A stretch of 64,000 bases of DNA, taken from contig NZ_VFIY01000004.1 in NCBI RefSeq assembly GCF_006385175.1, forward strand, positions 124,001-188,000. The letters run 5' to 3'. This document shows positions 1 through 64,000 of this stretch, one piece after another. The translations under genes and the position numbers were made by a program. The notes under the pieces were generated by a model. It made no database searches. It worked only from the letters and a program-made list of their open reading frames with translations, and was not told the DNA's origin. Origin of the DNA: Emcibacter nanhaiensis (GTDB lineage: Bacteria; Pseudomonadota; Alphaproteobacteria; Sphingomonadales; Emcibacteraceae). Numbering within the stretch: position 1 is the first letter of the stretch; the number at the start of each line of letters is the position of its first letter.

Positions 1-1
1 A

Positions 2-898
2 AATAACGTCAAGGTTCTGCAGCGTCAGCTCGAGGCTAGCGAGGACCGGTTCCGGGTCGGGGAGATTACCCGAACTGATGTGGCCCAGTCCAAGGCCCGC
101 CTGTCCGGCGCCATCACGGAGCGGATTCAGGCGGAAGCTAACCTGACCGCCAGCCGGTCCGCCTTTATGCGGGTGGTCGGCGACGCGCCGGCAACGCTGG
201 AGGAAATTGAGGGCCTGCCGGCAATGCCGGCGTCCGAGGATGCCGCCCTGGATATGGCCCTGCGCTATTCGCCGACCCTGAATTCCGCCAAATATGTGGA
301 AGAGGCCGCGAAATATAACGTGAAAAGCCAGTATGGCGGCCTGAGCCCGAGAGTAAGCCTGGAGGCAAGTTATGCCAAGTCATGGGATGCCAGCACCGTG
401 ACCACCAATGTGACGTCCAAGGAAGTGGTCGCCCGCATGACGGTTCCGCTGTACCAGAGCGGCGCCCAGTCTTCCCGTATCCGTCAGGCCAAACAGCTGG
501 AAAGTCAGCGTCGCCTTGAAGTCATCGCGGCGGAGCGCCAGGTGCGGGAGAATGTACAAAATGCCTGGGAAGGGTATCGCGAAGCTTCAGCCCGCATTGA
601 ATCCACCCGCTCCCAGGTGGAAGCCAACGAGATTGCCCTTGAAGGTGTTCGCCAGGAAGCAGAAGTGGGCTCCCGTACCACACTGGACGTTCTGGATGCC
701 GAACAGGAGCTGCTGACCTCTCGTGTCGAGAATGTCCGCTCCCGCCGCGACCAGATCGTTGCCGCCTTTACGCTGCTGCAGGCTATGGGCAAGCTGACGG
801 CGCAGGATCTTCAGCTGGAAGCGGCCTATTATGACTCCCGCAAGAATACCGATCGTGTGGACGGTAAGCTGTACGGATTTGGCTCTGGGGAAGAATAA
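2..898 (+). CDS. TolC family outer membrane efflux protein (C-terminal part)
   Basis: The reading frame is open from the first bases of the window, so the 5' end is missing. The visible part holds a TolC-type repeat: a helix with the family signature RFRVGEITRTDVAQSKARL at the very start, a beta-barrel-like stretch (VSLEASYAKSWD), and a long coiled-coil region that includes EVGSRTTLDVLDAEQELL. In this family the trimer forms the outer-membrane and periplasmic tunnel for type I secretion or RND efflux. It is followed by a terminator and popZ. The order TolC-popZ-valS is, as I recall, also seen in Caulobacter, where the TolC-like neighbour serves S-layer secretion. Substrate here is unknown. 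Confidence 0.9.
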   Translation, partial: NNVKVLQRQLEASEDRFRVGEITRTDVAQSKARLSGAITERIQAEANLTASRSAFMRVVGDAPATLEEIEGLPAMPASEDAALDMALRYSPTLNSAKYVEEAAKYNVKSQYGGLSPRVSLEASYAKSWDASTVTTNVTSKEVVARMTVPLYQSGAQSSRIRQAKQLESQRRLEVIAAERQVRENVQNAWEGYREASARIESTRSQVEANEIALEGVRQEAEVGSRTTLDVLDAEQELLTSRVENVRSRRDQIVAAFTLLQAMGKLTAQDLQLEAAYYDSRKNTDRVDGKLYGFGSGEE

Positions 899-929
899 GC
901 GGGTGCAGGCCCGGTAAATGATTAAAATC

Positions 930-967
930 GCTGTCGACGGGCCGATATTCCCCGCCGACGGCTTTTT
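930..967 (+). terminator. Intrinsic terminator after the TolC-family gene
   Basis: A 12-bp stem (left arm GCTGTCGACGGG, right arm CCCGCCGACGGC, one wobble pair and one mismatch) is followed directly by a run of six T at 962-967. It lies 30 bases past the stop codon, so it should end the transcript before popZ. Confidence 0.8.
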
Positions 968-1105
968 TGTATAAAGAGGGGTGAAAAAACCTTGATAATC
1001 GGCCATAATTCAATAAAGGTGTACTGTTAAAAGGAAAACTGACACCCTAGAGCGGGCAAATGGGGAGCACCGGACGGCTCCAGAATCTAGTGAGACGATA
1101 AAAAA

Positions 1106-1687
1106 ATGAGCGAAACGGACGGCCAAGAAGAACCAAGTATGGAGGAAATCCTTGCTTCGATTCGCCGAATTATTTCGGAGGACGAGGAAGAGGAAAAACC
1201 GGCGGAAGAGGCTGCTGCCGAACCGGAACCTGAGCCGGAACCTGAACCTGAGCCGGAGCCGGAACCGGAACCCGAAGAAGAGGTCCTGGAACTTACCGAG
1301 CTTGTGGAAGAGGAGCCCGAGGATATCGAACTGGAAATCGATGACGAGTTCGAGGCCGAATTCGAACCCGAGCCCGAGCCTGAACCCGAGCCTGAACCCG
1401 AGCCTGAACCGGTTGCTGCCGCTATGGATATTGATGACGTTGACCCGGCAGCGGGAGGCGACGTCCTTATGTCCGAAGAGCCGTCGCTCGAGGCCATGGA
1501 ACAGTTCAGCCAGCTGTCCGCCCTTCTGACCACTGGATATGAAGGTTCCGGGAACACCCTGGAAGACTTGGTGCGCGAGCTGTTGAAGCCGATGTTGAGG
1601 GTCTGGCTGGACGACAATCTGCCGCCCATTGTTGAACGGATGGTGGCCAAGGAAATCGCGCGGCTGGCCCGGACCAAGAAACCCTGA
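1106..1687 (+). CDS. popZ: PopZ-like pole-organising protein (DUF2497)
   Basis: 193 residues. The N-terminus carries the family motif [17 protein letters not shown] (about residues 11-27). The C-terminal 50 residues ([20 protein letters not shown], then [12 protein letters not shown]) match the PopZ oligomerisation helices. Between them lies a long acidic linker dominated by two Glu-Pro dipeptide runs (about residues 38-57 and 86-104). In Caulobacter, PopZ forms a polar network that anchors the ParB/centromere complex and recruits cell-cycle proteins; the Pro/Glu linker keeps it fluid. Function is inferred from both ends plus position upstream of valS. The ATG start has only a weak GTGAGA ribosome site. 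The linker is coded by near-identical 6-base units and may vary in length between strains. Confidence 0.88.
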
Positions 1688-1755
1688 ACAAAAGCACCAT
1701 GATAGGGGTGGATTTTTAGAGTAAGGCCGACTATTTTAGCCGCGGTCAGAAAGGC

Positions 1756-1787
1756 AGAAGGGCCCATGAGGCTCTTCTCTTTTTTTT
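1756..1787 (+). terminator. Intrinsic terminator (possible attenuator) just upstream of valS
   Basis: A 9-bp stem AGAAGGGCC / GGCTCTTCT (one G-T wobble) with a 5-base loop is followed by C and eight T. It ends 46 bases before the valS start. It can terminate popZ, but it leaves little room for a separate valS promoter downstream, so it may act as a leader terminator. A six-codon ATG reading frame (MIGVDF, 1699-1719) lies upstream, with a single Val codon, which is weak support for classical attenuation. Confidence 0.75.
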
Positions 1788-1832
1788 CGCCGCCCATTGA
1801 TAAAAGACAAAAGACGATACGGAAGACCCGAT

Positions 1833-4514
1833 ATGCTGGAAAAAACCTTCGATTTTTCAACAGCGGAAAAAAGAATTTATGACGCCTGGGAAGACAGCGG
1901 CGCCTTTCAGGGCGGCCGCCCGGAGCGCGCGGATGCAGAACCCTATACCATTGTGTTGCCGCCGCCGAACGTGACCGGCAGCCTGCATATCGGCCATGCC
2001 CTGAACCATACCCTGCAGGACATCCTGATCCGGTTTGAACGTATGCGTGGCAAGGACGCCCTGTGGCAGCCGGGCATGGACCATGCCGGCATTGCCACAC
2101 AGATGGTGGTTGAGCGCCAACTGGATGCGGAAGGCATCTCCCGCCACGACCTGGGCCGGGAAAAATTCATCGAGCGGATCTGGCAGTGGAAGGAAGAATC
2201 CGGCGGCATGATCTTTAACCAGATGCGCCGTCTGGGGCAGTCCTGCGACTGGAGCCGCCAGCGTTTTACCATGGATGAAGGCTTCCATGATGCGGTACTC
2301 AAGGTTTTTGTCGAGCTGTATCGCGACGGCCTGATCTATAAGGACAAGCGTCTGGTGAACTGGGATCCGAAACTGCGCACGGCCATTTCCGACCTGGAGG
2401 TGGAACAGAAAGAGGTCAACGGTCACTATTGGCATTTCAAATATCCGGTCGACGGGGAAGAGGGACGCTATCTGACCGTCGCCACCACCCGTCCGGAAAC
2501 CATGCTGGGCGATGTGGCGGTGGCCGTTCATCCCGACGACGAGCGCTATCAGGACCTGATCGGCAAGACCCTGACCCTGCCGCTGGTCGGCCGCAAGCTG
2601 ATTGTGGTCGCCGACGAGCATGCGGACCCGGAAAAAGGCTCCGGCGCGGTGAAAATTACCCCGGCCCATGACTTTGACGACAATGCGGTCGGCAAGCGCC
2701 ATGACCTGGAAGAGATCAACATCTTTGATGACCTGGCCCGGATCAACGATAATGCCCCCGAGAAATACCGCGGCCTGGACCGTTTTGAAGCCCGCAAGCT
2801 GATTGTGGCGGACATGGATGCACTCGGCCTGCTGGACAAGGTCGAGGATACCGTCCATATGGTGCCCTACGGCGACCGCAGCGGCGTGGTCATTGAACCC
2901 TGGCTCACTGACCAGTGGTATGTGAATGCCGGCGAGTTGGCCAAGGACGCGCTTGCCGCCGTCGAGGATGGCCGCACCAGTTTTATCCCGAAAAACTGGG
3001 AAAAAACCTATTTCGAATGGATGCGCAATATCGAACCCTGGTGTGTGTCCCGCCAGTTGTGGTGGGGCCACCAGATTCCGGCCTGGTACGGTCCGGATGG
3101 TGAGATCTTCGTCGCCCATGACGAGGCAGAAGCCCAGGCCGCGGCGGAAAAGCATTACGGTGAAAAGGTAGAGCTGACCCGGGATCCGGACGTATTGGAC
3201 ACCTGGTTTTCCTCTGCGCTCTGGCCGTTCGGCACCCTCGGCTGGCCCGATGACAATGACCCGTTTTTGCAGCGGCATTATCCGACCAATGTTTTGATCA
3301 CCGCCTTCGATATCATTTTCTTCTGGGTCGCCCGGATGATGATGGACGGCCTGCATTTCATGAAGGATGAGGACGGCAAGCCCAAGGTGCCGTTCCACAC
3401 TGTCTATGTTCACGCTCTGGTCCGCGATGAGCATGGCGCAAAAATGTCCAAGTCCAAGGGCAACGTGATTGATCCGCTCGAGCTTGTCGACGAATATGGG
3501 GCCGACGCCCTGCGCTTTACCCTGGCGGCCATGGAGGCCCAGGGCCGCGACATCAAGCTGGCGGACAAGCGCGTCGAAGGTTACCGCAACTTTGGCACCA
3601 AACTGTGGAACGCGGCCCGTTTCTGTGAAATGAACGAGTGCTTTGGCAAGGGCGAGTTCGACCCGGCCTCTGCCGCCCAGACCGTTAACAAATGGATTGT
3701 CGGGGAGGCGGTCAAGGCCGCCGAGCAGGTTACGAAATCGCTGGAGTCCTTCCGCTACAATGACGCGGCGGCGGCGATCTATCACTTTACCTGGGGCACC
3801 TTCTGCGACTGGTATATCGAGCTGGTGAAACCGATCTTCCAGGGTGAGGACCAGGATGCCGCCGACGAATGCCGGCGCTGTGCCGCCTGGGTCATCGACC
3901 AGATCCTGAAGCTGCTGCACCCGTTCAAGCCGTTCATCACCGAAGAGCTGTGGCAGAGCCTGAGTGACAAGCGGGAAACCTCCCTGATCCTGGCCGACTG
4001 GCCGGAGCTCCCGACAAGCCTGATTGATGACGCCGCCAGCGAGGAAATGAACTGGGCGATCCGGGTGATTTCAGACATCCGCACTGCGAGGGCGGAAATG
4101 AATGTGCCGGCCGGGGCCAAAATCGATATGCTGATCGGCGGCGCCAGCGCAGAGTCGCTCAAGGCGCTGGACACCCACAAGGACGTGATTGCCCGTTTGG
4201 CGCGCCTGGAGAATATCGCAGAGCACAGCGGCGAGGCACCGAAAGGGGCTGTCCAGGTGGTGATCGGTGAGGCGACCATCTTCCTGCCGCTCGCCGAGGT
4301 GATCGATATTGCTTCGGAAAAGGCCCGTTTGCAGAAGAACCTGGACAAGCTCAGCAAAGAGCTTGGCGGTATTCGCGGACGCCTGAACAACCAGGGCTTC
4401 TTGGCCAAGGCGCCGGAGCATGTGGTCGCCGAAGCAAAGCAGCAGCTGGCGGACGGTGAAGTCCAGGCTGAGAAAATCCAGGCGGCGCTGGATCGTCTTG
4501 CCTCCATGGATTAA
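1833..4514 (+). CDS. valS: Valine--tRNA ligase
   Basis: 893 residues. Class I aminoacyl-tRNA synthetase that charges tRNA-Val in the cytosol. The HIGH motif is at residues 52-55 within [13 protein letters not shown], and KMSKS is at 537-541. The CP1 editing domain lies between them ([22 protein letters not shown]). The anticodon-binding helical domain is followed by the C-terminal Val-specific coiled-coil arm from about residue 830 ([16 protein letters not shown]). I chose ATG 1833 over the in-frame TTG 1797 because GGAAG lies 7 bases upstream and the TTG would begin next to the terminator hairpin. Confidence 0.97.
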
Positions 4515-4541
4515 GATGATCGCCTCTATGGCGGGGGAAGC

Positions 4542-5423
4542 ATGCGGGGACTCGTGATCCTTTTTCTGATCCTGTTGTGCGGCAGTCCGGCGACTGCCGC
4601 TGACAGCTCTGTGGTCATCAAGGCCAAATACAAGCTTTACCTGGCAGGCTTTGTACTGCTCGATCTGGATACACAATTGCGCCTGCAGCCCAACTCCTAT
4701 GGCGTGAAAAGCTATTACCATACCAAGGGGATCGCCCGGCTGTTCAGCAACGCCGAAAATACCTCGCTAACCATCGGCGCCATCGACGGGGAGGGCGTCC
4801 TCATGCCCCGGCTTTACGAAAGCAAGGGGCACTGGGATGACGAGGTTTACCTCAACCGCATGACCTATGACCGGGACAGCGGCCTGGTCATGCGTCACGA
4901 TCAGGAAATGAGCGGCGATGACGATTATGAATATTTCCCGGTGCCGGACGAGCAGAAAAAGGCGCCGGACCCGCTGTCCTATGTGGTCGGTTTGTTGGAA
5001 AACAGCGCGGAAGCGTTGCGGGTCTCCGGCCCGGAATCGGACTGGACCGGCACAGAGGTTTTCGGTGGCTTTTTCCTGATCAATTACCTGCATCGCTGTC
5101 CGCGGATCGAGGAGCGCGGGAAGAGCTCCCACTCGGTCTTTTCGGGGGAGGCGGTCTATTGTGAATTCCGCACCCGGCTGGTGGCCGGCGATACGCTGCC
5201 CAGGGACGAGAAGAAGCGTAAAGAGTTTCTGGAAAAGCGGGAAAAACGCCGGGCGGAAGCGAAAAAGAAAAAGCCCGATCCGCTGAAAATCTGGTTTGGC
5301 CATGTGGACGGCGTGCCGGTCATGGTGCCGGTCTATTCCGAGTTCAAAATGTCGATCGGCAAAGCGCATCTCTACCTGCATGAGATATCCGTGGAAGAGA
5401 TGGGCGTGACGGCAACAAAGTAG
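4542..5423 (+). CDS. DUF3108 family secreted protein
   Basis: 293 residues beginning with a clear signal peptide (hydrophobic LVILFLILLCG, then a cleavage-like ATAA). The mature part resembles the DUF3108 family: a beta-rich N-terminal half (KAKYKLYLAGFVLLDLDTQL) and a C-terminal strand region with HVDGVPVMVPVYSEFK. A very basic helix (KKRKEFLEKREKRRAEAKKKK, residues about 225-247) interrupts the domain. It follows valS by 27 bases and may be cotranscribed. Function of the family is unknown; the fold suggests an envelope protein. It converges with the aminotransferase, stop codons 4 bases apart. Confidence 0.8.
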   Translation: MRGLVILFLILLCGSPATAADSSVVIKAKYKLYLAGFVLLDLDTQLRLQPNSYGVKSYYHTKGIARLFSNAENTSLTIGAIDGEGVLMPRLYESKGHWDDEVYLNRMTYDRDSGLVMRHDQEMSGDDDYEYFPVPDEQKKAPDPLSYVVGLLENSAEALRVSGPESDWTGTEVFGGFFLINYLHRCPRIEERGKSSHSVFSGEAVYCEFRTRLVAGDTLPRDEKKRKEFLEKREKRRAEAKKKKPDPLKIWFGHVDGVPVMVPVYSEFKMSIGKAHLYLHEISVEEMGVTATK

Positions 5424-5427
5424 TGCT

Positions 5428-6798
5428 CTACAGGGAGCCCTGCCGTTTCAAATCTTCCAGGGCACCGTCCAGGCTTTTGCCAAGCTTGTCGACCAGTTCG
5501 TCGATTTCCGCCTCGCTGATGACCAGCGGCGGGCAGATGGCGATCACATCGCCGAGGTTGCGCAGGATCAGGCCGTTGTCCACGCAGGCCGCAATAACCT
5601 TGGCCCCCGCGGTTCCCGCCGGATCGAAAAAGCTTTTAGTTTCTTTGTCTTTAGCCAGATGCAGCCCGGCGATCATACCGGTGCCGCGCACCTCGCCGAC
5701 CAACGGGTGGTCGGAAAAATGCTGCAGTTTTTGCTGCAGGTAGCTGCCCATTTTTGCTGCATATGCGAACACATTGTCGCGTTCATAAATTTCCAGCACT
5801 TTCAGCGCCACCGCACAGCTTACCGGATGGCCGCTGTAGGTGAAACCGTGACCGAACACGCCATGCTCGGCCGTGGCGTCGATCATGGCCTGATACATGC
5901 TTTCCGGGATGGCGACGGCGCTGAGCGGCATATAGGCGCTGGTCAGGGCCTTGGCCATGCTCATGGTGTCGGGCCGAAAGTCAAAGGTTTCGCAGCCAAA
6001 GGCATTGCCGGTACGGCCGAAGCCGCAAATCACTTCGTCATCGATCAGGAAGATGTCGTATTTATCCAGCAGGGCGCGCAGTTTCGGGAAATAGCCTTCA
6101 GGCGGCAGAATCACACCGCCGGCGCCCATGATAGGCTCGGCGATAAAGGCGGCGATGGTGTCCGGGCCTTCCCGCTGGATCAGCTCATCCAGATTTTCCA
6201 GGATCCGGTTGGTGAAATCCTCTTCCGTTTCCTCGTCCATCGCGTCCCGGAAATAAAAGGGGGAATCGGTGTGCAGGAAGCCGTCGAGCGGCAGGTCGAA
6301 CAGCGCATGGTTGACGGGAATGCCGGTCAGGCTGCCGCTGGCGAGCGTCACCCCGTGATAGGCGAGGTGGCGGCTGATGATCTTTTTCTTGTCCGGCCTG
6401 CCGATGGCATTGAAATAGTAGCGCATCAGCTTGACCTGGGTATCATTGGCGTCGGAACCGGACACCCCGAAAAAGATCCGGCTGTCGTCCATCGGCAGCA
6501 TCTGCTCCAGTTTTTCCGCCAGCCTGATGCCCGCTTCATGGCTCTTGCCGGAAAACATATGGGCGAATCCCATGGTGCGCATGGCCTCGGCCGCGGTTTC
6601 GGCAATTTCCCCGTTGCCGTAGCCCAGTGAGGTACACCACAGCCCGGCCATGCCCTCGAGGTATTGCTTGCCCTTGTCGTCCCATTGGTAGACGCCTTTG
6701 CCCCGGGCCATGATCTGCGGGCCGTTTTCCTCCATCAGCTTGAAATTGCTGGTCGGCGGGACGATGGGATAGTGGTTATGCAGGGATTTCTGGGACAT
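5428..6798 (-). CDS. Class III (omega) pyridoxal-phosphate aminotransferase
   Basis: 456 residues, the usual length for the omega-amino acid:pyruvate / GABA / putrescine group. Visible landmarks are GVSGSDANDTQVKLM (cofactor phosphate region), FAEPIMGAGG-like substrate-side loop (IAEPIMGAGGVILPP), the DDEVICGFGRTG segment with the Asp that contacts the pyridine nitrogen, and SMAKALTSAYMPLSAV with the Schiff-base lysine. It moves an amino group from an amine or omega-amino acid to pyruvate or a ketoacid. The exact substrate cannot be read from sequence. It stands alone, divergent from recO. Confidence 0.9.
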   Translation of the reverse strand: MSQKSLHNHYPIVPPTSNFKLMEENGPQIMARGKGVYQWDDKGKQYLEGMAGLWCTSLGYGNGEIAETAAEAMRTMGFAHMFSGKSHEAGIRLAEKLEQMLPMDDSRIFFGVSGSDANDTQVKLMRYYFNAIGRPDKKKIISRHLAYHGVTLASGSLTGIPVNHALFDLPLDGFLHTDSPFYFRDAMDEETEEDFTNRILENLDELIQREGPDTIAAFIAEPIMGAGGVILPPEGYFPKLRALLDKYDIFLIDDEVICGFGRTGNAFGCETFDFRPDTMSMAKALTSAYMPLSAVAIPESMYQAMIDATAEHGVFGHGFTYSGHPVSCAVALKVLEIYERDNVFAYAAKMGSYLQQKLQHFSDHPLVGEVRGTGMIAGLHLAKDKETKSFFDPAGTAGAKVIAACVDNGLILRNLGDVIAICPPLVISEAEIDELVDKLGKSLDGALEDLKRQGSL

Positions 6799-6908
6799 GG
6801 ATGGGCCTCCGTTAGCTGATGCCGGATCATATCATATTGAAAGGAGTTCCAATAGTCTTGGCAAGCCCGATACAACAGGATAAGGATGAAGGAGAGAAAG
6901 GACCCTGA

Positions 6909-7637
6909 ATGGACTGGCGGGACGAAGGCATCATTTTATCACTCAGGAAGCATGGCGAATTCGACGCCATCATCGAGGTGCTGACACGCGGTCACGGTCG
7001 TCATGGCGGGCTGGTCAAGGGCGGCATGGGCCGGCGCCAGCGCGGCTCGCTGCAGCCCGGCAATGAAGTGGAGGTCCACTGGCGCGGCCGGCTGGAAAGC
7101 CATCTCGGCACCTATCAGGCGGAACTGCTGCAGTCCCGCTCGGCCGCGCTGCTGCATCAGCCGCAGAAACTGGCGGTGCTCAATGCGGTCACCGCCTTGC
7201 TCAGCACCTGCCTGCCGGAGCGGGAGGAGCATGAACCGCTGCTTGACGGCCTGATCGCCCTGCTGGATGTGCTGGAGGAGGGGAGCGGCGAGGTCACCGA
7301 CTGGGGCCCCTTGCTGGTGCGCTGGGAGCTGGGTCTGCTGGGGGAACTGGGATTCGGCCTCGACCTCAGCCAGTGCGCCGCCACAGGCGATACCGAAGAC
7401 CTGGTCTACGTCTCGCCCAAGTCGGGCCGGGCGGTCTCCCGCGCCGCAGGCCGGCCCTATCACGACAAGATGCTTGCCCTGCCACCGTTTCTGCGTGGCA
7501 ATGGCCGGGAGGTGACAGCGGAGGATGTGCGCGACGGCCTGCACCTCACCGAATTTTTTCTCGAACGTCACATGCTCAGCCCCCACAACCGCAAAATACC
7601 CCAGGCCCGGCACATGCTGATGGACTATATTCTGTAA
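6909..7637 (+). CDS. recO: DNA repair protein RecO
   Basis: 242 residues. N-terminal OB-fold (MDWRDEGIILSLRKHGE, then GLVKGGMGRRQRGSLQPGNEV) and a helical C-terminal domain (ELGLLGELGFGLDLSQCAA) match RecO. With RecR it loads RecA on SSB-coated single-stranded DNA in the RecFOR gap-repair pathway. The zinc cysteines found in some RecO proteins are not evident beyond one Cys. The ribosome site AGGAGA lies about 16 bases upstream, with GAAAGGA closer to the start. parC follows after 70 bases. Confidence 0.93.
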   Translation: MDWRDEGIILSLRKHGEFDAIIEVLTRGHGRHGGLVKGGMGRRQRGSLQPGNEVEVHWRGRLESHLGTYQAELLQSRSAALLHQPQKLAVLNAVTALLSTCLPEREEHEPLLDGLIALLDVLEEGSGEVTDWGPLLVRWELGLLGELGFGLDLSQCAATGDTEDLVYVSPKSGRAVSRAAGRPYHDKMLALPPFLRGNGREVTAEDVRDGLHLTEFFLERHMLSPHNRKIPQARHMLMDYIL

Positions 7638-7707
7638 AATCGCGGAAAAATAATCCTGACCTGCAACATCTTGTGGCACCCGGAAAAATAATTGATATAG
7701 TCATCCC

Positions 7708-9939
7708 ATGAGTACATTGCCTGAAGACATTATCCTTGACGCGCCGCTCGGTGATACCCTGGGCGATCGCTATTTATCCTACGCCCTTTCCACCATTATG
7801 GCCCGTTCGCTGCCGGATGTGCGCGACGGCCTGAAGCCGGTGCATCGCCGCCTGCTGTACGCCATGCGGCTGCTGAAACTGGACCCGAATACGGGCTTCA
7901 AGAAATGCGCCCGTGTGGTCGGTGACGTGATCGGTAAATACCATCCGCACGGCGACCAGGCGGTTTATGACGCCATGGTGCGCCTGGCCCAGGAATTTGC
8001 CGTGCGCTATCCCATGGTCGACGGCCAGGGCAACTTCGGCAACATTGACGGCGATAATGCCGCCGCCATGCGATATACTGAGGCCCGGCTGACCGAAGTG
8101 GCCATTGCCCTGATGGAAGGGCTGGACCAGGATACGGTTGATTTCCGCGAGACTTATGACGGGGAAGACAAGGAACCGGTGGTGATGCCGGCCAACTTCC
8201 CGAACCTGCTGGCCAATGGCGCCACCGGTATCGCCGTCGGCATGGCGACCAGCATTCCGCCCCATAATGTGTCGGAACTCTGCGATGCGCTGCTGCATTT
8301 GATCAAGTTCCCCAATGCCTCGATCCGCAAGCTGGTGGATTTTGTCCCGGGGCCGGATTTCCCGACCGGCGGCGTGATTGTCGAGCCGGTGGAAAATATC
8401 GTCCAGGCCTATGAGACCGGCCGCGGCGGCTTCCGCCTGCGGGCCCGCTGGGAAGTGGAAGAGGGCAGCCGCGGCGCCTATAACATCGTGGTCACCGAAA
8501 TTCCCTACCAGGTGCAGAAATCCAAGCTGATCGAGAAGATCGCCGACCTGATTCACGACCGCAAGCTGCCGATCCTGGCCGACGTGCGCGACGAAAGCTC
8601 CGACGATATCCGCATCGTGCTGGAGCCGAAAAGCCGCACCGTGGAGGCCGACGTGCTGATGGAAAGCCTGTTCCGGCTGACCGAACTGGAAGTGCGCTTC
8701 TCCCTTAATATGAATGTGCTCGACAAGGGCACATCGCCGCGGGTGATGAACCTGCGCGAGGTGCTGCAGGCCTTCCTCGATCACCGTCAGGAAGTGCTGC
8801 AGCGCGGGTCCCGCTACCGGCTCGACAAGATCGAGCATCGCCTGGAAATTCTCGGCGGTTACCTGGTGGCCTACCTCAACCTGGATGAAGTGATCCGCAT
8901 CATCCGCGAAGAGGACGAACCCAAGCAGGAGCTGATGAGAACCTTCAGCCTGACCGAGGTTCAGGCGGAAGCCATCCTCAACATGCGGCTGCGCAGTCTG
9001 CGCAAACTGGAGGAGATGGAAATCCGCCGTGAATATGCCGAACTTGAGGAAGAAAAGGCGGAGCTCGAGGAACTGCTTGCCAGCGAGGAAAAACAGTGGC
9101 TCGCCATTGCCGACGGTGTGCGCGGCATCAAGGCCCGGTTCGGCAACAAGACCGAGCTCGGCCAGCGCCGCAGCGATTTCGCCGATGCGCCGACCGCGGA
9201 AATCATCCCGATCGAGGCCATGATCGAAAAAGAACCCATCACCGTGATCTGTTCCGACAAGGGCTGGATCCGGGCCATGAAGGGCCATGTCGCCGTCGAC
9301 GACAGCATTAAGTACAAGGAAGGCGACAAGGCCAAATTCGGCTTCCACGCCTATACCACCGACAAGATCCTGCTGTTCGCCAGCAACGGCCGTTTCTATA
9401 CCCTGGGCGCAGACAAGCTGCCCGGCGGGCGCGGGCACGGCGAGCCGGTACGGCTGATGATTGACCTCGGCAATGACGAGGAGATCGTTTCCCTGCTGCC
9501 CTACAAGGCCGGGAGCAAGCTGATTCTTGCCACCCACGCCGGGCGCGGCTTCATGACCGACGCCGACAATGTGGTGGCCAGCACCAAGAACGGCAAGCAG
9601 ATCCTCAATGTGGAAGACGGCAAGAACAAGCCGCACAGCGTCATTCAGGTCGAGGAAGGCCAGGATACGGTAGCGATCATCGGCCGTAACCGCAAGCTGC
9701 TGATTTTCCCGCTGGAGGAAATGGCGGAAATGAACCGGGGCCGCGGCGCCATCATCCAGAAATACAAGGATGCGACGCTCAGCGATATCATCTGTTTCAA
9801 GCTGGAAGAGGGCTTAAGCTGGGAGATGAAGGGCGGCAAGACCCGGACCGAAACCGACCTTACTCCCTGGCTGGGCAAGCGCGGCCAGGTGGGTCGCATG
9901 CCGCCGCACGGTTTCCCGCAGAACAACCGCTTCAAGTAA
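7708..9939 (+). CDS. parC: DNA topoisomerase IV subunit A
   Basis: 743 residues, the length of alphaproteobacterial ParC (shorter than GyrA). The winged-helix/tower core begins with [33 protein letters not shown]. The catalytic tyrosine is Tyr123 in [10 protein letters not shown]. The C-terminal half has the degenerate beta-pinwheel blades ([29 protein letters not shown]). With ParE it decatenates daughter chromosomes. A weak promoter-like TTGTGG-N17-GATATA sits at 7671-7699, but would leave a leader under 10 bases, so cotranscription from recO is as likely. Confidence 0.96.
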
Positions 9940-9960
9940 GACAAGGGCAGGGGTGGTCTG

Positions 9961-10512
9961 ATGATTCGCATAATTCCACCCCGTCCGCTCAAAAAAGGTG
10001 CGCTGGTGCATCTCTATCCACCGGGACCGCATCTGCGGCCAGCCTGGCAGGAATTCATCCGCGACAACAAGGACTATCATGCGCCCTGGATCTACCATTC
10101 CCAAGATCCGCGCTATTTCGACGAATATCTCAAGCGGATTGCCCAAGGGCGGGTGCTGGGCTTTTTTATCGTCCGCAACGACGATGAAAAGCTGGTGGGG
10201 ATCGTCAACCTCAACAATATCCTGATGGGCGCGGTGCGTGGCGCCTCACTCGGTTACTACGGCTCCCGGGAAGGGGCCGGCAAGGGCTATATGTCCGAAG
10301 GACTGAAGCTGGTGCTTGAATTTGCCGTCGATAAAGTGGGCCTGCACCGGATCGAGGCCAATATCCAGCCCGACAATGAAGCCTCGCTGCGTCTGGTCCG
10401 CAAGCTTGGTTTTCGCAAGGAAGGGTTTTCACCGGAGTACTTGCAGATCGGCGGTGAATGGCGCGATCACGAGCGCTGGGCCATTCTGGAGAAGGAAGTC
10501 AGGGCTTTCTGA
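9961..10512 (+). CDS. GNAT family N-acetyltransferase, RimJ/RimL type
   Basis: 183 residues. The acetyl-CoA fold is complete: beta-strand VGIVNLNNILMGAVRGASLGYY, the pyrophosphate-binding loop GREGAGKGYMSEGL-like (SREGAGKGYMSEGLKLVLEF), and the C-terminal HRIEANIQPDNEASLRLVRK with LGFRKEGF, typical of ribosomal-protein alanine N-acetyltransferases. Its likely substrate is an N-terminus of a ribosomal protein, by family only. It starts 21 bases after parC, so it is probably in the same transcript, and converges with dctM, stop codons 3 bases apart. Confidence 0.88.
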   Translation: MIRIIPPRPLKKGALVHLYPPGPHLRPAWQEFIRDNKDYHAPWIYHSQDPRYFDEYLKRIAQGRVLGFFIVRNDDEKLVGIVNLNNILMGAVRGASLGYYGSREGAGKGYMSEGLKLVLEFAVDKVGLHRIEANIQPDNEASLRLVRKLGFRKEGFSPEYLQIGGEWRDHERWAILEKEVRAF

Positions 10513-10515
10513 GCG

Positions 10516-12087
10516 TTACCCGAATATTACCGTCGGCAGCCAGGTGGTCAGTTCAGGCCAGTTCCACAGGATCACCAGTGCCAGAATCTGGATCATCACA
10601 TAGGGGATCACGCCCTTGTAGATATCGGTGGTCTTGACCTCCGGCGGGGTGACGCCGCGCAGGTAGAACAGGGCAAAGCCGAACGGCGGGGTCAGGAAGC
10701 TGGTCTGCAGGTTCATGGCCATCATGATGCCGAGCCAGATCGGATTGATATCCATCATCAGCAGCACCGGTGCGACGATGGGCACCACCACAAAGGTGAT
10801 CTCGATAAAGTCGAGGAAGAAGCCGAGCAGGAACATCACCAGCATCACCAGGATCAGCGCCCCAAGCTTGCCGCCCGGCAGGTCGGTCAGAAACTCATGG
10901 ATATAATCGTCGCCGTAAAAGCCCTTGAACACCAGCGAGAACAGGGCGGCGCCGATCAGGATCACAAACACCATGGAGCTGATCCGGGTAGTGGACTGCA
11001 TTACTTCCTGCAGGATCTGCTGGCCGTGGGCCCGCATCAGGCTGACCACAATGCCCCAGACCACCAAGCCGCACAGCAGCCCGGCCAGCATGATGGCGAT
11101 CTTATCGCCGGCACCGGCGCCGTCGCGCCCCATGCGCAGGTCGAACAGCTGCGCCATGATCAGCAGCACGACCAGAGCGAAGGTGGCGGCATAGACCGGC
11201 CGGGCGTTGGCCGGATCAATCCGGTAGCCGGCCATCAGGATGGCGCCGACGGCACCGACGGCAGCCGCTTCGGTCGGGGTGGCGATTCCGGCGAGGATCG
11301 AGCCCAACACGGCAATGATCAGCAGGATCGGCGGCAGGAAAGCGGCCATCAGCCGTCCGAACGACAGGCGGTTATGGTTGTGTGCGGAATCTTCCACCGG
11401 CGGTGCTGCCGTGGGGTGGAGGATCGAGACGATAAACTGATAGATGATATAGAGCAGCACCAGTCCCAGCCCCGGGATCAGGGCGCCGGCGAACAGGTCG
11501 CCGACCGACAGCGGTTCCGGAGACCAGTTGCCCATTTCCAGCTGGGCCGACTGCCAGGCGGAGGACAGCTGGTCGCCCAGCAGTACCAGGACGATGCTGG
11601 GCGGAATGATCTGGCCCAGGGTACCGGCGGCGGCGATCGATCCGCTGGCCAGCGCCGGGCTGTAGCCGCGCTTCAACATGGTCGGCAGGCTGAGGAGGCC
11701 CATGGTCACCACGGTGGCGCCGACAATGCCGGTGCTGGCGGCAAGCAGGGCGCCGACAATAGTCACGGAAATACCGAGACCGCCGCGCACCCGGCCCATC
11801 AGCTGGCCCATGCTTTCCAGGAGTTCCTCGGCAATCTTGCTGCGTTCCAGCATCACCCCCATGAAGACAAACAAGGGGACCGCGAGCAGCGTGTCATTGG
11901 TCATGGTGCCGTAGATCCGTTCCGGGATCAGGCCGATAAAGTCCGGGTCGAATTCGCCGGTGACGAGACCGATGGCGGTAAACAGCAGCGCCGTGCCGCC
12001 GAGGGTGAAAGCGACCGGGTATCCCGCCAGCAGAAAGCCGCAGGCGGTGACAAACATCAGCAGGCAGAGCAGGGCGGCCGGATCCAT
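10516..12087 (-). CDS. dctM: TRAP transporter large permease DctM
   Basis: About 523 residues with many hydrophobic helices; this is the ion-coupled membrane domain of a tripartite ATP-independent periplasmic transporter. Family features include the N-terminal LAGYPVAFTLGGTALLF, LLAVPLFVFMGVMLERS, and the repeated ASTGIVGATVVTMGLLSLP. Between the two permease halves there is an extra central stretch (about residues 215-350) with further helices, as in the extended DctM forms of acidic-compound transporters. Translation is probably coupled to dctQ: the dctQ stop and this ATG share a base (TGATG). A GTG one codon earlier is also possible. Confidence 0.93.
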   Translation of the reverse strand: MDPAALLCLLMFVTACGFLLAGYPVAFTLGGTALLFTAIGLVTGEFDPDFIGLIPERIYGTMTNDTLLAVPLFVFMGVMLERSKIAEELLESMGQLMGRVRGGLGISVTIVGALLAASTGIVGATVVTMGLLSLPTMLKRGYSPALASGSIAAAGTLGQIIPPSIVLVLLGDQLSSAWQSAQLEMGNWSPEPLSVGDLFAGALIPGLGLVLLYIIYQFIVSILHPTAAPPVEDSAHNHNRLSFGRLMAAFLPPILLIIAVLGSILAGIATPTEAAAVGAVGAILMAGYRIDPANARPVYAATFALVVLLIMAQLFDLRMGRDGAGAGDKIAIMLAGLLCGLVVWGIVVSLMRAHGQQILQEVMQSTTRISSMVFVILIGAALFSLVFKGFYGDDYIHEFLTDLPGGKLGALILVMLVMFLLGFFLDFIEITFVVVPIVAPVLLMMDINPIWLGIMMAMNLQTSFLTPPFGFALFYLRGVTPPEVKTTDIYKGVIPYVMIQILALVILWNWPELTTWLPTVIFG

Positions 12088-12620
12088 CACACGCCCTCCG
12101 GTTTTTCTTCAGAGAGATGTTCGGCGCCCCTGATAATGCGCAGGCTGTGCAGGACCAGGCTCAGGCCCTGCAGCAGGATGAAGAAGACAAATGCCAGAAT
12201 CAGGCTTTTCAGCAGATAGACCGCCTGGATGCCGCTGGCTTCGATACTGCCTTCCATCGCGGCCCAGCTGTCGGCGATGAACGGCCAGCTGAACCAGCCG
12301 ATCACACCGGAAACCGGCAGCAGGAAAAACAGGGTGCCGAGCAGGTTGATCCAGGCCTTGGTTTTTTCACTGAAGTTGCCGTAGAAGACGTCGACGCGCA
12401 CATGGCCGTTATGTTTCAGGGTGTAGCCGGCCGCACCCAGGAAGATCAGGCTGTGCAGGTAGAGCAGGCTCTCCTGCATGAAAATGCTGCCGTCCCGGAA
12501 GATATAGAATCCGATGACGATGGCGAACTGAACCAGCACCAATAGAAGAGTAGCCCAGGCGAGCAGTCGTCCGAGCTTCTCGTTAACAAGATCTATGAAA
12601 CCGGTAATTTTCTCTATCAT
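12087..12620 (-). CDS. dctQ: TRAP transporter small permease DctQ
   Basis: 177 residues with four predicted membrane helices (LLAWATLLLVLVQFAIVIGFY, a second at about 55-75, LGTLFFLLPVSGVIGWF, and SLILAFVFFILLQGLSLVLH). This is the small membrane subunit that pairs with DctM. The usual conserved N-terminal segment ending in a Trp/Phe-rich first loop is present. It lies 20 bases after dctP and overlaps dctM, so P, Q and M form one transcript in that order. Confidence 0.9.
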   Translation of the reverse strand: MIEKITGFIDLVNEKLGRLLAWATLLLVLVQFAIVIGFYIFRDGSIFMQESLLYLHSLIFLGAAGYTLKHNGHVRVDVFYGNFSEKTKAWINLLGTLFFLLPVSGVIGWFSWPFIADSWAAMEGSIEASGIQAVYLLKSLILAFVFFILLQGLSLVLHSLRIIRGAEHLSEEKPEGV

Positions 12621-12640
12621 TACCGAGAGTTATAGCGGAT

Positions 12641-13744
12641 TTAAATTTTTTCGCCATAGTTTTCGGGCAGGCGCCGGGCGGCGGCATAGGGTTCGTCGGC
12701 GATTTCCGCCCAGTCCATGCAGTTTTTCCGGGTTTCCATATAGCTGTTATAGATCCGGCGCGACAACTCGTCGGTTTCACCCACTTCCCGGACCACATCG
12801 CTGGCCACTTCCGCCAGCCTTTTCATGATTTCGGGGGAGAATTGCCTTAGTTGGACGCCGTGTTTATCCACCAGCGTCCGGAGGGCGATGATATTCTGGG
12901 CGTTATATTCGGCCACCGACTTCTGATGGTTGTCGCCGGCGACGGCAGTGATGATGGCCTGCTGGCTCTTGCTTAAGGATTCCCAGACTTCCTTGTTGAA
13001 GCCGGCGGCCACATTGGCGGCCGGTTCGTGGAACACGGAGGTATAGTAATAGGGGGCGATTTTATAGAAACCGAACGCCAGGTCGTTCCAGGGACCGACC
13101 CATTCAGAGGCATCGATGTTGCCCTGGCTCAGGGCCAGGAAAATCTCGCCGCCGGACTTGGTGACCGGGGTGGCGCCAAGCCGTTTCAGGATTTCCCCGC
13201 CCATGCCGGGAATACGCATGCGCAGGCCCTTGAAGTCCTCGAGGCTGTTAATTTCCTTTTTGAACCAGCCGCCCATCTGCATACTGGTGTTGCCGCACAG
13301 CAGGGGCTTGACATTGAACTGGCCGGACAATTCGTCCCACAGCTCCTGCCCACCGCCAAAGTACAGCCATTGCACCACCTCGAACGGGGTCAGGCCGAAG
13401 GGCACGGCGCCAAAGAAGGAAAAGGCCTTGTGCTTGCCCTGCCAGTAATAATCGACGCCATGATAGATATCCGCTTTGCCGCCGGACACCGCATCAAAGG
13501 CGCCGAGCGCCGGAACCAGTTCGCCGGCGGCATAGACCTTGATCTTGATGTCGCCGTCGGTGGCGGCTTCCACGTCTTTCGCAAACTGTACGGCCCGGGT
13601 GCCGACGCCGGGGAAGTTTTTCGGCCAGGTGGTGACCATTTTCAACCGGCGCTTGCCGGCTGCGTAGGCCGGGGCGGCGAGAGTGCCGGCAGCGACACCA
13701 ACGGAGCCAAGAGCGGAGGTTTTCAGGAATTTACGGCGTTCCAT
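12641..13744 (-). CDS. dctP: TRAP transporter solute-binding protein, TakP-like
   Basis: 367 residues. It starts with a twin-arginine signal (MERRKFLKTSALG, then APAYAAG cleavage region), so it is exported folded by Tat. The mature DctP domain begins RLKMVTTWPKNFPGVGTRAV and includes GLRMRIPGMGGEILKRLGA, the family segment with the arginine that binds the ligand carboxylate, and ALSQGNIDASEWVGPWND. The closest family I recognise is TakP, which binds 2-oxo acids with a cation; the real ligand here is unproven. It is the first gene of the dctPQM unit. Confidence 0.9.
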   Translation of the reverse strand: MERRKFLKTSALGSVGVAAGTLAAPAYAAGKRRLKMVTTWPKNFPGVGTRAVQFAKDVEAATDGDIKIKVYAAGELVPALGAFDAVSGGKADIYHGVDYYWQGKHKAFSFFGAVPFGLTPFEVVQWLYFGGGQELWDELSGQFNVKPLLCGNTSMQMGGWFKKEINSLEDFKGLRMRIPGMGGEILKRLGATPVTKSGGEIFLALSQGNIDASEWVGPWNDLAFGFYKIAPYYYTSVFHEPAANVAAGFNKEVWESLSKSQQAIITAVAGDNHQKSVAEYNAQNIIALRTLVDKHGVQLRQFSPEIMKRLAEVASDVVREVGETDELSRRIYNSYMETRKNCMDWAEIADEPYAAARRLPENYGEKI

Positions 13745-13846
13745 GAGTTGATCCCTATCTGATTATTATTGCCTGTTTCGAGCAGTATAAATGGCCTGAC
13801 TGCAAAGACAATAGTGCAGCTTAAGATTGACAAAAAAGTGACGGGA

Positions 13847-14587
13847 TCAGCGTTTTCGGGTCCAGCCGCTGGGGCCGAGCAGCTCAAGGGGAGTAAAATT
13901 TTGCTTGTAGGCCATTTTCGGGCTGTTTTTCACCCAGTAGCCGAGATAGATGTAGCCGAGGAAATGTTCCCGCGCCAGGGCGATATGGCTCAGGATAGCG
14001 AAGGTGCCAAGGCTCCGTTTGTGCAGTGCTTCATCTATTTCGAAGAAACTGTAGACCATGCTCAGGCCGTCCTGGAGTTCATCGGTAAGGGCGACGCCGA
14101 TAAGCTGTCCTTTTTTGTGCGGATCATCTGACGGCAGGCGATATTCCACCAGGTGCGTGTTGATGGGACTGCTTTCCACCATGTCCTGATATTCGGCAAA
14201 AGACATTTCCGCCATGCCGCCTTCCGGATGGCGTGCTTTGAGGTAACGCTTGAGCAGTCCGTACTGTTCGTCGGTCACCCGGTTGGGAATAACCGATACC
14301 TTGATGTCGTTATTTGCCTTGAGGATGCGTTTCTGGGTCCTGGTCGGGCTGAATTCGCCAACCGGAATGCGAACGGAGATGCAGCGGCTGCAGCCCTCGC
14401 AGGTGGGACGATAGACAATATCCTGACTGCGGCGGAAACCGACCTGGGTCAGGGAGTCATGCAGTCCTTCCGGATTGTCGTTGTTAAGTTCCGTGAATAC
14501 CTTGCGCTCCATCAGGTCGGGCAGATAGGGGCAGGGTGACTCAGCGGTCACATAAAATCGCGGAAATTGTGATGACTGGTCTGTCAT
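13847..14587 (-). CDS. bpt: Aspartate/glutamate leucyltransferase (N-end rule)
   Basis: 246 residues. The N-terminal domain has CPYL, then RRSQDIVYRPTCEGCSRCISVRIPV with the Cys cluster typical of arginyl/leucyl-tRNA--protein transferases (Cys pair in CEGCSRC). The C-terminal GNAT-like fold contains FFEIDEALHKRSLGTFAIL and YIYLGYWVKNSPKMAYK. Bacterial Bpt moves Leu from Leu-tRNA to N-terminal Asp or Glu, marking proteins for ClpS/ClpAP. No clpS is nearby. It appears to be transcribed alone. Confidence 0.93.
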   Translation of the reverse strand: MTDQSSQFPRFYVTAESPCPYLPDLMERKVFTELNNDNPEGLHDSLTQVGFRRSQDIVYRPTCEGCSRCISVRIPVGEFSPTRTQKRILKANNDIKVSVIPNRVTDEQYGLLKRYLKARHPEGGMAEMSFAEYQDMVESSPINTHLVEYRLPSDDPHKKGQLIGVALTDELQDGLSMVYSFFEIDEALHKRSLGTFAILSHIALAREHFLGYIYLGYWVKNSPKMAYKQNFTPLELLGPSGWTRKR

Positions 14588-14656
14588 GTTGTTTCTTTCA
14601 GTACTTCTTGCAGCAGTCCGGTCAGTCTAGCTTAAATCGGTAAACAAGTCCTAAAG

Positions 14657-16516
14657 TCAGTATAATCCGTAATACCATGGGGCAAACAGGCTGTAACCGA
14701 TCCATAATATCACAATCAGCGGGATGCCGACCTTCATAAAATCATTGAATTTATAGTTCGCCGGTCCCATGACCAGCAGATTGGTCTGATAGCCCATGGG
14801 CGTGGCGAAGGAACAGTTGGCGGCAAAAATGACGGCCGTCACAAAGACCATCGGGTCGACGCCAAGTTCGGCCGCCAGATTGACGGCGATCGGCGTAAAC
14901 AAAACAGCAGTGGCATTGTTGCTCAGCACATTGGTGAAAATGGCCACCATCAGGAAGAAGGCGGACAGGATGACGACAATATTGGTCCCGGACAGAAATT
15001 CAATCATGTAATGTGCCAGAAAGGACGCTCCACCGGTGGCCTGCAATGAAGCGCCCATGGCCAGGGCGGCGCCGACCAGCAGGAAAATCCGCCGGTCCAC
15101 TGCACGGCTGGCCTGGCGGATATTCAGGCAGCCGCTCAGGATCATCAGGAACGCGCCGATCGTGGCGGTAATCGGAATCGGTACAAATCCCGTGGCAGCG
15201 ACAATCACCACTGTGGTAAAAATCAACAGGGCTTTCCAGCTGTCGGTTTTGACGGGAACTTCCGTGGTTGACCATTCCATCAGCAGCACGTCGCGGTTGG
15301 TCCTGAGCGCTCGTATCTGGTTTGAGGTTCCGACCACCATCAGCACGTCACCTGCTTCGAGGCGGATATCGTCAATCGAGGTCCGAATCATTCTGGACCG
15401 GCGCTGGATTCCGATGACCTTGCACCCGCCCTGGAGGTGGAAACCCACCTGCTCCAGGGTCCTGCCGTCAAGACGGGACGCCGGGGCAACGATGACTTCC
15501 GCGATATGCTGGCGCCTGGACGTTTCGGATCCTGTATCCTCTTCAGTTTCGTCTTCACTGAGCGAAGTGAGGGCGCCTTTCATCAGACTTGGGGTTTTGG
15601 CAATCTTCTCTGTCAGCGTCCGCCTGGTCGTCGCCAGGATAACGGCGTCACCTTCCTGCAGGGTAATATCGTCAAAGGGGGGCAGGAAGGTCTGCTCACC
15701 TCTCTTGATCAGCCGGGTGGTCATGCCGGCAAGGTCGGGAAACATGCCGGCGATGGAGCTCTTGCCCATCAGGCTGTTGCCTTCGACCAGGTCGATCTGG
15801 ACGATGAACTGTTTACCACTTGTTGTCTTGACTGCGCCGTTTTCTGCCGTCGTTTTCGGCAGGAGCTTCGGGGCGATGGCCAGGACATAGACCAGGCCGA
15901 TGGCCATCATGAACAGGCCGGGGACGGTGAAATCGAAAAAGCCGATGTCGAGGCCGGTCTGGCTTTTGTACGCCCCGGCCGCCAGCAGGTTGGTGCTGGA
16001 CCCGATCAGGGTGCTCATGCCGCCGAGAATGGCGACAAAGCTGAGGGGCATCAGGATCTGGCTGGCCGGTTTCTCGATCTTGTCCATCAGCATGATCAGA
16101 ATCGGGATAAAGATGACCACCACAGGCGTATTGTTGAGAAAGGCACTGACCAGCATGACCACCAGCAGGCAGAACAGCAGAACCCCGCGCGGATAGTTGA
16201 TGCTATGCTTGACCAGAAAAGCGGCCGGCCTTTCCAGCGCGCCGGTCTGCACCATCCCCTGGCCAATGACAAGAAGGCCGAGAATGGAGACCAGTGCCGG
16301 GTCGGCGAATCCCGACAGCAGCTTCTTCATATCCAGCAGCAGCTCTCCGTCCGGTCCATAGAAGGGCAGGAAATGAAACATGATCAGCAGGATGGAAACA
16401 ACGCCAAGAGAGGTCACTTCGAGCGGGATGTTATCCATGGCGTAAAAGACTATTGCGCCGGCGATTACGGCGAAAGTCAGCCACATCTGTAGTGAAGGAT
16501 CGAGCAATTCAATCAT
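14657..16516 (-). CDS. SLC13/DASS family carrier with two RCK-C (TrkA-C) domains
   Basis: About 619 residues. Membrane half-domains at each end (LTFAVIAGAIVFYAMDNIPL; NNTPVVVIFIPILIML and SNNATAVLFTPIAVNLAAEL carry the paired Asn-Thr signature of the DASS substrate/Na site). The centre holds two cytosolic TrkA-C domains, about residues 205-280 and 325-400 (RLEAGDVLMVVGTSNQIRAL). Such proteins import sulfate, dicarboxylates or other anions with sodium; the substrate is not readable. I prefer ATG 16516 (MIELLDPSL) over an in-frame TTG 21 bases upstream. Confidence 0.88.
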   Translation of the reverse strand: MIELLDPSLQMWLTFAVIAGAIVFYAMDNIPLEVTSLGVVSILLIMFHFLPFYGPDGELLLDMKKLLSGFADPALVSILGLLVIGQGMVQTGALERPAAFLVKHSINYPRGVLLFCLLVVMLVSAFLNNTPVVVIFIPILIMLMDKIEKPASQILMPLSFVAILGGMSTLIGSSTNLLAAGAYKSQTGLDIGFFDFTVPGLFMMAIGLVYVLAIAPKLLPKTTAENGAVKTTSGKQFIVQIDLVEGNSLMGKSSIAGMFPDLAGMTTRLIKRGEQTFLPPFDDITLQEGDAVILATTRRTLTEKIAKTPSLMKGALTSLSEDETEEDTGSETSRRQHIAEVIVAPASRLDGRTLEQVGFHLQGGCKVIGIQRRSRMIRTSIDDIRLEAGDVLMVVGTSNQIRALRTNRDVLLMEWSTTEVPVKTDSWKALLIFTTVVIVAATGFVPIPITATIGAFLMILSGCLNIRQASRAVDRRIFLLVGAALAMGASLQATGGASFLAHYMIEFLSGTNIVVILSAFFLMVAIFTNVLSNNATAVLFTPIAVNLAAELGVDPMVFVTAVIFAANCSFATPMGYQTNLLVMGPANYKFNDFMKVGIPLIVILWIGYSLFAPWYYGLY

Positions 16517-16731
16517 TAAAGAAACCGATAATCCCAAATGAAAAGGTTCAGGAACCTTTGGCGCTAAAAATCTAAATAATATAAAAAATGGCGACGGGCG
16601 GTGATTTCTTCCCCAATTATGAAATTTCTTATAGGTGCCGTTAGCCGTGCAATAACAATATCATAGCAGGGCAGTTTAAAGCTGTCGCTGAAAAATTGTC
16701 GATATTTTTCGGCTTGGCGCCCGGTCGGGGA

Positions 16732-17628
16732 TCAGAGGAAACCACGCGGCAGAGTGGGGGCCTCGCGGAGCAGGAGGATGGTTATCCTGCGGTTTTCGGC
16801 CCGGCGCGGGCGATCGGGGAGCAGAGGTTCAGTATCCGCCTTGCCAAGCACTTCGGCGAAGCGGTCCGAAGGCACACCCTCGCGCAGCAGGACACGGCGA
16901 CTGGCGTTGGCCCGGTCGGCGCTCAGTTCCCAGTTGGTGTAATCGGCACCCTTGGCAAAGTTGCTGGAGTCCGTATGGCCGGAAATGGAGATCCGGTTCG
17001 GCATTTTTTCAATGACCCCGGAAACCTTCTCAATCATTTTCTCGGCATAGCCATAAAGATCCGCAGTGCCCGGTTTGAACATGGCGCGATTGTCTTTGTC
17101 GACCAGCTGGATGCGCATTCCGTCTTCGGTAATGTCGATCAGCAACTGGTCCTGGAGTTCCGCCAGTTCCGGACTGTCCTGAATGCTCTGGCGCAGGTTT
17201 TCAGACATTTCCTCAAAGAAATCCTGTTCGCGCTGGGCCATCAGTTCCTCGAAGGACTGCTCTTCGTTTTCGCTCTGGGTCTGGTTTTCCCCGCCTTCAC
17301 CGTCCTGTTTCTTGATCAGGGTCTGGGACTGGTCGGGAATGGAGACGGTTACCGCGCTCGACTGGGCACCGTCCGTGTTCAGCGAAACGCCGCCCAGGAT
17401 ATCACCGGCGCCGGAAGAGCTGCTGGTGCTGGCAGAAGTGGGCGAGAAATAATCTGCCAGGCCGGAACGTTGTTCCTCGGTGGTGGCGTTCATCAGCCAC
17501 AGCAGCAGGAAAAAGGCCATCATCGCAGTCACAAAGTCGGCATAGGCCACCTTCCAGGCACCGCCATGGCCGCCGCCGGATACTTTCTTGATTCTCTTGA
17601 TTATGATCGGGCGTTGTTCATCCGCCAT
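16732..17628 (-). CDS. motB: Flagellar motor stator protein MotB
   Basis: 298 residues. A basic N-terminus leads into one membrane helix with AWKVAYADFVTAMMAFFLLL; the proton-binding aspartate is Asp31, equivalent to E. coli Asp32. A Ser-rich and then Glu-rich linker follows (about 60-150). The C-terminal OmpA/peptidoglycan-binding domain has RISISGHTDSSNF and LSADRANASRRVLL. It forms the stator with MotA and anchors it to the cell wall. motA is not adjacent: it lies at 21304 on the other strand. Confidence 0.95.
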   Translation of the reverse strand: MADEQRPIIIKRIKKVSGGGHGGAWKVAYADFVTAMMAFFLLLWLMNATTEEQRSGLADYFSPTSASTSSSSGAGDILGGVSLNTDGAQSSAVTVSIPDQSQTLIKKQDGEGGENQTQSENEEQSFEELMAQREQDFFEEMSENLRQSIQDSPELAELQDQLLIDITEDGMRIQLVDKDNRAMFKPGTADLYGYAEKMIEKVSGVIEKMPNRISISGHTDSSNFAKGADYTNWELSADRANASRRVLLREGVPSDRFAEVLGKADTEPLLPDRPRRAENRRITILLLREAPTLPRGFL

Positions 17629-17754
17629 AAGTTCACCACTGCCAGACTTGTTTTCTTAACACTTGTATTCACGTTGGCCCATAATGGGCGGCGTTGGTTA
17701 AAATAACGTTAGTCAGGTCTGAAAACTTTTATTGTTTCAGCAGTTAGGACAGAA

Positions 17755-18999
17755 CTAGAGGTCCTGCGACCGGTTCATGTGAACGACAAACCCCTTGGCG
17801 CGCAGCGCTTCCAGAATGTCCTGAAGATGCTGCCGGTCGCGGGTTTCCAGCGTCACATTGGAATAGGTCTCCTTGGCCGGAAGCTCGGTGAACAACCGGT
17901 GATGCGAGACATCAATGATGTTGCCGCCGAGCGTACCTATGATACCGGAGATCTGGGCGAGGGCGCCCGGTACGTCCAGAAGCTCGATCCTGAGACGGGT
18001 GATGCGCCCTTCGCGGACCAGCCCCCGCATCAACAGCGAGGCCAGCAGCCGGGGATCGATATTGCCGCCACTCAGGATCAGGCCAACCTTTTTGCCCCGG
18101 AAAAGCTCCGGATGTGAGAGCACAGCTGACAGCGGGGCCGCGCCAGCGCCTTCCGGCACGGTTTTCTCGATCGTCATCAGCATGCTGACGGCGCGCTCCA
18201 GCGAGTCCTCGGTCACCAGCAGGGTCTTGTCCACCAGTTCCTCGCAGACCTTGAGGGTTTGTTCGCCGATGGTTTTCACCGCGATGCCTTCTGCCAGGGT
18301 AGAGCCCCTGGGTTCATAGTCCTGGTTGTGCAGGGCACGATACAGGGACGGGAAGCGTTCGGCCTGGACGCCGATGATTTCGATTTCCGGATTGATCGAT
18401 TTAGCCGCGGTCGCCACGCCGGAGATCAGGCCGCCGCCGCCGACGGGAACGACAATCGCATCCAGGTCCGGCACATCAGCCAGCATTTCAAGGCCGATGG
18501 TGCCCTGACCGGCCATGACGGCAGGGTCGTCGAACGGATGGACCAGGGTATAGCCGTGTTCCTCGGCCAGTTCCCGGGCATGAACGGCGGTATCGTCAAA
18601 GCGTTCGCCGAACAGCACCACATTAGCGCCATGTTCTTCGGTCTGACTGACCTTGACGAACGGGGTATTGACCGGCATGACAATCGTCGTCGGGATGCCG
18701 AGCCGCGCGCCATGATAAGCGACGCCCTGGGCATGGTTGCCGGCCGAAGCGGCGATGACACCGGATTTTTTCTGTTCATCGGTGAGCGACATCAGCTTGT
18801 TGAGCGCGCCGCGTTCCTTGAATGACGCCGTGAACTGCAGGTTCTCGAACTTGATGTAGATATCTGCGCCGGTAATGGAAGACAGAGTCAGGGAACGGGT
18901 TGTCGGCGTACGGATAATCGCCCCCTTCAACGCCTGTTCGGCATTTTTGACGTCCTCGAAGGATATGGGAAGTGTGGCTGTCTTCTCAGTTTTATTCAT
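17755..18999 (-). CDS. ilvA: Threonine ammonia-lyase with C-terminal ACT domain
   Basis: 414 residues. PLP fold type II: the Schiff-base lysine is Lys61 in TASFKERGALN, the phosphate-binding glycine loop is VGGGGLISG, and the C-terminal LSGGNID closes the cofactor site. A single ACT-like domain (about residues 335-405, RLRIELLDVPGALAQISGII) is fused at the end, the short one-ACT form. It turns threonine into 2-oxobutanoate and ammonia, feeding isoleucine synthesis or threonine breakdown. No ilv neighbours are present. Serine or threo-hydroxyaspartate activity cannot be excluded. Confidence 0.92.
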   Translation of the reverse strand: MNKTEKTATLPISFEDVKNAEQALKGAIIRTPTTRSLTLSSITGADIYIKFENLQFTASFKERGALNKLMSLTDEQKKSGVIAASAGNHAQGVAYHGARLGIPTTIVMPVNTPFVKVSQTEEHGANVVLFGERFDDTAVHARELAEEHGYTLVHPFDDPAVMAGQGTIGLEMLADVPDLDAIVVPVGGGGLISGVATAAKSINPEIEIIGVQAERFPSLYRALHNQDYEPRGSTLAEGIAVKTIGEQTLKVCEELVDKTLLVTEDSLERAVSMLMTIEKTVPEGAGAAPLSAVLSHPELFRGKKVGLILSGGNIDPRLLASLLMRGLVREGRITRLRIELLDVPGALAQISGIIGTLGGNIIDVSHHRLFTELPAKETYSNVTLETRDRQHLQDILEALRAKGFVVHMNRSQDL

Positions 19000-19135
19000 C
19001 GTCGTTACTTTTGGTTACGGTTCATTCAAGTGGCAATCTGACTGATCATATAGGTCCAGACGCCTGAAAAGTCCAAAATAAAATTGCGCTTGCAGGCTAT
19101 TCCTGCGGTTGCAGGTCGCCGCCTGGCGCCTGCTG

Positions 19136-19336
19136 TCAGAGGTAACAGAATATGCCGTAGCAGCTGTCAAAGGCGTAGCGGAACAGGAAATAGAGGAAAA
19201 TATCCAGAAGCAGAAGCAGGAGAACCGAGGGGAGGCCGACATAGAGGATCAGGGCCTTATAGCCCCATTTCGTCAGGCGCGGGCGATCGATCTCGTGACC
19301 CATGACATTCTGTATTTTTCTGTTCCGGCCAAACAT
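19136..19336 (-). CDS. Small conserved membrane protein, function unknown
   Basis: 66 residues. A polar basic start with RPRLTKWGYKALILYVGLPS leads into one long hydrophobic helix (VLLLLLLDIFLYFLFRYAF) and ends with a Cys-containing tail (DSCYGIFCYL). I recall similar one-helix proteins with a CYG-x-x-C end in alphaproteobacteria, but no function. AAGAA precedes the ATG. It lies between ilvA and the FemAB-like gene with its own strand orientation, so it may share the divergent promoter region with the latter. Confidence 0.55.
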   Translation of the reverse strand: MFGRNRKIQNVMGHEIDRPRLTKWGYKALILYVGLPSVLLLLLLDIFLYFLFRYAFDSCYGIFCYL

Positions 19337-19412
19337 TTCTTGCTTTTCTGGTTTTTCTTTGTTTTTTAGGTAATTAGCTTAGTATGGCAGCAAAAGCAAA
19401 TTATACAAGGCA

Positions 19413-20396
19413 ATGGCAGGACAAGTGACGGGAAATAGCAAACGCCAGATTCATCTCGACTGGAATACGCTCGATCAGGTGACCTGGGACGGCTTTCTGG
19501 AAAAGGTGGACAATTGTGCCCTGCAGCAGTCCTGGGCCTATGGTGCGGCGCTGAAGGAGCAGGGCGCCCGGGTGAGGCGGATTGTGGCCTATGACGGCAA
19601 CCACCCCATTGCCCTGGCCCAGGTAATCGTCCGGTCCTGGTTTGGCCTGGTAAAGCTTGCGACCCTGATGCGGGGACCGGTCTGGCTTGAGGAGGTTTCC
19701 CCGCAAACGCGGCAGGAGGTCTACCGGCAGTTGCGCCGGCTGTATCCCCGTCGCAAAATGAAATTTCTTTTCCTGACCCCGGAAGCAACCGGACCGGAGG
19801 AAAGCGCGCTGCTGGAAGCAGCCGGTCTGAAACAGGTCATTACCGGCTACACCACCCTGTTTCTCGATCTCGGCAAGAGCGAGCAGGATATCTGGCTCGG
19901 ACTTTACGGAAAATGGCGCAATAAAATCCGTAAAGGGGAGAGAGAAGGACTGAAGGTTCTGTTCGGCGACCATGGTCATCCAAAGACAGAATGGCTTTTG
20001 TCCCGGGAGAAGAAACAGCAACGGGACAAGAATTACAAGGCGTTGCCGGTGGGGCTGATTGATGCCTATGCCCGACACAGTCTGGGCCGGGATGTGGTCA
20101 TGACGGCCTTCGTCTTCAACAAGGAGTCAGATCCCGGAAAAGATGATCCTGTGGCGGGGGCTATATTCCTGAGGCATGGCAATAGCGTCACCTATCATAT
20201 CGGCTGGAACGGCCCGGATGGCCGCAAGTTGCACGCCATGAATATCCTGCTGTGGAAATCAATCCTGGAGCTGAAAAACCGCGGCTGCACTTTTCTCGAT
20301 ATGGGGGGCATGAATACGGCGGACGGCGCGGAAATCGCGCGCTTCAAGCTTGGCTCCGGTGGTGAGGTGGCGACCTTGCCGGGGACCTATCTCTGA
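19413..20396 (+). CDS. FemAB/GNAT-like acyltransferase
   Basis: 327 residues with the double-GNAT layout of the FemAB/lipid II aminoacyltransferase-like superfamily: first lobe NCALQQSWAYGAALKEQGARV, second lobe with WRNKIRKGEREGL and the C-terminal YHIGWNGPDGRKLHAMNILL, then FLDMGGMNTADGAEIARFKLG. Members modify peptidoglycan precursors with amino acids or acylate envelope polymers; the acceptor here is unknown. The next gene starts 1 base after its stop (TGA C ATG), so the two are translated together. Confidence 0.75.
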   Translation: MAGQVTGNSKRQIHLDWNTLDQVTWDGFLEKVDNCALQQSWAYGAALKEQGARVRRIVAYDGNHPIALAQVIVRSWFGLVKLATLMRGPVWLEEVSPQTRQEVYRQLRRLYPRRKMKFLFLTPEATGPEESALLEAAGLKQVITGYTTLFLDLGKSEQDIWLGLYGKWRNKIRKGEREGLKVLFGDHGHPKTEWLLSREKKQQRDKNYKALPVGLIDAYARHSLGRDVVMTAFVFNKESDPGKDDPVAGAIFLRHGNSVTYHIGWNGPDGRKLHAMNILLWKSILELKNRGCTFLDMGGMNTADGAEIARFKLGSGGEVATLPGTYL

Positions 20397-20397
20397 C

Positions 20398-21186
20398 ATG
20401 CGTGTTCTGGCTGTTTTTCTGCTTCTCCTGCTTTTGGCCGCCTGTAGTCATCGTTCCCTGACGCCCGGTGAAAGCAACCGATGGGCGCACCACCTGGACG
20501 GCGTTGAAAAAATCGCCGATCTGGGCGCCGGAGAACTCACTGTCGAAAGGATTGGCGAGCTTTCGGTCGGGGACAGCAGGTTGCCACTCCACCTGGTTTC
20601 CCGGCCGACCGTGGGCGACGGACAGAGGCATGTCCTGATTCTGGCGGATGCCGTTGCCGGGGATTATCGGGCGACGGAAATAGTCATGGAAACGGGTCGG
20701 CAACTTATTGCAGACCCGTCGCTTTTTGGCCGCAGTGGTGTTGACCTGATACCGGTATTGACGGCGGAAACCTTCACGCAAAGCCGGACCGGCCGGCCGC
20801 AACTTTCACGGAGGGACAGAAAGCGTCTGCAAAAACTTCTCAGCAGCCGGTTAAAGGCCCAGAAATATGACCTGATCATCCTGCACCGGACAACCGGGCA
20901 GCAGGCGGGCTTTGTCATTAAGCAGGAGGGAGGGGTGCAGGACGCGGCCGCCTTTGCCCAGTCCCGCCTCAGGGACAACGGTTTTTTTGTTGCCGCCGGC
21001 GATCCTGTGCCCGATCACGACTTTTTCGCCAAAGACAGCCTCGAGAGCTTTCTGGTTCGCAAAAGCGGAGCGCCGGTGGTGGTCTTTTCCTCCTGGGCCG
21101 GAGAAGAAAGGGAAAAGGCCATATTCCAGCACCTGTTGGCCCAGGAGACCGTTACCAGATTGTTAATACAGAGCTTTTATCGATAA
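20398..21186 (+). CDS. Predicted lipoprotein of unknown function
   Basis: 263 residues. Residues 1-16 form a lipoprotein signal (VLAVFLLLLLLAACS; lipobox LAAC, lipidated Cys16). I do not recognise the mature domain. It has alternating strands and helices (HVLILADAVAGDYRATEIVM, DLIPVLTAETF, YDLIILHRTTGQQ, APVVVFSSWAGEEREK), suggesting an alpha/beta fold facing the periplasm. The start at 20398 follows the FemAB-like stop by one base, which argues for joint expression and perhaps a shared envelope role. Confidence 0.7.
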   Translation: MRVLAVFLLLLLLAACSHRSLTPGESNRWAHHLDGVEKIADLGAGELTVERIGELSVGDSRLPLHLVSRPTVGDGQRHVLILADAVAGDYRATEIVMETGRQLIADPSLFGRSGVDLIPVLTAETFTQSRTGRPQLSRRDRKRLQKLLSSRLKAQKYDLIILHRTTGQQAGFVIKQEGGVQDAAAFAQSRLRDNGFFVAAGDPVPDHDFFAKDSLESFLVRKSGAPVVVFSSWAGEEREKAIFQHLLAQETVTRLLIQSFYR

Positions 21187-21237
21187 TTCTCTCTTTTTCT
21201 CTTTCTTATTAAACCTTGCTTAACGACCTTTAACTAT

Positions 21238-21265
21238 AACTGTCCCAAATAAAGACAGTTTCTTT
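21238..21265 (+). terminator. Weak hairpin between the lipoprotein gene and motA
   Basis: A 7-bp perfect stem AACTGTC / GACAGTT with a 9-base AT-rich loop (21245-21253) is followed by TCTTT. The T-run is poor, so it may be a weak terminator or part of the motA leader. Confidence 0.35.
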
Positions 21266-21303
21266 GCCGGGAGTGATCGCCGGCTGTTAAGGGAAGAGTT
21301 TAA

Positions 21304-22179
21304 ATGTTTGTTATTATCGGTATCATCGTAGTTATGGTAATGGCGTTCGGCGGCTATGTGCTGGCCGGTGGTAAAATGGCGCCCATTATCAAGGCTCTTC
21401 CCCTGGAATTTATGATCATTGGCGGTTCCGGGGTTGGTGCTTTTATGGTGACCAACGGCGGCGGCGTGATCAAAAAAGCGTTAAGCGGTCTGGGCAAGGT
21501 TATGAAGGGACCGAAATGGAAATCGGATGATTACAGGGACCTGCTGTGCCTGATGTTCGCCCTGACCAAACTGATCAAGACCAAGGGGGTGATTGCCCTT
21601 GAGCCCCATGTGGAAAATCCTCACGACAGCAAGATTTTCAATAATTACCCCAAACTGGCGTCCGACCATCATGTGGTGGATTTCATCTGCGACTATATGC
21701 GCATGACCACCATGAACTTTGACGATCCGCATCAGGTGGAAGACGTCCTGATGAAGGACTTGGAAAAACATCATCACGAGGAAAGCGAAGGGGCGCATGC
21801 GCTCAGCGTGCTCGGGGAAAGTTTCCCGGCGCTCGGGATTGTGGCCGCGGTGCTGGGCGTGATCAAGACCATGGCCAGCATCGACCAGCCCATCGAAGTG
21901 CTCGGGGCCATGATCGGTGGTGCCCTGGTGGGAACCTTCCTGGGGATTCTGCTGTCCTATACCATCGCCAGCCCGATTGCTGTGCGTCTGCAGCAGATTA
22001 TTGATGAAGAAGGTCATTTCTTTAACGTGATCAAGGATGTGATCGTCGCCCATCTGCATGGCAACGCGCCGCAGATTTCCGTTGAGATTGGCCGTAAAAG
22101 TGTGCCGACCCACATGGCGCCGACTTTCTATGAACTGGACGAAGCGGTCCAGGAACTTCCAAACGATATGTTTTCCTGA
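21304..22179 (+). CDS. motA: Flagellar motor stator protein MotA
   Basis: 291 residues. Four membrane helices: two near the N-terminus (VIIGIIVVMVMAFGGYVLAG, LEFMIIGGSGVGAFMV) and two after the cytoplasmic loop (SFPALGIVAAVLGVIKTMAS, GGALVGTFLGILLSYTIASP). The pair of conserved prolines in the last two helices is present. The cytoplasmic loop has many His/Glu (LEKHHHEESEGAH). It forms the proton channel with MotB. The GGGAAGAG ribosome site lies 6 bases before ATG. Its stop abuts the hemB stop with no base between. Confidence 0.95.
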   Translation: MFVIIGIIVVMVMAFGGYVLAGGKMAPIIKALPLEFMIIGGSGVGAFMVTNGGGVIKKALSGLGKVMKGPKWKSDDYRDLLCLMFALTKLIKTKGVIALEPHVENPHDSKIFNNYPKLASDHHVVDFICDYMRMTTMNFDDPHQVEDVLMKDLEKHHHEESEGAHALSVLGESFPALGIVAAVLGVIKTMASIDQPIEVLGAMIGGALVGTFLGILLSYTIASPIAVRLQQIIDEEGHFFNVIKDVIVAHLHGNAPQISVEIGRKSVPTHMAPTFYELDEAVQELPNDMFS

Positions 22180-23229
<1,050 letters not shown>

Positions 23230-23396
23230 TTAAATGTACGGATATTCAAACTTTTAGTGGCCCGGCAGCAGAAAAATCCACGGAATAAGAGGGGATTTTA
23301 TCGACAGTTAACAGCTTGTTAGGGGTTGTCGTTATATAAATTGAGGTAACTTTTACAAAAATACATCCTAAGACTGAAATACAGGGATATTACGGA

Positions 23397-23912
23397 ATGT
23401 CGATTGCATATCAGAGCAGCAGCTTGATCGGGGGCCACGAAACCCCGGAAGCACGCACGAAACTCAACTTTCTGGAATGCCTCCGTTTGATTGAACGGCT
23501 GCACCGCCGGATGCTGGATATTGTCAAACATCGCCTTGACGCTGTTGGGATGAATGACATCAACAGTGTGCAGGCTCTTCTGATCTACAACATCGGTGAT
23601 CACGAAATGACCGCCGGCGACCTCAGGAATCGGGGCTACTATCTGGGCTCAAACGTTTCCTACAACCTGAAGAAACTTGTGGAAACCGGGTATATCATGC
23701 AGGAACGTTCCGAGCATGACCGCCGTGCACTGCGGATCTGGCTCAGCGACAAGGGCAAGGCCGTCTGCAATCTGGTCGGCGAACTGTTTGACGAAAACCT
23801 GGATATGATCAAGGAACGCAACCTGTTTGAAGACGAGGATGTGACTGAGCTGAGGAATTCTCTCCGGAACCTGGAGAGCTTCTGGAGCGATATTCTGAGG
23901 TTCCAAGGCTAA
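23397..23912 (+). CDS. ldtR: MarR-family winged-helix regulator, LdtR-like
   Basis: 171 residues. The winged helix spans about residues 45-130: AGDLRNRGYYLGSNVSYNLK is the recognition region, and RSEHDRRALRIWLSDKG the wing. This sequence type matches the LdtR group of alphaproteobacteria, reported in Liberibacter to control an L,D-transpeptidase gene and stress tolerance. The target here is unknown; no transpeptidase lies in the window. It is flanked by hemB (divergent) and hemA (downstream), so haem genes are possible targets too. Confidence 0.78.
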   Translation: MSIAYQSSSLIGGHETPEARTKLNFLECLRLIERLHRRMLDIVKHRLDAVGMNDINSVQALLIYNIGDHEMTAGDLRNRGYYLGSNVSYNLKKLVETGYIMQERSEHDRRALRIWLSDKGKAVCNLVGELFDENLDMIKERNLFEDEDVTELRNSLRNLESFWSDILRFQG

Positions 23913-23966
23913 CCCTTGATATATATCATGGCTTGACGCCATCTACAGCAGTACAAACGTTATTCT

Positions 23967-24012
23967 GGGCTCCTGATGATAGAATATGCTATCAGGAGCC
24001 CGATATATTTTG
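23967..24012 (+). terminator. Intrinsic terminator after the ldtR-like gene
   Basis: An 11-bp perfect stem GGGCTCCTGAT (23967-23977) / ATCAGGAGCCC (23991-24001) with a 13-base loop is followed by an AT-rich tail ending in four T. The tail is not a clean T-run. It isolates the regulator from hemA. Confidence 0.7.
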
Positions 24013-24116
24013 TAAACTGATTCCCGGTTTTGGATGGACTGTAGCGGGTTTTTTGCTTTTCATGTTGCGCTCGATGGGCTACCAAGGGCGTGACTTTGGT
24101 ATTTTAGGGATGGGCA

Positions 24117-25337
24117 ATGGATTACGATCGTATTTTTTCGGACGCATTGAAAAATATTCAGGAGGAAGGCCGCTATCGGGTCTTTATGGATATTGAACGT
24201 CAGAAAGGCGATTTCCCGAAAGCGGTCTGGCACACGGAAAACGGCACCAGGGATATTGTGGTCTGGTGCGGCAATGATTACCTGGGCATGGGGCAGCATC
24301 CGGATGTGATTGCCGCCATGCAGGAGGCTATCTCCCGGGTCGGCGCCGGCGCCGGCGGCACCCGCAACATTTCCGGAACCAACCATTACCACGTCCTTCT
24401 GGAACAGGAACTTGCCGACCTCCATGGCAAGGAAGCAGGCCTGCTGTTCACGTCCGGCTATATTTCCAATGAAGCCACGCTCAGCACCATGGGCAAGCTG
24501 CTGCCCGGCTGCATTATCTATTCCGATGAGCTGAACCATGCCTCCATGATCAACGGCATTATCAACAGCCGCTGCGAGAAGCATGTATTCCGTCACAATG
24601 ATGTGGAGCATCTGGAAAGCCTTCTTAAGGAGGCTGATCCGTCCCGGCCGAAACTGATTGCTTTCGAGTCCGTCTATTCCATGGACGGGGATTTCGGCCC
24701 CATCGCGGAAATTTGCGACCTGGCGGAAAAATATAATGCCCTGACTTATCTGGATGAAGTGCATGCGGTAGGGATGTATGGTCCCCGTGGTGGCGGTGTC
24801 GCGGAAAAGCTCGGCCTGATGGATCGGGTGACCGTGATTGAAGGGACGCTGGGCAAGGCCTTCGGCCTGATGGGCGGTTATATCACCGGCAGCAGGGCCA
24901 TTGTTGATGCGGTGCGCAGCTTTGCCCCGGGCTTTATCTTCACCACTTCCCTGTCACCGGTCCTGGCCGCAGGCGCGCTGGCGAGCGTGCGGCACCTGAA
25001 GCAGAGTTCTGCCGAGCGTGAAAGCCATCAGGAGCGGGCCGCGACGCTGAAACAGATGATGCGCGACGCGAAACTGCCGGTGATGCCGTCACCGAGCCAT
25101 ATCGTCCCGGTTCTGGTTGGTGATCCGGTGGTGTGCAAGCAGGCGTCGGATATCCTGCTCGAGGAATATGGCATCTACGTACAGCCGATCAACTATCCCA
25201 CCGTGCCGCGCGGTACCGAACGGCTCCGTTTCACCCCGAGCCCCCTGCATGACGATGCGATGATGGAACATCTGGTCAAATCGCTGCGGGAAGTGTGGGA
25301 TCGTCTGGAAATCGATAAATATTCCAACGCAGCCTGA
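24117..25337 (+). CDS. hemA: 5-Aminolevulinate synthase
   Basis: 406 residues, PLP alpha-oxoamine synthase family. The Schiff-base lysine is Lys247 in [14 protein letters not shown]. Other landmarks are [30 protein letters not shown] and the cofactor-binding [12 protein letters not shown]. It makes 5-aminolevulinate from glycine and succinyl-CoA, the C4 route used by alphaproteobacteria. hemB, the next enzyme, is 0.9 kb away on the other strand. A 61-residue gene follows 11 bases later, probably in the same transcript. Confidence 0.97.
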
Positions 25338-25348
25338 AGGACAGGTGC

Positions 25349-25534
25349 ATGACCGGGGTTAACGACAGCGACATCATTGTGGAATTTGTCCAGGTCGGCA
25401 ATTCCGTCAAGGTGTCCGCCATCGATACCAAATCCGGGCGCGAAGTCTCCATTGTCGGTTCGCCTCGGGCCTCCCAGGCTGAATTGAAGCGCGTCGCCGT
25501 CAACAAGCTGAAATATGTGATGTCCAGGGAATAA
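25349..25534 (+). CDS. Small conserved protein (DUF6898-like)
   Basis: 61 residues, beta-rich: DIIVEFVQVGNSVKVSAIDT, then GREVSIVG, then a helix (QAELKRVAVNKLKYVMSR). It resembles a small alphaproteobacterial family I recall as DUF6898, of unknown function. The ATG follows the hemA stop by 11 bases with GAAGGACAGG as ribosome site, so it should be expressed with hemA. Confidence 0.7.
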   Translation: MTGVNDSDIIVEFVQVGNSVKVSAIDTKSGREVSIVGSPRASQAELKRVAVNKLKYVMSRE

Positions 25535-25731
25535 GTCAGCGTCACAAACGGCTTTTGCCGCTTTTATTCAAAAGCGATCGCCGATTTGTATAAAAATCCC
25601 CAAAACCCCTGAAAAACACCATAGATGTGGTAGGCAACAGCCTTTCCTTGTGATATGAAGCGGCTGAAAGATGGCTTGGTGATTCCCCTCCCGATGCGCT
25701 AGGGTCGGGAAAAGACAGGGTTCAACTGAAA

Positions 25732-26166
25732 ATGACCAAAGAAACGATTGTACTGGCCAGCGACCACGGCGGCTTCGACCTCAAGGAAATCCTGAAAGAA
25801 ATGCTCGAGGAGATGGGGTTTGATGCCCTTGACCTGGGCTGCCACAGTCCCGAGTCTGTGGATTATCCCGATTATGCCCACGCCCTGGCTGACGTGATTG
25901 CCGGTGGGCGGGCCACGCGCGGCCTTCTGGTCTGCGGATCGGGAATCGGCATCAGCATCGCGGCCAACCGCCATTCCCACATTCGCGCCGCCCTGGTTCA
26001 TGACGGCCTCACTGCACGCCTGTGCCGCGAACATAACGACGCCAACGTCCTGGTGCTGGGGGGCCGGACCACCGGTGTTGACGTGGCCAGGGATTGCCTG
26101 AAGATATTTTTGAAAACGCCCTTCGAAGGCGGACGCCATGAAAGAAGAATTGGCAAGATGTCCTGA
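25732..26166 (+). CDS. rpiB: Ribose-5-phosphate isomerase B
   Basis: 144 residues, full length for RpiB. The N-terminal ASDHGGFDLK and the catalytic-cysteine loop LLVCGSGIGISIAANR (Cys68) are present, followed by REHNDANVLVLGGR. It interconverts ribose-5-phosphate and ribulose-5-phosphate, and the latter is a riboflavin precursor made into the 4-carbon unit by the RibB domain of the operon downstream. A 6-bp hairpin (TCCCGA / TCGGGA, 25689-25710) lies in its leader with unknown role. glyA follows after 45 bases. Confidence 0.95.
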   Translation: MTKETIVLASDHGGFDLKEILKEMLEEMGFDALDLGCHSPESVDYPDYAHALADVIAGGRATRGLLVCGSGIGISIAANRHSHIRAALVHDGLTARLCREHNDANVLVLGGRTTGVDVARDCLKIFLKTPFEGGRHERRIGKMS

Positions 26167-26211
26167 TCCCGTTTGGGCTCAGACCGTAATAAACCCGAGG
26201 AAACAGTTTTA

Positions 26212-27492
26212 ATGTCATCTACAGATCTGAATATATTTTTTAATGCGCCCCTTTCTGAAACCGATGCGGACCTTCTGGCGGCCATCAACGGCGAAATGGG
26301 TCGCCAGCAGCACCATATTGAGCTGATTGCGTCCGAGAATATTGTGAGCCGGGCCGTCCTCGAAGCCCAGGGCTCCGTCCTGACCAACAAATATGCCGAG
26401 GGTTATCCCGGCCGTCGCTACTACGGCGGCTGCGAATGGGTCGATGTGGCGGAAAATCTCGCCATCGAGCGGGCGAAAAAACTGTTCAATGCCGGTTTTG
26501 CTAATGTGCAGCCCCATTCCGGGGCCCAGGCCAACGGTTCAGTGATGATGGCCCTGGTCAAGCCGGGCGACACCATCCTCGGGATGTCGCTGGCGGCCGG
26601 TGGTCACCTGACCCACGGCGCCCCGCCGGCCCAGAGCGGTAAATGGTTCAATGCGGTCCAGTACGGTGTGCGCCGCGACGACCACCAGGTAGACTTCGAG
26701 GAAGTGGAGCGCCTGGCCAAGGAACATAAACCGCGCCTGATCATTGCCGGGGGCTCTGCCTATCCGCGGACCCTGGACTTCCAGAAATTCCGGGCAATTG
26801 CTGATGAAGTCGGCGCCTACCTGATGGTGGATATGGCCCACTTTGCCGGTCTGGTGGCAGGCGGCGCCCATCCGAACCCGGTCGAGGTCGCCGATGTGGT
26901 GACCACCACTACCCACAAGACCCTGCGCGGTCCGCGTGGCGGTATGGTGCTGACCAACCGGGAAGACATCGCCAAGAAAATCAACAGCGCCGTGTTCCCG
27001 GGGCTGCAGGGCGGTCCGCTGATGCATGTGATTGCCGCCAAGGCGGTGGCGTTCGGCGAGGCTCTGAAGCCGGAATTCAAACAATATGCCGCAGATGTTG
27101 TCGCCAATGCCCAGGTTCTGGCCGGCAAGCTGAAGGAGGCCGGATGCGATATCGTCGCCGGCGGTACCGATACCCACCTGATGCTGGTTGACCTGCGTCC
27201 GAAGGGACTGACCGGTCGTGACGCGGACGCGTCGCTGGGACGTGCCAATATGACATGTAACAAAAATGGTGTACCATTTGATCCGGAATCACCGACGGTA
27301 ACGTCCGGTATCCGGCTCGGCACCCCGGCGGGCACCACCCGCGGCTTTGGCGCCGCCGAGTTCGAGAAGATCGGGGACTATATCGTCGAAGTTCTTGATG
27401 GACTGGTGGAAAACCGCGAAGATAACAGTGCGGTTGAGGCCGCCGTCAGGGAGAAAGTGGTTGCGCTGTGCGAGGAATTCCCGATCTACTGA
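26212..27492 (+). CDS. glyA: Serine hydroxymethyltransferase
   Basis: 426 residues. PLP lysine is Lys236 in [14 protein letters not shown]. Other family segments: [34 protein letters not shown] and [15 protein letters not shown]. It converts serine and tetrahydrofolate to glycine and methylene-THF. I chose ATG 26212 over an upstream in-frame TTG because GAGGAAAC lies about 8 bases before it. The order rpiB-glyA-nrdR-rib is common in alphaproteobacteria. Confidence 0.97.
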
Positions 27493-27530
27493 TCGGGACC
27501 GCTTGGCCGGCCTGACAGGAGGTAGGGACG

Positions 27531-27995
27531 ATGCGTTGTCCATTTTGCAGTAACGAAGACACCCAGGTGAAGGACTCGCGTCCGACGGAGGATAATTCAG
27601 CTATCCGCCGGCGGCGTTCCTGCAATGCCTGTGGCGCCCGTTTCACCACCTTCGAGCGGGTGCAGCTTCGTGAACTGATGGTCATGAAGAAAAGCGGCAA
27701 GAAGGTCCCGTTCGAGCGTGAAAAGCTGGAACGCTCCGTCAACCTGGCCCTGCGCAAGCGCCCGGTGGATGATGAAAAGGTGGAACGGATGATCAACGGC
27801 ATCGTCCGCCAGCTTGAAAGCATGGGCGAAAGCGAAGTGCAGACCGACCAGATCGGCAAGCTGATCATGGAAGGCCTGCAGAACCTGGATAAAGTGGCCT
27901 ATGTGCGTTTCGCCTCGGTCTACAAGAACTTCCGTGAAGCCAAGGATTTCGAGGAATTTGTCGGAACCCTGGCCGAACTGCCTGAGACCCAGTAA
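27531..27995 (+). CDS. nrdR: Transcriptional repressor NrdR
   Basis: 154 residues. Zinc ribbon from Cys3, Cys6, Cys31 and Cys34 (MRCPFC and CNACGARF), then the ATP-cone ([20 protein letters not shown] onward). NrdR senses ATP/dATP and represses ribonucleotide reductase genes at NrdR boxes; none are evident in this window. A strong ribosome site AGGAGGT lies 8 bases before ATG. ribD follows after 17 bases. Confidence 0.97.
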
Positions 27996-28012
27996 CCCCG
28001 CGGGGACAGAAT

Positions 28013-29125
28013 TTGCGCAAACAGGAAGCTTTTGATCGTCACATGATGCAGGCGGCCCTCACTCTGGCGAAGAGGGGGCTCGGCAATGTGGCGCCAAATC
28101 CGGCCGTCGGCTGCATTCTTGTCAATCAGGATCGGCATATTGTCGGCCGCGGCTGGACCGGCCGCGGCGGCAGGCCCCACGCGGAAGTCAACGCCCTGGC
28201 GCAGGCCGGGGCGGCGGCGCGGGGCGTGACCGCCTATGTCACCCTGGAACCTTGTGCGCACCATGGCCAGACCCCGCCCTGTGCGGAAGCTCTGGTCAAT
28301 GCTGGTCTCAAGCGTGTCGTCGTGGCCACGACAGATCCGGACAGCCGGGTCAACGGCCAGGGGATTGAAATCCTGCAAAAAGCAGGCATTGAGGTTGAAA
28401 CAGGGTTGTGCCAGGCCGAAGCCGACGAGGTGAATGCAGGCTTTTTCAGCCGGATCCATAACAAGCGGCCGCTGGTCACGGTCAAGACCGCGTCCACGCT
28501 GGACGGGAAAATTGCCCTGGCGAACGGCAAAAGCCAGTGGATCACCGGCCCCGAGTCCAGGGCCCGGGGACACCTGTCCCGGGCGTCCCATGATGCCATC
28601 CTGACCGGAATCGGCACCGTGCTGGCGGATGATCCCTCCCTGACTTGCCGGCTGCCGGGACTGGAGGATCGGTCGCCGATCCGGGTGATCCTCGATCGCG
28701 ACCTGAGGATGCCGCTGGACAGCGCTCTGGTGCGAACTGCAGGTGAGGTGCCGGTATATCTCTTCTGTGCTGCAGAAGAGGGGGACAAGGCGAAGGAACT
28801 TGCCGGGGCAGGTGTGGAGATCATCCCCGTCGGGCTCGAGGAGAATGGCAAACTTTCCCTCGAACAGGTGATGACGGCGCTGGCGGAGCGGGGGATTACC
28901 CGTCTGCTGGCCGAAGGCGGCGCAAAACTTAATGCTTCCCTGTTCCGGTCAAGTCTGGTAGACCGTCTCTTGTGGTTCAGGGCGCCGTCCCTGATCGGCG
29001 AGGAAGGGGTCCCCTCCATTGGAGCGCTCGGCCTTGACGAACTGGCAAACATGCCCGTCATGACACCAGTTTCAGCCGGCCGTAGCGGCCCGGATATCTG
29101 GGAAGAATACAGGATAAATCACTGA
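28013..29125 (+). CDS. ribD: Bifunctional riboflavin deaminase/reductase RibD
   Basis: 370 residues. N-terminal deaminase: zinc site HAEVNAL and PCAHHGQTPPC. C-terminal reductase from about residue 150: TVKTASTLDGKIALANGKSQ and RLLAEGGAKLNASL. It performs the second and third steps after GTP cyclohydrolase II. The start is a TTG (28013) with GGGGACAG upstream; ATG 28043 is the alternative but would trim the N-terminus below the usual length. ribE starts 1 base after its stop. Confidence 0.95.
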   Translation: MRKQEAFDRHMMQAALTLAKRGLGNVAPNPAVGCILVNQDRHIVGRGWTGRGGRPHAEVNALAQAGAAARGVTAYVTLEPCAHHGQTPPCAEALVNAGLKRVVVATTDPDSRVNGQGIEILQKAGIEVETGLCQAEADEVNAGFFSRIHNKRPLVTVKTASTLDGKIALANGKSQWITGPESRARGHLSRASHDAILTGIGTVLADDPSLTCRLPGLEDRSPIRVILDRDLRMPLDSALVRTAGEVPVYLFCAAEEGDKAKELAGAGVEIIPVGLEENGKLSLEQVMTALAERGITRLLAEGGAKLNASLFRSSLVDRLLWFRAPSLIGEEGVPSIGALGLDELANMPVMTPVSAGRSGPDIWEEYRINH

Positions 29126-29126
29126 T

Positions 29127-29723
29127 ATGTTTACTGGAATCATTACCGATATTGGCAAGGTCAGGAAGATTGAAACCCGTGGTGACACCTACATGGAAAT
29201 CGAAACTTCCTATGACATCGACACCGTCGACATCGGCGCCTCCATCTGTTGTTCCGGCGTGTGCCTTACGGTGGTGGACAAGGGTGAAGACTGGTTCGGT
29301 GTGGATGTGTCCGCTGAAACCCTGTCCTGCACCTCGCTCGGCGACTGGACGGAGGGCACCCGGATCAATCTGGAGCGCGCCCTCAAGGTGGGAGATGAGC
29401 TGGGCGGGCATATTGTCACCGGCCATGTGGATGCCCTTGGCAAGGTGCTGGCCGTGGGGCAGGAAGGCGACAGCCGACGGATCCGCTTTTCCATGCCCGA
29501 AGAACTGGCCCGTTTTATAGCGCCAAAGGGATCGGTGACCATCAACGGCACGTCCCTGACCGTGAATGAGGTTGGAACAGATGAGCAGGGGCACTATTTC
29601 GGTGTCAACATCATTCCCCACACCCAGGAGAAGACCACGTTCGGCGAAATCGCCGTGGGGGACAGCGTTAATCTTGAAATTGATGTTCTGGCGCGTTATG
29701 TAGCCAGAATGAATGAATTTTAG
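29127..29723 (+). CDS. ribE: Riboflavin synthase alpha chain
   Basis: 198 residues with the two internally similar lumazine-binding barrels: MFTGIITDIGKVRKIETRGD with CCSGVCLTVVDKGEDWFGVD, then GGHIVTGHVDALGKV with GTSLTVNEV. It dismutates two 6,7-dimethyl-8-ribityllumazine molecules to riboflavin. It lies between ribD and ribBX in one operon. Confidence 0.95.
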   Translation: MFTGIITDIGKVRKIETRGDTYMEIETSYDIDTVDIGASICCSGVCLTVVDKGEDWFGVDVSAETLSCTSLGDWTEGTRINLERALKVGDELGGHIVTGHVDALGKVLAVGQEGDSRRIRFSMPEELARFIAPKGSVTINGTSLTVNEVGTDEQGHYFGVNIIPHTQEKTTFGEIAVGDSVNLEIDVLARYVARMNEF

Positions 29724-29746
29724 AATTAAAGAAAGTCCTCATCGGT

Positions 29747-30871
29747 ATGCCTCAAAATTTCCTATCCCCCATCGAAGATGTCCTGGAAGACGCCAAAAAC
29801 GGCCGCATGTTCATCCTTGTGGACGACGAGGACCGTGAAAATGAAGGCGACCTGATTATTCCGGCGCAGATGGCCACACCGGAAGCGATCAACTTCATGG
29901 CCAAATATGGCCGGGGACTGATCTGTCTGGCCCTTAACAAGCAACGGGCCGACGAACTGGGACTGCCGCCGATGGCGCTGAACAATCAGGCCCGCAACAA
30001 TACTGCCTTCACCGTTTCCATTGAGGCCAAGGAAGGGATCACCACCGGCATTTCCGCGGCCGATCGCGCCCATACCATTGCGGTCGCTATCAATCAGAAC
30101 AAAACCTCTGCGGATATTGTCTCACCGGGTCACGTGTTCCCGATTGTTGCCCGCCAGGGCGGTGTGCTGGTGCGTGCAGGGCATACCGAAGCGGCAGTTG
30201 ATGTGGCGCGCCTGGCTGACCTTATTCCCGCCGGCGTGATTTGCGAGATCATGAATGACGACGGCACCATGGCCCGCCTGCCGGACCTGGTGGAATTCGC
30301 CAAGAAACACAAGCTCAAGGTGGCGACCATTGCCGACCTGATCGCCTATCGCCGCCGCAACGATAACCTGGTGGAACGAACCGAAAGCATCGAAATCGAA
30401 TCCACTTTTGGTGGCAAATTCACGGTTCATTCCTATCTGGTCAAGGATAGCCAGGTACAGCATCTTGTATTGACCAAGGGGGAAATTCGTCCCAACAAGC
30501 CGGTGCTGGTGCGGATGCATCCGTTCAATATCTTCGAGGATGTCTTCGGTGAGGGCGATGGTCGCTCGAACCAGTTGCAGCGGGCGATGCTGGAAGTCGC
30601 CGAGGAAGGCGCCGGTGTGATCGTCTCCCTGGCCGAGGCGGACAAGTCCTTCATCCAGAAATCGATACGATATAAGAAAGGCACGGAAACGCCGCCCGAG
30701 AAGAACCTGAAATATTATGGCATCGGGGCGCAAATCTTGGTCGACCTTGGTGTCAGGGACATTATTCTTCTCTCCAATTCCAACCAGCATGTGGTCGGGA
30801 TCGAGGGATATGGGCTGAATATCGTCGAGCACAGGAAGTTTGACGATTCCATCAAAATCGGCCGCCTGTAG
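29747..30871 (+). CDS. ribB: RibBX: DHBP synthase fused to a degenerate GTP cyclohydrolase II-like domain
   Basis: 374 residues. N-terminal 3,4-dihydroxy-2-butanone-4-phosphate synthase is intact: LVDDEDRENEGDLI, metal-site acids, and GHVFPIVARQGGVLVRAGHTEAAVD. The C-terminal domain (about 205-374) has the GTP cyclohydrolase II fold, but all three zinc cysteines are gone: where active enzymes have C-x10-C-x-C the sequence reads VRMHPFNIFEDVFGEGDGRS. This matches the RibX form known from proteobacteria, which lacks GCHII activity. A separate ribA must exist elsewhere; none is in the window. Confidence 0.93.
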   Translation: MPQNFLSPIEDVLEDAKNGRMFILVDDEDRENEGDLIIPAQMATPEAINFMAKYGRGLICLALNKQRADELGLPPMALNNQARNNTAFTVSIEAKEGITTGISAADRAHTIAVAINQNKTSADIVSPGHVFPIVARQGGVLVRAGHTEAAVDVARLADLIPAGVICEIMNDDGTMARLPDLVEFAKKHKLKVATIADLIAYRRRNDNLVERTESIEIESTFGGKFTVHSYLVKDSQVQHLVLTKGEIRPNKPVLVRMHPFNIFEDVFGEGDGRSNQLQRAMLEVAEEGAGVIVSLAEADKSFIQKSIRYKKGTETPPEKNLKYYGIGAQILVDLGVRDIILLSNSNQHVVGIEGYGLNIVEHRKFDDSIKIGRL

Positions 30872-30893
30872 GCCCGCTAACAGGAAATAAACA

Positions 30894-31334
30894 ATGTCTG
30901 AAAAAGTGAATATTCTGATTGTCGAGGCCCGCTTCTATGAAGATCTGGCCGACGAAATGGCCAGCGGCGCCATCGAGGCCCTGGAAAAAGCCGGTGCCGA
31001 CTATGAGCGTATCAGCGTGCCCGGCGCCCTGGAAATCCCGGCTGCGATCCGTTTTGCTGCCGACAGCGGTCATTATGACGGTTATGTCGGTCTTGGCGTG
31101 GTGATCCGCGGCGAGACAACCCACTATGACTATGTGTGCGGGGAAAGCGCCCGCGGCCTCCAGGAACTGGCCATCAAGGACCGGCTGGCCCTGGGCAACG
31201 GTATTCTGACCGTCGAAAACGGCGACCAGGCCTGGGCCCGTGCCGCCCGCGATCGCGGCAACAAGGGGGCGGCGGCTGTAGAAGCGGCGCTGCGGATGGT
31301 GGAACTGAAATCAAAATATGGATTGGGACGCTGA
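30894..31334 (+). CDS. ribH: 6,7-Dimethyl-8-ribityllumazine synthase
   Basis: 146 residues. Family landmarks are [20 protein letters not shown], the [12 protein letters not shown] loop, [17 protein letters not shown] (catalytic His region) and [18 protein letters not shown]. It joins the ribityl pyrimidine to the 4-carbon unit made by RibB and forms an icosahedral or pentameric shell. Its TGA overlaps the nusB ATG (TGATG), coupling the two. Confidence 0.96.
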
Positions 31335-31792
31335 TGCAGGACGATAAACCCAGGCAGGGCGGAGCGCGCAGTGCTTCGCGTCTTGGGGCCATACAGGCGC
31401 TCTACCAGATGGAGATGAACAGCGAGACCGCCGGTGAGGTGATTCCGGAGTTTCTCAAATATCGCCTCGGTAGCATCATCGAGGATGAGCAGTATAACGA
31501 AGCCGACAATGACTTCTTCCAGGATATCGTCCGCGGGGTCGAGGAACGCCAGGAGGAAATTGACCCCCTGCTGTCCTCCGCTCTGAGCGAGGACTGGACC
31601 CTGGACCGGATCGAGTCCGTCATCCGCGCGATCCTGAGGGCCGGGACCTATGAGCTTCTGGGCCGCCCGGACGTGCCGACCAAGGTGATCATCAACGAAT
31701 ATGTCGATCTGGCAAAGGCCTTCTTCGAGGATTCCAAGCCGGGATTTGTCAATGGCATCCTCGACCGGCTGGCGGGAAAGCTGCGGAGCTGA
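31334..31792 (+). CDS. nusB: Transcription antitermination factor NusB
   Basis: 152 residues, all-helical. RSASRLGAIQALYQMEMN near the start and the C-terminal VIRAILRAGTYELLGRPDVP with TKVIINEYVDLAKAFF and PGFVNGILDRLA are family hallmarks. It binds boxA RNA with NusE during rRNA transcription. I start it at the ATG overlapping the ribH stop; longer in-frame extensions run inside ribH and are not supported. Confidence 0.95.
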   Translation: MQDDKPRQGGARSASRLGAIQALYQMEMNSETAGEVIPEFLKYRLGSIIEDEQYNEADNDFFQDIVRGVEERQEEIDPLLSSALSEDWTLDRIESVIRAILRAGTYELLGRPDVPTKVIINEYVDLAKAFFEDSKPGFVNGILDRLAGKLRS

Positions 31793-31860
31793 CCACTTAA
31801 ATTTACGTGGCTGACATTCCATTCTCCTGCTACACTCATCGCAAAAAGAACGAGGCAGAC

Positions 31861-32856
31861 GTGAGTGCAGGCGAATTCGATCTGATTGAAAATTATTTTG
31901 CGCCGCTGGCATCCAAGGGACCGCCGGCTTTTGGGCTGCAGGACGATGCGGCGGTATTTCATCCGCCGACCGGCCAGGATATGGTCTTTACCAAGGATGC
32001 CCTTGTCGCCGGTGTCCATTTTCTCGAGAGCGATCCCCCCGAACTGGTGGCCAAAAAGGCGCTGAGGGTCAATCTGTCCGACCTCGCCTCCATGGGGGCG
32101 CAGCCCTTGGGCTATTTGCTGGCCATCGCCCTGCCAAAGTCTTTTGATGCGGACCACCGGGAAAGCTGGGTCCGGCAGTTCACCAGCGGTCTGGGCGAAG
32201 ACCAGAAGGAATACGGCCTTTCCCTGTTTGGCGGGGATACGGTGTCCACGCCGGGGCCGCTGACCATTTCCCTGACCGCCATCGGTGCTGTCGACAAGGG
32301 ACGGGCGTTGCACCGTTTCGGCGCCCATGACGGTGATCATGTTTTTGTTTCCGGTTCCCTTGGCGATGCCGCCCTCGGTCTTGCCATATTGCAGGGCGTG
32401 CTGCAGGAGGAAAATCCCGATGTGCGCCGTTTCCTGACCGAACGATACCACCTGCCGCGGCCCCGGCTTGCCCTGGGTCAGAAGCTGAGGTGTATTGCCT
32501 CCGCCGCCATGGATATATCCGACGGCCTGATGGCGGATCTCGCCCATTTGTGTGACGCTTCCGGTGTCGGGGCCCAGATTTTTGACTTTAACCTGCCGGT
32601 ATCGGGGGCGGCCGGTAAGGTTTTGGAAAGGTTACCCAATTATAAAAGCAGGGTATGGAGCGGCGGCGACGACTATGAACTGCTTTTCACCGTGCCCGCA
32701 AAGAATGTGGCGACCATTGCCCGGCTGTCTGAAGAGCTGGGGCTGGCGCTGACTGAAATCGGTCAGATCACCGCGGATCGCCATATCAGGCTGCTGGATG
32801 AAAACTGGCATTCGGTAGAGGGGGCGGGAGAAAAATCAGGCTATCGCCACTTCTGA
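31861..32856 (+). CDS. thiL: Thiamine-monophosphate kinase
   Basis: 331 residues. N-terminal GEFDLIENYFAPLA and GLQDDAAVF, the metal/ATP segment LVAGVHFLESDPPELVAKKA with RVNLSDLASMGAQPLGYLLA, and C-terminal MDISDGLMADLAHLCDASGV and WSGGDDYELLF all match ThiL. It phosphorylates TMP to the active cofactor TPP. I chose GTG 31861, which has CGAGG about 9 bases upstream and gives the usual N-terminus, over GTG 31807. nusB-thiL order is common. Confidence 0.93.
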   Translation: MSAGEFDLIENYFAPLASKGPPAFGLQDDAAVFHPPTGQDMVFTKDALVAGVHFLESDPPELVAKKALRVNLSDLASMGAQPLGYLLAIALPKSFDADHRESWVRQFTSGLGEDQKEYGLSLFGGDTVSTPGPLTISLTAIGAVDKGRALHRFGAHDGDHVFVSGSLGDAALGLAILQGVLQEENPDVRRFLTERYHLPRPRLALGQKLRCIASAAMDISDGLMADLAHLCDASGVGAQIFDFNLPVSGAAGKVLERLPNYKSRVWSGGDDYELLFTVPAKNVATIARLSEELGLALTEIGQITADRHIRLLDENWHSVEGAGEKSGYRHF

Positions 32857-32881
32857 TGTCCAGACGAACAGGGAACGAGTT

Positions 32882-33400
32882 ATGGCGGACGAAGAGAAAA
32901 CAGAAAATAATGGCCAGCAGGCGGAAAAGTCCGGCGGGGGCAAGAAGCTTCTGATCATCGGCCTTCTGGCCGGCATCATTGTTGGTGGCGGTATCGGGGC
33001 CGGGGCCTTTTTCATGCTCGGTTCTTCACCGGAAGAACATGTGGAAGAAGAAGTTGTCGAACATGAACCCGAGCCGGAAAAAGTCAAGGAACTGTTTTTC
33101 GTCCGGATGGAAAAGTTCACTGTTCCCCTCATGTACAAGGGGCGGGTACTGCGCTATGTGGTCATGGATCTCAATTTGCAGGTTGATGGCAACGAGGAGA
33201 AGCTTCTTGTGGTGCAGTCCCTGCCGATCATTCGTGACGCCCTGCTGCGGGATGTCTCAGAACATACCATAGGCAGCCCGGACAATCCCAATGTGATTGA
33301 TTTCGAAGGCTTTACCGACCGGGTCACACGGATCGGCAACGAAATCATGCACGAAAAACTGATCAAGAAAACGCTGGTGGTGGAAGCGCGCGGATATTAA
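32882..33400 (+). CDS. fliL: FliL-like flagellar basal-body protein
   Basis: 172 residues. A charged N-terminus, one glycine-rich membrane helix (KLLIIGLLAGIIVGGGIGAG, about 22-45), an acidic linker (EEEVVEHEPEPEKV) and a periplasmic FliL domain (LRYVVMDLNLQVDGNEEK through LPIIRDALLRDVSEHTI). FliL supports the stator and motor. It sits after thiL rather than in a flagellar cluster, as motA and motB also do here. Converges with bamE. Confidence 0.82.
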   Translation: MADEEKTENNGQQAEKSGGGKKLLIIGLLAGIIVGGGIGAGAFFMLGSSPEEHVEEEVVEHEPEPEKVKELFFVRMEKFTVPLMYKGRVLRYVVMDLNLQVDGNEEKLLVVQSLPIIRDALLRDVSEHTIGSPDNPNVIDFEGFTDRVTRIGNEIMHEKLIKKTLVVEARGY

Positions 33401-33412
33401 TTTAATCCGCGC
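33388..33412 (+). terminator. Hairpin between fliL and bamE
   Basis: An 8-bp perfect stem GCGCGGAT / ATCCGCGC with the fliL stop codon inside its 9-base loop. No T-run follows on either strand, so a termination role is only suggested by its place between convergent genes. Confidence 0.35.
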
Positions 33413-33426
33413 TTGTCCGGAGACGC

Positions 33427-33891
33427 CTAGTTTCCTGCCCGCGGGGTCTGCGGACCACTGGTGCCGAACCGGCCGATATTGGCAAACAGTTCCTGGAAGA
33501 AACTCAGTTCACGGCCATAGGTTTTGGTTTTATCGCCGACCGGATCAATATCCTTGAAATCGGCCAGGTTATATTTGTCCACTGAAGTGACATACCCGTC
33601 TTCATTGAACCGGACCGCGATAATATCCAGTTCGGTGATGTCCTGGTCAAAGAAGGCAAACTGCTCGGATGACTTTGTATAATAGTACCAGCTCAGGTTA
33701 TCAAAAGTCGCGACAGTGGTCGGGCTGCCGAGCATGGATTTCACTGAATTCTGTGTGTCCACATTGGGACGAATGGCTGAAACCAGTTTTTCATCGGCCA
33801 TATAGCCCCTGACTTCCTTTCTGGGGGAGCAGGCGCTGACCAGGGTGGCAGCAGTCAGAACAATAAAGAGTGTTTTAAGTGAAATTTTCAT
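33427..33891 (-). CDS. bamE: Outer membrane assembly lipoprotein BamE (SmpA/OmlA)
   Basis: 154 residues. Lipoprotein signal with LVSAC (lipidated Cys21). The BamE core follows: VDTQNSVKSMLGSPTTVATF, DNLSWYYYTKSSEQFAFF, and IIAVRFNEDGYVTSVDKYNL. It is a subunit of the BAM complex that inserts outer-membrane barrels. The C-terminal 45 residues (Gly/Pro/Ser-rich tail) are extra compared with E. coli. Divergent from the bc1 chaperone gene, sharing an 179-base intergenic region. Confidence 0.93.
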   Translation of the reverse strand: MKISLKTLFIVLTAATLVSACSPRKEVRGYMADEKLVSAIRPNVDTQNSVKSMLGSPTTVATFDNLSWYYYTKSSEQFAFFDQDITELDIIAVRFNEDGYVTSVDKYNLADFKDIDPVGDKTKTYGRELSFFQELFANIGRFGTSGPQTPRAGN

Positions 33892-34024
33892 AAGCAGTCA
33901 GACCGGGTCCAAATCAAATTACGGTTTTATTTGCACATTTTCTGTGGTCATGATACCTCATGCGCAAATTTGCATCAAAATGGCATTTGTCGCCCGGCTA
34001 GTCAATTGTTTTACGGTTGTACCA

Positions 34025-34051
34025 TTGACAAAGACTGTGGCTGCATAGTGT
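34025..34051 (+). promoter_or_regulatory. Possible promoter for the bc1 chaperone gene
   Basis: A perfect TTGACA (34025-34030) is followed after 15 bases by TAGTGT. The -35 is strong, but the -10 is poor and the spacing short, so this is tentative. It lies in the divergent bamE/chaperone region. Confidence 0.3.
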
Positions 34052-34070
34052 CATCGTCGGATACCGGATT

Positions 34071-34604
34071 ATGTTTGGCCTTTTTTCCCGCAAGAAGAAA
34101 CTCAAAGACACTGCCTACACTCTGTTCAGTCAGGTCGTGGACCAGGCGCGTCAGCCGGTTTTCTATGAAAAACTGGATGTGGAAGATACGCTGGACGGCC
34201 GGTTCGACATGATTTGCGCGCATATGTTTATGCTGCAGCATCGGCTGGAGCAGGAGAAGACTGAGCAGAGCGGTCAGTTGCGGCGGTTCCTCAAAGAGGT
34301 CATGTTTGAAAATATGGACCTGTCCCTCAGGGAGATGGGGGTTGGCGATCTGAGTGTCGGCAAGAAAATCAAGGTCATGGCAGAAGCCTATTACGGGCGC
34401 CAGCAGGCTTATGAGAACGCCCTGCAAGAGGAAGAGGGCCTGCAAGAGGCGCTTGCCAGGAACATATACCGCGGGCGGGACGTGTCCGCTGAAAAGCTGA
34501 AAAGCCTGGCTGAATATATGACCGGGCAGATTGCCGCCCTTGAAAATTGCGACATCGGACATATTTATTCCGGACAGCAGGTTTTCTCAGAGAGTTCTCT
34601 TTAA
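34071..34604 (+). CDS. Ubiquinol-cytochrome c chaperone (CBP3/UQCC1-like)
   Basis: 177 residues, helical. The conserved block ARQPVFYEKLDVEDTLDGRF, then DMICAHMFMLQHRL and LFEVMFENMD-like VMFENMDLSLREMGVGDLSV, then MAEAYYGRQQAY, matches the ubiquinol-cytochrome C chaperone family. In mitochondria the homologue assists cytochrome b assembly in complex III; the bacterial role is inferred. yceD starts 11 bases after its stop, and the pair is a familiar alphaproteobacterial arrangement. Confidence 0.88.
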   Translation: MFGLFSRKKKLKDTAYTLFSQVVDQARQPVFYEKLDVEDTLDGRFDMICAHMFMLQHRLEQEKTEQSGQLRRFLKEVMFENMDLSLREMGVGDLSVGKKIKVMAEAYYGRQQAYENALQEEEGLQEALARNIYRGRDVSAEKLKSLAEYMTGQIAALENCDIGHIYSGQQVFSESSL

Positions 34605-34615
34605 AAGCAGACACC

Positions 34616-35194
34616 ATGAATGATCACAGTACAGCAGATCTGAAAGCCGAGTTTTTTCGACCGGTGGATATCACCAAACTGCCGCAGACCGGCAGGCATT
34701 TCAGGATCGACGCCACGGAAGAGGAGCGGGCGGCCCTCACCGAAAGGTTCGGTATTCTCTCCATTGATGAATTTCAGGCGGAATGCTTCCTGAAGCCGGT
34801 TCGCGGCCAGAAGGGCGTGCGTTATCAGCTGGAGGCGTCATTCAGTGCCCGGATTGTCCAGGCCTGTTCGATCACCCTTGAGCCGGTGCCGGAAAAGGTG
34901 GAAGACAGTTTCACGGTCCTGTATGTGGACCAGGATTTTGATGAACTGGTTGAACGCCAGGAGATTGAATTCTCTTACGATGAAGAAGACATCGAGCCGT
35001 TGAGTGGAACTGAAATCGATCTCGGCGAACAGCTTGCCCAGCATCTGTCCCTTTCCATGAACCCCTATCCCCGCAAGGAGGGAGCCAGGGGCGATGAGCT
35101 TGGTTATAAAATCCTGCAGGAAGGTGACAAATCGCTGGAGCCGGAAAAGAAAAATCCCTTTGATGTTCTCAAAACACTTAAACATAAGTCTTGA
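34616..35194 (+). CDS. YceD family (DUF177) protein
   Basis: 192 residues. Core segments RFGILSIDEFQAECFLKPV, KGVRYQLEASFSARIVQACS and IEPLSGTEIDLGEQLAQHLS with LSMNPYPRK match DUF177/YceD, linked in other bacteria to 23S rRNA and ribosome biogenesis. The usual second Cys after VQACS is replaced. ATG 34616 gives the normal N-terminus; a longer frame from 34547 runs inside the upstream gene. rpmF, which often follows yceD, is absent here: a 130-base gap leads straight to plsX. Confidence 0.88.
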   Translation: MNDHSTADLKAEFFRPVDITKLPQTGRHFRIDATEEERAALTERFGILSIDEFQAECFLKPVRGQKGVRYQLEASFSARIVQACSITLEPVPEKVEDSFTVLYVDQDFDELVERQEIEFSYDEEDIEPLSGTEIDLGEQLAQHLSLSMNPYPRKEGARGDELGYKILQEGDKSLEPEKKNPFDVLKTLKHKS

Positions 35195-35324
35195 AGATCA
35201 AAGATATTTCTTTATTGTCATGCCGTTAGTAATAAAAAAATATATTTGCTCGATAATTGATTCGATGGGACACGCCGGACAGGGCTACCGGCACTAAGCT
35301 GCAGAATCAGGAAACAGGATTATT

Positions 35325-36386
35325 TTGGAACGTGAACTGATCATATCACTTGATGCGATGGGCGGTGATGATGCGCCGGAAATCGTGGTGGAAGGGGCTG
35401 CTATTGCCCGGGAACGTTATCCCAATGTGAAATTCATCCTCTTTGGTGACGAAACGGAAGTCGTGCCTCTGGTGACCAAATTCCCCCTGCTGAAGGACAA
35501 TTGCGAAATTCGTCACACCGAAAAAGTGGTCTCGGCTGAGGAAAAACCAAGCCAGGCGCTGCGCCGCGGTCGTGATTCGACCATGGGGCTGGCCATCGAG
35601 TCCGTGCGCGAAGGCGAAGCCGTAGCGGCCGTTTCCGCCGGCAATACCGGCGCCCTGATGGCCATGGCCAAATTCATGCTCCGCACCATGCCCGGCATTG
35701 ACCGCCCGGCGCTGGGATCGCTTCTGCCGACCTCCAAGGGCGAAAGCATCATGCTTGACCTGGGGGCCAATGTGGAATGCGACGAAAACAACCTCGTCCA
35801 GTTTGCCATCATGGGGGCGGCGTTTGCCCGCACGGTTCTTGGCCTCAGTCGCCCGTCCGTTGCCCTGCTCAATGTGGGCGTTGAGGAACTCAAGGGCAAC
35901 GAGGTCATCAAAAATGCCGACCGCATCCTGAAGGAAGCCGACCTGCCGATCAATTATGTGGGCTTTTCCGAAGGCCACGGCCTGGCTAACGGCGAAGTTG
36001 ATGTGATCGTCACCGACGGCTTCACCGGAAACGTGGCCCTGAAAATGGCGGAAGGGACGGCAAAGATGATTTCCGGCCTGCTGTCAGCCGCATTGAAAAA
36101 CTCCATCTTTTCGAAAATCGGATATCTGTTCGCCCGGTCCGCCCTGCAGGGGCTAAAGGACCACCTTGATCCCAATAACCATAATGGCGCCGTATTTATG
36201 GGCTTGAATGGTCTGGTGATCAAAAGCCACGGCAGTGCGTCGGCGGCTGGTTTCGCCAGCGCGATCGGCGTGGCCGTGGACATGGCGGCCAACGATCTTG
36301 CGGGCAAGATCACAGAAGACCTGAAGAATTTTGAGGGCCATAGCAAGGGTGACGAACCTGTCATCGCCGAGGAAAAAGTTTCATGA
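35325..36386 (+). CDS. plsX: Phosphate acyltransferase PlsX
   Basis: 353 residues. N-terminal [19 protein letters not shown], central [20 protein letters not shown] and [14 protein letters not shown]-terminal [20 protein letters not shown] are PlsX hallmarks. It makes acyl-phosphate from acyl-ACP for phospholipid synthesis. The start is a TTG (35325) with AGGAAACAGG upstream; no ATG gives the full N-terminus. Stop and fabH ATG overlap (ATGA). Confidence 0.95.
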
Positions 36387-37360
36387 GTGTTATCCGTTCT
36401 GTCGTTGCGGGCTGCGGTTCCTACCTTCCTGAAAATGTTGTGACCAACCGTGAGTTGGAAGAAAGAGTCGATACCAGCGATGAGTGGATCATCGAACGGA
36501 CCGGTATCCGGCAGCGTCACATCGCGGCGGACGGGGAAATGACGTCCGACCTGGCGCTGAAGGCGGCCCGGCGGGCGCTGGAAGACGCCGGCATGACCGC
36601 CGATGACATCGACCTGATTGTGCTGGCGACCGCAACGCCGGATCAGACCTTTCCGGCGACGGCGACCCGGGTCCAGGCCGCTCTGGGCATGACCAAGGGC
36701 GCGGCCTTTGATGTGCAGGCGGTCTGTTCCGGTTTTATTTACGCCCTGACCACGGCGGACAATTTCATCAAGGCCGGCCAGGCGAAAAATGTCCTGGTCA
36801 TCGGCGCCGAGACCTTCTCCCGCATCCTCGACTGGGAAGACCGCACCACCTGTGTGTTGTTCGGCGACGGCGCCGGGGCTGTGGTACTGACCGCACACGA
36901 AGGCACCGGGGAGAATACCGATCGGGGCATTCTTACGTCCCACCTGCATTCCGATGGCCGCTACAACGATCTGCTTTACGTCGACGGCGGCCCGTCTTCC
37001 ACCCGTTCGACGGGCTACCTGCGCATGAAAGGGCCGGAAGTGTTCCGCCATGCGGTCAAGAACCTGGCCGATGTGGTGGGCGAATCCCTTGAGGCCACCG
37101 GCCTGACCGCAGATGATGTGGATCTGGTGGTGCCGCACCAGGCCAACAAGCGCATTCTGGACGGTACGGCGAAGAAACTGGGCATTGACCCGGACAAGAT
37201 CGTGGTGACGGTCCATGAACATGCCAATACCTCGGCAGCGTCGATTCCGCTGGCGCTGGATTCGGCCGTCAAGGCCGGGCGAATCGAAAGGGGCGATATC
37301 GTGATTCTCGAGGCCATGGGGGGCGGATTCACCTGGGGCGCCTGCCTGTTACGGTGGTAA
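36383..37360 (+). CDS. fabH: Beta-ketoacyl-ACP synthase III
   Basis: 325 residues, thiolase fold. Catalytic Cys115 in [13 protein letters not shown], His in VPHQANKRI and Asn in [15 protein letters not shown] complete the Cys-His-Asn triad. It starts fatty-acid synthesis by condensing acetyl-CoA with malonyl-ACP. Four-base overlap with plsX implies translational coupling. ihfA follows after 141 bases with its own promoter-like region. Confidence 0.96.
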
Positions 37361-37448
37361 TTACCAATTTTTTAACCGCTTTGCCCTAGATTCAGTCCCG
37401 GAATGCAAATTATGCACTCCTTTAGGAAAGTCTGACATCCCTTTGATA

Positions 37449-37477
37449 TTGACGGACTATTTCGGCTAAAGTACGCT
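37449..37477 (+). promoter_or_regulatory. Possible ihfA promoter
   Basis: TTGACG (37449-37454), a 17-base spacer, then TACGCT, with GCTATAGG just after as an alternative -10. It lies 25 bases before the ihfA start. The -35 is good, the -10 weak. Confidence 0.4.
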
Positions 37478-37501
37478 ATAGGGGATAAAAAGGGTAAAAA
37501 C

Positions 37502-37804
37502 ATGAGCAGTAAAACTATTACACGAGCTGATCTGAGCGAGGCTGTCTATCAGGAAGTTGGTCTGTCACGGAACGAATCCGCTGAACTGGTGGAGACGGTG
37601 CTGGACGAAATTGCTGAGAACCTCATCACTGGCGAAAATGTGAAAATTTCCTCCTTTGGAAGTTTTGTGGTACGCGAGAAAGGCGGCCGGATCGGGCGTA
37701 ACCCGAAAACCGGCGAGGAAGTGCCGATCGAACCGCGCCGCGTCCTGGTCTTTCGCCCGTCACAGGTTCTCAAGGATCGTGTGAGCGGACTGAACAAAAG
37801 TTAA
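37502..37804 (+). CDS. ihfA: Integration host factor subunit alpha
   Basis: 100 residues, HU/IHF fold. [39 protein letters not shown] and [20 protein letters not shown] match IHF alpha. With IHF beta it bends DNA in replication, transcription and site-specific recombination, including by elements such as the one integrated 0.6 kb downstream. A GC-rich perfect 8-bp hairpin (GCCGGACA / TGTCCGGC, 37832-37850) without a T-run lies between this gene and merR. Confidence 0.95.
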
Positions 37805-37892
37805 TCCCGGATGACTGGGGGCATGGCCACTGCCGGACAGGCTGTCCGGCGGGACGGGCTTTCGCCTCCCGAGATGAAAGGTACTTTTGCCG

Positions 37893-38339
37893 ATGGCTAA
37901 ACGTCAGGCCAAATCACCCAATGCATATCGGACCATCAGCGAGGTTGCCGACGCCATGGAGGTGCCCCAGCATGTGCTCCGCTTCTGGGAAGGTAAATTC
38001 AGCCAGATCAAACCCATGAAACGGGGCGGCGGTCGGCGCTACTACCGGCCTGAGGATGTGGAAATCATCCAGGTCATCCGCACCCTGCTGCATGAAGACG
38101 GATATACTATCAAGGGGGCGCAGAAGCTGCTGCGCGAACAGGGCGTCAAATCCATTGTTCAGCAATATGCCAATGACAGCGACGATACCGGGGAAAACAG
38201 TGTTTCCGCTGCGGCCGTTGAGGCTTCCTCCGAAGAGGTGGCGATGGAAGGCGATGCCTCACGGATGGAAACCCTCACGGAAATTCGCGGCCGCCTGCAA
38301 AATGTGCGAAAAAAGCTCAAAGGTGAGTTGCCCTCCTGA
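37893..38339 (+). CDS. MerR family transcriptional regulator
   Basis: 148 residues. N-terminal winged helix of MerR type: [40 protein letters not shown] and [20 protein letters not shown] with TIKGAQKLL. No effector-domain cysteines are seen and the C-terminus is a short acidic/coiled tail. This ihfA-merR pair followed by tRNA-Pro is conserved in alphaproteobacteria; target unknown. ATG 37893 is preferred over a TTG two codons upstream. Confidence 0.9.
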
Positions 38340-38365
38340 AAATCCGGCGCTATAGTGCGCCCACT

Positions 38366-38397
38366 TCCGGGTGATTCATCCTGAACGACCCGGATTT
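38366..38397 (+). terminator. Hairpin after the merR gene
   Basis: A 7-bp perfect stem TCCGGGT / ACCCGGA with a 15-base loop is followed by only TTC. It lies between merR and tRNA-Pro and could be a weak terminator. Confidence 0.45.
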
Positions 38398-38417
38398 CAT
38401 ACCAGAGAATTTGAGAA

Positions 38418-38494
38418 CGGAATGTAGCGCAGCCTGGTAGCGCACTTCACTGGGGGTGAAGGGGTCGTCGGTTCAAATCCGGCCATTCCGACCA
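38418..38494 (+). tRNA. tRNA-Pro(GGG)
   Basis: 77 bases including an encoded CCA. Acceptor stem CGGAATG / CATTCCG, D-stem GCGC / GCGC, anticodon stem CTTCA / TGAAG with loop CTGGGGG giving anticodon GGG (38452-38454), and T-arm with GTTCAAATC. Discriminator base A at 38491. The 3' part from 38448 doubles as the left attachment site of the island, so the integrated element has rebuilt the complete tRNA. Confidence 0.97.
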
Positions 38495-38502
38495 AAAGAA
38501 AA
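38448..38502 (+). repeat. attL: left 55-bp direct repeat (tRNA-Pro 3' part)
   Basis: Starts in the anticodon stem-loop (CACTGGGGG) and runs through the CCA end and eight bases beyond. Identical over 55 bases to 59788-59842. It is the left junction of the island, with the tRNA kept intact. Confidence 0.95.
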
Positions 38503-38535
38503 ACCTGCTTACTCAATGAGTTGGCAGGTTTTTTC
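38501..38535. terminator. Bidirectional terminator shared by tRNA-Pro and the integrase
   Basis: Stem AAACCTGC (38501-38508) / GCAGGTTT (38524-38531). On the plus strand TTTTTTC follows, ending the tRNA transcript; on the minus strand TTTTTCTTTT follows, ending the integrase transcript. The integrase stop codon lies in the loop. It is island DNA, so it replaces the original tRNA terminator now found at 59844. Confidence 0.8.
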
Positions 38536-39792
38536 TTGGATATCTATTTGCTCACTTTCAGATTTTTGGGTGCATTTTGGGTGCAAATCGAAGTCAACCG
38601 CCTGCTCCAGCTCCTTGAAATAGGCATTGAGACCCTGGATCACCGTACTTTCCGTATCGGGAACATACTGAGCATATCCTTCCGTTATCTCCAGTCCGCC
38701 AGCGGCTTGATGTCCCATATGTCCTGATAATTCCCAAGGATCGATTATAAAGCCGTATTTTTTCTTCAGCGCAGAGTTGGTGCGTAATGTTTTTGCGATA
38801 CTGTGACGGATGGTCTTGGTAATGATATCTGTTGGCCACTTCAGTTCGGTACGCATTGTGCGCCAGGATTTTTTAATGCTCTTCACTTGGTCATTATTAT
38901 ATTGAACAAAATAACCTGATTCCTTTTTGAGCCATTTCACCAGCAACTCAGGCACAGCTACAACAGGTCGTCTCTTGGAAGTCATCCGTCTTTTGGGAGG
39001 ATTTAGGTCGAGTAAGCCCTGGGTCCAGTCCATCTGAGAACCAACATGCAGTTCAAGTACAGTTTGAGGGCGGGCGATGGTTCCGATACTGCAAATAATG
39101 AATTTGAAGAGGTAATCCATTTTATGGGTATGGGCATAGGTGAGGGCGTCTGCCATCATTTCAATCGAGATAAAAGCTGTTCTGGGCCCATTAAGTTCAT
39201 ATCGTGAGAGGCCGGGAATATAAGGACAAATGCTGATGTCTCCGTTCTTGTAGGCCCAATTGATAGCCGCGCGAATATACTTAACATAGGTCTGAACTGT
39301 ATTCGGTGAGATGTCTTTTTTAGAAGCTCGAACTTTGACTACTTCTCCTTCCTCATTGTGAACAACTCTAATGGAATGAGTTAGCCGCCAGGCAATATAT
39401 CTTCGAATATATCTAGGAGTGAGATCAGAAAGCATTGTCAGGCCGATCACCCGACCGGCATCTTCCTCAAGGTCAATAAATTTTGTGAAGGACAGAATGG
39501 CGGAATTGATCACTTGGGCGGCTGTTAATGTTCGTCCATGTTCAAGCCAATAGTTTGAGAGGATTTTGCGAATATCGGCATCGACTGGTGCCGCCTTTAT
39601 TTGGGTGCGGGATGCATAATAATGCTCGTCAATTAACTCTTTGGCACGCTCAAAACTTTCTTCATGTGTCGTCTTGCGGCGAGTTTTTCTCTTTCGGGCG
39701 TCATACCAATAGATGTACCAGCTTGAGCTTTCGTCTTCTCGGCCAAGCCAGAATTTTCCGACCTGATATTCTCGTTTGCCTCCTTTAGACAC
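38509..39792 (-). CDS. int: Tyrosine site-specific integrase
   Basis: 427 residues. An N-terminal arm-binding region and a SAM-like core-binding domain (residues about 70-190) precede the catalytic domain. Catalytic residues seen: Arg in GTIARPQTVLEL, the box II KTIRHSIAKTLRT (Lys where most have His, followed by Arg-His), LSGHMGH, and the nucleophile Tyr in ITEGYAQYVP. It cuts and joins the tRNA-Pro core site. The start is GTG 39792 with a perfect AAGGAG 8 bases upstream. The gene ends inside the terminator hairpin next to attL, the usual arrangement for tRNA-targeting islands. Confidence 0.93.
   Translation of the reverse strand: MSKGGKREYQVGKFWLGREDESSSWYIYWYDARKRKTRRKTTHEESFERAKELIDEHYYASRTQIKAAPVDADIRKILSNYWLEHGRTLTAAQVINSAILSFTKFIDLEEDAGRVIGLTMLSDLTPRYIRRYIAWRLTHSIRVVHNEEGEVVKVRASKKDISPNTVQTYVKYIRAAINWAYKNGDISICPYIPGLSRYELNGPRTAFISIEMMADALTYAHTHKMDYLFKFIICSIGTIARPQTVLELHVGSQMDWTQGLLDLNPPKRRMTSKRRPVVAVPELLVKWLKKESGYFVQYNNDQVKSIKKSWRTMRTELKWPTDIITKTIRHSIAKTLRTNSALKKKYGFIIDPWELSGHMGHQAAGGLEITEGYAQYVPDTESTVIQGLNAYFKELEQAVDFDLHPKCTQKSESEQIDIQEKTCQLIE
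38566..38585 (+). repeat. Putative integrase arm sites, left end
   Basis: Two TTGGGTGCA copies (38566-38574 and 38577-38585), start to start 11 bases apart, same orientation. The same doublet with the same spacing lies near the right end (59689-59708). They fall inside the 3' end of the integrase gene, about 65 bases from the core. Confidence 0.6.
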
Positions 39793-39950
39793 TTGATAGC
39801 TCCTTGGATTTCATTTGCATCAAGGTCCTGCATGCTGTGCAAAATGCCTTTCAGGACCAAAGATTGAACGTCTTCTTTTGTCAGGTGCGTCCCCCGGGAG
39901 TTTTGGGCGGCACGTCTGATCTTTGCGGTAAGCTTGTGAAAACTAGACAT
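39633..39950 (-). CDS. Small protein upstream of and overlapping the integrase
   Basis: 105 residues, helical and charged: MSSFHKLTAKIRRAAQNSRG, then TKEDVQSLVLKGILHSMQD and EIQGAIKCLKEANENIRSEN. It overlaps the first 160 bases of int in another frame, and the int ribosome site lies inside it. I do not recognise a family; it does not look like a standard excisionase (no winged helix). Position suggests a regulator or recombination directionality role, coupled with int. The overlap makes the C-terminal half doubtful. Confidence 0.45.
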   Translation of the reverse strand: MSSFHKLTAKIRRAAQNSRGTHLTKEDVQSLVLKGILHSMQDLDANEIQGAIKCLKEANENIRSENSGLAEKTKAQAGTSIGMTPEREKLAARRHMKKVLSVPKS

Positions 39951-40167
39951 ATGATTGACCTGTTTGGCTTGGTTCTATTCATGGATTTTTAGTCCAGTGA
40001 AACTTGTCTTTTGAGGTCAAGTCAATCAAAAAATACATATTAAAACAATGGGTTGTGGTGGTCGATGAACGCCGATATTTCTCAAGAAATACAGAGAAAT
40101 TTAATGCAACTTTGGTCGCTAATATTTGCGGTCATTATTTTTTGCCGTCTGCGTCTCTCTATCCTTT

Positions 40168-40220
40168 AAAAAGGGGGGAATGATCGGACAAACTGACAAC
40201 AAACCGATGATCATTCCCCC
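40168..40220 (-). terminator. Intrinsic terminator after the MNT-HEPN gene
   Basis: On the minus strand a perfect 12-bp stem GGGGGAATGATC / GATCATTCCCCC, extended by CGG/CCG-type pairs across a 3-base bulge, is followed by CTTTTT. It ends the transcript of the gene at 40273. The stretch between 39951 and 40168 otherwise holds nothing I can assign and probably carries the promoter of the integrase transcript. Confidence 0.75.
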
Positions 40221-40272
40221 GAGTCTATGTTCCAGCGCATGGCAGCCCGGTTGGGAGGCGGGCAGAGGTGTG

Positions 40273-41835
40273 TCAGGCCACTTGACTGGAACATCTTGGA
40301 AAAGCTTCCTCGGGAGGAAGGCTTTCGGAAGGCTTCTCCGGTATCTTTCTGTCTGCAAGCAGCGCCTTAAAGGTGGCCTTGATGCTTTGGGCATTCTCGG
40401 ACACCAGTTCTCCCATCAGATGCAAAGCCTCCGGCTCTGTGGGCAGGCCGCCATGGGCGAGGGCGCACAGCACCTCCCCGGAGGCTTGAAGCCGGAAACA
40501 GGGTTCTTCAATATCCATCAGGCTGGCTGAGGAACTGATCTGAGTGTCGTCGCACAACTGGGTTGGTTCAGGACTATCTTCAGGCTCGTCTTGATCCTTA
40601 GATGGGTTGTTAGTTAGGGGGTCTTCTTTGCTACTTTTGAGCTCCCGCATCTTGTCGAACAGGCCGTAGATGCAGTCTCTCAGGTGAGAAACCCGTTCCT
40701 TACAGACATTGACCATCAAATAAAGCCGGTCCTTCTCTAGTTCCTGATCTTCCGTATGAACGAAATGCAGGACATCTGCTGCACGCATGGCGTCACAGGC
40801 TGGGCCTTCAAGGTCCCAGACCGCATGATAGAACTGATTGAGGGAGGACTGGTCTATCTCCGCTTTATGGCCCGGTTCCACAGGCCGGGCAGGCAGTACC
40901 TCCTTCTGAAACTCAGTGCTGATCTCAAGCCAGTCATTGTCCGGCTTGCCGGTATGGCCGTCTTTAAGGGCGGACAGTTTAAGGCGGCAGAGATAACGGA
41001 CCATCCGCAACAGGTCCTCTGACCGGCCAATCATTTGATCAAGCAATCGCGCATCCGGGCAGTAGTGGTCTGAGAAACGGACTCCTGTAAAGGCAGTGCG
41101 CAGATAGTGAAAGCTCTGCTTCCCGCCTTTACCGGCCCAAGGCAATTGAAGTTCCGGATGAATGCTTTCAGCCAATTCCCGGAGCGTGATCAGAGTGTGG
41201 TAATAGGGCCGCTGCAGGGTATGAACCCGCATGAAGGCGAGATAGGCTTGTTCTGCCGCCAGATGAAGCATTATGGTGGCAGGTTCAAACTCTCTTTCCA
41301 AATGGTGACGATAAGCTCCCTGCAGAAAGTAACAGGCCAACGTCCAGTCGTGTTCGAAAAACTCCTTGGCTTTGGAATGATGAATATCAGGGGTGGGGTT
41401 TTCGGGAGCAGACAGAAGGTCCAGGCCACGATCCCCGGACTGGTAGAGGATGATGCCATTCTCTGCTATGCGGTCGTAAAAGGCATAACCGTTCCGGAGT
41501 TTGGCGTTCACAGTCTCCTGTGTCTCGAACGTCAGGGCGACGGGGGTGGATACGACATCGAGGCTATTGAGAAAGACCTCGGCCATCTCTACCGGCCAGA
41601 CAAAGGCGGGAAGCAGCTTATTGACGATCACCAGAAGATGATAGCGGGACGGGGTAACTTCCTGATCCTCAGCAGTCCATTCCCCGTGCAGGATTACATA
41701 CCGGATACGGGACCGTCGCTGTTTGCGGCTCGAACAGGTGCGGGCCGTCTTATCATATTGCTCAACGAGGGATCGACAGATGAAGTCCAATTCTTCTTGG
41801 ATTTTTGGGGTAAAATTTTTGGTAGTGACGATCAT
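40273..41835 (-). CDS. Degenerate nucleotidyltransferase-HEPN fusion protein
   Basis: 520 residues. N-terminal residues about 10-125 follow the minimal nucleotidyltransferase pattern, but the motif is decayed: YVILHGEWTAEDQEVTPSRY, then HLLVIV sits where active enzymes have GS-x-x-x-G and D-x-D. Residues about 155-290 look like a HEPN domain (ACYFLQGAYRHHLEREFEP, ATIMLHLAAEQAYLAFMRVH, YYHTLITLRELAESIHPEL). The C-terminal 230 residues are unique to it, partly acidic and low in complexity. HEPN proteins are often RNases, and MNT partners antitoxins; here both are in one chain. GGGGAG precedes the ATG. Divergent from the XRE gene. Confidence 0.7.
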   Translation of the reverse strand: MIVTTKNFTPKIQEELDFICRSLVEQYDKTARTCSSRKQRRSRIRYVILHGEWTAEDQEVTPSRYHLLVIVNKLLPAFVWPVEMAEVFLNSLDVVSTPVALTFETQETVNAKLRNGYAFYDRIAENGIILYQSGDRGLDLLSAPENPTPDIHHSKAKEFFEHDWTLACYFLQGAYRHHLEREFEPATIMLHLAAEQAYLAFMRVHTLQRPYYHTLITLRELAESIHPELQLPWAGKGGKQSFHYLRTAFTGVRFSDHYCPDARLLDQMIGRSEDLLRMVRYLCRLKLSALKDGHTGKPDNDWLEISTEFQKEVLPARPVEPGHKAEIDQSSLNQFYHAVWDLEGPACDAMRAADVLHFVHTEDQELEKDRLYLMVNVCKERVSHLRDCIYGLFDKMRELKSSKEDPLTNNPSKDQDEPEDSPEPTQLCDDTQISSSASLMDIEEPCFRLQASGEVLCALAHGGLPTEPEALHLMGELVSENAQSIKATFKALLADRKIPEKPSESLPPEEAFPRCSSQVA

Positions 41836-42013
41836 GTGGATTCTCCCCTATAAGTAAAGAGGGAAGCCGTGCATTTGTTGATTAACAACAGGGGATTATC
41901 TGTGCTAAGAATTGACTTAGCCATGTCAGCCTCCTTAGAAGGTTGGTGTGGTCAGACTCGGCAGGGTGTTGCTGCACCTTGTCGGGTCGCATAGTTACTT
42001 AAAAATAGTATAA

Positions 42014-42030
42014 ATACGTAATATACGTAT
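42014..42030. promoter_or_regulatory. Palindromic operator candidate of the XRE regulator
   Basis: Perfect inverted repeat ATACGTA-ATA-TACGTAT, 45 bases before the XRE gene in the 239-base divergent region. A single similar half-site (ATTACGTA) recurs just after that gene at about 42350. The size fits a small Cro/CI-type dimer. The same region has a 10-bp GC-rich hairpin at about 41965-41990. Confidence 0.55.
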
Positions 42031-42074
42031 CATGATTGATGGGATAAAACAATAACAAAATGCAGATTCCTTAG

Positions 42075-42317
42075 ATGACAGATATCACTCCGGCTCAGTG
42101 CCGCGCAGCCCGCTCAATGCTCAACTGGTCGCAAGCTGATCTTGCCAAGGCAGCTTCAGTAGCGACGAAGACCATTTCAGATTTTGAGAAGGGCGCTAAG
42201 AATCCGCGCCCGGCGATCATGGTTGTCATCAAACAGGCTTTCGAAGCGGCAGGTTTGATCTTCCTCGCCGACGGTGAAACCCTTCCCGGCGGCCCCGGTG
42301 TCCGTTTGAAGAAGTAA
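42075..42317 (+). CDS. XRE-type helix-turn-helix regulator
   Basis: 80 residues. Cro/CI fold: TPAQCRAARSMLNWSQADLA, KAASVATKTISDFEKGAKNP, and a C-terminal helix VVIKQAFEAAGLIFLAD followed by a Gly/Pro tail. This short type often controls a neighbouring toxin-like or mobile-element gene. It is divergent from the MNT-HEPN gene, with a palindrome between, so mutual regulation is likely but unproven. Confidence 0.85.
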   Translation: MTDITPAQCRAARSMLNWSQADLAKAASVATKTISDFEKGAKNPRPAIMVVIKQAFEAAGLIFLADGETLPGGPGVRLKK

Positions 42318-42484
42318 CACCCGTCATTCCCGTGCAAACGGAAATCTCTAATTACGTACCATAGTATCCGATTACATATTTATTTTCGAATATGGGTGAT
42401 TTTTTCTGAGCTTTATGCGCTAAAGGTAATGGACGCTTCTGAGGATACAAGAAGCCCGTAACGCATTTATGTAATGGAGAGAAA

Positions 42485-42691
42485 ATGGCTAGATATTATG
42501 TAAACGAAAACGCCCAATCTGGTGGAGAACATGAAGTACATAGGGGAGATTGCAGCTGGTTGCCCAAGCGAGAAAACCGCATTTACCTGGGGGACTTTTC
42601 TTCATGTCATCCTGCTATTTCCGCGGCCAGGGCACATTTTTTAAACGTCGATGGTTGTGCCCATTGCTGTCCGGCGTGCCACACCAAGTGA
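42485..42691 (+). CDS. Small Cys/His-containing conserved protein
   Basis: 68 residues: ARYYVNENAQSGGEHEVHRG, then DCSWLPKRENRIYLGDFSSC and CAHCCPACHTK at the end. I recall near-identical short proteins across many unrelated bacteria, without known function. The terminal cysteines and several His suggest metal binding. GGAGAG lies 5 bases before the ATG, supporting expression. Confidence 0.75.
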   Translation: MARYYVNENAQSGGEHEVHRGDCSWLPKRENRIYLGDFSSCHPAISAARAHFLNVDGCAHCCPACHTK

Positions 42692-42810
42692 ATATGCTTA
42701 AGGCTTGATATTACAACGGCACCCTGCAATATCGCCGGAAAAGAAACCAGCCGGCGGTCCGGGAGTTTAGGTAAAAAACAGACACAGACGTCTAATCAAA
42801 GATAGTCAAA

Positions 42811-42841
42811 TTGGACAAATTTCACTCTTTGGCTGTATACT
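42811..42841 (+). promoter_or_regulatory. Promoter candidate for the membrane protein-ImmA-Beta operon
   Basis: TTGGAC (42811-42816) and TATACT (42836-42841) with a 19-base spacer, 30 bases before the first gene. The -10 is good and the spacing slightly long. A short inverted repeat AAATT-GGACA-AATTT overlaps the -35. Confidence 0.5.
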
Positions 42842-42870
42842 AGAGAAATTCATTACTTGGGGTGGAAAAA

Positions 42871-43521
42871 ATGAAGGCAAAATTCCTTACAGCTCTGATG
42901 GTTATAGCGTCAATTGTGTTTGGCACCTTAATAGGTGTGGGAATTTCGTACTTCTTTCTAAATTCTTATGAAGCTTCGGGCTGGGTGTTAAATTCCGGTG
43001 CAAATGAATTAAGGGATTTATCCCCAGAAGAAAAGATAGCACTTGCGGAAATGGTAATCAGTAGGAATGTTTTCTCTGCTTCTGACTTGCTTGGGAGCTT
43101 CACATCTTATTACCATTTTCTCATCTCAATTCTACTTACAATCATCGTAGTAATGGCAGGTTTTATTACCTTTAATTTCTACAAGAGCAAAGAAGAACAT
43201 GACAGTATTCTTAAAAACAGGCTGAATGAACTAATAAAGAACTTTGATAGAAGAATAGGTAAAAAGGAAGCAGTCGATCATTTAGAAGATTATGAAGCTC
43301 TTCATGATTACCTCGAACAAAAGATAGTAAGTTTAATTGAAGATTCAGAAGACCTTCAAGACCATTTGGATTGGCAAATTGAGAACATAAGTACAGAAGC
43401 GTTGGATGAAGCTATAATTGACAGAGTAATGTTGTACAACATATGCCAAAACATAAGATGCAAAAATGGTGAACCTCTAGAATTAGTCGAAGGGCCAGAG
43501 GAGGCTGACAATGCTGGGTAA
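42871..43521 (+). CDS. Two-helix membrane protein, first gene of the ImmA-Beta operon
   Basis: About 216 residues. Membrane helices at about 4-28 (ALMVIASIVFGTLIGVGISY) and 80-102 (FLISILLTIIVVMAGFITF), with a 50-residue loop between, probably periplasmic, then a cytoplasmic, acidic, helical C-terminal half (DHLEDYEALHDYLEQKIVSL). No family recognised. The start has GGGGTGG just upstream; GTG 42862 is an alternative. It overlaps the peptidase gene by 11 bases, so the two should be produced together; it could be a membrane effector or sensor. Confidence 0.75.
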   Translation: MKAKFLTALMVIASIVFGTLIGVGISYFFLNSYEASGWVLNSGANELRDLSPEEKIALAEMVISRNVFSASDLLGSFTSYYHFLISILLTIIVVMAGFITFNFYKSKEEHDSILKNRLNELIKNFDRRIGKKEAVDHLEDYEALHDYLEQKIVSLIEDSEDLQDHLDWQIENISTEALDEAIIDRVMLYNICQNIRCKNGEPLELVEGPEEADNAG

Positions 43522-44101
43522 CAACTTAGACCAAATAGTATCATCACTTACTGCAGAAGCTCCTGTGATAGAAATGCATGACGGTGAAATTCCCGAATTC
43601 GGCTATAGCGACGATAGTTCTAGAGCTCTTACTTGGTTAAGGGGGGTAAACACGTCGACATCGGATAAATTTGACATTGAAGGTGTCCTCGAAAGTTTGA
43701 ATGTTAAAACACATTATGAAGAAATGGGTTCTGACAATGACCTTTCTGGCTACATCGAGAAGCGCCATAATGGTTGGCATATTGGTGTAAATAAATATGA
43801 GGTTCCAGGACGCCAAAGATTTACATTGGCTCATGAATTAGCCCATTTGTTGTTTCATCGACAAATTATCCAAGGGCGATTTGAAGAAGCCATAAAATTA
43901 TTTAGAAGTGGTGATAACACAAAGCATATAGAGATGGAGGCCAATGCTTTTGCAGCTGAACTTCTAATGCCAAGTTCTCGTTTTCGTGAATTATGGCAAA
44001 GTGATACCTCTCTTGACGAAATCTCAAATGCCTTTGCTGTTTCCCGTTATGCCGCAGAATTTAGAGCTAAAAAATTAAGCCTTCCAAGGAAACAGGTTTA
44101 A
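43511..44101 (+). CDS. ImmA/IrrE family metallopeptidase
   Basis: 196 residues. Zinc motif H-E-L-A-H at residues 108-112 in RFTLAHELAHLLFHRQ, third ligand Glu143 in IEMEANAFAAELLMP, the classic M78 layout. No HTH is fused. In ICEBs1 and Deinococcus, such peptidases cleave a repressor upon damage; here no obvious repressor substrate is in the operon. Overlap with the membrane protein gene (11 bases) and a 6-base gap to the Beta gene show tight coupling. Confidence 0.92.
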   Translation: MLGNNLDQIVSSLTAEAPVIEMHDGEIPEFGYSDDSSRALTWLRGVNTSTSDKFDIEGVLESLNVKTHYEEMGSDNDLSGYIEKRHNGWHIGVNKYEVPGRQRFTLAHELAHLLFHRQIIQGRFEEAIKLFRSGDNTKHIEMEANAFAAELLMPSSRFRELWQSDTSLDEISNAFAVSRYAAEFRAKKLSLPRKQV

Positions 44102-44107
44102 GACACG

Positions 44108-45232
44108 ATGGTATATTTCCCTCAAATCAAAACAACCACCGCCGAACTGAAAGCGTTTAAAAACCTGCACTCAAGAGAAGATGATGAAATTGTAGTTCCG
44201 ATTTTGCAGCTCACAAAACCTCGGCTCTCGAGAACATTAGATCCTTTGCAGTCTCTCGAGAACCATATGGAACGTGTTTTTAAACGTATAGGTAAGAACA
44301 AAAAAACTATTGTCGACATCACGCAAGATGAAACGTACCAAGATGCAAATTTAAATCAGTTCATTCATGATTCATCAGACGGATATATTCACTGGATTAA
44401 TCACCTCAACATAATACGTACAGATTACAATAAAAACATTATTCCAAGTGTTATAGGCAAAGCCGCCCCCGATACACTTCCTGAATTAATAAGACAAATT
44501 GATAGTTTATATAACGATTACGATAATTTCTCGATCAGGTTACCTGCAAATGTGGGGGAAGACTTTTCGAAACTTCAAGAAATGTTTGATTTGCTGGGGC
44601 TAACTGAAAAAACAGACAAACTTTATGTCCTGTTTGACTTCAACTACGTTGGAAGCCCCCATATTGAAGAGCTGAAGGGGACAATAAATGTATTGGATGA
44701 AAAGCTATGGGATCTCAATTGGCAAAGCACGAACGTGATACTCTTTAGCTCTTGCCCTTCTAGTTTTCGTATAGGCAATCGCAATCCCGGGACATTAGAA
44801 CAGCAGAATATGGCGGAATACGAAATTCTAGAATATGTACAGAATCATTGTGATGGAATAAGCTATGGTGATTATGCGTATATTCATCCTGAACGGACTG
44901 ATGGTGGTGGTTTTTGGCTACCTCGTATTGACTACCCTGCTGCTGATCAAATTTGTTACTACATGAGGGAATTCAACAAAGACATGTCTCGTAATCCGAA
45001 CACCGGAAAGCTGACAATTGAAACAACAGTGCCTAATGATAAAGCCTACAAGAATATTTCTGAAAATATTTCGCACGAATTTTTTTTCCAGAATGACCCA
45101 CTCCAAAGTTGGGGACGCAATCAAATATTGGAAAACATATCTGCCGACAAAGTCACGGGAAAGAGCCCTCAACATTACATAGCGGTTAGATCAAACATTC
45201 ACATGGAGAGAGTGATATCCTTTATGCGCTGA
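44108..45232 (+). CDS. Beta-protein family protein (sce7725-like)
   Basis: 374 residues. YFPQIKTTTAELKAFKNLHS and IVVPILQLTKPRL at the start, a central DFNYVGSPHIEELKG, and the ending SPQHYIAVRSNIHMERVISF match the Beta-protein family (named, as I recall, from phage genes and often annotated as sce7725). It has a TIM-barrel-like alternation of strands and helices. Function unknown. It is the third gene of the operon, and its stop abuts the stop of the convergent sce7726-type gene without a base between. The two families often travel together. Confidence 0.82.
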   Translation: MVYFPQIKTTTAELKAFKNLHSREDDEIVVPILQLTKPRLSRTLDPLQSLENHMERVFKRIGKNKKTIVDITQDETYQDANLNQFIHDSSDGYIHWINHLNIIRTDYNKNIIPSVIGKAAPDTLPELIRQIDSLYNDYDNFSIRLPANVGEDFSKLQEMFDLLGLTEKTDKLYVLFDFNYVGSPHIEELKGTINVLDEKLWDLNWQSTNVILFSSCPSSFRIGNRNPGTLEQQNMAEYEILEYVQNHCDGISYGDYAYIHPERTDGGGFWLPRIDYPAADQICYYMREFNKDMSRNPNTGKLTIETTVPNDKAYKNISENISHEFFFQNDPLQSWGRNQILENISADKVTGKSPQHYIAVRSNIHMERVISFMR

Positions 45233-45835
45233 TTAATAACTACTTTGAAGATAATACAAGTCTGTCAGAGTAGTGCGCATTCCTCTATCAGAGATGAAGT
45301 TAGTATAATTTTTGTGATATTTATCGAACAATGCCTCGTAAAAATACTTCTTCAACGTTTGCAAAGTAGTTTCGCTTTCAACATATCGTCTTTGACTGTG
45401 CAGTGCTTTATCCACCCTACTGTTTTTGGTTAACTTGCTAATATCCTGCCCAGGCAGAGCAAGTGTCAAACTGTGTTTGCAAAGTCTTTTATTCTCCTTC
45501 GATTTCCTCACAACGGATATTGAAGAATCTTCAACAAGCATAATTCCTGTTTTTGGTGAAATTAATTTTCTTGCAGTGGCGAGGTGCTTTTTGGTTGTTA
45601 CCAAATAGCAAAATGAGAATGTGTGATTGTAGTCGCTTACCTGATCTAAAAGTTTGGTAAGCGAATCTCTATCACTTTTAATTTCAAAGGCAGTAATGGA
45701 GTTGTTCGCTAAGTGAATTAAATCGGCTTTTCTATAACCTTGATAAAAGGGAACTTCAGATGCAATCAAAGTACAATCATCTTGATCGATTAGAAAATCG
45801 ATTAATTTAACTTTGATTTGATCTGCATCTAACAC
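45233..45835 (-). CDS. sce7726 family protein, PD-(D/E)xK nuclease-like
   Basis: 200 residues. The N-terminal third has the nuclease-like pattern: Glu27 in ASEVPF, Asp38 in RKADLIHL, and Glu51-Ile-Lys53 in ITAFEIKSDRDSL. This matches the restriction-endonuclease-like fold of sce7726 proteins. The C-terminal half is basic and helical. GTG start with AGGGGGTG upstream. It converges exactly with the Beta gene, which suggests a functional unit with separately controlled halves. Confidence 0.8.
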   Translation of the reverse strand: MLDADQIKVKLIDFLIDQDDCTLIASEVPFYQGYRKADLIHLANNSITAFEIKSDRDSLTKLLDQVSDYNHTFSFCYLVTTKKHLATARKLISPKTGIMLVEDSSISVVRKSKENKRLCKHSLTLALPGQDISKLTKNSRVDKALHSQRRYVESETTLQTLKKYFYEALFDKYHKNYTNFISDRGMRTTLTDLYYLQSSY

Positions 45836-46486
45836 AGTAACACCCCCTATTTTTCTCGATTAAATGAAAAGGTTACAGACAAGATAAATAGCCAATATAC
45901 TCAGTAAATAATGCCTGCTCACTAGTTTTACCAAAGGCTGAAAAATATAACAAATTCTTAGTAATATATCTTTTGCGGAATTGTCCTATGACACTGCAGC
46001 GGCTCGCTCTTTTGTTTTTTGACCAGGGAATAAAGAGATCGTGCCAGCAACGACGAAGGCCAGGGGGAAGATGGTCCGATCTCCCTGCTATCTGAGCTTC
46101 AAATCTGCTATACTTGATTGTGCAGCTTCTACAGCTGTGGGGCCTCCGTTTTAGGTTCGATCCCCCCAAGCGAATAAAAGCGGGGGCCCATTCTTTTCCC
46201 AAAAAGTCCCTCTATTCTCCGCCCTGAATTGGTCTCTGAAAAAAAAGGCTAAAAAGGCAGTTTTAGTAGATTTTGTAAACTTCACACGCCATTCACCTTC
46301 AGTTGTTTACTTTCCGGTGGAGCCAATCTTCCAGCATACTGAATCAATTGGCCTTTTATGAACCTGTATAGGTAAACAGGGTTCTCATTTGGGTTTACAA
46401 AATCTCTCTTTGTCTTAGTGAGTGTCTTTTCTTTCAAAGACTTATTGGGCTTGTCGTGTTTTCAATTTTTGCCATTTCAGTAAACG
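45836..46486. other. Gene-free stretch with nested inverted repeats
   Basis: Reading frames here lack ribosome sites and family features. The left part holds the sce7726 promoter. The right part holds nested repeats at 46268-46405 (listed separately). It is AT-rich up to 46.0 kb and then of mixed composition. Confidence 0.5.
46268..46405. repeat. Nested inverted repeats downstream of the relaxase gene
   Basis: Outer perfect 13-bp pair AGATTTTGTAAAC (46268-46280) and GTTTACAAAATCT (46393-46405). Inner perfect 7-bp pair TGTTTAC (46304-46310) and GTAAACA (46372-46378). All four share the hexamer GTTTAC. Not a terminator (no T-run, wide spacing). Possible protein-binding array, transfer origin, or small non-autonomous element. 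Confidence 0.6.
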
Positions 46487-47794
46487 CTATTCCGCTTCAT
46501 TCTCCGGATCGTTTTCTCGGTCTTTTCGACGCTTGATGGGACCCGGTCCATCCTCTTCATATTTCAGGGAGAGGTGGCCGGTCTTTGAGGTAAGGGCCAG
46601 CCTCAGGCCAGGTTGGTTCCCGGAGTGTTTGAAGGCCAGGAGAGCCAGGCCCAATTGTCGGCCAACTTTGATGGCTTCCTTCTCCCTTGCAGCATCGGAA
46701 GAGGGGGAGCCGTTTTTTTGCTTCTTGGGCGAGTCCGGAGACGACCTGTTTCTGTGTTTGCCTGTCACCTGTAGACCTGAACAGGTTGACGGGTTTTTCT
46801 CAGGAGAAGGGATAAGTTCTGAGTCATTTAAACGCTCTGTTGTTTTGAATTGTTTGACGTCAAACCCCATGTCCCGCGCTTCTTTGCGCCATTGTTTGAG
46901 AAGATGATTCCGGCCCCTGACGACTTTCTTCCTGCGGGTCTGCAAGGCGGCAATCTCCCTCAGCCGGGCAGAAGAATATCCTTTCTTCTCCACTTCTTCA
47001 TTGATGGCCTGCTGACGTTTGGAGAAGGCTTTCTCTACATGGAGGGGAACAGTCTTGATCCCGAAGCCGTTCTCCGCGTCCCGGGTGTCATAGCCGAGAC
47101 TGTCCATTTCCTGTCTCAAGCAGCGGAGATAGATATGGTCCGCTTGCTTTTGCGCCCGGTACAAGTCTCGGCTGACAATGGCTCCCCAAGTGCCATCCTT
47201 GCGCGGAGCCATGTTGAAGATAAAACTATGGGTGTGGAGCTGGGGATCAAGATCCCGGCTGGTCTCATGATCGAATTGGGCCATCAGAAGTCCCGCCGTG
47301 GCTTCCTTGATTTTTCCGGCCTTGCCCCGGCGGGCAAAAGCCGCATGGTCTTCCAGCCAGCTACTGGCTGCCGCCACGGCTTTCTGTTGAGCGGCCTGGA
47401 TCTCCTGTCTTTCTTTCTCAGGAGAGAGCGCCCAAACCACGGAGACGGCTTTCGGGGCGCTGAAGGTCATGTCCCAGCCTGAAGAATGGACCTTGCTGTT
47501 GCCACCCTTCTTCACTAGTTGCTCTTGTGTCAGGGGATCATAGCCGGTGAGGGCGGCCTTGAAGGGGGCTTCATGGATAGGGTCTTTCAGCCGGAGCCGG
47601 TCGGCTGCTTTTCCCGCCCATCGTCCGGGCTCGGGACCATCTTTAAAGTCCTGGCTCTTGAGATAATAGTCGCTGTCCCTCCCGGGGGCCTGGCCTTTCT
47701 GCCCCCGGGAGGTCTCTAGGTTGTCCTGCGCCAAATGACTGTAATAGGAGAGGGCGGCGTCTGCATTGCCACGCGCTGAGATGCTGGCGGTCAT
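46487..47794 (-). CDS. MobF-family relaxase, relaxase domain only
   Basis: 435 residues. TrwC/TraI-type relaxase: N-terminal tyrosines Tyr17-Tyr18 (and Tyr43-Tyr44), SSGWDMTFSAPKAVSVVWAL, and the three-His metal site His176, His187, His189 (LDPQLHTHSFIFN). Typical MobF proteins continue with a RecD-like helicase to about 1000 residues; here the chain ends after a helical segment and a Ser/Lys/Pro-rich tail. It would nick oriT and lead the strand through a helper channel. Its ATG overlaps the coupling-protein stop (ATGA). Confidence 0.88.
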   Translation of the reverse strand: MTASISARGNADAALSYYSHLAQDNLETSRGQKGQAPGRDSDYYLKSQDFKDGPEPGRWAGKAADRLRLKDPIHEAPFKAALTGYDPLTQEQLVKKGGNSKVHSSGWDMTFSAPKAVSVVWALSPEKERQEIQAAQQKAVAAASSWLEDHAAFARRGKAGKIKEATAGLLMAQFDHETSRDLDPQLHTHSFIFNMAPRKDGTWGAIVSRDLYRAQKQADHIYLRCLRQEMDSLGYDTRDAENGFGIKTVPLHVEKAFSKRQQAINEEVEKKGYSSARLREIAALQTRRKKVVRGRNHLLKQWRKEARDMGFDVKQFKTTERLNDSELIPSPEKNPSTCSGLQVTGKHRNRSSPDSPKKQKNGSPSSDAAREKEAIKVGRQLGLALLAFKHSGNQPGLRLALTSKTGHLSLKYEEDGPGPIKRRKDRENDPENEAE

Positions 47795-49635
47795 TCATCC
47801 CTCTCACTATCTTCATCATCGTCATAACCGTTACAATAACCGTCACTTTTCTCAGAACCTCTGATCGGCCTTGGGGGTTGGTGAAGCCCGTAGAATTTCT
47901 CCACCTGCTCCGGCGTCAGCATGGGCTGCAGGTTGTCATTGGCCGCCTTCAATCTTTGAGGGCCTTCGTAGGTCCATTGCGCCGGCACTGTACCTGGTCG
48001 TAGTTCGGGGAGAGAGATATAAGGCAGGTCTATTTCATAGACATCCCGTCCTATGCCCATTAGCAGAACTCTGACGCCTCTCTTCTGCGGGCCAAGATCA
48101 TCGGCAATCTCGGAAGCGGTGATCACCGGGCGGCGTTCTTTCTGCACGGACGTGGTGGTGCTGACATTGCCCCGGGATCTGCTGACCTGTTTGACGGAAC
48201 GCTCCACTTCCTGCTCCCCGATCAGAAGACTGGCTTCCCGGGCGCTCTCACTGAGATTAATCCGGGTAATCACCTTTGTGCCAATCATGCCGGGCCAGGC
48301 CCCGGCCTGTTCCCGTCCATAGGTGGCCCGGAGTTGGGCCAGGTCCTGCACGCCAAGGACGGCAATCACGCCTTTGGAGCGCCCCAGCTCAATCAGGGAA
48401 CTGAAGTGCCGGATAGGATGCAGCTGCGGGAACTCATCCAGGAACAACCAGATCCGCCGTTCTTTGCTCTCGTACAAACTGGGACTGCCCACGGCTGAGG
48501 CCAGGAAGCTCACCATGCTGCCAACCCAGACCCGGGACAAATCCGGATAAGCGGGATCATGCTGCAGAATCAGGGGCCGGAAGGACGGCGGATTATGCAG
48601 CCACTGGCGAATGGAGAAGCGTTCCCGGTCTTCATAGCTCCAGGCTTCGGCAAAGACGGCTACAACGGACATATGGGCCTGAAAGGTGGCCAGCGTGCTC
48701 TGGGTCGTTCGGCTGTCCGGTGGGGACAGGTTCCGAAGCGCATCCGGATGATAGAGACTTGCCAGCTCTGTAAGGGAGGAGACATCCAGTGTCACTACAC
48801 TGTGCAGGTCTTTCCAGGTCCAGTCCTGTTTCTTGGTGGCTTGAAGGTAAACCAGACAGGCGACAAAGATCTCCCGGGCCGCATTGGACCACATCTGGTC
48901 ATGACTGTCCGGGATAAACCGTGCCGCCAGTTCCCGGGCATCCTGCCGGGTCCGGCAGTCTGCCGCCACATCCCACACAAGAGATCTTTTGTCATGGGGC
49001 GCGATCAGCAGGGGATAACCGGGCAGACGGGACATCATGTCGCCTTTGGTGTCCAGCACCAGTAAACCGTCTCCCCGCCGGTAGGCTTCCAGGATATAGC
49101 GCAACATGGTCTGGGTTTTGCCGCCGCCGACACTGCCCCAGATCAGATGATGCAGGGTTTCCCGGTCCCGGCTCAGAGAGACGGACGGCAGTAAAGCCAA
49201 ACCCGTCCCGAAACGGCGGCATTCCTTCCGGCAGGCTTTTCCAAGCTTGCGGAGGGCTTCCCGGCCTTTATAGAGCCTGGGACCGCGCAGGATACGAAAA
49301 CGGGATCTTCCCCAGCGGACGCACAGGGCGAAGGTCAGGAAAGAGACTAACCCAAACCCCAGAACCCAGAGGAATGCTGTAAGACGGAAGTTCAGGGCGT
49401 CCAGAAGGTCATAATGCTTTAGGCTTTGGGCGCAGGACTGCCAGTTCATCATGGCGTTTTGATCCCCGAACAGGCTGAGCAGCCGTTCGCTCAGACAGGG
49501 CTTGAGTACCTCATAGGGGTAGTAAGCTCCGTCAGAGGCCATGGGTGGGTAGACCTCGAAAGATAACTTCCAGATCAGATAGGCTCCGGCAAATCCGGCG
49601 ACTGCCAGAAGCAGGGATATGAGTTTCAGTCTCAT
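47791..49635 (-). CDS. Type IV coupling protein, TrwB/TraD type
   Basis: 614 residues. Two N-terminal membrane helices (LISLLLAVAGFAGAYLIW; FLWVLGFGLVSFLTFAL), Walker A GSVGGGKT at 167-174, Walker B region IWLFLDEFPQLHPI, then VLGVQDLAQLRATYG. It links relaxase-DNA to the mating channel and pumps DNA. The C-terminus is acidic (DDDEDSERDE). AAGGAGG precedes the ATG. Four-base overlaps with both neighbours make one operon. Confidence 0.92.
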   Translation of the reverse strand: MRLKLISLLLAVAGFAGAYLIWKLSFEVYPPMASDGAYYPYEVLKPCLSERLLSLFGDQNAMMNWQSCAQSLKHYDLLDALNFRLTAFLWVLGFGLVSFLTFALCVRWGRSRFRILRGPRLYKGREALRKLGKACRKECRRFGTGLALLPSVSLSRDRETLHHLIWGSVGGGKTQTMLRYILEAYRRGDGLLVLDTKGDMMSRLPGYPLLIAPHDKRSLVWDVAADCRTRQDARELAARFIPDSHDQMWSNAAREIFVACLVYLQATKKQDWTWKDLHSVVTLDVSSLTELASLYHPDALRNLSPPDSRTTQSTLATFQAHMSVVAVFAEAWSYEDRERFSIRQWLHNPPSFRPLILQHDPAYPDLSRVWVGSMVSFLASAVGSPSLYESKERRIWLFLDEFPQLHPIRHFSSLIELGRSKGVIAVLGVQDLAQLRATYGREQAGAWPGMIGTKVITRINLSESAREASLLIGEQEVERSVKQVSRSRGNVSTTTSVQKERRPVITASEIADDLGPQKRGVRVLLMGIGRDVYEIDLPYISLPELRPGTVPAQWTYEGPQRLKAANDNLQPMLTPEQVEKFYGLHQPPRPIRGSEKSDGYCNGYDDDEDSERDE

Positions 49636-49952
49636 GGCAACCTCCTTTGGCTGTTCTCTGTGAGGGTTTCCAGAAGGTGCCGGAACATCTGCTGCAGATT
49701 GTCCACTGGTTGTTTCAGCTCATGGAGGTGTTTGTTGTTTTCCAGGACGGCTTGTTCCAGGGACTTGAGGCGACGCTCTGCTTTCAGCAAGCGCTCGGCC
49801 ATGGCTTGCGGGTCCACTTCATGAAGTCCGTTTTGGATAAACTTCCGGGCCAGGGCGCTGGCGCTCAGGGCCTGCTGATGCGCCTTAAGATGGAGCAAGG
49901 TAATGTCCGATATGGACAGGCGCAGGGCGAAAGGTTTGGTGCGCTCAGTCAT
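49632..49952 (-). CDS. Ribbon-helix-helix mobilisation accessory protein (TrwA-like)
   Basis: About 106 residues. N-terminal RHH: KPFALRLSISDITLLHLKAH then SASALARKFIQNGLHE. C-terminal coiled coil (AERRLKSLEQAVLENNKHLH). By position and shape it corresponds to TrwA, which binds oriT, helps the relaxase and represses the operon. I prefer ATG 49952 (MTERTKPF) because GGGGAG lies 7 bases upstream; ATG codons at 49967 and 49973 lack a ribosome site. Confidence 0.75.
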   Translation of the reverse strand: MTERTKPFALRLSISDITLLHLKAHQQALSASALARKFIQNGLHEVDPQAMAERLLKAERRLKSLEQAVLENNKHLHELKQPVDNLQQMFRHLLETLTENSQRRLP

Positions 49953-50280
49953 CCTGCCTCTCCCCATTGTCATTTGAGGGAGTTCGGGTGCAGCTGTTCA
50001 GCCAGGTGATCAGGTCCCGGCGCCGGTAGCGCACAAGACGTCCCCCGAGCTTCAGATAATCCGGGCCGGTTTTGTTGTGGCGCCATTTGTTGAGAGTGGA
50101 ATAGGGGATCTTGAGGAAAGCCCCGGCTTCTGCCGGGGTGATCGGTTCATCCAGCCAAAGATCTTCCACTGTCTCCGGCACCGAGGAACTGGTGCCCACT
50201 TTGCTGGAAAACTCGGGGGGCCAGGCATCCTCATCCTCTCTTGGAATATCATCATCAGGAATATTGTTCGTTGCTTGCAT
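49945..50280 (-). CDS. Excisionase-type helix-turn-helix protein
   Basis: About 111 residues. The C-terminal half is a MerR/AlpA-like HTH_17 domain: ITPAEAGAFLKIPYSTLNKW, then GPDYLKLGGRLVRYRRRDLI and TWLN. The N-terminal 55 residues are acidic and Pro/Ser-rich. ATG 50280 has GGAGG 6 bases upstream. It is first in the mobilisation operon and could regulate transfer or excision. Overlaps the RHH gene by 8 bases. Confidence 0.8.
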   Translation of the reverse strand: MQATNNIPDDDIPREDEDAWPPEFSSKVGTSSSVPETVEDLWLDEPITPAEAGAFLKIPYSTLNKWRHNKTGPDYLKLGGRLVRYRRRDLITWLNSCTRTPSNDNGERQDD

Positions 50281-50346
50281 GGAAACCTCCAATGTTTGAG
50301 TGAGGTTTCCAGCCGAGCAGACGAATTATCGGCGAAAAAGAAGTTT

Positions 50347-50360
50347 AATTTCGCGAAATT
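50347..50360. repeat. 14-bp perfect palindrome between mobilisation genes
   Basis: AATTTCGCGAAATT, 67 bases upstream of the HTH gene start and close to the promoter side of the mobilisation operon. Candidate operator for the HTH or RHH protein, or part of oriT. Confidence 0.45.
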
Positions 50361-50405
50361 CAGAACCTATTTTTGTCCGATCGGTGGCAAAAAATAAAAG
50401 GCCCG

Positions 50406-51209
50406 TTATTTCAGGAGTTTGTTTAACCGGCGCAGGATTGTTTTTTCAGAGGGAAGATCTTCATTGGCATAATTTTGTCGTGCGAGTTTATGCGCTTCAT
50501 AGGCAATGTTTTTATGAAGCATGTCCGGATTTGAGTCGGCGATCTTATTTACCAGATGCTGGATATAGTCCCATCTGGGATTGCGGGGACGGCCCTTTCC
50601 CGGTGAAGGTTCCGCTTCAGTGCAGATAAAGGCCAGATCGCTGGGGGCTGTTATTTTGACGGGAGTGATGATTTGTCTGAGCTCCAGAAAGGAAGGCAAA
50701 GTGAACTTCTGGTAAAGCATCCAGTCCCGAAGCTTGGCTTTGGAAATGCAAATCTCTCCGAGGATTTTTTGTCCGGCCTTGGGATAGGACTTGAGCGGGA
50801 TGTTGGAGAGATGCCGGTACATGGCGGGACGCTGGAAGGGGTTGGAGTCCGGTCCCAGGAAGTTCTCCCAATCCTGCAGAGGCTCCGGAAGACCCTCTTG
50901 ATAATAGAGGATCAGGGCAATGTGCCACCGGCCGACCCCATAATATTTAAAGGGGCGGGCCGTTGGTACAAAATCTTCCTCAGAAATCTCGGCGCGGGGC
51001 TGCGGGTACAGGATCCGAAGATGATTGAGATCTATATCGTCACTTTCGATGAGGCTTTTTGAGCTTTCAAAGTCACCGGCAAAAAGTGCGTGCTTGAAAC
51101 TATCCAGCGCGTGTTTTTTCTTGAGGTCTGGTCGTTCCAGGGCCATCAGTTTTGCGGCGCGTTCAAAGGTGAGAAACCTATCGTCCAGGGAAGAGATATA
51201 TCCAGTCAT
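50406..51209 (-). CDS. Hypothetical protein of the mobilisation region
   Basis: 267 residues, no family recognised. N-terminal helical part (FLTFERAAKLMALERPDLKK), a middle with YYGVGRWHIALILYYQEGLP, then a basic segment SPGKGRPRNPRWDYIQHLVN and a C-terminal helix pair ending SEKTILRRLNKLLK that could bind DNA. GGGGG 7 bases before the ATG supports expression. It lies 126 bases upstream of the HTH gene on the same strand, so it may be the first gene of the transfer operon. Confidence 0.7.
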   Translation of the reverse strand: MTGYISSLDDRFLTFERAAKLMALERPDLKKKHALDSFKHALFAGDFESSKSLIESDDIDLNHLRILYPQPRAEISEEDFVPTARPFKYYGVGRWHIALILYYQEGLPEPLQDWENFLGPDSNPFQRPAMYRHLSNIPLKSYPKAGQKILGEICISKAKLRDWMLYQKFTLPSFLELRQIITPVKITAPSDLAFICTEAEPSPGKGRPRNPRWDYIQHLVNKIADSNPDMLHKNIAYEAHKLARQNYANEDLPSEKTILRRLNKLLK

Positions 51210-51757
51210 AGTAAAGCCCCCAATAGTTGCTTGAAGATAGACGCTTTACTGCTGACGAACTGGTGATTAGAAAAATATTCGCATGAATGCGAGAACTGTC
51301 AAGGGGCGGGGAACTACCCGGCATCCTTAGTAACCCTCTATTCTACATGAAGAAATTTGGGAAGCGCCTCAAAATCTGAAAGACAGCCAGAAGTCAATTG
51401 TTCTGCATCTCTAAGGTCGCGAGATGTCTTTGTGCTTCTTTACGCGTCACTGGATATCTTGAGAGTCCTGCCACAATATGATTGTAGTTGGATTCACTGC
51501 TTATCGATAACAGACATGGTGAAATTGACGGAAGGCAAAGAGGTTGGGATTTCCCTGTTTTTGCTCCCTAGAGGATGAAAAACCCGGCCATAAATTTTTT
51601 TCAGAAACAAGATCAGTTCGCCGGATTTTGGATCCGGAAGAGCCATATATGGTGTCTTGGCAATATCAGTCTCATGAGGTATGAGAACATAGCCGTAAAA
51701 TGAGTAAGACCCTGTTCACTTTTAAGATAAGTCCGGTAGCCCACAGGATTCTGCAAC
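51210..51757. other. Gene-free divergent region
   Basis: No convincing gene. The left end holds the promoter side of the 50406-51209 gene with a 6-bp inverted repeat TCGCAT-GA-ATGCGA (51279-51292). A 73-codon frame at 51357-51578 lacks a ribosome site and recognisable features. Confidence 0.4.
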
Positions 51758-52954
51758 GTGCCACATCAAAATCACAAACCCTCTTTCACTCTTGATAACC
51801 GTACCATGCGGCGTCTGTGGCTTGAGACCAACGGCCTGCTGTCATCGGCATCAGGACCGGTTGATGTTGTCGCCATCATAAAAAAGCTGGGCTTTGTACA
51901 GCTGGATACGATCCAGAATGTCTCCCGCGCCCATCATCATATACTTTGGAGCCGTCACTCCAAATACCGCGAACCTATGCTGGATGACTTGCTGAGTGCC
52001 AGAGAGTATATATTCGAGCATTTCACCCATGATGCTTCTGTTCTTCCCATGGATATGTATCCCATGTGGCAGCGGAGATTTAAACGGCTGAAATCCTCGA
52101 TTGACGGAAAATCCTGGCATAAACCAGATCGGGTCAGGGACTGGCGGGATGTGCTCATCGAGCGCATTACAAAAGAAGGCCCTCTTTCCACCAAAGACTT
52201 TGACAGTAAAATCTCAGGAAAGAAACAAGTCTGGTCCCGCCCACCTCATAAGCATGTGTTGGAGTATCTGTGGTATTCAGGCACTCTGGCCACCTCACAC
52301 CGCGAGAAGTTTGCCAAATTCTATGATTTGGCTGAACGTGTGATTCCGGAACAATATCGTGAGACAGAAGTTTCTGACGTTGAACAGATTGACTGGTTGT
52401 GCCGTGCTGCCCTTGATCGGCTGGCTGTTGGCACCCCGAAAGAGATCAAGGAATTCTGGGAGGCAAAAGATGTTGAGGAGGTGAAAACCTGGATCGAGGA
52501 AAATAGGGAATCCATCGTGCCGATACAATGGGAGACCGATACCGGGGAGTGGATTACTTCCTATGCGCTGGAAGACATTGAAGAGCGTATCGAAAAGATA
52601 TCATCTGTTCCGTCGCGGATAAAAATTCTCAACCCTTTTGACCCGGCAGTTCGCAACCGGACACGGCTGAAATCCATATTTGGATTTGACTATAAATTGG
52701 AAGTCTTTGTCCCTGCCGCGAAACGCCGGTGGGGGTATTATGTTTATCCCCTCCTGGAGGGTGATCGATTTGTCGGCAGGATTGAGGCCAAGGCGGATCG
52801 CAAAGCTGGTTGTCTCAATGTACTTAACTTCTGGCCGGAAGAAGGCGTTAAATGGGGTACTGGCCGCGAGAAGAAACTGGAAGCCGAACTTTCCCGGTTT
52901 GCGCAATTGGCGGGCCTTGATAGCGTCAATTATGGCTCTCTTTTCCAAACCTGA
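51758..52954 (+). CDS. YcaQ/AlkX-like winged-helix DNA glycosylase
   Basis: 398 residues. Three winged-helix units of the HTH_42 (DUF1006) family with C-terminal beta domain. The catalytic-type Q-x-D motif is in GFVQLDTIQNVSRAHHHILW (Gln-Leu-Asp), as in E. coli YcaQ/AlkX; AlkZ has Q-x-Q. Further landmarks are SREYIFEHFTHDASVLP-like ARYIFEHFTHDASVLPMD and LNPFDPAVRNRTRLKSIFGF. AlkX unhooks DNA interstrand crosslinks, AlkZ protects against an azinomycin-type toxin. Start GTG 51758 with AGGATT upstream; ATG 51806 is possible. Confidence 0.87.
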   Translation: MPHQNHKPSFTLDNRTMRRLWLETNGLLSSASGPVDVVAIIKKLGFVQLDTIQNVSRAHHHILWSRHSKYREPMLDDLLSAREYIFEHFTHDASVLPMDMYPMWQRRFKRLKSSIDGKSWHKPDRVRDWRDVLIERITKEGPLSTKDFDSKISGKKQVWSRPPHKHVLEYLWYSGTLATSHREKFAKFYDLAERVIPEQYRETEVSDVEQIDWLCRAALDRLAVGTPKEIKEFWEAKDVEEVKTWIEENRESIVPIQWETDTGEWITSYALEDIEERIEKISSVPSRIKILNPFDPAVRNRTRLKSIFGFDYKLEVFVPAAKRRWGYYVYPLLEGDRFVGRIEAKADRKAGCLNVLNFWPEEGVKWGTGREKKLEAELSRFAQLAGLDSVNYGSLFQT

Positions 52955-53065
52955 AACAGGCGGATACATTTGCGAAAAAATTGTATTCGCTGCCCGGTTG
53001 GAAAAAGACCGTAGGATAAGGCGTTACCGACCGTCCCGAAATAACCCGAATACAGGAGGGGCAGG

Positions 53066-53204
53066 TCACCCGCACAACCCTTCCAGCACAAAACGGATCT
53101 TCTCTTCCGCACTGAACTGACGGCGGGTCGCCCGGCGGATATCCTTCACCGTCTTTTTCCGCGCTGCCTTCTTTGGGATTTTTGACTATATGTTTTCGTG
53201 TCAT
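53066..53204 (-). pseudogene. Fragment of an IS3-type transposase OrfA
   Basis: On the minus strand the ATG frame codes MTRKHIVKNPKEGSAEK, then the frame shifts by one base and continues TVKDIRRATRRQFSAEEKIR, FVLEGLCG, then stop. This is the start of the well-known OrfA of IS3-type elements. The rest of the transposase and the inverted repeats are missing. It marks an old insertion inside the island, between the glycosylase and helicase genes. Confidence 0.75.
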
Positions 53205-53310
53205 CTTCGTTCCTTCGTCGCTTCGATAGACCCGAAAACATAACCTTATGTATGAACCTTAGTTTATCCAACTAGATCTGACGGGGAATAAGCCAAAAAA
53301 TATTTAGCTC

Positions 53311-53348
53311 TTTACATTAAATATATCATTTGCTATCATTTGCTATCA
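53311..53348 (+). promoter_or_regulatory. Promoter with tandem-repeat operator for the HTH-helicase gene
   Basis: TTTACA (53311-53316), 17-base spacer, TATCAT (53334-53339): a good sigma-70 promoter. A tandem repeat of ATCATTTGCT (53325-53334, 53335-53344, partial 53345-53348) covers the -10 and runs up to the AGAGGA ribosome site. A protein binding it would block transcription; the gene's own N-terminal HTH is the obvious candidate. Confidence 0.65.
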
Positions 53349-53362
53349 GATAAGAGGAATTC

Positions 53363-55393
53363 ATGAGTAAAACAGCAGCTGAATGGCTTTCCATGGAAGA
53401 AGCGGCATCTCACTTGGGGATGGGCAAAACAGTTCTTTACGATCTCGCTCGCACCGGGGGAATTCCTGCGCGTAAACTCGGTAAGAAGTGGGCATTTGAT
53501 AGAAAAAGTTTGGATGCATGGGTGGATGCTAACCGGCCGCTCGAAGAGTTTTTCACCGATATGGATTTTGATATTGAAGGCAACGAATGTGTGCGTGAGC
53601 CGCAGCGTGATGGGTATTTGCGTACTTACGAATTTTTCCACTCCGGTAAAAACAAAGCGATCCTTCAGATTCCAGTGGGTTGTGGGAAAACGGGGCTTTG
53701 TTCGTTGCTGCCACTCGGCATGGCCAAGGGGAGGGTTCTGATAGTAGCCCCAAACCTAACGATTAAAAAAGGGCTGTATGATGCGATGGACATCACCAAT
53801 AAGCAAAAATGTTTTTGGTTGAAAACCGGTGTGCTAAAGCCGGAGCAGCTGCTTGCTGGGCCGTGGGCCTCCACCCTCGATAGTGGCAATATCTCCACCG
53901 CCGAAAAATCGCATATCGTCATTACGAATATACAGCAACTCGCAACTAACGTAGACAAATGGTTGACGCAGTTCACTGATGATTTCTTTGATATGATTAT
54001 CGTGGATGAGGCGCATCATAGTGCAGCTACTAGCTGGCAGAAAGTAATTGACCGGTTCCCATCCGCAAAAGTCATACTACTGACAGCCACCCCTTTCCGA
54101 AGTGATCGAAGAGAGTTGGACGGAGAACTCGTGTATCGCTACTCTTTCCGCAGTGCTACGCTTAAAGGTTATATCAAACGGCTTAAGGCTAGTTATGTTG
54201 CGCCAGAGACAATAGAGCTTGGATTCACGGATGAGGGTGGAAAAGTTTATACCCTCAATGAAGTGATGAAGCTAAAAGAAGAAACGTGGTTCAGTCGAGG
54301 GGTGGCGCTTGCTCGTGTATGTAATCAACATATTGTTGATAGCAGTTTGCAGAAACTGGAAGAACTACGTCAAAGCGGCACACAACACCAGCTCATCGCG
54401 GTGGCTTGCTCTATCAATCATGGCAGGGAAATCCGCTCTCTTTATCGGGAGCGTGGATATACTGCAGAGATCATCCACAGCGAACAAACAGAAGCTGAAC
54501 AGGGTGCGGTATTGGCGGATTTACGCAACGGCACGCTTGATTGTATTATTCAGGTGCAGATGCTTGGAGAAGGTTTTGACCACCCCAAGCTAAGTGTGGC
54601 CGCCATATTCCGGCCATTCCGCTCGCTCGCCCCTTACATTCAGTTTGTGGGGCGGATTATGCGGGTAGTGGTTCAGAACAACCCAGCTCACCCTGACAAT
54701 ATGGGGCATATCGTAACTCACCTTGGGCTTAATCAGGATAAGCAGCTAGAAGCATTCAAAGATTTTGAAAATGACGATCACAAATTCTGGGAAAGTATTG
54801 TTGGCGGTGAAGAGTCAGAAGTGCCAACGGAGACAAGAGAGGGAAATACTCGACTCCGGGCAGGTGATCAGGTCGTCGTACATAACGAAATTGTTGATGG
54901 GTTGTGGGAGGAAGACTTTACCAGCATGGAAGACCAGGAGATCATCCAAGACCTCCGGGAACGGTTTGAGCTTCTGGGACTAGATCCATCTCAGGTAGAG
55001 GCCATGGTCAAACAGGCCATGCAAAAGGGGATGAAGAAAAACGCTCCCACTGCTCCGTTTCCTGTCCAACCGCAAAGGGAATGGGAAGAAGCTAGGCGGC
55101 GGTTAAATGAAGAAGCAAAACGGTTGGCTAAAGTTCTACTGAATCACGTCGAAGTAGAAATGCAGGGGCGTGATTTGGTGAATTATGGATTGGGTAACGG
55201 AAGAAACAACTACGTATGTGCTCTAATGTTGGTTAATAAAGCTATAAATCAACAGCTAGGAAAGGATAGAGGGGAGGCGGCCGTAGAAGAATTCCGGGCT
55301 ATTTTGGATAACCTGGAAGAGTTGCTGCAGGGGCTGGTAAGAAGAGCAAGAAAGGCGAAATCAGATTATGAGCAAGAAAACCCCCAGAGGTAA
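53363..55393 (+). CDS. Excisionase-type HTH fused to an SF2 DEAH helicase
   Basis: 676 residues. Residues 6-57 form an AlpA/HTH_17 domain (LSMEEAASHLGMGKTVLYDL, KLGKKWAFDRKSLDAWVD). A superfamily 2 helicase follows: Walker A PVGCGKT (104-110), DEAH 215-218 in IIVDEAHHSA, TAT 241-243, and motif VI QFVGRIMRV near 425. The C-terminal 200 residues are charged and coiled. Such a fusion can both choose a DNA site and act on it. AGAGGA 6 bases before ATG. The zinc-ribbon gene overlaps its end by 26 bases. Not a known restriction or DISARM subunit as far as I can tell. Confidence 0.85.
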   Translation: MSKTAAEWLSMEEAASHLGMGKTVLYDLARTGGIPARKLGKKWAFDRKSLDAWVDANRPLEEFFTDMDFDIEGNECVREPQRDGYLRTYEFFHSGKNKAILQIPVGCGKTGLCSLLPLGMAKGRVLIVAPNLTIKKGLYDAMDITNKQKCFWLKTGVLKPEQLLAGPWASTLDSGNISTAEKSHIVITNIQQLATNVDKWLTQFTDDFFDMIIVDEAHHSAATSWQKVIDRFPSAKVILLTATPFRSDRRELDGELVYRYSFRSATLKGYIKRLKASYVAPETIELGFTDEGGKVYTLNEVMKLKEETWFSRGVALARVCNQHIVDSSLQKLEELRQSGTQHQLIAVACSINHGREIRSLYRERGYTAEIIHSEQTEAEQGAVLADLRNGTLDCIIQVQMLGEGFDHPKLSVAAIFRPFRSLAPYIQFVGRIMRVVVQNNPAHPDNMGHIVTHLGLNQDKQLEAFKDFENDDHKFWESIVGGEESEVPTETREGNTRLRAGDQVVVHNEIVDGLWEEDFTSMEDQEIIQDLRERFELLGLDPSQVEAMVKQAMQKGMKKNAPTAPFPVQPQREWEEARRRLNEEAKRLAKVLLNHVEVEMQGRDLVNYGLGNGRNNYVCALMLVNKAINQQLGKDRGEAAVEEFRAILDNLEELLQGLVRRARKAKSDYEQENPQR

Positions 55394-55625
55394 AACCCCA
55401 TCCTTAATAGGTGGAACTAACGGTAAGCCATCTAAGGTTTTAATCCAAAGAAGCTGTAAGTGCTATCGTTGTGGCGATAGCCTAAGCAGTGGCTCATATT
55501 GCATCGAAATACCCCAGCTAGGCGGAAGCTTTACTAACAAGCGGCGGACATGCTTCGACTGCTTTGATAAAATACTGAAACAGACACAGGTAGATTTAAA
55601 AGCATTAGAAGAGTTACTCACTTAG
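55368..55625 (+). CDS. Small zinc-ribbon protein coupled to the helicase
   Basis: 85 residues. Six cysteines in a zinc-binding pattern: Cys30, Cys32, Cys35, Cys45, Cys62, Cys65 (CKCYRCGD, SYCIEI, TCFDCF). The N-terminus is basic (SKKTPRGKTPSLIGGTNGK). The start lies within the helicase gene, so both are translated from one message. Likely a nucleic-acid-binding partner or regulator of the helicase; no family recognised. Confidence 0.72.
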   Translation: MSKKTPRGKTPSLIGGTNGKPSKVLIQRSCKCYRCGDSLSSGSYCIEIPQLGGSFTNKRRTCFDCFDKILKQTQVDLKALEELLT

Positions 55626-55687
55626 CTCTTAGACTCTCACCCAACATTCCCGTTCGGTAATTTTGCATGGATTTTCAATAAGAATAC

Positions 55688-55722
55688 TTGCAAGATGGTC
55701 TTGAAATAGCTATACTGAGCTA
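55688..55722 (+). promoter_or_regulatory. abiE promoter and operator candidate
   Basis: TTGCAA (55688-55693), 17-base spacer, TATACT (55711-55716), with the antitoxin ATG at 55736. An inverted repeat TAGCT-ATACTG-AGCTA (55707-55722) overlaps the -10. AbiEi antitoxins are known to repress their own operon at inverted repeats, which fits. Confidence 0.6.
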
Positions 55723-55735
55723 CAGAGGTAAAGCT

Positions 55736-56335
55736 ATGTCTGAGAAATTGAACGAGTTAAAAAAGCATTTGCGGCCCGGACAGATCTACCGGCGCGCCGA
55801 CCTGTTGGCGTGGTCGAACGCCGTAGATCGTCATTTGAAGCAACTGGTCGAAGATAGAACGCTGACCAAGCTTTCCCAGGGCGTCTATCTATACCCTAAG
55901 AAAACGGCTTTTGGGGAAGCTCCGGCGGAAGATGACAAACTGGTCGAGGCGTTTCTCAAAGACCATCGTTTCCTGCTGACTTCGCCGAATGCCTATAACG
56001 CTCTGGGCCTGGGAACCACGCAGCTTTATAACGAGACGGTGGTGTATAATCACAAAAGGCATGGCCGGTTCAAGCTGGGCGGGCGCTTTTTCGATTTCCG
56101 CGTAAAGCCCTATTTCCCCAAATCCCTGAGCAAGGAGTATTTGCTGGTTGACCTAGTCAATAATCTTGACCGGCTGGCCGAGAATACCGATAGGCTCCTG
56201 CAGCGTGTCCGGGAAAAACTTGCGACGATGGATACGCGAAACCTTGCACGTATGGCCCGCGAGTATGGTAATGTCCGCACAAGGAAATTCTTTGATAATA
56301 CTCTAGCGGAATTACAATTACGCCATGCCGCCTGA
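55736..56335 (+). CDS. abiEi: AbiEi-type antitoxin (DUF6088)
   Basis: 199 residues. N-terminal winged helix: LRPGQIYRRADLLAWSNAVD, then RHLKQLVEDRTLTKLSQGVY and LYPKKTAFGEAP. C-terminal domain with FLLTSPNAYNALGLGTTQLY typical of the AbiEi/DUF6088 group. It represses the operon and, in type IV toxin-antitoxin systems, counters the toxin without binding it. ATG 55736 has AGAGG 7 bases upstream. Overlaps the toxin gene by 11 bases. Confidence 0.88.
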   Translation: MSEKLNELKKHLRPGQIYRRADLLAWSNAVDRHLKQLVEDRTLTKLSQGVYLYPKKTAFGEAPAEDDKLVEAFLKDHRFLLTSPNAYNALGLGTTQLYNETVVYNHKRHGRFKLGGRFFDFRVKPYFPKSLSKEYLLVDLVNNLDRLAENTDRLLQRVREKLATMDTRNLARMAREYGNVRTRKFFDNTLAELQLRHAA

Positions 56336-57275
56336 CCAGTTCTTACATGACCACGACCAGTTTGACGACCTGATCCGCATTGTCGCGGAACAGCGCGGCA
56401 TTGATCCGGCGCTGGCCGAAAAGGATTACTGGATCATGCATTGCCTGTACGGGTTACAGCAGCTTGGCATGGCGTTTGAACTCAAAGGCGGCACCTCGCT
56501 CTCCAAAGGCTACGGCATTATCGACCGTTTTTCCGAAGATATTGATATTCGCATCGAGCCACCCACTGACAGGGACGTGAAAACGAGGCCAAATCATAAA
56601 AAACCCGCACATGTGAAAAGCCGCAGGCAATACTATGAATGGCTGGCCGAAACGGTCCGCATTGAAGGGATCGAACAGGTTGCCCGCGATACGGAATTTG
56701 ATGATGAACGCTACTACCGCAGCGGCGGCATCCGCCTATATTACCCCAGCGTCACCAGCCCGCTGGATGACCTGAAACATGGCATCCTGCTTGAAGTCGG
56801 GTTCGATGATGTGACACCCAATATGCCCAAGGACATCAGCTCCTGGGCGTATGACTTAGCGGCGGACAAGGTGGAAGTGACCGACAACCGCGCCAGGGGC
56901 GTCTTGTGCTACCATCCCGGCTATACGCTGATCGAAAAGCTGCAGACAATTTCAACCAAATACCGCAACCAGCAGGAAAGCAGCAGGTTCCCGCGTAATT
57001 TCATGAGACACTATTATGATGTTTATGCCTTGCTGCAGGAGCCGAAGGTGCAAGATTTTATCGGCACTGAAGCTTACCACGCGCATAAGGCAAAGCGTTT
57101 CAGGACAGCGGATAACCCGGTCATCGACGAAAACGAAGCCTTCCTGCTTAGCGATCCGGCCATCTGGCAGACCTATGAGCAGGAATATTACAAGACGCCG
57201 CGGCTGTACTACACGGAGCAGCCCGCCTTTGATGCAATCCTGAGCAGCATTCATGAATGGGCCGACCGGCTTTAA
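56325..57275 (+). CDS. abiEii: AbiEii-type nucleotidyltransferase toxin
   Basis: 316 residues. Motif I KGGTSLSKGYG (from Lys54) with RFSEDIDIRI (Asp72 and Asp74), then LLEVGFDD and LIEKLQTISTKYRNQ match AbiEii/MenT nucleotidyltransferases. Members add nucleotides to tRNA acceptor stems and block growth, giving abortive infection or element stability. All expected catalytic residues look intact. Confidence 0.92.
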   Translation: MPPDQFLHDHDQFDDLIRIVAEQRGIDPALAEKDYWIMHCLYGLQQLGMAFELKGGTSLSKGYGIIDRFSEDIDIRIEPPTDRDVKTRPNHKKPAHVKSRRQYYEWLAETVRIEGIEQVARDTEFDDERYYRSGGIRLYYPSVTSPLDDLKHGILLEVGFDDVTPNMPKDISSWAYDLAADKVEVTDNRARGVLCYHPGYTLIEKLQTISTKYRNQQESSRFPRNFMRHYYDVYALLQEPKVQDFIGTEAYHAHKAKRFRTADNPVIDENEAFLLSDPAIWQTYEQEYYKTPRLYYTEQPAFDAILSSIHEWADRL

Positions 57276-57299
57276 AAAAGGCGGGGCATTAAAGCCCCG
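57274..57299 (-). terminator. Intrinsic terminator of the small minus-strand gene
   Basis: On the minus strand, stem CGGGGC / GCCCCG with a 6-base loop, then CC and TTTTTT. The stop codon of the 67-residue gene lies in the loop. It also touches the abiEii stop on the other side. Confidence 0.7.
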
Positions 57300-57492
57300 G
57301 CCCCGGTGTGACGTGCTGCTGATAGTGACCGTACATCGCATTGCCGATATTTTCCAATGAAGCAAGACAGTTGCGCCGCTCGGCAGTGCCGGGAGCGCTG
57401 CAGGCCAGCCGCTGGTGGAGTATGCGGTAAAGCTGGTGTAATTCCGCCTGGTTCAGCGTAGCCAGTTGGTGCTGCGTGATGAGTTTTGTCAT
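57289..57492 (-). CDS. Small conserved helical protein
   Basis: 67 residues: KLITQHQLATLNQAELHQLY, then RILHQRLACSAPGTAERRNC and LASLENIGNAM. I recall similar short proteins (L-x-x-L-Y ... SPERR-x-ALASLENI pattern) on alphaproteobacterial plasmids and islands, function unknown. GGAGAAAACA before the ATG and a terminator enclosing the stop codon support a real gene. Confidence 0.65.
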   Translation of the reverse strand: MTKLITQHQLATLNQAELHQLYRILHQRLACSAPGTAERRNCLASLENIGNAMYGHYQQHVTPGPGL

Positions 57493-57683
57493 TGTTTTCT
57501 CCGTTTCCTTGGGTTGTCAGTAACGCCGGAAACGAAGGCCGGGAGACCAAGACGCCGGTGCATGGCCCACGCGGTTCTGGTGGGGGCAGGCCATTGCAGC
57601 GGCAGCGCACCCGGCTATAATGGCAGTCTTAATCTGACAACGCAAGGAAACGGGGAAACGAAGCGCCACCTACCCATAATAAA

Positions 57684-59423
57684 TTACGAGGACTTTTTCT
57701 TGGCTTTTGGCTGTTTTTTCTGAGTGTGTGGACGCTCAACAGGAATGAAACTAATACTCAAATCGCAAAACTTGGGAAGCTGATCTATCAGCCTCTTATG
57801 GGTCATTTTGAGATCGTATTGTGCCATAAAGGGCAGGTCTTTCATTGTTGGTTTTGTCTTGAGATTTTTATCATACAAAAGCCATAAGCACACATTAAAG
57901 CGTTTTGCATCTAGGTCTTTCGCCTCATCTGCTATGGAAGCTAAAATTTTAGCTTTGATAGCTTTTGTAGATTTGTTGATGTGCTCCTTGATTGATGTCA
58001 GAAACGTCTGATCTGTTGCAAAGGCTTCTCCGTAAAAGCGAGCCTGAGAGAACAAATAGTTAATACCGCTTTTGCCACTATACTGTTTGACATGAATGAT
58101 GTTTAAAGGCTGCTTATCGGCTACGAATTCCAGTATATCGCAAAACTCCTTATTTTTGCTTGTTCCTTCCATAGCCAGATATGACTGGTCAAACTTAATG
58201 GCGTTCTTATTTTTAGCGCAATACAATTCATTAAATACAGATTCTCTGTTGTTTCCTTTCTTTGTGCAGTAGATGTTCATATCATGGTATTCTTTATCGA
58301 CGCTTATATCCTTAATCTTATTGAGATAGACTTGTATTGAGTTATAAAAACTATCGTCAACCTTTTGCCATATACCTCCAGATAGAACGTAATGACCTCC
58401 TTGATAAGTGGTTTCATAAACAATACAGGAATATAAGCTCCAGTTTTTAAACTTATGAACTTTTGAATCTGCAAAAGAATAGCCATAAACTTTGCGGCCT
58501 TTGAGAGTCTCAATAGTCACATCATTTAATTTTGCATCATCAAATGTAGGGACATCATCATGACTGAGGTATGAATAAGCATCTCCCTTTTCTGAATAAC
58601 AAAATCCATATTCATCATCACTTATGAATTCAGGAATCGACATATGAAATTTGTGAAAGTTTTTATTTTGAATATCTGCTATCAGTAGGTTGTTTAATTC
58701 ATCTTGTATCGATGTTGGTACGGGTTGGAAATTCAAGTATTCAGGAAACGCCTTTTTAAAATCATTCTTTGAGTAGGCTTTTATAAACTGCGCCGCATAG
58801 TCAGTTAATAGTTTCCAATCCAGCTTTTTCTTGGAGTTTATTTTTATCGTAATATTGTTTTTTCCTTGAATACTAACCAAGGGATTGCCTTTTAAATTTG
58901 CTGAAATGTATTGAAGCATTTCAGTTTCCATTATTCCTAGCTCGTTTAATTCTGATGGCTGACTAACCTGGCGATCAATATGGGTGGTTGTTTTACTGTG
59001 AACGCGACTTTTAGCTTGGCGAAGCCCATCGCTTCCGCACATATTCATAGCTGTTCGAATGCCAAAGTCATATTTAAACTTTTCATTGTTCAGCAATGAT
59101 GCTCCGCTAACACCTAAAGCTGATGCGAGAACACTATCTCCGCACTCTAACAGTAAAACACCGCTGGTGTTTATACTCTTCGAGGCCTTGTATGCTATCT
59201 TATTTTCTTCTGATAGCTGGCTATTGATAAACTTAAGCCAAGGGGGATCGGACTTAGGATTCTTTGTTTGAAAGCAATAAAAACGAGCCTTTTGCCCATC
59301 CTTCTCAAAATCGATTTGTTGAAGAGTTGCCCCCTTCTGCGATAGCTTATCGGATAATAAAACACTATCGAATGTCTCTTTTTCATTGGCAAGATAGAAG
59401 GAGAACTGTCCTATTTCATCCAT
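57684..59423 (-). CDS. DUF6119 / TIGR04141 family sporadically distributed protein
   Basis: 579 residues. The family block is clear at about residues 100-180: ALGVSGASLLNNEKFKYDFG, then IRTAMNMCGSDGLRQAKSRV, HIDRQVSQPSELNELGIMET and EMLQYISANLKG. The C-terminal part (FNVCLWLLYDKN, DLPFMAQYDLKMTHKRLI) follows the same family, ending in a Lys-rich tail. The family is patchily distributed in defence islands; activity unknown. AAGGGG precedes the ATG. The gene is AT-rich compared with the mobilisation genes. Confidence 0.85.
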   Translation of the reverse strand: MDEIGQFSFYLANEKETFDSVLLSDKLSQKGATLQQIDFEKDGQKARFYCFQTKNPKSDPPWLKFINSQLSEENKIAYKASKSINTSGVLLLECGDSVLASALGVSGASLLNNEKFKYDFGIRTAMNMCGSDGLRQAKSRVHSKTTTHIDRQVSQPSELNELGIMETEMLQYISANLKGNPLVSIQGKNNITIKINSKKKLDWKLLTDYAAQFIKAYSKNDFKKAFPEYLNFQPVPTSIQDELNNLLIADIQNKNFHKFHMSIPEFISDDEYGFCYSEKGDAYSYLSHDDVPTFDDAKLNDVTIETLKGRKVYGYSFADSKVHKFKNWSLYSCIVYETTYQGGHYVLSGGIWQKVDDSFYNSIQVYLNKIKDISVDKEYHDMNIYCTKKGNNRESVFNELYCAKNKNAIKFDQSYLAMEGTSKNKEFCDILEFVADKQPLNIIHVKQYSGKSGINYLFSQARFYGEAFATDQTFLTSIKEHINKSTKAIKAKILASIADEAKDLDAKRFNVCLWLLYDKNLKTKPTMKDLPFMAQYDLKMTHKRLIDQLPKFCDLSISFIPVERPHTQKKQPKAKKKSS

Positions 59424-59787
59424 AGTCTTATCCCCTTAGTGACAACTAAACCATGAGGTTGTTATTTTTTCATGAGCACAACCCTACTTCTTTCCTGTTG
59501 ATTATCCAAGCCTGCATTAAGCTTCTTATCAATACCCCTGAAACAACAGAACTATAATACCAACATGGTTCTATGCAATTTTCATATTTATTATCAATGA
59601 GATAAGATGTTGCTTGTAAAAAAATGCGTTAAGTTGGTAGCATGCCCGTGATTTGAACCTTATTGAGGCGCGATTAACATCAAAAGGCTTGGGTGCAGCT
59701 TGGGTGCAAAACAAGCTAGAAATGCCTTAAAATAGATGAAAATACCCGAAATGGGTGAAAAAATAATAGTATTATCATATACTTAGA
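59424..59787. other. Gene-free right end of the island
   Basis: AT-rich. It holds the promoter side of the DUF6119 gene, the second TTGGGTGCA doublet (listed separately), and about 80 bases up to the right attachment core. No gene seen. Confidence 0.5.
59689..59708 (+). repeat. Putative integrase arm sites, right end
   Basis: TTGGGTGCA at 59689-59697 and 59700-59708, same orientation and 11-base spacing as the left doublet. About 80 bases before the core. In the excised circle the two doublets would flank the core as the P and P' arms. Confidence 0.6.
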
Positions 59788-59842
59788 CACTGGGGGTGAA
59801 GGGGTCGTCGGTTCAAATCCGGCCATTCCGACCAAAAGAAAA
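59788..59842 (+). repeat. attR: right 55-bp direct repeat (tRNA-Pro 3' fragment)
   Basis: Identical over 55 bases to 38448-38502, covering the anticodon loop to CCA end and eight bases more. Upstream sequence does not continue as a tRNA, so this is a stranded fragment marking the right junction. Confidence 0.95.
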
Positions 59843-59843
59843 G

Positions 59844-59873
59844 CCCGCTGACCGAGAGGCCAGCGGGTTTTTT
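59844..59873 (+). terminator. Original tRNA-Pro terminator displaced by the island
   Basis: Stem CCCGCTG (59844-59850) / CAGCGGG (59861-59867) followed by seven T. It lies right after attR, where the tRNA terminator would be without the island. Confidence 0.85.
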
Positions 59874-59895
59874 TGTTTCTATTCTCTGCTCTGGT

Positions 59896-60129
59896 TTATT
59901 TCAGCAGGGCGTAGATCTGGTCCTTGAGCGCCACCCGCTCTTTTTTCAGGTCTTCCAGGGACTCGTCAGAGAGATTTTCAATCTGGGATTCGGCCTTGTT
60001 GATGGCCTCATTCACCTTGTCATAGTCATCATGCAGAGCGACAAAATGCGGGTCGTTGACCTTCAGCTCATGCAGCTTGTCTTTATATTCCGGAAATTCT
60101 TCAATCAATGTGTGGTGAACGTGTGTCAT
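59896..60129 (-). CDS. YdcH family (DUF465) protein
   Basis: 77 residues: VHHTLIEEFPEYKDKLHELK, then DPHFVALHDDYDKVNEAINK and SLEDLKKERVALKDQIYALL. This is the short helical-hairpin DUF465 protein common in proteobacteria, function unknown. It converges with the displaced tRNA terminator and belongs to the chromosome, not the island. Confidence 0.9.
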   Translation of the reverse strand: MTHVHHTLIEEFPEYKDKLHELKVNDPHFVALHDDYDKVNEAINKAESQIENLSDESLEDLKKERVALKDQIYALLK

Positions 60130-60236
60130 TTTCCTGCCTTTGAATAGAGATAGTCCCTCCGAAGAGGGGTCAGATATATATAAGGGGGTTCAGCGGCAAC
60201 TACAAAGGAAATCATAGTCCGGCGAACGGGAATTGT

Positions 60237-61994
60237 TCACGGCAGATCCTGCCAGTCGCTGCTGCTTTTCCGGCAGCCGCCATCGGGCCAGCCGGTCCAG
60301 CCGCGTCCCCTGACCACCTGGCCGGCGAGGGCGCCGGTATGCCTGCCGTTACCGATGGTGTGCACGCCGTTGACAAAGACGTCGCTCACACCGCTGGCAT
60401 ATTGATGTGGCCGGTCGAAGGTGGCGTTGTCCCGGATGGTGGCGGGATCGAAGATCACCACATCGGCGTGATAGCCCTCCAGCAGCAGGCCGCGGTCCCT
60501 GAGCTGCAGCAGAGCCGCCGGCTGGCCGGTGACGCGACGAACCGCTTCCTGCACTGTCATGATGCCGTCTTGGCGAACATATTTGGCGAACAGCCGGGCG
60601 AAATTGCCGTAGCTGCGCGGGTGGGTCATGGACTTGAGGAAAATACCCTCGGCCGGAGCGGCGTCGCCGTCGGACCCGAGGCTGACCCAGGGCCGGGCGA
60701 GCTGCTTTTTCACATTGTCTTCGGACATGATGAAATAGATCACCTGGACCCGGCTGCCGTCGCGGATCACCAGGTTGATGGCGGCTTCTTCGGGCGAGAG
60801 ATTCCACATGTTTGCCACCTCGGCCAGGGTTTTCCCGGTATATTGCTTCATCTCGTCATTCTTGAAGCCGACCAGCAGGATCTTGTCCGCCGGGGTGCGC
60901 CGGCCCAGGTTTTCCCCTTCGCCGCCTTCCGCCTTCATGTCTTTGAGTAGTTTCTTTCGCACCTCGGGATCCTTCATGCGGGCGACCCATTTTTCAATGC
61001 CGCCTTCCTGCACCCAGAGCGGCATATAAGCATCAAGACCGGTGGAGCTCGCCGGATAGGTATACATGTCGGCGCTGATGCGCAGGCCGCCGGCCCGGGC
61101 GTCCTCGATCCGCTTGATCAACTCATCCACCTTGTGCCAGTTCTGCTGGCCCGACAATTTCAGGTGATATATTTCCGTCGGGGTGCCGGTCTTTATGGCG
61201 ATGTCAAAGGTCTCTTCCAGCGCGTCAAAGATACGGTCGCCTTCATTGCGCATATGGGTGGTGTAGATGCCGCCGCAGCGGCCCGCTTCGCCGACCAGGG
61301 CAACCAGCTCGTCGGTCGAGGCATAATTGCCCGGCGCATAGATCAGCGACGAGCCCACGCCCATGGCGCCGTCCTCCATGGCGTCGGCCACAATCTGCTT
61401 CATATTTTCCAGTTGTTCCGGTGTCGGGTCCACATCGGCCTCCCCAAGCTCGTGGATGCGTACTGTTGCCGCACCGATAAGGGACGCCACATTGGGGGAA
61501 ACACCGCGTCCGGTCATATAGGTGAGATATTCGTCCAGCGTGGTCCAATTGATGTCATATTTAAGGTCCCCCTGGCGGGCGAGGCGGCGCTGCTTCATCT
61601 CTTCGTTCCAGGGACCCATGGACCAGCCTTCACCAAACAGTTCCAGGGTGACGCCCTGCTTCAGGTCGCTCATGCCGCGGCCGTCGATCAGCAGGCTGTC
61701 GACGCCCCAGCTCAGCGTATTGATGAAGCCGGGGGACACGGCCTTGCCCTTGGCGTCCACCGTTTCCGCTGCGGTGCCCGGGGCGTCCGGGCCGATATAA
61801 ACGATGCGCTCGCCCTTGATCGCGACATCTCCGGGGATGGGGTCGGCGCCGGTGCCGTCATAGATCATGCCGCCGGTGATCAGGATGTCGTAGTCCGGCT
61901 CGGCCCGCTGTTCCGGGCCGCAGCTGGCCAGCAGCAGGGTAAAGCTGAATATGAAAAAGGTACGGAGTGCGGAAAGGCAATATCCCGGCGCCAT
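60237..61994 (-). CDS. N-acyl-D-amino-acid deacylase-like amidohydrolase, lipoprotein
   Basis: 585 residues. Lipoprotein signal with LLLASC (Cys25). Amidohydrolase layout: DILITGGMIYDGTGADPIPG, VDAKGKAVSPGFINTLSWGV where many members have the H-x-H metal site (here Asn-Thr-Leu-Ser, so the first His pair is altered), then TTHMRNEGDRIFDALEE, EIYHLKLSG and WVSLGSDGDAAP. D-aminoacylases of this group hydrolyse N-acyl-D-amino acids. ATG 61994 has AGGAGG 6 bases upstream. Outer-membrane or periplasmic location is likely. Confidence 0.85.
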   Translation of the reverse strand: MAPGYCLSALRTFFIFSFTLLLASCGPEQRAEPDYDILITGGMIYDGTGADPIPGDVAIKGERIVYIGPDAPGTAAETVDAKGKAVSPGFINTLSWGVDSLLIDGRGMSDLKQGVTLELFGEGWSMGPWNEEMKQRRLARQGDLKYDINWTTLDEYLTYMTGRGVSPNVASLIGAATVRIHELGEADVDPTPEQLENMKQIVADAMEDGAMGVGSSLIYAPGNYASTDELVALVGEAGRCGGIYTTHMRNEGDRIFDALEETFDIAIKTGTPTEIYHLKLSGQQNWHKVDELIKRIEDARAGGLRISADMYTYPASSTGLDAYMPLWVQEGGIEKWVARMKDPEVRKKLLKDMKAEGGEGENLGRRTPADKILLVGFKNDEMKQYTGKTLAEVANMWNLSPEEAAINLVIRDGSRVQVIYFIMSEDNVKKQLARPWVSLGSDGDAAPAEGIFLKSMTHPRSYGNFARLFAKYVRQDGIMTVQEAVRRVTGQPAALLQLRDRGLLLEGYHADVVIFDPATIRDNATFDRPHQYASGVSDVFVNGVHTIGNGRHTGALAGQVVRGRGWTGWPDGGCRKSSSDWQDLP

Positions 61995-62095
61995 TGGGGT
62001 CCTCCTGGAGTGTTGCGCAACTATTGTTTCCGGAAGGATAGCATGTTTCAGGCAGGGTGGGGAGAGGCGGAAAGAAACGGCCTCTCCCGCAAGGG

Positions 62096-62737
62096 TCAAT
62101 AAGCCACGGTGAAACGTTTGCGCCGGTGCTTCGGCTGTTCCGCCTCATCGATCATGGCGACGGCGAAATCCTCCATGCTGATACGGGAGTTGCCGTTGCC
62201 GTCCACCAGCAGGGTATCGCTGCCGGTCCGGTAGCGGCCAAGACGTTCACCCGGTTCCAGCAGGGCCGGCGGAGAGAGGTAGGTCACGTCTCCTGCGTTG
62301 TCAGCCATGCAGAGCTCGAACTGGGCCTGGCTCGCCTGCGCGATCGGCCGGACGGCCGCGGGCAGGAAACCTGGGGCGCTGAGCACCGTGTGGTTCGGGC
62401 GGTCGGCCAGTTTCAGGCTTGCCGCCCCGCCGGTAATCAGCAGGCGGACATTGGCATCGGCCGCCGCGCGCAGCATGGAACCGGTCAGCCCGACCAGTAT
62501 ATCTTCCCGTCCTTCGCTTGGACGCAGGGCGCTGATCACCAGGTCATGACCGGCGGCAATAAGGGTGACTTCCCGGGTGTCTTCCGCATCGGCCAGGATG
62601 GGCCGGACCCCGACGGGCATCCTCGTCAGGCCTAACGGAGTGCGGGACACGGCGGTGACATCGTGATCACGGGACAGGGCTTCCCGGACGATGCGGCTGC
62701 CGACATCGCCGGCGGCGCCAAAAACGGCAATTTTCAT
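62096..62737 (-). CDS. NAD(P)-binding Rossmann-fold protein, NmrA/SDR-a type
   Basis: 213 residues. Rossmann nucleotide loop KIAVFGAAGDVGSRIVREAL (G-x-x-G-x-x-G), HDLVISALRPS after the second strand, and LLITGGAASLKLADRP. It is like YhfK/YwnB-type NAD(P)H-binding reductases, substrate unknown. It starts 3 bases after the EamA stop, so both are in one message likely controlled by the MarR regulator. Confidence 0.85.
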   Translation of the reverse strand: MKIAVFGAAGDVGSRIVREALSRDHDVTAVSRTPLGLTRMPVGVRPILADAEDTREVTLIAAGHDLVISALRPSEGREDILVGLTGSMLRAAADANVRLLITGGAASLKLADRPNHTVLSAPGFLPAAVRPIAQASQAQFELCMADNAGDVTYLSPPALLEPGERLGRYRTGSDTLLVDGNGNSRISMEDFAVAMIDEAEQPKHRRKRFTVAY

Positions 62738-62740
62738 GGT

Positions 62741-63625
62741 TCAGATCCTTTGCAAGTTACGATTTGATTTCGGGGACAGGCGCGCCGAGGCATGCTGGCT
62801 CATCCAGACGCTGGCGAGGATAATCAGGGCGCCTATGAACTGCAGCTGGCTCAGGGCCTGCTCCAGCACCGCCCAGCCGAGAATGGTGGCGGTGACCGGG
62901 CTTAACAGCGCCAGGGCCGAGACCGCCGCCGGCTCCATGCGGGAGATGCCGCGCAGCCACAAAAAGCAGGTCAGTGCCGCGCCAACCAGGCCGAGGTAAA
63001 GAAACCCGAGCCAGTTTTCGGCGCTGAGCGGGGGCAGGGGCGGCTCCAGCAGCAGCGCCGCCGGGATCAGCAGCAGCCCTCCGGCGGTGAGCTGCCAGGC
63101 GGTGAAGGTCAACATGCCCACCGGCGGCTGCCACCTGCGGCTCAGCACCATGCCCGACGCCATGGCGCCGGCACTGGTCAGCGAAGCGGCGATCCCCAAC
63201 GGATCAAGCCGGGCCTCGGGGCCGAGCAATAGCAGCGCCACACCGCCCAGGCCAAACAGGGATGCAAATACCGCCAGCGGGGAGATGCTGCGGCCAAGCA
63301 GCAGGCGGGCAAGGAAGATCACCATCAGCGGCTGTAGCGATCCGATGGTGGCGGCAACCCCGCCCGGCAGGCGGTAGGCACCCATGAACAGCGCAATCCA
63401 GAACAGGGTATAGTTGAGCCCGCCGAGGATAAAAAGGCGCCCCAGCCAGTCCGGGCTCGGCAGTTTCCTGACCAGCAGCAGCAGCAACAGGCCCGCGGGC
63501 AGGGCGCGCAGCAGGGATACCGTGACCGGATAGCCGTCCGGCAGATATTCCGTGGTCACCAGAAACGTGCTTCCCCAGATGGCCGGGGCCAGTGCGGTGA
63601 GCAGGGTGTCGATGGGGCGGGTCAT
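62741..63625 (-). CDS. EamA family (DMT) transporter
   Basis: 294 residues, ten predicted membrane helices in two EamA repeats. First repeat: ALAPAIWGSTFLVTTEYLPD and LRALPAGLLLLLLV; second: FTAWQLTAGGLLLIPAALLL and LLSPVTATILGWAVLEQALS. This group exports metabolites or drugs. Divergent from a marR gene with two operators between them, which suggests inducible export. Confidence 0.92.
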   Translation of the reverse strand: MTRPIDTLLTALAPAIWGSTFLVTTEYLPDGYPVTVSLLRALPAGLLLLLLVRKLPSPDWLGRLFILGGLNYTLFWIALFMGAYRLPGGVAATIGSLQPLMVIFLARLLLGRSISPLAVFASLFGLGGVALLLLGPEARLDPLGIAASLTSAGAMASGMVLSRRWQPPVGMLTFTAWQLTAGGLLLIPAALLLEPPLPPLSAENWLGFLYLGLVGAALTCFLWLRGISRMEPAAVSALALLSPVTATILGWAVLEQALSQLQFIGALIILASVWMSQHASARLSPKSNRNLQRI

Positions 63626-63640
63626 GAGGGGCTCCGTATA

Positions 63641-63662
63641 ATTATCTTGACCTCAAGATAAT
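63641..63662. promoter_or_regulatory. MarR operator 1
   Basis: Perfect inverted repeat ATTATCTTGA-CC-TCAAGATAAT, 16 bases upstream of the EamA start. It shares the core with operator 2, spaced about 25 bases centre to centre. Confidence 0.75.
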
Positions 63663-63669
63663 TATATAA

Positions 63670-63685
63670 ATCTTGACGTCAAGAT
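63670..63685. promoter_or_regulatory. MarR operator 2
   Basis: Perfect 16-bp palindrome ATCTTGACGTCAAGAT, 23 bases before the marR start. Same TCTTGA/TCAAGA half-sites as operator 1, so one regulator should bind both and control both directions. Confidence 0.75.
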
Positions 63686-63707
63686 ATTTTTTTGAAATAG
63701 TCGGGAA

Positions 63708-64000
63708 ATGGATCACGTGGATAGAATTATCGCGCAGTGGCGCCGGGAGCGCCCGGACCTGGAGGTGGGGCCGATGGAGCTTATCGGCCGGGTGAAGCGG
63801 CTGTATCAGCACCTCAGCCGCGGCATGGAAAAAAACTATGCCGCCCATGGGCTTACCGCGTCGGGCTTTGATGTTTTGGCGACATTGCGCCGCTCCGGCG
63901 CGCCCTATGCGCTGTCGCCCGGCGACCTGATGGCGGCGACCATGGTCACCTCCGGCACCATGACCAACCGTATCGATCAGCTGGTGAAAGAGGGGCAGGT
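63708..64000 (+). CDS. MarR family regulator (N-terminal part, cut by window end)
   Basis: The frame from ATG 63708 stays open to the last base. It codes a helical N-terminus (ELIGRVKRLYQHLSRGMEKN), then HGLTASGFDVLATLRRSG, and the winged helix LSPGDLMAATMVTSGTMTNR with IDQLVKEGQV, typical of MarR. The 3' end lies outside the window. It probably represses itself and the EamA-NmrA unit through the palindromes in the 82-base gap. Confidence 0.9.
   Translation, partial: MDHVDRIIAQWRRERPDLEVGPMELIGRVKRLYQHLSRGMEKNYAAHGLTASGFDVLATLRRSGAPYALSPGDLMAATMVTSGTMTNRIDQLVKEGQ

Follow-up and report, generated by a model that had tools for sequence, protein, structure and literature searches.

Here we report a two-gene locus of Emcibacter nanhaiensis in which a helicase with its own DNA-binding domain is followed by a small cysteine-rich partner. 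The locus lies in a stretch of 64,000 nucleotides (hereafter the window), to which all positions given without a locus name refer. The helicase gene (53363..55393, plus strand) encodes 676 amino acids and overlaps by 26 nt the partner gene (55368..55625, plus strand), which encodes 85 amino acids, six of them cysteines. A promoter-like site (53311..53339, plus strand) and a candidate operator of tandem 10-bp repeats (53324..53348, plus strand) precede the helicase gene.

The helicase begins with an HTH_17 domain (residues 8-58; Pfam, 50.9 bits against a cutoff of 27), which is also matched by the NCBI 'excise' model TIGR01764 (36.4 bits, cutoff 28.8), and continues with an SF2 core at about residues 78-435 that comprises ResIII (residues 78-246) and Helicase_C (residues 331-435). 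The core carries the motifs GCGKT at 106, DEAH at 215, TATPF at 241 and QFVGRIMR at 427. The fusion of an excisionase-type HTH to a DEAH helicase in one chain, and its overlap with a six-cysteine ORF, had both been read from the letters in a first-pass annotation and were borne out here. A domain search recognised no nuclease, toxin or other effector domain in the helicase-partner pair. The predicted structure of the helicase is poor mid-chain (mean pLDDT 66), and statements on its fold are confined to the core.

Judged from sequence comparison, the closest characterised relative of the helicase is the DNA repair helicase RadD (YejH), with which it has the SF2 core in common. RadD was the best PDB sequence match (E 6.8e-18), an hhalign comparison of the core with RadD extended over RadD residues 4-345 with 27% identity (probability 99.3), and by fold RadD was recovered with a Foldseek E-value of 8.1e-12 and a VIA Z-score of 14.1, first but tied with SauUSI and others. 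The RadD equivalog model NF053632 gave 74.7 bits, against a cutoff of 720, in a match ending at residue 436. According to the available part of PMC9049331, two zinc fingers form part of the RadD chain, and a zinc-finger cysteine mutant fails to rescue UV sensitivity; that of PMC10238739 describes RadD as binding forked DNA and helping RecA strand exchange. No HTH is found in the RadD match, whereas the protein described here has an HTH and a separate predicted zinc partner and belongs to a sporadic and mobile cassette. Because none of the 43 helicases compared here contains a CxxC motif, the C-terminal region of the window helicase included, while RadD has three (at 384, 434 and 448), the partner may, by analogy, act as a trans zinc element for the helicase. 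The zinc fingers of RadD were rejected as the origin of the partner, as hhalign found no homology between them (probability 0.2).

The structure predicted for the partner in the window (mean pLDDT 79.7) is closest to the fingers of PARP1 and DNA ligase III and to C1-type fingers, but all matches are weak: the best VIA match, to PARP1, has a Z-score of 5.0 with an rmsd of 3.0 over 57 residues, and the best Foldseek E-value is 0.36 (0.39 or worse for PARP entries). We take the model to be a treble-clef-like finger, so that of the 'zinc ribbon' named in the first-pass annotation the small cysteine protein stands and the classical ribbon does not. The PARP-type zinc finger family PF00645 had no match in the window partner and reached 17.2 bits, under the gathering score of 39.3, in a homologue of clade C (L033; clades are defined below). 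The window partner also had no PADLOC match at E 0.01 and no Pfam match at E 0.1. A likeness of the partner to Csf1 of type IV CRISPR systems (E 0.0073, 16 bits against a cutoff of 140) was dismissed as a shared finger shape only.

The cassette is located in what we infer to be an integrative mobilisable island of 21.3 kb inserted at a tRNA-Pro gene (38448-59852). The tRNA-Pro gene (38418-38494) overlaps the left copy of a 65-nt repeat (38448..38512, plus strand), which covers its 3' end, and a copy with 95% identity forms the right boundary (59788..59852, plus strand). Inside the island are a phage-integrase-type gene (38509-39792) and genes for a TrwC relaxase, a TraD-like coupling protein, a Beta_protein, an AlkZ-like protein, the cassette, AbiEi/AbiEii and a DUF6119 protein; several of the island's genes are of defence type. 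A 520-aa ORF 3' of the integrase-type gene (40273-41835) had no Pfam match at E 0.01. The Beta_protein (PF14350) gene follows an IrrE/M78-type gene (the two at 43511-45232), and its family name is reminiscent of the gop-beta-cll region of P4. The AbiEi/AbiEii pair (55736-57275) lies directly 3' of the cassette; the best five plasmid matches among 54 matching records are from Methylovirgula, Caulobacter and Rhizobium, with 67.7-69.6% DNA identity. A DUF6119/TIGR04141 gene is found near the helicase in two loci, the window (57684-59423) and L013 (4237-5961), and adjoins the helicase in the latter. Tandem 11-bp repeats ending in TTGGGTGCA are present just inside both island ends (38564-38585 and 59687-59708).

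A genome scan recovered 24 helicase loci with 53-90% identity, hosted by Pseudomonadota, Bacteroidota (Chryseolinea), Nitrospira, candidate phyla, Planctomycetota and others. Helicase matches were present in 372 plasmid records, with 80% or more of the query covered in 34, and in 920 phage records, none of which covered 80%. The helicase is sporadic: in its own family it was detected (E 1e-40) in one of 32 genomes, the own genome, and at E 1e-60 it occurred, own genome included, in 5/385 genomes of the class and 4/397 of the phylum. A tree of the helicase core resolved four clades, each monophyletic: clade A (29 sequences, including the window) with HTH_17, clade B (5 sequences) with a MerR-type HTH (Pfam-tested in L031 and L032), and clades C (5 sequences) and D (4 sequences, support 0.839), both without an HTH. 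Clades A and B, the two with an HTH, form one group (support 0.966), and all four clades group (support 0.952) against four outgroup phage helicases, which do not themselves form one clade. Two sequences, L040 (stop inside) and L051 (cut), belong to no clade, L120 is counted in clade B but was left out of the tree, L001 and L036 duplicate the window, and start codons are uncertain for some genes (L017, L019, L022 and clade D). Clade A members from Bacteroidota, Nitrospira and candidate phyla are nested among Pseudomonadota in the tree, as expected from horizontal transfer. Upstream of the helicase, the DNA of a Brucella oryzae locus (L027), whose helicase frame appears interrupted, is identical to that of an Aminobacter plasmid (L029) over the roughly 154 nt compared, which suggests recent transfer. 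The clade C pair had no DNA match in complete genomes of E. coli.

The small gene, which the first-pass annotation expected to be kept beside homologous helicases, indeed is. It lies 3' of the helicase in 29/29 testable clade A loci (window included), in 6/6 clade B loci and in 5/5 loci of the HTH-less clade C; left out of this count were L017 and L027, with interrupted helicases, and L048 and L049, whose contigs end at the helicase stop, although a partner ORF is present even in L027. Helicase relatives down to about 31% identity are still coupled to a small gene. In 4/4 loci of clade D (L052, L053, L055 and L056) the partner's place is taken by another ORF (104-108 aa), which lacks the cysteine pattern, overlaps or adjoins the helicase and was not assigned to any family. 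When plasmid proteins were searched, the window partner was found in seven records, all with a clade A helicase. Four of the cysteines are invariant and a fifth nearly so among 23 clade A homologues; the seven clade C partners have a C..H..CxxC pattern, and the putative zinc ligands of the four clade B partners are degenerate. Alignment of the partner families with hhalign gave probabilities of 98.4% for B and C (E 8.3e-15), 66.4% for A and C (E 5.5e-5) and 42.7% for A and B (E 2.5e-4), all being single-comparison E-values. Helicase and partner distances were correlated across 23 clade A loci (Mantel r 0.905) and across the 16 closest of them (r 0.856), a value reached in 0/5000 permutations in each case; by this measure the partner coevolves with the helicase in clade A. 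Three loci (L005:8258-8731, L010:7709-8182 and L028:10261-10725) have a third gene 3' of the partner, which encodes 154-158 aa, several of them cysteines; its copy in L028 had no Pfam family above cutoff. The HTH, in turn, is found in the homologues of clades A and B only, and because it is absent from clades C and D it is not the core of the system. Since the partner follows the HTH-less helicases of clade C too, helicase and partner form the core, to which HTH and operator have been added as a switch.

Named defence-system genes were recognised by PADLOC within 6 kb in 7/20 clade A loci, a figure that refers to hand-picked neighbours without a matched control: Shedu (L005), Gabija (L006), Hachiman and type IIG (L007), PsyrT (L008), Mokosh (L012) and Hma genes (L013 and L021). 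Three further loci (L011, L016 and L019) have a restriction-type methyltransferase near the helicase, and the hand-picked neighbours of 10/20 loci gave no PADLOC match. This single scan comprised 30 neighbour ORFs of the 20 loci, one or two large ones each, with L004 and L015 left out; of 180 neighbour ORFs collected, 124 were scanned as a set, from which the best 25 of 384 PADLOC and the best 25 of 117 Pfam families were considered. Annotated records bear this out in part: Shedu is near the helicase in L028, the clade C pair of L124 has a restriction gene of BsuBI/PstI type in its vicinity, and the annotated stretch of L029 contains no defence gene by name. In the two enterobacterial plasmids examined (5.9 and 6.9 kb), the clade C helicase gene overlaps the rep gene of the plasmid, and in further small plasmids the region of the helicase match likewise carries a rep annotation. 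Clade A helicases are accompanied by conjugation or mobilisation genes (TraG, MobQ, CagX, TrwC); a rep family is not among the best 25 of 117 Pfam families of the 124 clade A neighbour proteins, and rep is not annotated in the stretches of L028-L030.

The first-pass annotation knew of no named defence system with this pair, and likewise no system in PADLOC 2.0.0 matched the window pair over its length. The best match of the helicase was mREase_IV (E 2.2e-17), limited to residues 175-435 against 306-553 of 945. Hachiman (HamAB) likewise consists of two genes, a helicase and a partner, and according to the available part of PMC12278908 its helicase senses DNA damage and it has a nuclease effector, HamA, whereas no nuclease was recognised in the window pair. 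The HamB model was not among the 19 PADLOC families that matched the window helicase at E 0.01, and nothing identified the window partner, with neither a PADLOC nor a Pfam match, as a HamA-type nuclease; a HamB gene adjoins the helicase homologue in L007. BrxR, the regulator of a BREX operon, is a DNA-binding protein of a defence setting that binds upstream of its own operon, but it is described in the available part of PMC9122589 as a separate wHTH-WYL protein, whereas in the window helicase HTH and motor share one chain. Mad1 of MADS (NF047737) has the same type of HTH as the window helicase, but its model consists of the HTH alone (49 positions), and the helicase scored 47.8 bits against it over the HTH only, under the cutoff of 80. 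The helicase-partner family has no name in the family libraries or the literature searched, which excluded most subscription journals; the available part of PMC12839542 contains nothing on it.

The promoter-like site upstream of the cassette consists of the -35 box TTTACA, a 17-bp spacer and the -10 box TATCAT, with 10/12 consensus matches and an extended -10 TG. Since six such sites were found at 53150-55800, against 3.7 in shuffles, the match is weak by itself, and the 'good promoter' of earlier notes keeps its consensus letters and its TG but little weight of its own. Those notes had also counted 2.5 repeat copies over the -10, and Tandem Repeats Finder reported exactly this at 53324-53348 (2.5 copies of TATCATTTGC, period 10, 100% match). 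ATCATTTGCT occurs twice in the window, both times in the repeat, and at least two occurrences were seen in 3/100 shuffles. The repeats lie one helical turn apart, on one helix face, and cover the -10, which we infer is what a repressor would need. The two-repeat pattern with up to three mismatches has seven places in the own 3.96-Mb genome, against three for the reversed control pattern: one is exact, at the cassette, and six have 2-3 mismatches, one of these six being the overlapping register. With up to two mismatches, the operator was found in 13 of 15 genomes or records (12/12 genomes and 1/3 plasmid records, with no match in the plasmid records W01 and W03), and in all 13 the letters found are those of the gene's own promoter. 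A wider regulon was rejected: the own genome has one exact site, and the 12 others have one place each, with one extra in one genome, such stray sites with two mismatches being expected by chance because the reversed control pattern has seven places across the same 15 genomes or records. A scan of viral contigs returned 54 with the operator pattern, none of which has the window helicase family downstream (tblastn), and one of which (L101) holds a helicase of 27% identity; the pattern alone is not diagnostic, because several of these matches look like repeats within coding DNA.

Across clade A, the DNA near the start codon follows the consensus tTGac....TAt.TGTCATTTGcTATCATTTGaTATCAaat (29 loci). 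The best match to the window 25-mer in the 31 other clade A loci has a median of 20/25, against a shuffle mean of 12.3; the observed match was reached by at most 3/300 shuffles in 27 of these loci, and the test failed in L024, L025, L026 and L049. DNA at -400 to -120 matched the 25-mer at 10-15/25, no better than shuffles. A -35 box in the register of the window has at least 4/6 matches in 17/32 clade A loci, against a mean of 0.7-2.0 at neighbouring positions; the 32 loci of both tests include close relatives and are not independent, and the -35 lies outside the searched motif, while the extended -10 TG lies inside it and is thus not independent evidence. In the 55 nt upstream, the 32 clade A loci have a self-match of 0.44 at a lag of 10 (z 6.3 relative to other lags) and of 0.35 at the double lag of 20. 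The six clade B loci reach 0.39 at a lag of 10 (z 3.6); their repeats are like GTTGCATAAG and differ in sequence from those of clade A but agree in period and place. The repeat was not detected by lag analysis upstream of the nine HTH-less helicases of clades C and D, where the value of 0.27 is not raised (lag 23 reaches 0.35); far-upstream controls gave 0.23 (A), 0.27 (B) and 0.25 (C and D). The missing repeat in clade C weighs little, because in rep operons the promoter would lie upstream of rep. These comparisons make the putative operator a cross-phylum footprint in clade A. That the repeat appears to change with the type of HTH, and is undetected without one, supports self-repression through the fused HTH; the autoregulation proposed earlier is thus well supported by comparison.

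The reading that we favour, at a probability of roughly 55%, is that of a horizontally mobile, self-repressing two-gene cassette, in which the helicase would be its own repressor and the likely role is protection against invading DNA. The N-terminal HTH would bind the array of two to three 10-bp repeats, all on one helix face, that covers the -10 and the start region, and the bound HTH-helicase would hold the operon at a low level. Core and finger partner, products of overlapping genes, would act jointly on aberrant or replicating DNA, and the partner would provide in trans the kind of zinc DNA-binding element that is built into the RadD chain. The host cell or the element would thereby most likely be protected from invading DNA. 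Protection is regarded as the most likely role because the cassette occurs sporadically, has spread by transfer and is close to named defence systems in a third of the tested loci.

The regulatory part of this reading has two competitors. Direct repeats with a period of one helical turn, together with a fused HTH-motor protein that binds them, are reminiscent of initiator-iteron pairs, and in a mobile setting the array might by analogy be a replication origin with the HTH-helicase as its initiator, rather than a transcription operator; the fixed distance of the array to the -35, its position adjoining the start codon and its mere two to three repeats make this improbable. Still less credible is that the operators are alike only because the fast-moving cassette has a recent common ancestor, and not through constraint: high protein identity between phyla does point to transfer, but the proteins differ from those of the window at up to 48% of positions and the DNA further upstream has fallen to shuffle level, while the operator has kept its median of 20/25.

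The role of the pair is less settled. Because clade C helicases overlap plasmid rep genes, defence, the leading reading of the role, is set at about even odds, and replication or repair at about one chance in three. As a replication or repair accessory of mobile elements, the pair would help a plasmid or excised island to replicate, restart forks or repair itself, self-repression would limit its cost, and its place near defence genes would result from hitch-hiking on mobile elements. The overlapping rep-helicase-partner operons of the two enterobacterial plasmids fit replication better than defence, and the rep annotations in further small plasmids, the conjugation and mobilisation genes near clade A and the relationship to RadD point the same way; the lack of rep among the clade A neighbour families considered and in the annotated stretches of L028-L030, and the named defence-system genes in 7/20 loci, argue against it. 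An unlikely elaboration is that of a 'trigger helicase', in which core and zinc partner would recruit the motor to invading, replicating or damaged DNA, so that the repressor would leave its tandem operator and the substrate itself would induce the operon. Surveillance and induction would then reside in one molecule, with no separate regulator, as a switch portable across phyla together with its operator.

This study defines a RadD-related helicase family with a putative trans-acting zinc partner, and what appears to be new is a cassette of helicase and partner whose proposed repressor switch is fused to the helicase and transferred along with it. If the favoured reading, that of a self-repressing mobile cassette, is right, a single protein would link DNA surveillance to the regulation of the gene that encodes it, and the operator would travel with the cassette between phyla. 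Such a self-contained cassette would be testable in E. coli, and it would explain why a motor is fused to an excisionase-type HTH.
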